In this document: positions 1 to 7,060 of the stretch, one piece after another
How positions within the stretch are numbered: position 1 is the stretch's first letter
Layout: each line of letters starts with the position of its first letter
Assembly (NCBI GenBank): GCA_002686705.1
Contig: NYYH01000103.1
Span: 1-7,060, forward strand
Direction: 5' to 3'
Length of the DNA stretch: 7,060 nt
From: Bacteroidota bacterium
Lineage (GTDB): Bacteria; Bacteroidota; Bacteroidia; Bacteroidales; F082
Notes under the pieces: generated by a model
Told to the model about the DNA's origin: nothing
The model's input: the letters and a program-made list of their open reading frames with translations, nothing else
The model's database searches: none
Made by a program: the position numbers and the translations under genes

Positions 1-33
1 ATGGTCAAGAATATGGTCAAGGAATGTGCATGA
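1..33 (+). CDS. Possible C-terminal end of a gene entering from the left
   Basis: Frame 1 is open from the window edge and reads MVKNMVKECA before a TGA at 31-33. The bases contain a short imperfect tandem (ATGGTCAAGA twice, 12 bp apart). Eleven codons are far too few to identify a protein, and an open frame this short is expected by chance, so this is only a note that a gene might end here. Confidence 0.15.
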   Translation: MVKNMVKECA

Positions 34-68
34 TGTAAAATACATTTATGATTGAGATTAAAACAGAT

Positions 69-375
69 AGATTAATTTGATGGACTTAGGATTCTCACAG
101 GGAATTTTAATAAACAATAATTACCAACGAAGGGTCGTTTCAACAATTCCTGTCTGTATCCTAAGTTCCATCAAATTTCTACCCGAACCATGATGAGGAG
201 GGTGTTACCCATATTCTTACCTGCACCTTATCCACTGTTTCGGGTGTATTTTTTTAATATTATTGAACTGTTATAGGTTCATTTGCACCATACGAATTTT
301 AGACCCTTTTTGTAAAAAAAAGTCTGTCACGCATATGTATAACCTAACAACAGAAAGCCTAAGCCATGCCTCCTA
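69..375 (+). repeat. ~310 bp direct repeat, copy 1
   Basis: This stretch recurs in the same orientation at 5992-6308. By eye the copies are over 90% identical outside one short variable block (145-156 here). Copy 2 differs by scattered substitutions, a shorter T run and a 10-bp internal tandem duplication of TATTATTGAA. No ORF of useful length lies in it on either strand. Similarity starts sharply at AGATTAATTTGATGG and fades after AAGCCTAAGCCATGCC. The flanks of the two copies are unrelated, so the unit itself was duplicated or moved. See the ncRNA entry for its folding. Confidence 0.85.
75..325 (+). ncRNA. Candidate structured RNA, copy 1
   Basis: Several helices can be drawn on the + strand. 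H1 pairs ATTTGATGGACTTAGGAT (75-92) with 158-176, leaving one bulged T. Within it H2 pairs ACAGGGAATT (97-106) with AATTCCTGT (145-153, one bulged G), and a small hairpin pairs GAAG (129-132) with TTTC (138-141). H3 pairs ACCCGAA (181-187) with TTCGGGT (239-245) and encloses GATGAGG (192-198) paired with CCTTATC (226-232). H3 is followed by seven T residues (249-255), like an intrinsic terminator. A last hairpin pairs AGAC (301-304) with GTCT (322-325). The T run and the wobble pairs only make sense if the + strand is transcribed. I recognise no known RNA family (not tmRNA, SRP, RNase P or 6S by sequence), and no promoter is conserved upstream of both copies. Confidence 0.5.
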
Positions 376-493
376 TCAACTAATACACTATCAATTAACA
401 ACCTACACTTCATATTAATGAATAGTAATTTAAGTAAAAGTGATCCATTTCTGCTTAAGCTTATAGTTTTATTAATTAATCTTAAAAATCAAT
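376..493. other. Intergenic, AT-rich, no gene seen
   Basis: The sequence after the repeat is AT-rich and G-poor on the + strand up to about 415. I see no ORF, tRNA or convincing terminator for the minus-strand gene that ends at 494. Confidence 0.5.
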
Positions 494-1189
494 TTACCAC
501 TCAAATGTATTAGCGTTGTGATTTAACCATTGTTTTTTGTATTTATAATCAGGAACATATTTACCCACTTGATTCCAATATTTCTTAGAATGATTAAGAT
601 ATTTTAAATGGCATAATTCATGTATAACAACGTATTTGATAATTGATTTGGGAGCCATTATAAGCTTCCAGTTATATGTAATCACATCTTTTGAATTACA
701 ACTTCCCCACCTACTTTTATATGATTTTATTTTAACTAATTTGGGATTTAATTTAATTTCATTAGCAATGTCCATAGTCATGTTAGTCAAGAATGATAAA
801 GCTTTTTCCTGAAACCAATTTTGAACAATTTTTTTTCTATATTTTTTATCAGATTTTTTTTTGGTATTAATACAAACTTGAATTTCTCCTGATTTAAGTT
901 TTACCAAATATTTAGAATCCAAGATAAATTTAAGCTTGTAATTTTTTCCTAAATATAGAAATTTTTCAGCAGATTCAAAATTTTTAAAAACAATTTTTGT
1001 TTTTAATTTATTTTCTTTTAATTTACTTTCTATCCAATTTGATTTTTTATGTATTAATGATTTTATTTTAATGTCGGACAAGGTTTTAGGAGCAATTATT
1101 TGTACAATATTATTTTTTATAATGAAAGATATTGTTTTTTTTCTTGAAGTCCTTTTTATTTCTAAGTTAAATTCAGTACCCATTTTCAT
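494..1189 (-). CDS. YgjP/SprT-like (DUF45) zinc metallopeptidase
   Basis: The 231-residue protein has the family signature in order: a lysine-rich N-terminal beta region; SRWGSC (residues 159-164) followed by NWKLIMAP; then HELCH (190-194), with a further histidine at 200 (HExxHx5H) as the expected third zinc ligand. E191 is the expected catalytic base. This matches the YgjP-like family (PF01863, often annotated M48-family or DUF45), usually 220-250 residues, so it appears complete. Known members are cytosolic; their substrates are poorly known, and they are frequently carried near restriction-modification or other defence genes, though none is visible here. The gene is extremely AT-rich and lysine-rich compared with arsM. 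The ATG at 1189 overlaps the TGA of a small upstream ORF (ATGA), with AGAGG about 12 bases upstream. A second ATG two codons in (1183) is an alternative start. Confidence 0.9.
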   Translation of the reverse strand: MKMGTEFNLEIKRTSRKKTISFIIKNNIVQIIAPKTLSDIKIKSLIHKKSNWIESKLKENKLKTKIVFKNFESAEKFLYLGKNYKLKFILDSKYLVKLKSGEIQVCINTKKKSDKKYRKKIVQNWFQEKALSFLTNMTMDIANEIKLNPKLVKIKSYKSRWGSCNSKDVITYNWKLIMAPKSIIKYVVIHELCHLKYLNHSKKYWNQVGKYVPDYKYKKQWLNHNANTFEW

Positions 1190-1398
1190 TTAAAGTGAAC
1201 CTCTGCTATAGGAAAAAACCCCACTACAACCCTCGAAATAAGCTGAGATGGAATTGCAATAAAAAAATAAGATTTAAGTAAGGAAATATTACTTTTAAAA
1301 TATTGTTTTATTACTATTATTAACCTTGCTTCATTTTTTGATTCAGGTATTTTTGGAGTAATTGTTTGGGTTTCAATTTTAAATTTCTCAAATATCAA
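1186..1398 (-). CDS. Doubtful 70-residue small ORF between arsM and the YgjP-like gene
   Basis: A TTG codon directly after the arsM stop (TAATTG) opens a 70-codon frame whose TGA overlaps the ATG of the next gene (ATGA), an arrangement typical of translational coupling. The predicted peptide has a charged N-terminal half and a hydrophobic stretch (about residues 37-62). There is no Shine-Dalgarno sequence before the TTG and I recognise no family. It may be a chance open frame in the arsM 3' region, or a real small membrane peptide. I lean towards chance. Confidence 0.25.
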   Translation of the reverse strand: MIFEKFKIETQTITPKIPESKNEARLIIVIKQYFKSNISLLKSYFFIAIPSQLISRVVVGFFPIAEVHFK

Positions 1399-2148
1399 TT
1401 ACTTTATTGCTAGTATGTTTATGCTTCGTAATGAAGCTACCCAATCCTCATTTGTTTCTGATTCACTTCGATAAGGAACATCAGAAACTACTTCTACTTT
1501 GCTAAATCCTGCATTTCTCATTCTATTTATGTACACATCAGCTAATTCTGCACCAGCAATACAAGCAGTCCAGTTATCAATATCAGCAGTCACAGTGTCA
1601 GGGAGTTCATTTGTCAGCATTAGATCAGAGATATGTATTCGCCCACCGCTTTTAAGAATTCGTACAGCTTCCTTAAAAACATTGTCTTTATCCGGTGCAA
1701 GTACAATGACACAGTTGGAAATGATTACATCTACTGAATTAGATTTAATTCCAGTGTCGTCAATCAGAGCCAATCGAAATTCAACATTTTTTGCTCCCAT
1801 TTTGCTCTTGTTTTTGTTTGCTAGGTCGATCATGTCAGGAGTCATATCAACACCGATTACATGCCCATTTTCACCCACCATATTTGAAGCAAGAAAGCAA
1901 TCAATACCACCTCCGCTACCAAAATCCACTACCGTTTCACCTTGTCTCAACTCCCCGATTGCGTTTGGATTGCCGCAGCCTGCGGATGCTGCAAGAGCCT
2001 CTTCGGGTAATTTTTCAATATGTTTGGGGTCATAAACTTCCGAAGCAGATGCAAATCCGCCGCCTTCACCGCAGCAGCTTGCTGCTTCCCTCGCTAGTTC
2101 ACCGTATCTAGTTCTAACATTCTCTATGATTATTTTTTTATTATCCAT
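1399..2148 (-). CDS. arsM: Arsenite methyltransferase ArsM
   Basis: The 249-residue protein is a class I SAM-dependent methyltransferase that methylates trivalent arsenite stepwise to methylated, partly volatile species, a cytosolic detoxification. Evidence: an N-terminal vicinal cysteine pair (C25-C26, SCCGEGG); GCGNP with C58; SAM motif I VVDFGSGGGIDCF (73-85); the acidic SAM ligand in VIGVDMTPDMI (97-107); SNCVIVLAPDK with C146 (usual form NCVINLSPDK); then LKSGGRIHISD; and C196 in ACIAGAE. C58, C146 and C196 correspond to the three arsenic-binding cysteines of known ArsM proteins. The length is normal for the compact bacterial form. The gene has a higher GC content than its neighbours. 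No arsR operator-type gene or arsenic transporter is adjacent, apart from the divergent EamA permease. The ATG at 2148 sits only five bases after a TATAAT, so the mRNA may be leaderless. Confidence 0.95.
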   Translation of the reverse strand: MDNKKIIIENVRTRYGELAREAASCCGEGGGFASASEVYDPKHIEKLPEEALAASAGCGNPNAIGELRQGETVVDFGSGGGIDCFLASNMVGENGHVIGVDMTPDMIDLANKNKSKMGAKNVEFRLALIDDTGIKSNSVDVIISNCVIVLAPDKDNVFKEAVRILKSGGRIHISDLMLTNELPDTVTADIDNWTACIAGAELADVYINRMRNAGFSKVEVVSDVPYRSESETNEDWVASLRSINILAIK

Positions 2149-2153
2149 AATTT

Positions 2154-2183
2154 ATTATAAAATATTAGTACATAATCTGACAA
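2154..2183 (-). promoter_or_regulatory. Predicted sigma70 promoter of arsM
   Basis: On the minus strand TTGTCA (2183-2178) is followed after 18 bases by a perfect TATAAT (2159-2154). Transcription would be expected to start at or within two bases of the arsM ATG at 2148, giving a leaderless or nearly leaderless message. This fits the absence of any Shine-Dalgarno sequence. Confidence 0.55.
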
Positions 2184-2205
2184 TGAATTACTGAATCTTA
2201 TTATT

Positions 2206-2239
2206 ATTCTGATATAATACTCAATCTGTAAGTGTGTAT
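2206..2239 (+). promoter_or_regulatory. Extended -10 promoter in a 34-bp block repeated at 6483-6516
   Basis: The block contains TTCTGATATAAT, a TGnTATAAT extended -10 (TATAAT at 2213-2218). Only one base differs from the copy at 6483-6516 over 34 bases. It points towards the EamA transporter gene and would give a leader of about 100 bases. The same 12-base core occurs on the minus strand upstream of the hydrolase gene at 4954. Confidence 0.55.
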
Positions 2240-2248
2240 CTGTTTAGT

Positions 2249-2302
2249 ATGGGAAATGAACAGAGAACATACTTGGGAGCAGATTACATACTTGCAGAAT
2301 AA
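2249..2302 (+). CDS. Possible 17-residue leader ORF upstream of the EamA gene
   Basis: An ATG at 2249 opens a short frame, MGNEQRTYLGADYILAE, ending in TAA at 2300-2302, between the predicted promoter and the transporter start at 2328. There is no clear Shine-Dalgarno sequence. A similar short start (MGNE, shared bases TATGGGAAATGA) occurs at 3769. It could be a leader peptide, a fragment of a repeated gene start, or chance. Confidence 0.2.
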   Translation: MGNEQRTYLGADYILAE

Positions 2303-2327
2303 AAAGTTATTTGAAAATTAATCCAGA

Positions 2328-3239
2328 ATGAAAACTTTAATAAACAAATTCTATAACATGCCATCGTTATTACTTATAACCGCAACTTTATGCTGGGCGT
2401 TTAATACTATATTTGGGCAATTAGCCGTAGGCGAAATATCTCCTCTTCACATCGTTCCTTTAAGATGGTTATTTGTCAGTACTTTTTTATGGGTAACATA
2501 TGGCAATCAAGTAAAATCTAAATGGAATTTAATACAACCACAAATTATTAAAATTATTTTTATGACATTCATGGGATTCAGTGGTTTTAATTTACTTTTT
2601 TATACCGCGGCACACGAAACTACTGCAATAAACATTGGGATATTACAGGGTGCAATGCCTATATTTGTAATCCTTGGTGCATATATGTCATACGGGACAA
2701 AGATAAATTTAATTCAGGGGCTTGGTGTATCAATATCATTAGTTGGAGTCATTATCATTACTTTATCAGGTGATATAAATTCATTATTGGAGCTTGAAAT
2801 AAATCGTGGCGATTTATTAATGCTTATTGCATGTTTTATGTACTCTTATTATACAATTGCACTAAAATCACGTATACAAATTTCGGCAATTGCATTCTTC
2901 ACATTATTGTCTGTAATAGCTATGTTTATTGCACTACCATTATTTATCGTTGAATTTGTTATATCTGGAATGTCTTATCCTACAACTGAAGGTTGGGTCA
3001 TCACATTGTTAATCGCAGTTTTCCCATCCTGTGTCGCCCAAATATGTCATCTAAGAGGTGTAGATTTAGCTGGGCCAGGAAAAGCAGTAGTTTATACAAA
3101 TATAGTCCCAATTTTTAGCTCTTTTCTTGCCATTTTCTTGTTAAACCAATCATTTGAAATATACCATGGATTAGCATTATCACTCGTTATAATTGGAATA
3201 TGGCTTGCACAAAAAGAAACTAAAAATTTACCCTCATAA
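2328..3239 (+). CDS. EamA/DMT-superfamily transporter (RhaT/YdcZ-like permease)
   Basis: The 303-residue, very hydrophobic protein fits the ten-helix drug/metabolite transporter superfamily made of two EamA repeats. Repeat 1 spans about residues 14-148: it begins LLLITATLCWAFNTIFG, has the conserved PLRW segment, and contains INIGILQGAMPIFVILGAY, the family's helix-4 pattern. Repeat 2 spans about 160-298 and contains GPGKAVVYTNIVPIFSSFLAIFL, the matching helix-9 pattern. It ends in a short charged tail, and the length is normal, so it looks complete. Family members export or import small metabolites at the cytoplasmic membrane; the substrate cannot be read from the sequence. It is divergent from arsM, but an arsenic role would be pure inference. 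The ATG at 2328 has no good ribosome site; the second methionine (MPSLL, residue 11) is an alternative start. Confidence 0.9.
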   Translation: MKTLINKFYNMPSLLLITATLCWAFNTIFGQLAVGEISPLHIVPLRWLFVSTFLWVTYGNQVKSKWNLIQPQIIKIIFMTFMGFSGFNLLFYTAAHETTAINIGILQGAMPIFVILGAYMSYGTKINLIQGLGVSISLVGVIIITLSGDINSLLELEINRGDLLMLIACFMYSYYTIALKSRIQISAIAFFTLLSVIAMFIALPLFIVEFVISGMSYPTTEGWVITLLIAVFPSCVAQICHLRGVDLAGPGKAVVYTNIVPIFSSFLAIFLLNQSFEIYHGLALSLVIIGIWLAQKETKNLPS

Positions 3240-3321
3240 GTTCATCAGCCCAAATTATTTTACCTTTATAGTTCTTATTGACTTCTTTAAGAACTTCATC
3301 TTTAAATTCATCTAAATAATG
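3220..3321 (-). pseudogene. Possible C-terminal remnant of a lost minus-strand gene
   Basis: The gap between the transporter and the methyltransferase carries, on the minus strand, an open frame of 33 codons that looks protein-like: LDEFKDEVLKEVNKNYKG followed by KIIWADELMRVNF and TAG. It alternates charged and hydrophobic residues like an amphipathic helix followed by a strand. It has no start codon with a ribosome site, and the frame runs into the start of the next gene on the opposite strand. I do not recognise the family. It may be the tail of a gene whose remainder was replaced when 3319-3765 was inserted, or chance. Confidence 0.2.
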
Positions 3322-3765
3322 AACAATAAAATCCCACCACCAATTGTGACCCTGTTTTGTGGTTTGGGAATATATTGCTCTAGTTACTTATTTCCAACAT
3401 TCTCTTTTGATTACTCAATACTAATAAGTATTATTTTTGTTTTAATTGGTTTTTTTATCTTCTTATCTGCTATTCGGTTATTCAAAAAACACGAAACTAC
3501 TGTTGACCCCTCAAAACCTGAGAAAGCATCAAGTCTAATTACTAATGGAGTTTTCAAGTACTCAAGAAACCCAATGTATCTAGGAATGTTATTACTACTG
3601 TGCTCAATCTCAATACAATTTAGTCTAGTAGGAGGGTTAATAATAATCCCTATATTTGTATTATTTATTACTAAGTATCAGATTATTCCAGAGGAGAAAG
3701 CAATGGCGATTCTCTTCAAAGAAGATTTTCAATCATACAAAGAAAAGACTAGAAGATGGTTCTGA
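3319..3765 (+). CDS. Isoprenylcysteine carboxyl methyltransferase (ICMT/PEMT-like) membrane protein
   Basis: The 148-residue membrane protein has three to four predicted helices (about residues 8-26, 33-53, 88-117). It carries the C-terminal signature of the ICMT/phospholipid methyltransferase family: NGVFKYSRNPMYLGM (76-90, with R83-N84-P85), then the paired glutamates IPEEKA (123-128) and the end FQSYKEKTRRWF. Members are SAM-dependent methyltransferases of the cytoplasmic membrane. The bacterial versions methylate unknown small hydrophobic substrates rather than prenylated proteins. The length is typical (140-200) and the gene looks complete. The ATG at 3319 lacks an obvious Shine-Dalgarno sequence. 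It follows the transporter by 79 bases and could share its transcript. The hairpin at 3777-3829 probably ends it. Confidence 0.88.
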   Translation: MNNKIPPPIVTLFCGLGIYCSSYLFPTFSFDYSILISIIFVLIGFFIFLSAIRLFKKHETTVDPSKPEKASSLITNGVFKYSRNPMYLGMLLLLCSISIQFSLVGGLIIIPIFVLFITKYQIIPEEKAMAILFKEDFQSYKEKTRRWF

Positions 3766-3776
3766 TTATGGGAAAT

Positions 3777-3829
3777 GAGTCTGGTAGCTTTACAAAACTC
3801 TAATTAAATCAACTGCAGACTCTTTTTTT
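3777..3829 (+). terminator. Terminator-like hairpin after the ICMT-like gene
   Basis: GAGTCTG (3777-3783) pairs perfectly with CAGACTC (3816-3822), and seven T residues follow at once (3823-3829). The 32-base loop is larger than in classic intrinsic terminators, which lowers confidence, but the position 11 bases after the stop codon is right. The selenoprotein gene converges on it from the other side. Confidence 0.5.
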
Positions 3830-3856
3830 ATTCTACTTTTGATTGCAATAAAAAAA

Positions 3857-4087
3857 CTATTTGATTTTATTTGATATTAATTCGATGATTTCATTAGAGT
3901 TTGGAAATCTGTTTTCTTGGTATTTTGAAAATATTATTTTTCCGTCTACTTCGACATCAAAAATGCCTTTGTCTTTTTCATTAAGATTGATAGTAGCATT
4001 TTTATATTGTAATTTTATTTCTTCTGACACAGCCTGTGCAGTTGGTAAATAATTTCAAGCACCACAATATGTAATATTAACTTTCAT
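3857..4087 (-). CDS. SelW-like (Rdx family) selenoprotein, UGA read as selenocysteine
   Basis: Read with one in-frame TGA as selenocysteine, this gene gives a 76-residue SelT/SelW/SelH-type protein: MKVNITYCGAU, then NYLPTAQAVSEEIK, and GIFDVEVDGKIIFSK in the second half. The hallmarks of the family are all present: strand beta1 ending in YCxxU (C8, U11), the helix after it, the G-x-F-x-V-x-V-D-G-K-x-I-x-S-K strand pair (41-55), the FP turn (61-62) and a C-terminal helix. These small thioredoxin-fold proteins are thought to act as thiol/selenol redox partners in the cytosol. Length is normal for bacterial members (70-100). The TGA (4057-4055) is exactly at the redox position where homologues have Cys or Sec, and reading resumes in frame to a TAG at 3859-3857. 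A SECIS-like hairpin follows it. A TAAAAT seven bases before the ATG hints at a leaderless message. The alternatives are a sequencing error or a recent nonsense mutation of Cys. Confidence 0.85.
4024..4057 (-). promoter_or_regulatory. Bacterial SECIS-like element with the Sec UGA codon
   Basis: On the minus strand the TGA (4057-4055) is followed by 13 bases and then CTGCACAGGCTGTGTCAG (4041-4024). This folds as CTG-CACA paired with TGTG-(T)-CAG, seven pairs with one bulged U and a GGC loop. The paired G residues of the loop lie 20 bases after the UGA. In the Escherichia coli fdhF SECIS, a short hairpin with a bulged U and GG in its loop lies at nearly the same distance (about 18 bases), which is what SelB recognises. 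Here the bulged U is on the 3' arm rather than the 5' arm. AATTATTT next to the UGA could form an extra lower helix with AAATAAAATT. Confidence 0.65.
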
Positions 4088-4120
4088 ATTAATTATTTTA
4101 GTTTTTAAAATAGTACGATA

Positions 4121-4139
4121 TATGAAGTTTCCCTTCATA
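4121..4139. other. Perfect 7-bp hairpin between the tRNA fragment and the selenoprotein gene
   Basis: TATGAAG (4121-4127) pairs with CTTCATA (4133-4139) around a five-base loop. It lies eight bases after the CCA end of the tRNA-Gly fragment, where a tRNA terminator or processing signal would be expected, but no T run follows. Confidence 0.4.
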
Positions 4140-4146
4140 GAAAGAG

Positions 4147-4191
4147 TGGAGCGGAAGACGAGATTCGAACTCGCGACCTTCTCCTTGGCAA
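4147..4191 (-). tRNA. tRNA-Gly(GCC) 3' half: attachment-site scar
   Basis: On the minus strand this reads, 5' to 3': anticodon loop TTGCCAA (anticodon GCC, 4191-4185), the 3' anticodon-stem strand GGAGA, variable loop, T arm GCGAGTTCGAATCTCGT, the 3' acceptor strand CTTCCGC, U discriminator and CCA (4149-4147). That is exactly the 3' half of a bacterial tRNA-Gly. Upstream of the loop the match stops: the bases GATAA cannot pair with GGAGA, and no D arm or 5' acceptor strand is present, so no functional tRNA is made here. Tyrosine integrases commonly cross over in the anticodon loop and leave such a 3' fragment at the distal end of the inserted element. By that logic host DNA lies to the left (selenoprotein side) and the element to the right. 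An ancestral split tRNA is possible but much less likely. Confidence 0.85.
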
Positions 4192-4393
4192 TTATCCTTA
4201 TAGTATTTCAAACTAATTCAAGATAAATTTACTACCTTCAGTAGTTACCTTATTAATAGCTCATATTGTAGCAGAATGTATCTTCTTGCGTTTGGGTAAA
4301 TGTTTGGGTAAATGTTGCAAAACACCGTAACACTGCTGCTGCAACCGTAATATCAAATTATAGGTATGGCTAATATAATTGTTAAAATGGATA
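4192..4393. other. Intergenic region of the putative att site
   Basis: No gene is seen. It holds a 12-bp perfect tandem repeat (TTTGGGTAAATG at 4291-4302 and 4303-4314), which runs into the left 51-bp direct repeat. No integrase C-terminus is recognisable on either strand, so if an integrase drove the insertion it is outside the window or lost. Confidence 0.5.
4309..4359 (+). repeat. 51-bp imperfect direct repeat, left copy
   Basis: This matches 5034-5084 at 45 of 51 positions, including a perfect 18-base core TGCTGCTGCAACCGTAAT. The two copies bracket the isochorismatase-family gene. In both, a frame of ATG-TTG runs to the same TAA inside the repeat (MLQNTVTLLLQP here, MLRNPVIVLLQP in the right copy). 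Confidence 0.8.
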
Positions 4394-4954
4394 TTAAATT
4401 TTAACTTTAGTTCCTGTAGTCCAGGATTCTATAATTTCACCAGAAGTTAATGATTTAGCATTGTATATCGTTTTAATGTACTCTAATCCAGAGTTGTGAT
4501 CCTCATCAGTTAATGCTTCTACACAATCTGTAGCGATAGTTAATCCATAGCCTTTGTGGAAAGCATCTGCTGCAGTATGTCTGCAACAAATATGAGTATG
4601 AAGCCCAGCTATTACAATAGAATCAACTTTTAATCTTCTCAATAGGAGATCAAGCCCAGTTTCAAAGAATGCAGAATAAGTTCTTTTTTCTAGAACATGA
4701 TCACCTTCCTGAGGTTGTAGCTCTTTTATTGTTTCTGATTCAGGAGTTCCTTTCATAGCGTGTTCTCCAAATACTTCTAATTCAGGGTCTGTAGGTAAGT
4801 GAGCATCACCTACAAATACAACTTCATTTTCTGATTCTCTTGCAGATTTAATTAATGATTGTATTGGAGGAATTATTTTTTGAGCACGATCAGTTTGAAG
4901 GATACCATAAACAAAGTCATAAACCATATCGACTACAATTACTGCTTCTTTCAT
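4394..4954 (-). CDS. Isochorismatase-family cysteine hydrolase (nicotinamidase-like)
   Basis: The 186-residue protein (counted from the ATG at 4954) has a complete catalytic triad for this family: D9 in VIVVDMVYDF, K90 in LEKRTYSAFF, and C123 in GLHTHICCRHTAADAF. Metal ligands as in nicotinamidases can be proposed: D50 and H52 in VGDAHLPTD, and H65 before MKGTPESE. The family hydrolyses amides or vinyl ethers, such as nicotinamide to nicotinate or isochorismate to dihydroxybenzoate. The D-x-H, H and GT-x-E pattern favours a nicotinamidase-like amidase, but the substrate is not proven. Length is typical (180-210). A frame extends upstream to a TTG at 4975, but I chose 4954 because AAAGGA lies about nine bases before this ATG. 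It is a lone gene between direct repeats, like a cargo gene. Confidence 0.92.
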   Translation of the reverse strand: MKEAVIVVDMVYDFVYGILQTDRAQKIIPPIQSLIKSARESENEVVFVGDAHLPTDPELEVFGEHAMKGTPESETIKELQPQEGDHVLEKRTYSAFFETGLDLLLRRLKVDSIVIAGLHTHICCRHTAADAFHKGYGLTIATDCVEALTDEDHNSGLEYIKTIYNAKSLTSGEIIESWTTGTKVKI

Positions 4955-5000
4955 CTCATCATCCTTTGCAAACAAATAATTAAAAGATATTATTAGCCTA

Positions 5001-5013
5001 TATTATATCAGAA
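5001..5013 (-). promoter_or_regulatory. Extended -10 promoter of the isochorismatase-family gene
   Basis: The minus strand reads TTCTGATATAATA (TATAAT at 5007-5002), the same extended -10 core as at 2207-2218 and 6484-6495. The expected start near 4995 leaves a leader of about 40 bases containing the AAAGGA ribosome site. No good -35 box is seen, as is usual with extended -10 promoters. Confidence 0.6.
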
Positions 5014-5033
5014 CTTATTTTGATGGGTTTTGA

Positions 5034-5084
5034 TAAATGTTGCGAAACCCCGTAATAGTGCTGCTGCAACCGTAATGTCATATT
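5034..5084 (+). repeat. 51-bp imperfect direct repeat, right copy
   Basis: Partner of 4309-4359, offset by 725 bp. The right end overlaps the open frame of the terminase-like remnant, which may be the original source of the repeat. Confidence 0.8.
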
Positions 5085-5178
5085 TAGTTACAGGGCCTTA
5101 CCTGGTAAAGATTTCAGGGCTACACAATGGGCAACTATTACAACTAAGGTACTATCGGAACAATCAAAGCTGTATGGC

Positions 5179-5412
5179 TTGAATACGGGTGATTTAAACA
5201 TCAATATAGACCAACGCAATCAATACATTAACCCCGACAGAAACCACCCTGAGAATGTAGCTATCAGAGAAAAACTAGCTAAGTCTATGAACGGATATAT
5301 TAAGCAACAAGTAACAACCTTTATATGCGCATATGTATTAGGGGAAGAATACAAGAACCTACCTGAACAAGATGGATTATTAAAAGAATATATTGGAGAT
5401 ATATATGAATAG
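5179..5412 (+). CDS. Truncated small-terminase-like phage protein (remnant)
   Basis: The 77-codon frame from a TTG at 5179 is the C-terminal part of a longer open frame that begins after a TAG at 5056. The upstream part (from about 5098) reads LPGKDFRATQWATITTKVLS, then EQSKLYGLNTGDLNINIDQRNQYI. In my judgement this resembles the C-terminal region of phage small terminase subunits and related DNA-packaging proteins, where a 'WAT..KLAEQS+LYGL' helix is followed by a beta tail. That is recognition by pattern only. In another frame just upstream, LRNPVIVLLQP resembles the end of the helix-turn-helix region of such proteins, so the N-terminus was probably lost by frameshift and truncation. No start with a ribosome site is visible; the TTG is a formal choice. 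The frame overlaps the next ORF by eight bases. Confidence 0.5.
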   Translation: MNTGDLNINIDQRNQYINPDRNHPENVAIREKLAKSMNGYIKQQVTTFICAYVLGEEYKNLPEQDGLLKEYIGDIYE

Positions 5413-5644
5413 CAAAGAGCAAGACCAATGGAAGCAGCAGCTACAGAATGTGGAAGAAGTTATCAAAGACCCTGAAACTCCTCAAGGCATTAAGGAATTG
5501 CTGTTTGAGTGGCTTAATGACGGAGAAGAAGACACAGAGCCAAAGGTATATGCAGAAATATTAACCGGTGCTATGCATACAGACAAAGAGCATAAAGCTA
5601 AAGGTCACACAGAAGAAGATTGCTACGACCTGAAAGTATTTTAA
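5405..5644 (+). CDS. Small acidic hypothetical protein, coupled to the terminase-like remnant
   Basis: The 79-residue protein has no recognised family. It is rich in glutamate, aspartate, lysine and glutamine, with no membrane segment. It begins with a charged helix (MNSKEQDQWKQQLQNVEEVI), followed by a PETPQGIKELLFEWL segment, and its histidine-rich end contains HTDKEHKAKGHTEEDC. The ATG at 5405 has a good ribosome site (GGAG, six bases upstream) and overlaps the upstream stop in ATGAATAG, so the two genes are translationally coupled. The context suggests a small phage or satellite protein next to the packaging gene. A TTG at 5393 in the same frame is inside the ribosome site and unlikely. 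This one looks like a real, intact gene. Confidence 0.65.
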   Translation: MNSKEQDQWKQQLQNVEEVIKDPETPQGIKELLFEWLNDGEEDTEPKVYAEILTGAMHTDKEHKAKGHTEEDCYDLKVF

Positions 5645-5645
5645 T

Positions 5646-5700
5646 TCACCTCTGGTGCAAGGTGACACCTCTCCCTCTTAAGATATTTAAAATATATCTT
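5646..5700 (+). terminator. Two hairpins after the small acidic gene
   Basis: TCACCT (5646-5651) pairs with AGGTGA (5660-5665), starting two bases after the TAA. AAGATAT (5680-5686) pairs with ATATCTT (5694-5700). Neither is followed by a long T run, so termination here is only plausible. Confidence 0.35.
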
Positions 5701-5941
5701 CTGTTATTCTAGGTGCTGAATATAAACCACCCACAAACCACCTACGAACATATCTATTTTTTGTAGTTTATTGGTGGTATCAAGAGCATCAATCCATGCA
5801 TTACAGCTAGTGACATTTAACTTGTCATACTCCCACAGGAATAACTTGTCATACTGATAACTATAGTAGGCATTATTTTAAATCTTTTAAAATCAACTCT
5901 TTTTTTATATTGTCGGATTTTGTGCCATTATTAAATTAGGT
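5701..5941. other. Intergenic with short repeats, no gene seen
   Basis: No ORF of note on either strand. It contains two copies of AAACCACC around 5725-5745 with a possible inverse (GGTGGT) near 5772, and a perfect 14-bp direct repeat TAACTTGTCATACT at 5818-5831 and 5842-5855. The spacing of 24 bases is about two helical turns, as for a protein-binding site. Confidence 0.5.
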
Positions 5942-5991
5942 ACTTTTGAGATACTTATTTCCCTACGCGTGTGCGAGAAGCCTTGCACTAG

Positions 5992-6308
5992 AGATTAATT
6001 TGATGGACTTAGGATTCTCACAGGGAATTTCAATAAACAATAATTACCAACGAAGGTTCGCTTCAACCACTGTAATTTGTGTATCCTAAGTTCCATCAAA
6101 TTTCTACCCGAACCATGATGAGGAGGAGTTACCCATATTCTTACCTGCACCTTATCGACTGTTTCGGGTGTATTTTTTAATATTATTGAATATTATTGAA
6201 CTGTTATAGGTTCATTTACACCATACGAATTTTAGACCCTTTTTGTAAAAAAAAGTTTGTCATGCCTATGTATAAGCCCAAACAAGAAAGCCTAAGCCAT
6301 GCCCCCTA
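5992..6308 (+). repeat. ~310 bp direct repeat, copy 2
   Basis: Same orientation as 69-375, 5.9 kb away. Differences include a rewritten block at 6067-6081, one base lost at about 6126, T7 shortened to T6, and a 10-bp tandem insertion (TATTATTGAA) at about 6181-6200. Confidence 0.85.
5998..6258 (+). ncRNA. Candidate structured RNA, copy 2
   Basis: The same helices as in copy 1 can form. H1: 5998-6015 with 6083-6101. H2 is rebuilt differently: CACA (6019-6022) with TGTG (6078-6081), and AATT (6026-6029) with AATT (6074-6077). The small hairpin is GAAG (6052-6055) with CTTC (6061-6064). H3: ACCCGAA (6106-6112) with TTCGGGT (6163-6169), followed by six T. The last hairpin is AGAC (6234-6237) with GTTT (6255-6258), using one G-U pair. 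The inverted repeats at 5942-5970 and 6399-6427 could add an outer closing helix. Confidence 0.5.
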
Positions 6309-6370
6309 CATCATCTACAACCCCACAAGCTAACAACCTACCTATCAACCTAACAACAAGAACTATAAGA
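6300..6370 (+). promoter_or_regulatory. C-rich, G-poor tract, possible Rho-utilisation-like region
   Basis: After the structured repeat the + strand has a run rich in CAACC, CTAACAAC and similar words with hardly any G. A weaker version follows copy 1 (about 340-415). Unstructured C-over-G RNA of this sort is what Rho loads on. This is a suggestion from composition only. Confidence 0.2.
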
Positions 6371-6482
6371 CATACTCTATTTAGAATTAACTGCTTCTAC
6401 GCGTACCACAATAAGAGTCTCAAAAGTTAGGGGTTAGTTATGGTACAAAATAAAACAAGGTTTTAAATATCAATTTATGATC

Positions 6483-6516
6483 ATTCTGATATAATACTCA
6501 ATCTGTAAGTATGTAT
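6483..6516 (+). promoter_or_regulatory. Extended -10 promoter, second copy of the 34-bp block
   Basis: One base differs from 2206-2239; TATAAT at 6490-6495 with the TG of an extended -10. It points right, into the 3' end of the minus-strand gene at 6541, so a transcript from here would be antisense to that gene. No + strand gene follows within the window. Confidence 0.4.
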
Positions 6517-6540
6517 ATAATCTATGGTCAGATAAATATC

Positions 6541-7060
6541 TTATGGTTTTTTGGAAGATCCATTAGTTGGAGAGGATTCAGAGGAAGTCGTTTCTAATAC
6601 ATCAGGGCCTAAATTATCTTTATTCGGCGGAGATGAAACTTGAAGTTGCACATAAACTTCAGGGTCATCAGAATTTCCTTCATTAGCAAAGTCGTCACCC
6701 TCGCATACTAGCGGGTTCTTGGCACGTTCTTCTGCAGTTATTATAAAGTCTGACCTCGATACATCGGCAATTTTCTGGTATTCATTAAATACATCATCAG
6801 TCATAAACTCAAAAATTGAGTGGAGCTGGACTTTAGCCCTGCATCCTGAGAGTTTACTCAGTAAGAAGCTTTGCCGTAAATTGGCAGAGTTGCATGGGCT
6901 GGGAATCCCAGACCCATCTAGATGTCTCTTCACTATAATTTCCCCTAGTCCATATCCTATGAGATCACCAGCTTTAACGCGGTACCCTTCTGTGGCTGGC
7001 CTAGAGACTCCCATCATCATCCAATGTCCTTTAGTTGGAGGAACTTTCTTGATTATTTCA
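6541..7060 (-). CDS. C-terminal part of an unrecognised protein, truncated by the window edge
   Basis: The frame is open to the right edge (the codons before the internal methionine triplet read EIIKKVPPTKGHW), so the true start lies outside the window and at least 173 residues are visible. The visible protein has a globular part (GVSRPATEGYRVKAGDLIGY and following, to about EERAKNPLVC), then an acidic stretch (EGDDFANEGNSDDPE) and a serine/proline-rich disordered tail ending SSESSPTNGSSKKP. I do not recognise a family. An acidic, disordered C-terminus next to packaging-gene remnants would fit a phage structural protein such as a portal protein, but this is speculation. The GC content is visibly higher than in neighbouring DNA, suggesting separate origin. 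Confidence 0.7.
   Translation of the reverse strand, partial: EIIKKVPPTKGHWMMMGVSRPATEGYRVKAGDLIGYGLGEIIVKRHLDGSGIPSPCNSANLRQSFLLSKLSGCRAKVQLHSIFEFMTDDVFNEYQKIADVSRSDFIITAEERAKNPLVCEGDDFANEGNSDDPEVYVQLQVSSPPNKDNLGPDVLETTSSESSPTNGSSKKP

Follow-up and report, generated by a model that had tools for sequence, protein, structure and literature searches.

A SelW-like gene with an in-frame UGA in a Bacteroidota contig almost certainly encodes a small selenium-containing redox protein

Selenoproteins resembling SelW have been described in large numbers from the sea. The Sargasso Sea set holds 48 SelW-like genes, its most abundant selenoprotein family, which are listed among the known selenoproteins, and a figure legend of the same paper describes a bacterial SECIS drawn for one of them (PMC1088965). 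The Global Ocean Sampling description counts 427 SelW-like proteins with CxxU, again the largest selenoprotein family (PMC2398784), so that the statement in the original prediction for the DNA studied here, that SelW-like proteins are common among marine selenoproteins, agrees with what both marine sets report in print. What these proteins do is described as unclear: a redox role is suggested and an interaction with glutathione is mentioned (PMC1088965).

The window, by which we mean the whole 7,060-nt stretch of contig NYYH01000103.1 that was analysed, carries a gene of this kind at 3857–4087. Compared with the Sargasso Sea and Global Ocean Sampling proteins as they are described in print, its product has the same CxxU motif and in-frame UGA, and no difference in kind was seen. 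The gene is a further member of a family that has been in print, abundance included, since at least 2005.

Gene frame, family assignment and predicted fold

The original prediction gave no strand; the gene lies on the minus strand, where the frame from 4087 to 3857 starts with ATG and runs for 76 codons to a TAG stop, with a single interruption, a TGA at codon 11 (4055–4057). Read as selenocysteine (Sec), it yields MKVNITYCGA-U-NYLPTAQAVSEEIKLQYKNATINLNEKDKGIFDVEVDGKIIFSKYQENRFPNSNEIIELISNKIK. The motif at the TGA is C8-G-A-U11, with the Cys codon of residue 8 at 4064–4066, and as the first strand is predicted to span residues 2–8, the window protein carries the CxxC/CxxU motif at the end of that strand. 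Profile searches placed the translated frame in the Rdx family: Pfam PF10262 (Rdx) covers residues 2–72 with an E value of 3.8e-21 and 75.5 bits against a cut-off of 22.6, TIGR02174 scores 63.5 bits against 34.2, and the NCBIfam model NF041051 (SelTWH_Campy) scores 91 bits against 88, a small margin. As both flanks of the TGA fall within one Pfam domain, the match is well beyond chance. A complete Rdx-family protein across the TGA, with the TGA at the redox position of CxxU, is what had been predicted; all three models lie over their curated cut-offs, and the search against Rdx/SelT-SelW-SelH members that had been proposed as a check gave a near-full-length family match.

Under translation table 11, gene calling leaves just a GTG-started piece of 57 aa (3857–4030), downstream of the TGA. 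This is also the sole form in which the product appears in the protein collection, where the piece makes up a separate cluster (P0002; 3 member sequences, 4 contigs, the window among the encoders), in line with the prediction that standard gene callers stop at the TGA. Another 57-aa piece in the database (P0003) shares 58% identity with the window protein over the matched part.

An AlphaFold model built from a 27-row alignment, with Cys in place of Sec, reached a mean pLDDT of 93.8 and shows the order E-H-E-E-E-H-H. Foldseek returned 2fa8_A as the best PDB match (TM 0.90), and the SelW-related entries 2fa8, 2obk, 2oka, 3dex and 2p0g have TM 0.84–0.92 among the matches listed; mouse SelW (2npb), at TM 0.69, ranks below these. 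A search by sequence instead put protein C17orf37 (2ljk) first among PDB entries. Set beside the structures from Agrobacterium (2fa8), Pseudomonas (2obk) and Vibrio (2p0g), the window protein has the same predicted fold, with TM 0.87–0.92 by query length among the chains listed, although it is just 21–28% identical to them, and 2fa8 has CxxC where the window protein has CxxU. We take 2obk and 2p0g to be Cys forms as well. With confidence at the level of the model, the window protein is predicted to adopt the thioredoxin-like fold of SelW.

Conservation of the TGA and selenocysteine machinery in relatives

Relatives were sought with an alignment of the window protein and three database homologs, by scanning a collection of genome contigs (genome_contigs), described as covering 84,980 species with a single genome apiece. 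The scan patterns were drawn from the C-terminal half only and reach the nearer part of the family; drawn in this way, they select neither for nor against the TGA. Of 539 stretches returned, 25 encode a relative, 33–52% identical to the window protein. In every one of these 25 the corresponding codon is TGA, which makes Sec the common state of the group. By record title, six relatives belong to Neomarinimicrobiota/Marinimicrobia, eight to Deltaproteobacteria or Desulfocapsa, Desulfogranum and Desulfobacteraceae, and two to Acidobacteria; Obscuribacterales, Campylobacter, Neobacillus, Anaerolineales, Binataceae and Nitrospirae contribute one each, and three titles give no group name. Neither viral contigs (queries P0001 and A1) nor phage records held a relative, and plasmid records gave three matches to the protein, at 27–34% identity.

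Before the TGA, I5, Y7 and C8 are nearly invariant in the family alignment, the Cys of residue 8 being present in 24 of the 25 relatives. The one departure is a Nitrospirae MAG (L024:4001–4159), which keeps the TGA and has Trp for the first Cys, and whose match spans residues 3–55 only; the copy may be decaying, or the assembly may be wrong here. In the homolog P0004, Cys replaces Sec, and this protein, like 2fa8, indicates that Cys-type Rdx proteins exist outside the scanned group. The pattern by which selenoprotein genes are recognised, a TGA conserved at the redox position with Cys at that place in another homolog, is thus found here.

The relatives' genomes, 23 of whose 25 records are titled MAG, were searched for the Sec machinery. 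Over the curated cut-offs, SelB was found in 22 of 25, SelA in 23 and SelD in 24, while tRNA-Sec reached its cut-off in 16 of 25, a soft count, as this model also exceeded its cut-off in 5 of 14 well-known control genomes and was the least selective of the four. The same controls gave SelA in one genome (E. coli), SelD in two and SelB in two. At E 0.001, SelB and tRNA-Sec had matches in all 25 genomes; these were discarded because all 14 controls also match, and the curated cut-off was used instead. Of the 24 genomes with SelD, 20 have a best SelD match that itself contains one in-frame TGA, and this SelD is likely a second selenoprotein in those 20 genomes. Among eight other proteins of the window, searched with Pfam and five of them also with NCBIfam, there was no Sec machinery protein.

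The hairpin downstream of the UGA and alternative readings

The original prediction proposed a search for a bacterial SECIS. Across the family such an element is well supported by a covarying hairpin, whereas in the window itself the support is weak. The window sequence and its 25 relatives were aligned from the TGA onward without gaps, and in these 26 sequences a 7-bp helix (columns 19–25 with 29–35) has 86.8% of its cells paired, six of its seven pairs varying on both sides. Its covariation score of 0.469 was reached by none of 500 shuffles, counts that are not to be read as probabilities since the relatives are akin and the region is coding, and six slid controls scored 0.063–0.214. The loop of the most stable model hairpin begins 21 or 22 nt past the UGA in 23 of the 25 relatives; the other two, L002 and L007, have a different hairpin as their most stable one under the model, with spacings of 33 and 35, and were left out of that count. 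Taken together, the covariation and the loop spacing indicate that the family carries a hairpin resembling a bacterial SECIS (bSECIS).

In the window, the candidate bSECIS hairpin lies at 4024–4041 on the minus strand and has 7 bp, one bulged U, a GGC loop and 20 nt from the UGA to the loop. The published model, as laid out in PMC13188914, allows a loop of 3–9 nt, an upper stem of 4–16 bp and a spacing of 16–37 nt, with G in the first two loop positions according to the legend of its Fig. 2, and sets a free-energy limit of −7.5 kcal/mol; the same source places a subset of putative bSECIS elements outside the model. The window hairpin falls within the limits for loop, stem and spacing and misses that for energy, its fold energy over 45–58 nt from the UGA being −6.3 kcal/mol (z-scores −0.7 to +0.2). 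An initial reading of this hairpin as unusually stable, drawn from dinucleotide shuffles (1 of 100 equalled or exceeded its stability, and 16 of 100 contained a model hairpin of some sort), was dropped: 42 of 300 synonymous recodings were at least as stable, 189 of 300 contained some model hairpin, and at other codon positions (every fifth codon in six other window frames) 31 of 237 matched or bettered it. The shortest stem-loop allowed was 11 nt in the recoding and codon-position controls and 13 nt in the shuffle test.

Nor does the window follow the family helix closely. It forms three of the seven family pairs, columns 19–35, 21–33, 22–32 and 24–30 being G-A, A-A, C-C and G-G, and its own helix sits 2 nt closer to the UGA. 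This helix has no covariation across the family in the 26-sequence alignment, and Rfam gave five matches in the window, all under the gathering score and none a SECIS. With size, loop and spacing within the model but the energy limit and the recoding and covariation controls adverse, a SECIS in the window is no more than plausible. It is conceivable, though we put it forward tentatively and think it rather doubtful, that the window's SECIS has moved into another pairing register without an indel, its loop now following after 20 nt; a hairpin shifted in this way means that the SelB of this lineage must tolerate the new register or has adapted to it.

This displaced hairpin bears on two rival accounts of the TGA. 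One holds that a Cys codon, TGC or TGT, became TGA by one change, leaving a gene that is dead or was read wrongly; both codons are one base from TGA, Cys-type Rdx proteins are known (P0004; 2fa8), and a hairpin off the family register would suit a pseudogene. Against such an account, the TGA is likewise present in all 25 relatives and the remaining frame is intact to the TAG and conserved, and we consider a pseudogene or sequencing error improbable. The other would have Sec decoding recently lost and the gene left as a relic giving at most the 57-aa GTG-started piece. The shifted, weak hairpin speaks for this, as does the cluster that the piece has to itself (P0002), though gene callers would be expected to produce that anyway. 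A relic would, however, soon lose the residues that precede the TGA, and these are kept, the nearly invariant I5, Y7 and C8 among them; moreover, the piece begins at residue 20 and, on the predicted structure, would have neither the first strand (2–8) nor the active site. Such a loss seems to us highly improbable.

A TGA reassigned genome-wide to one of the ordinary amino acids (Trp or Gly) would also put the codon in frame at position 11, and of these accounts it is the one to which we give the least credence, next to none. The frame at 3319–3765 stops at a TGA 13 residues past its PEMT domain, and reading on adds just 13 residues; Sec machinery is present in most of the relatives' genomes; and P0004 has Cys at the place of the TGA, neither Trp nor Gly. 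Either a chance TGA or an altered genetic code is unlikely for codon 11. We instead favour, at a probability of roughly 0.9, the reading in which 3857–4087 is a bacterial selW-like gene whose UGA-11 is decoded as selenocysteine via SelB, Sec-tRNA and a downstream hairpin, and whose product is a CxxU redox protein.

Surroundings, proposed decoding and meaning

A 45-nt 3' fragment of a tRNA-Gly(GCC) occupies 4147–4191 on the minus strand, with the selenoprotein gene some 60 bp past its 3' end. The fragment shares 95.6% identity with the 3' portion of a Monoglobus tRNA-Gly and was the only match of the window DNA to plasmid records in near mode. No recognisable 5' half follows the fragment, and no tRNA gene was found in the window. 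Where an element has integrated into a tRNA gene, a fragment of this kind marks its distal end, and this one looks like the attachment-site remnant of an integrated element above 4191. If it is, sequence above 4191 would belong to the element, and the selenoprotein gene to the host. The window showed no integrase, and a distant-mode comparison of 4100–7060 with phage records gave no match.

Several repeats were observed. A repeat of about 300 bp stands near both window ends (69–375 and 5992–6308), with register blocks 90–100% identical, and a 22-nt piece of it had no exact match in viral contigs. A 58-nt direct repeat (4302–4359 and 5027–5084, 86% identical) flanks an isochorismatase-like gene, and a 25-nt pattern from it likewise had no match in viral contigs; a 42-nt direct repeat (2198–2239 and 6475–6516, 93% identical) lies between genes. 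The window also encodes an EamA protein and, at 1399–2148 on the minus strand, an arsenite methyltransferase over the cut-off of NF008823. This ArsM was matched below cut-off by selenoprotein ArsM models and ends in TAA, with no in-frame TGA; at E 1e-20 it was matched in the genomes of 9 of the 25 relatives, at no more than 48% identity. To place the host, the EamA protein was compared at E 1e-40 with 199, 301 and 199 genomes from the phyla of the genomes G001, G020 and G025, which gave just two matches, of 32% identity and both in the sample of 301; the isochorismatase-like protein had none in 245 genomes from the phylum of G018 and 301 from the order of G020. Four of these five samples were subsets of larger groups, to which the host may still belong, and G001, G018 and G025 seem to share a phylum, as their samples have genomes in common. 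The G+C content varies strongly among the genes: it is 33% for the window, 23% in 494–1189 (minus strand) and 42% in 6541–7059 (minus strand), a frame for which neither Pfam nor NCBIfam gave a match at E 1.

As the family suggests, UGA-11 would be decoded as Sec by SelB and Sec-tRNA, helped by a hairpin just downstream, giving a 76-residue protein of predicted thioredoxin fold whose first strand ends in a CxxU redox pair. By analogy with SelW, the protein would most likely reduce, by way of a selenenylsulfide between Cys8 and Sec11, either a disulfide or a partner whose thiol is glutathionylated or oxidised. For this organism we infer the Sec decoding, the reliance on this hairpin in particular and the redox chemistry alike; it is almost certain that the stretch makes up a whole gene, coding for a small redox protein that contains selenium.

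The gene adds a further instance of standard gene calling losing a selenoprotein, and the family-wide covariation downstream of its UGA neatly illustrates the conservation of the bacterial SECIS. For the organism itself, the gene marks the host as a probable user of selenocysteine.
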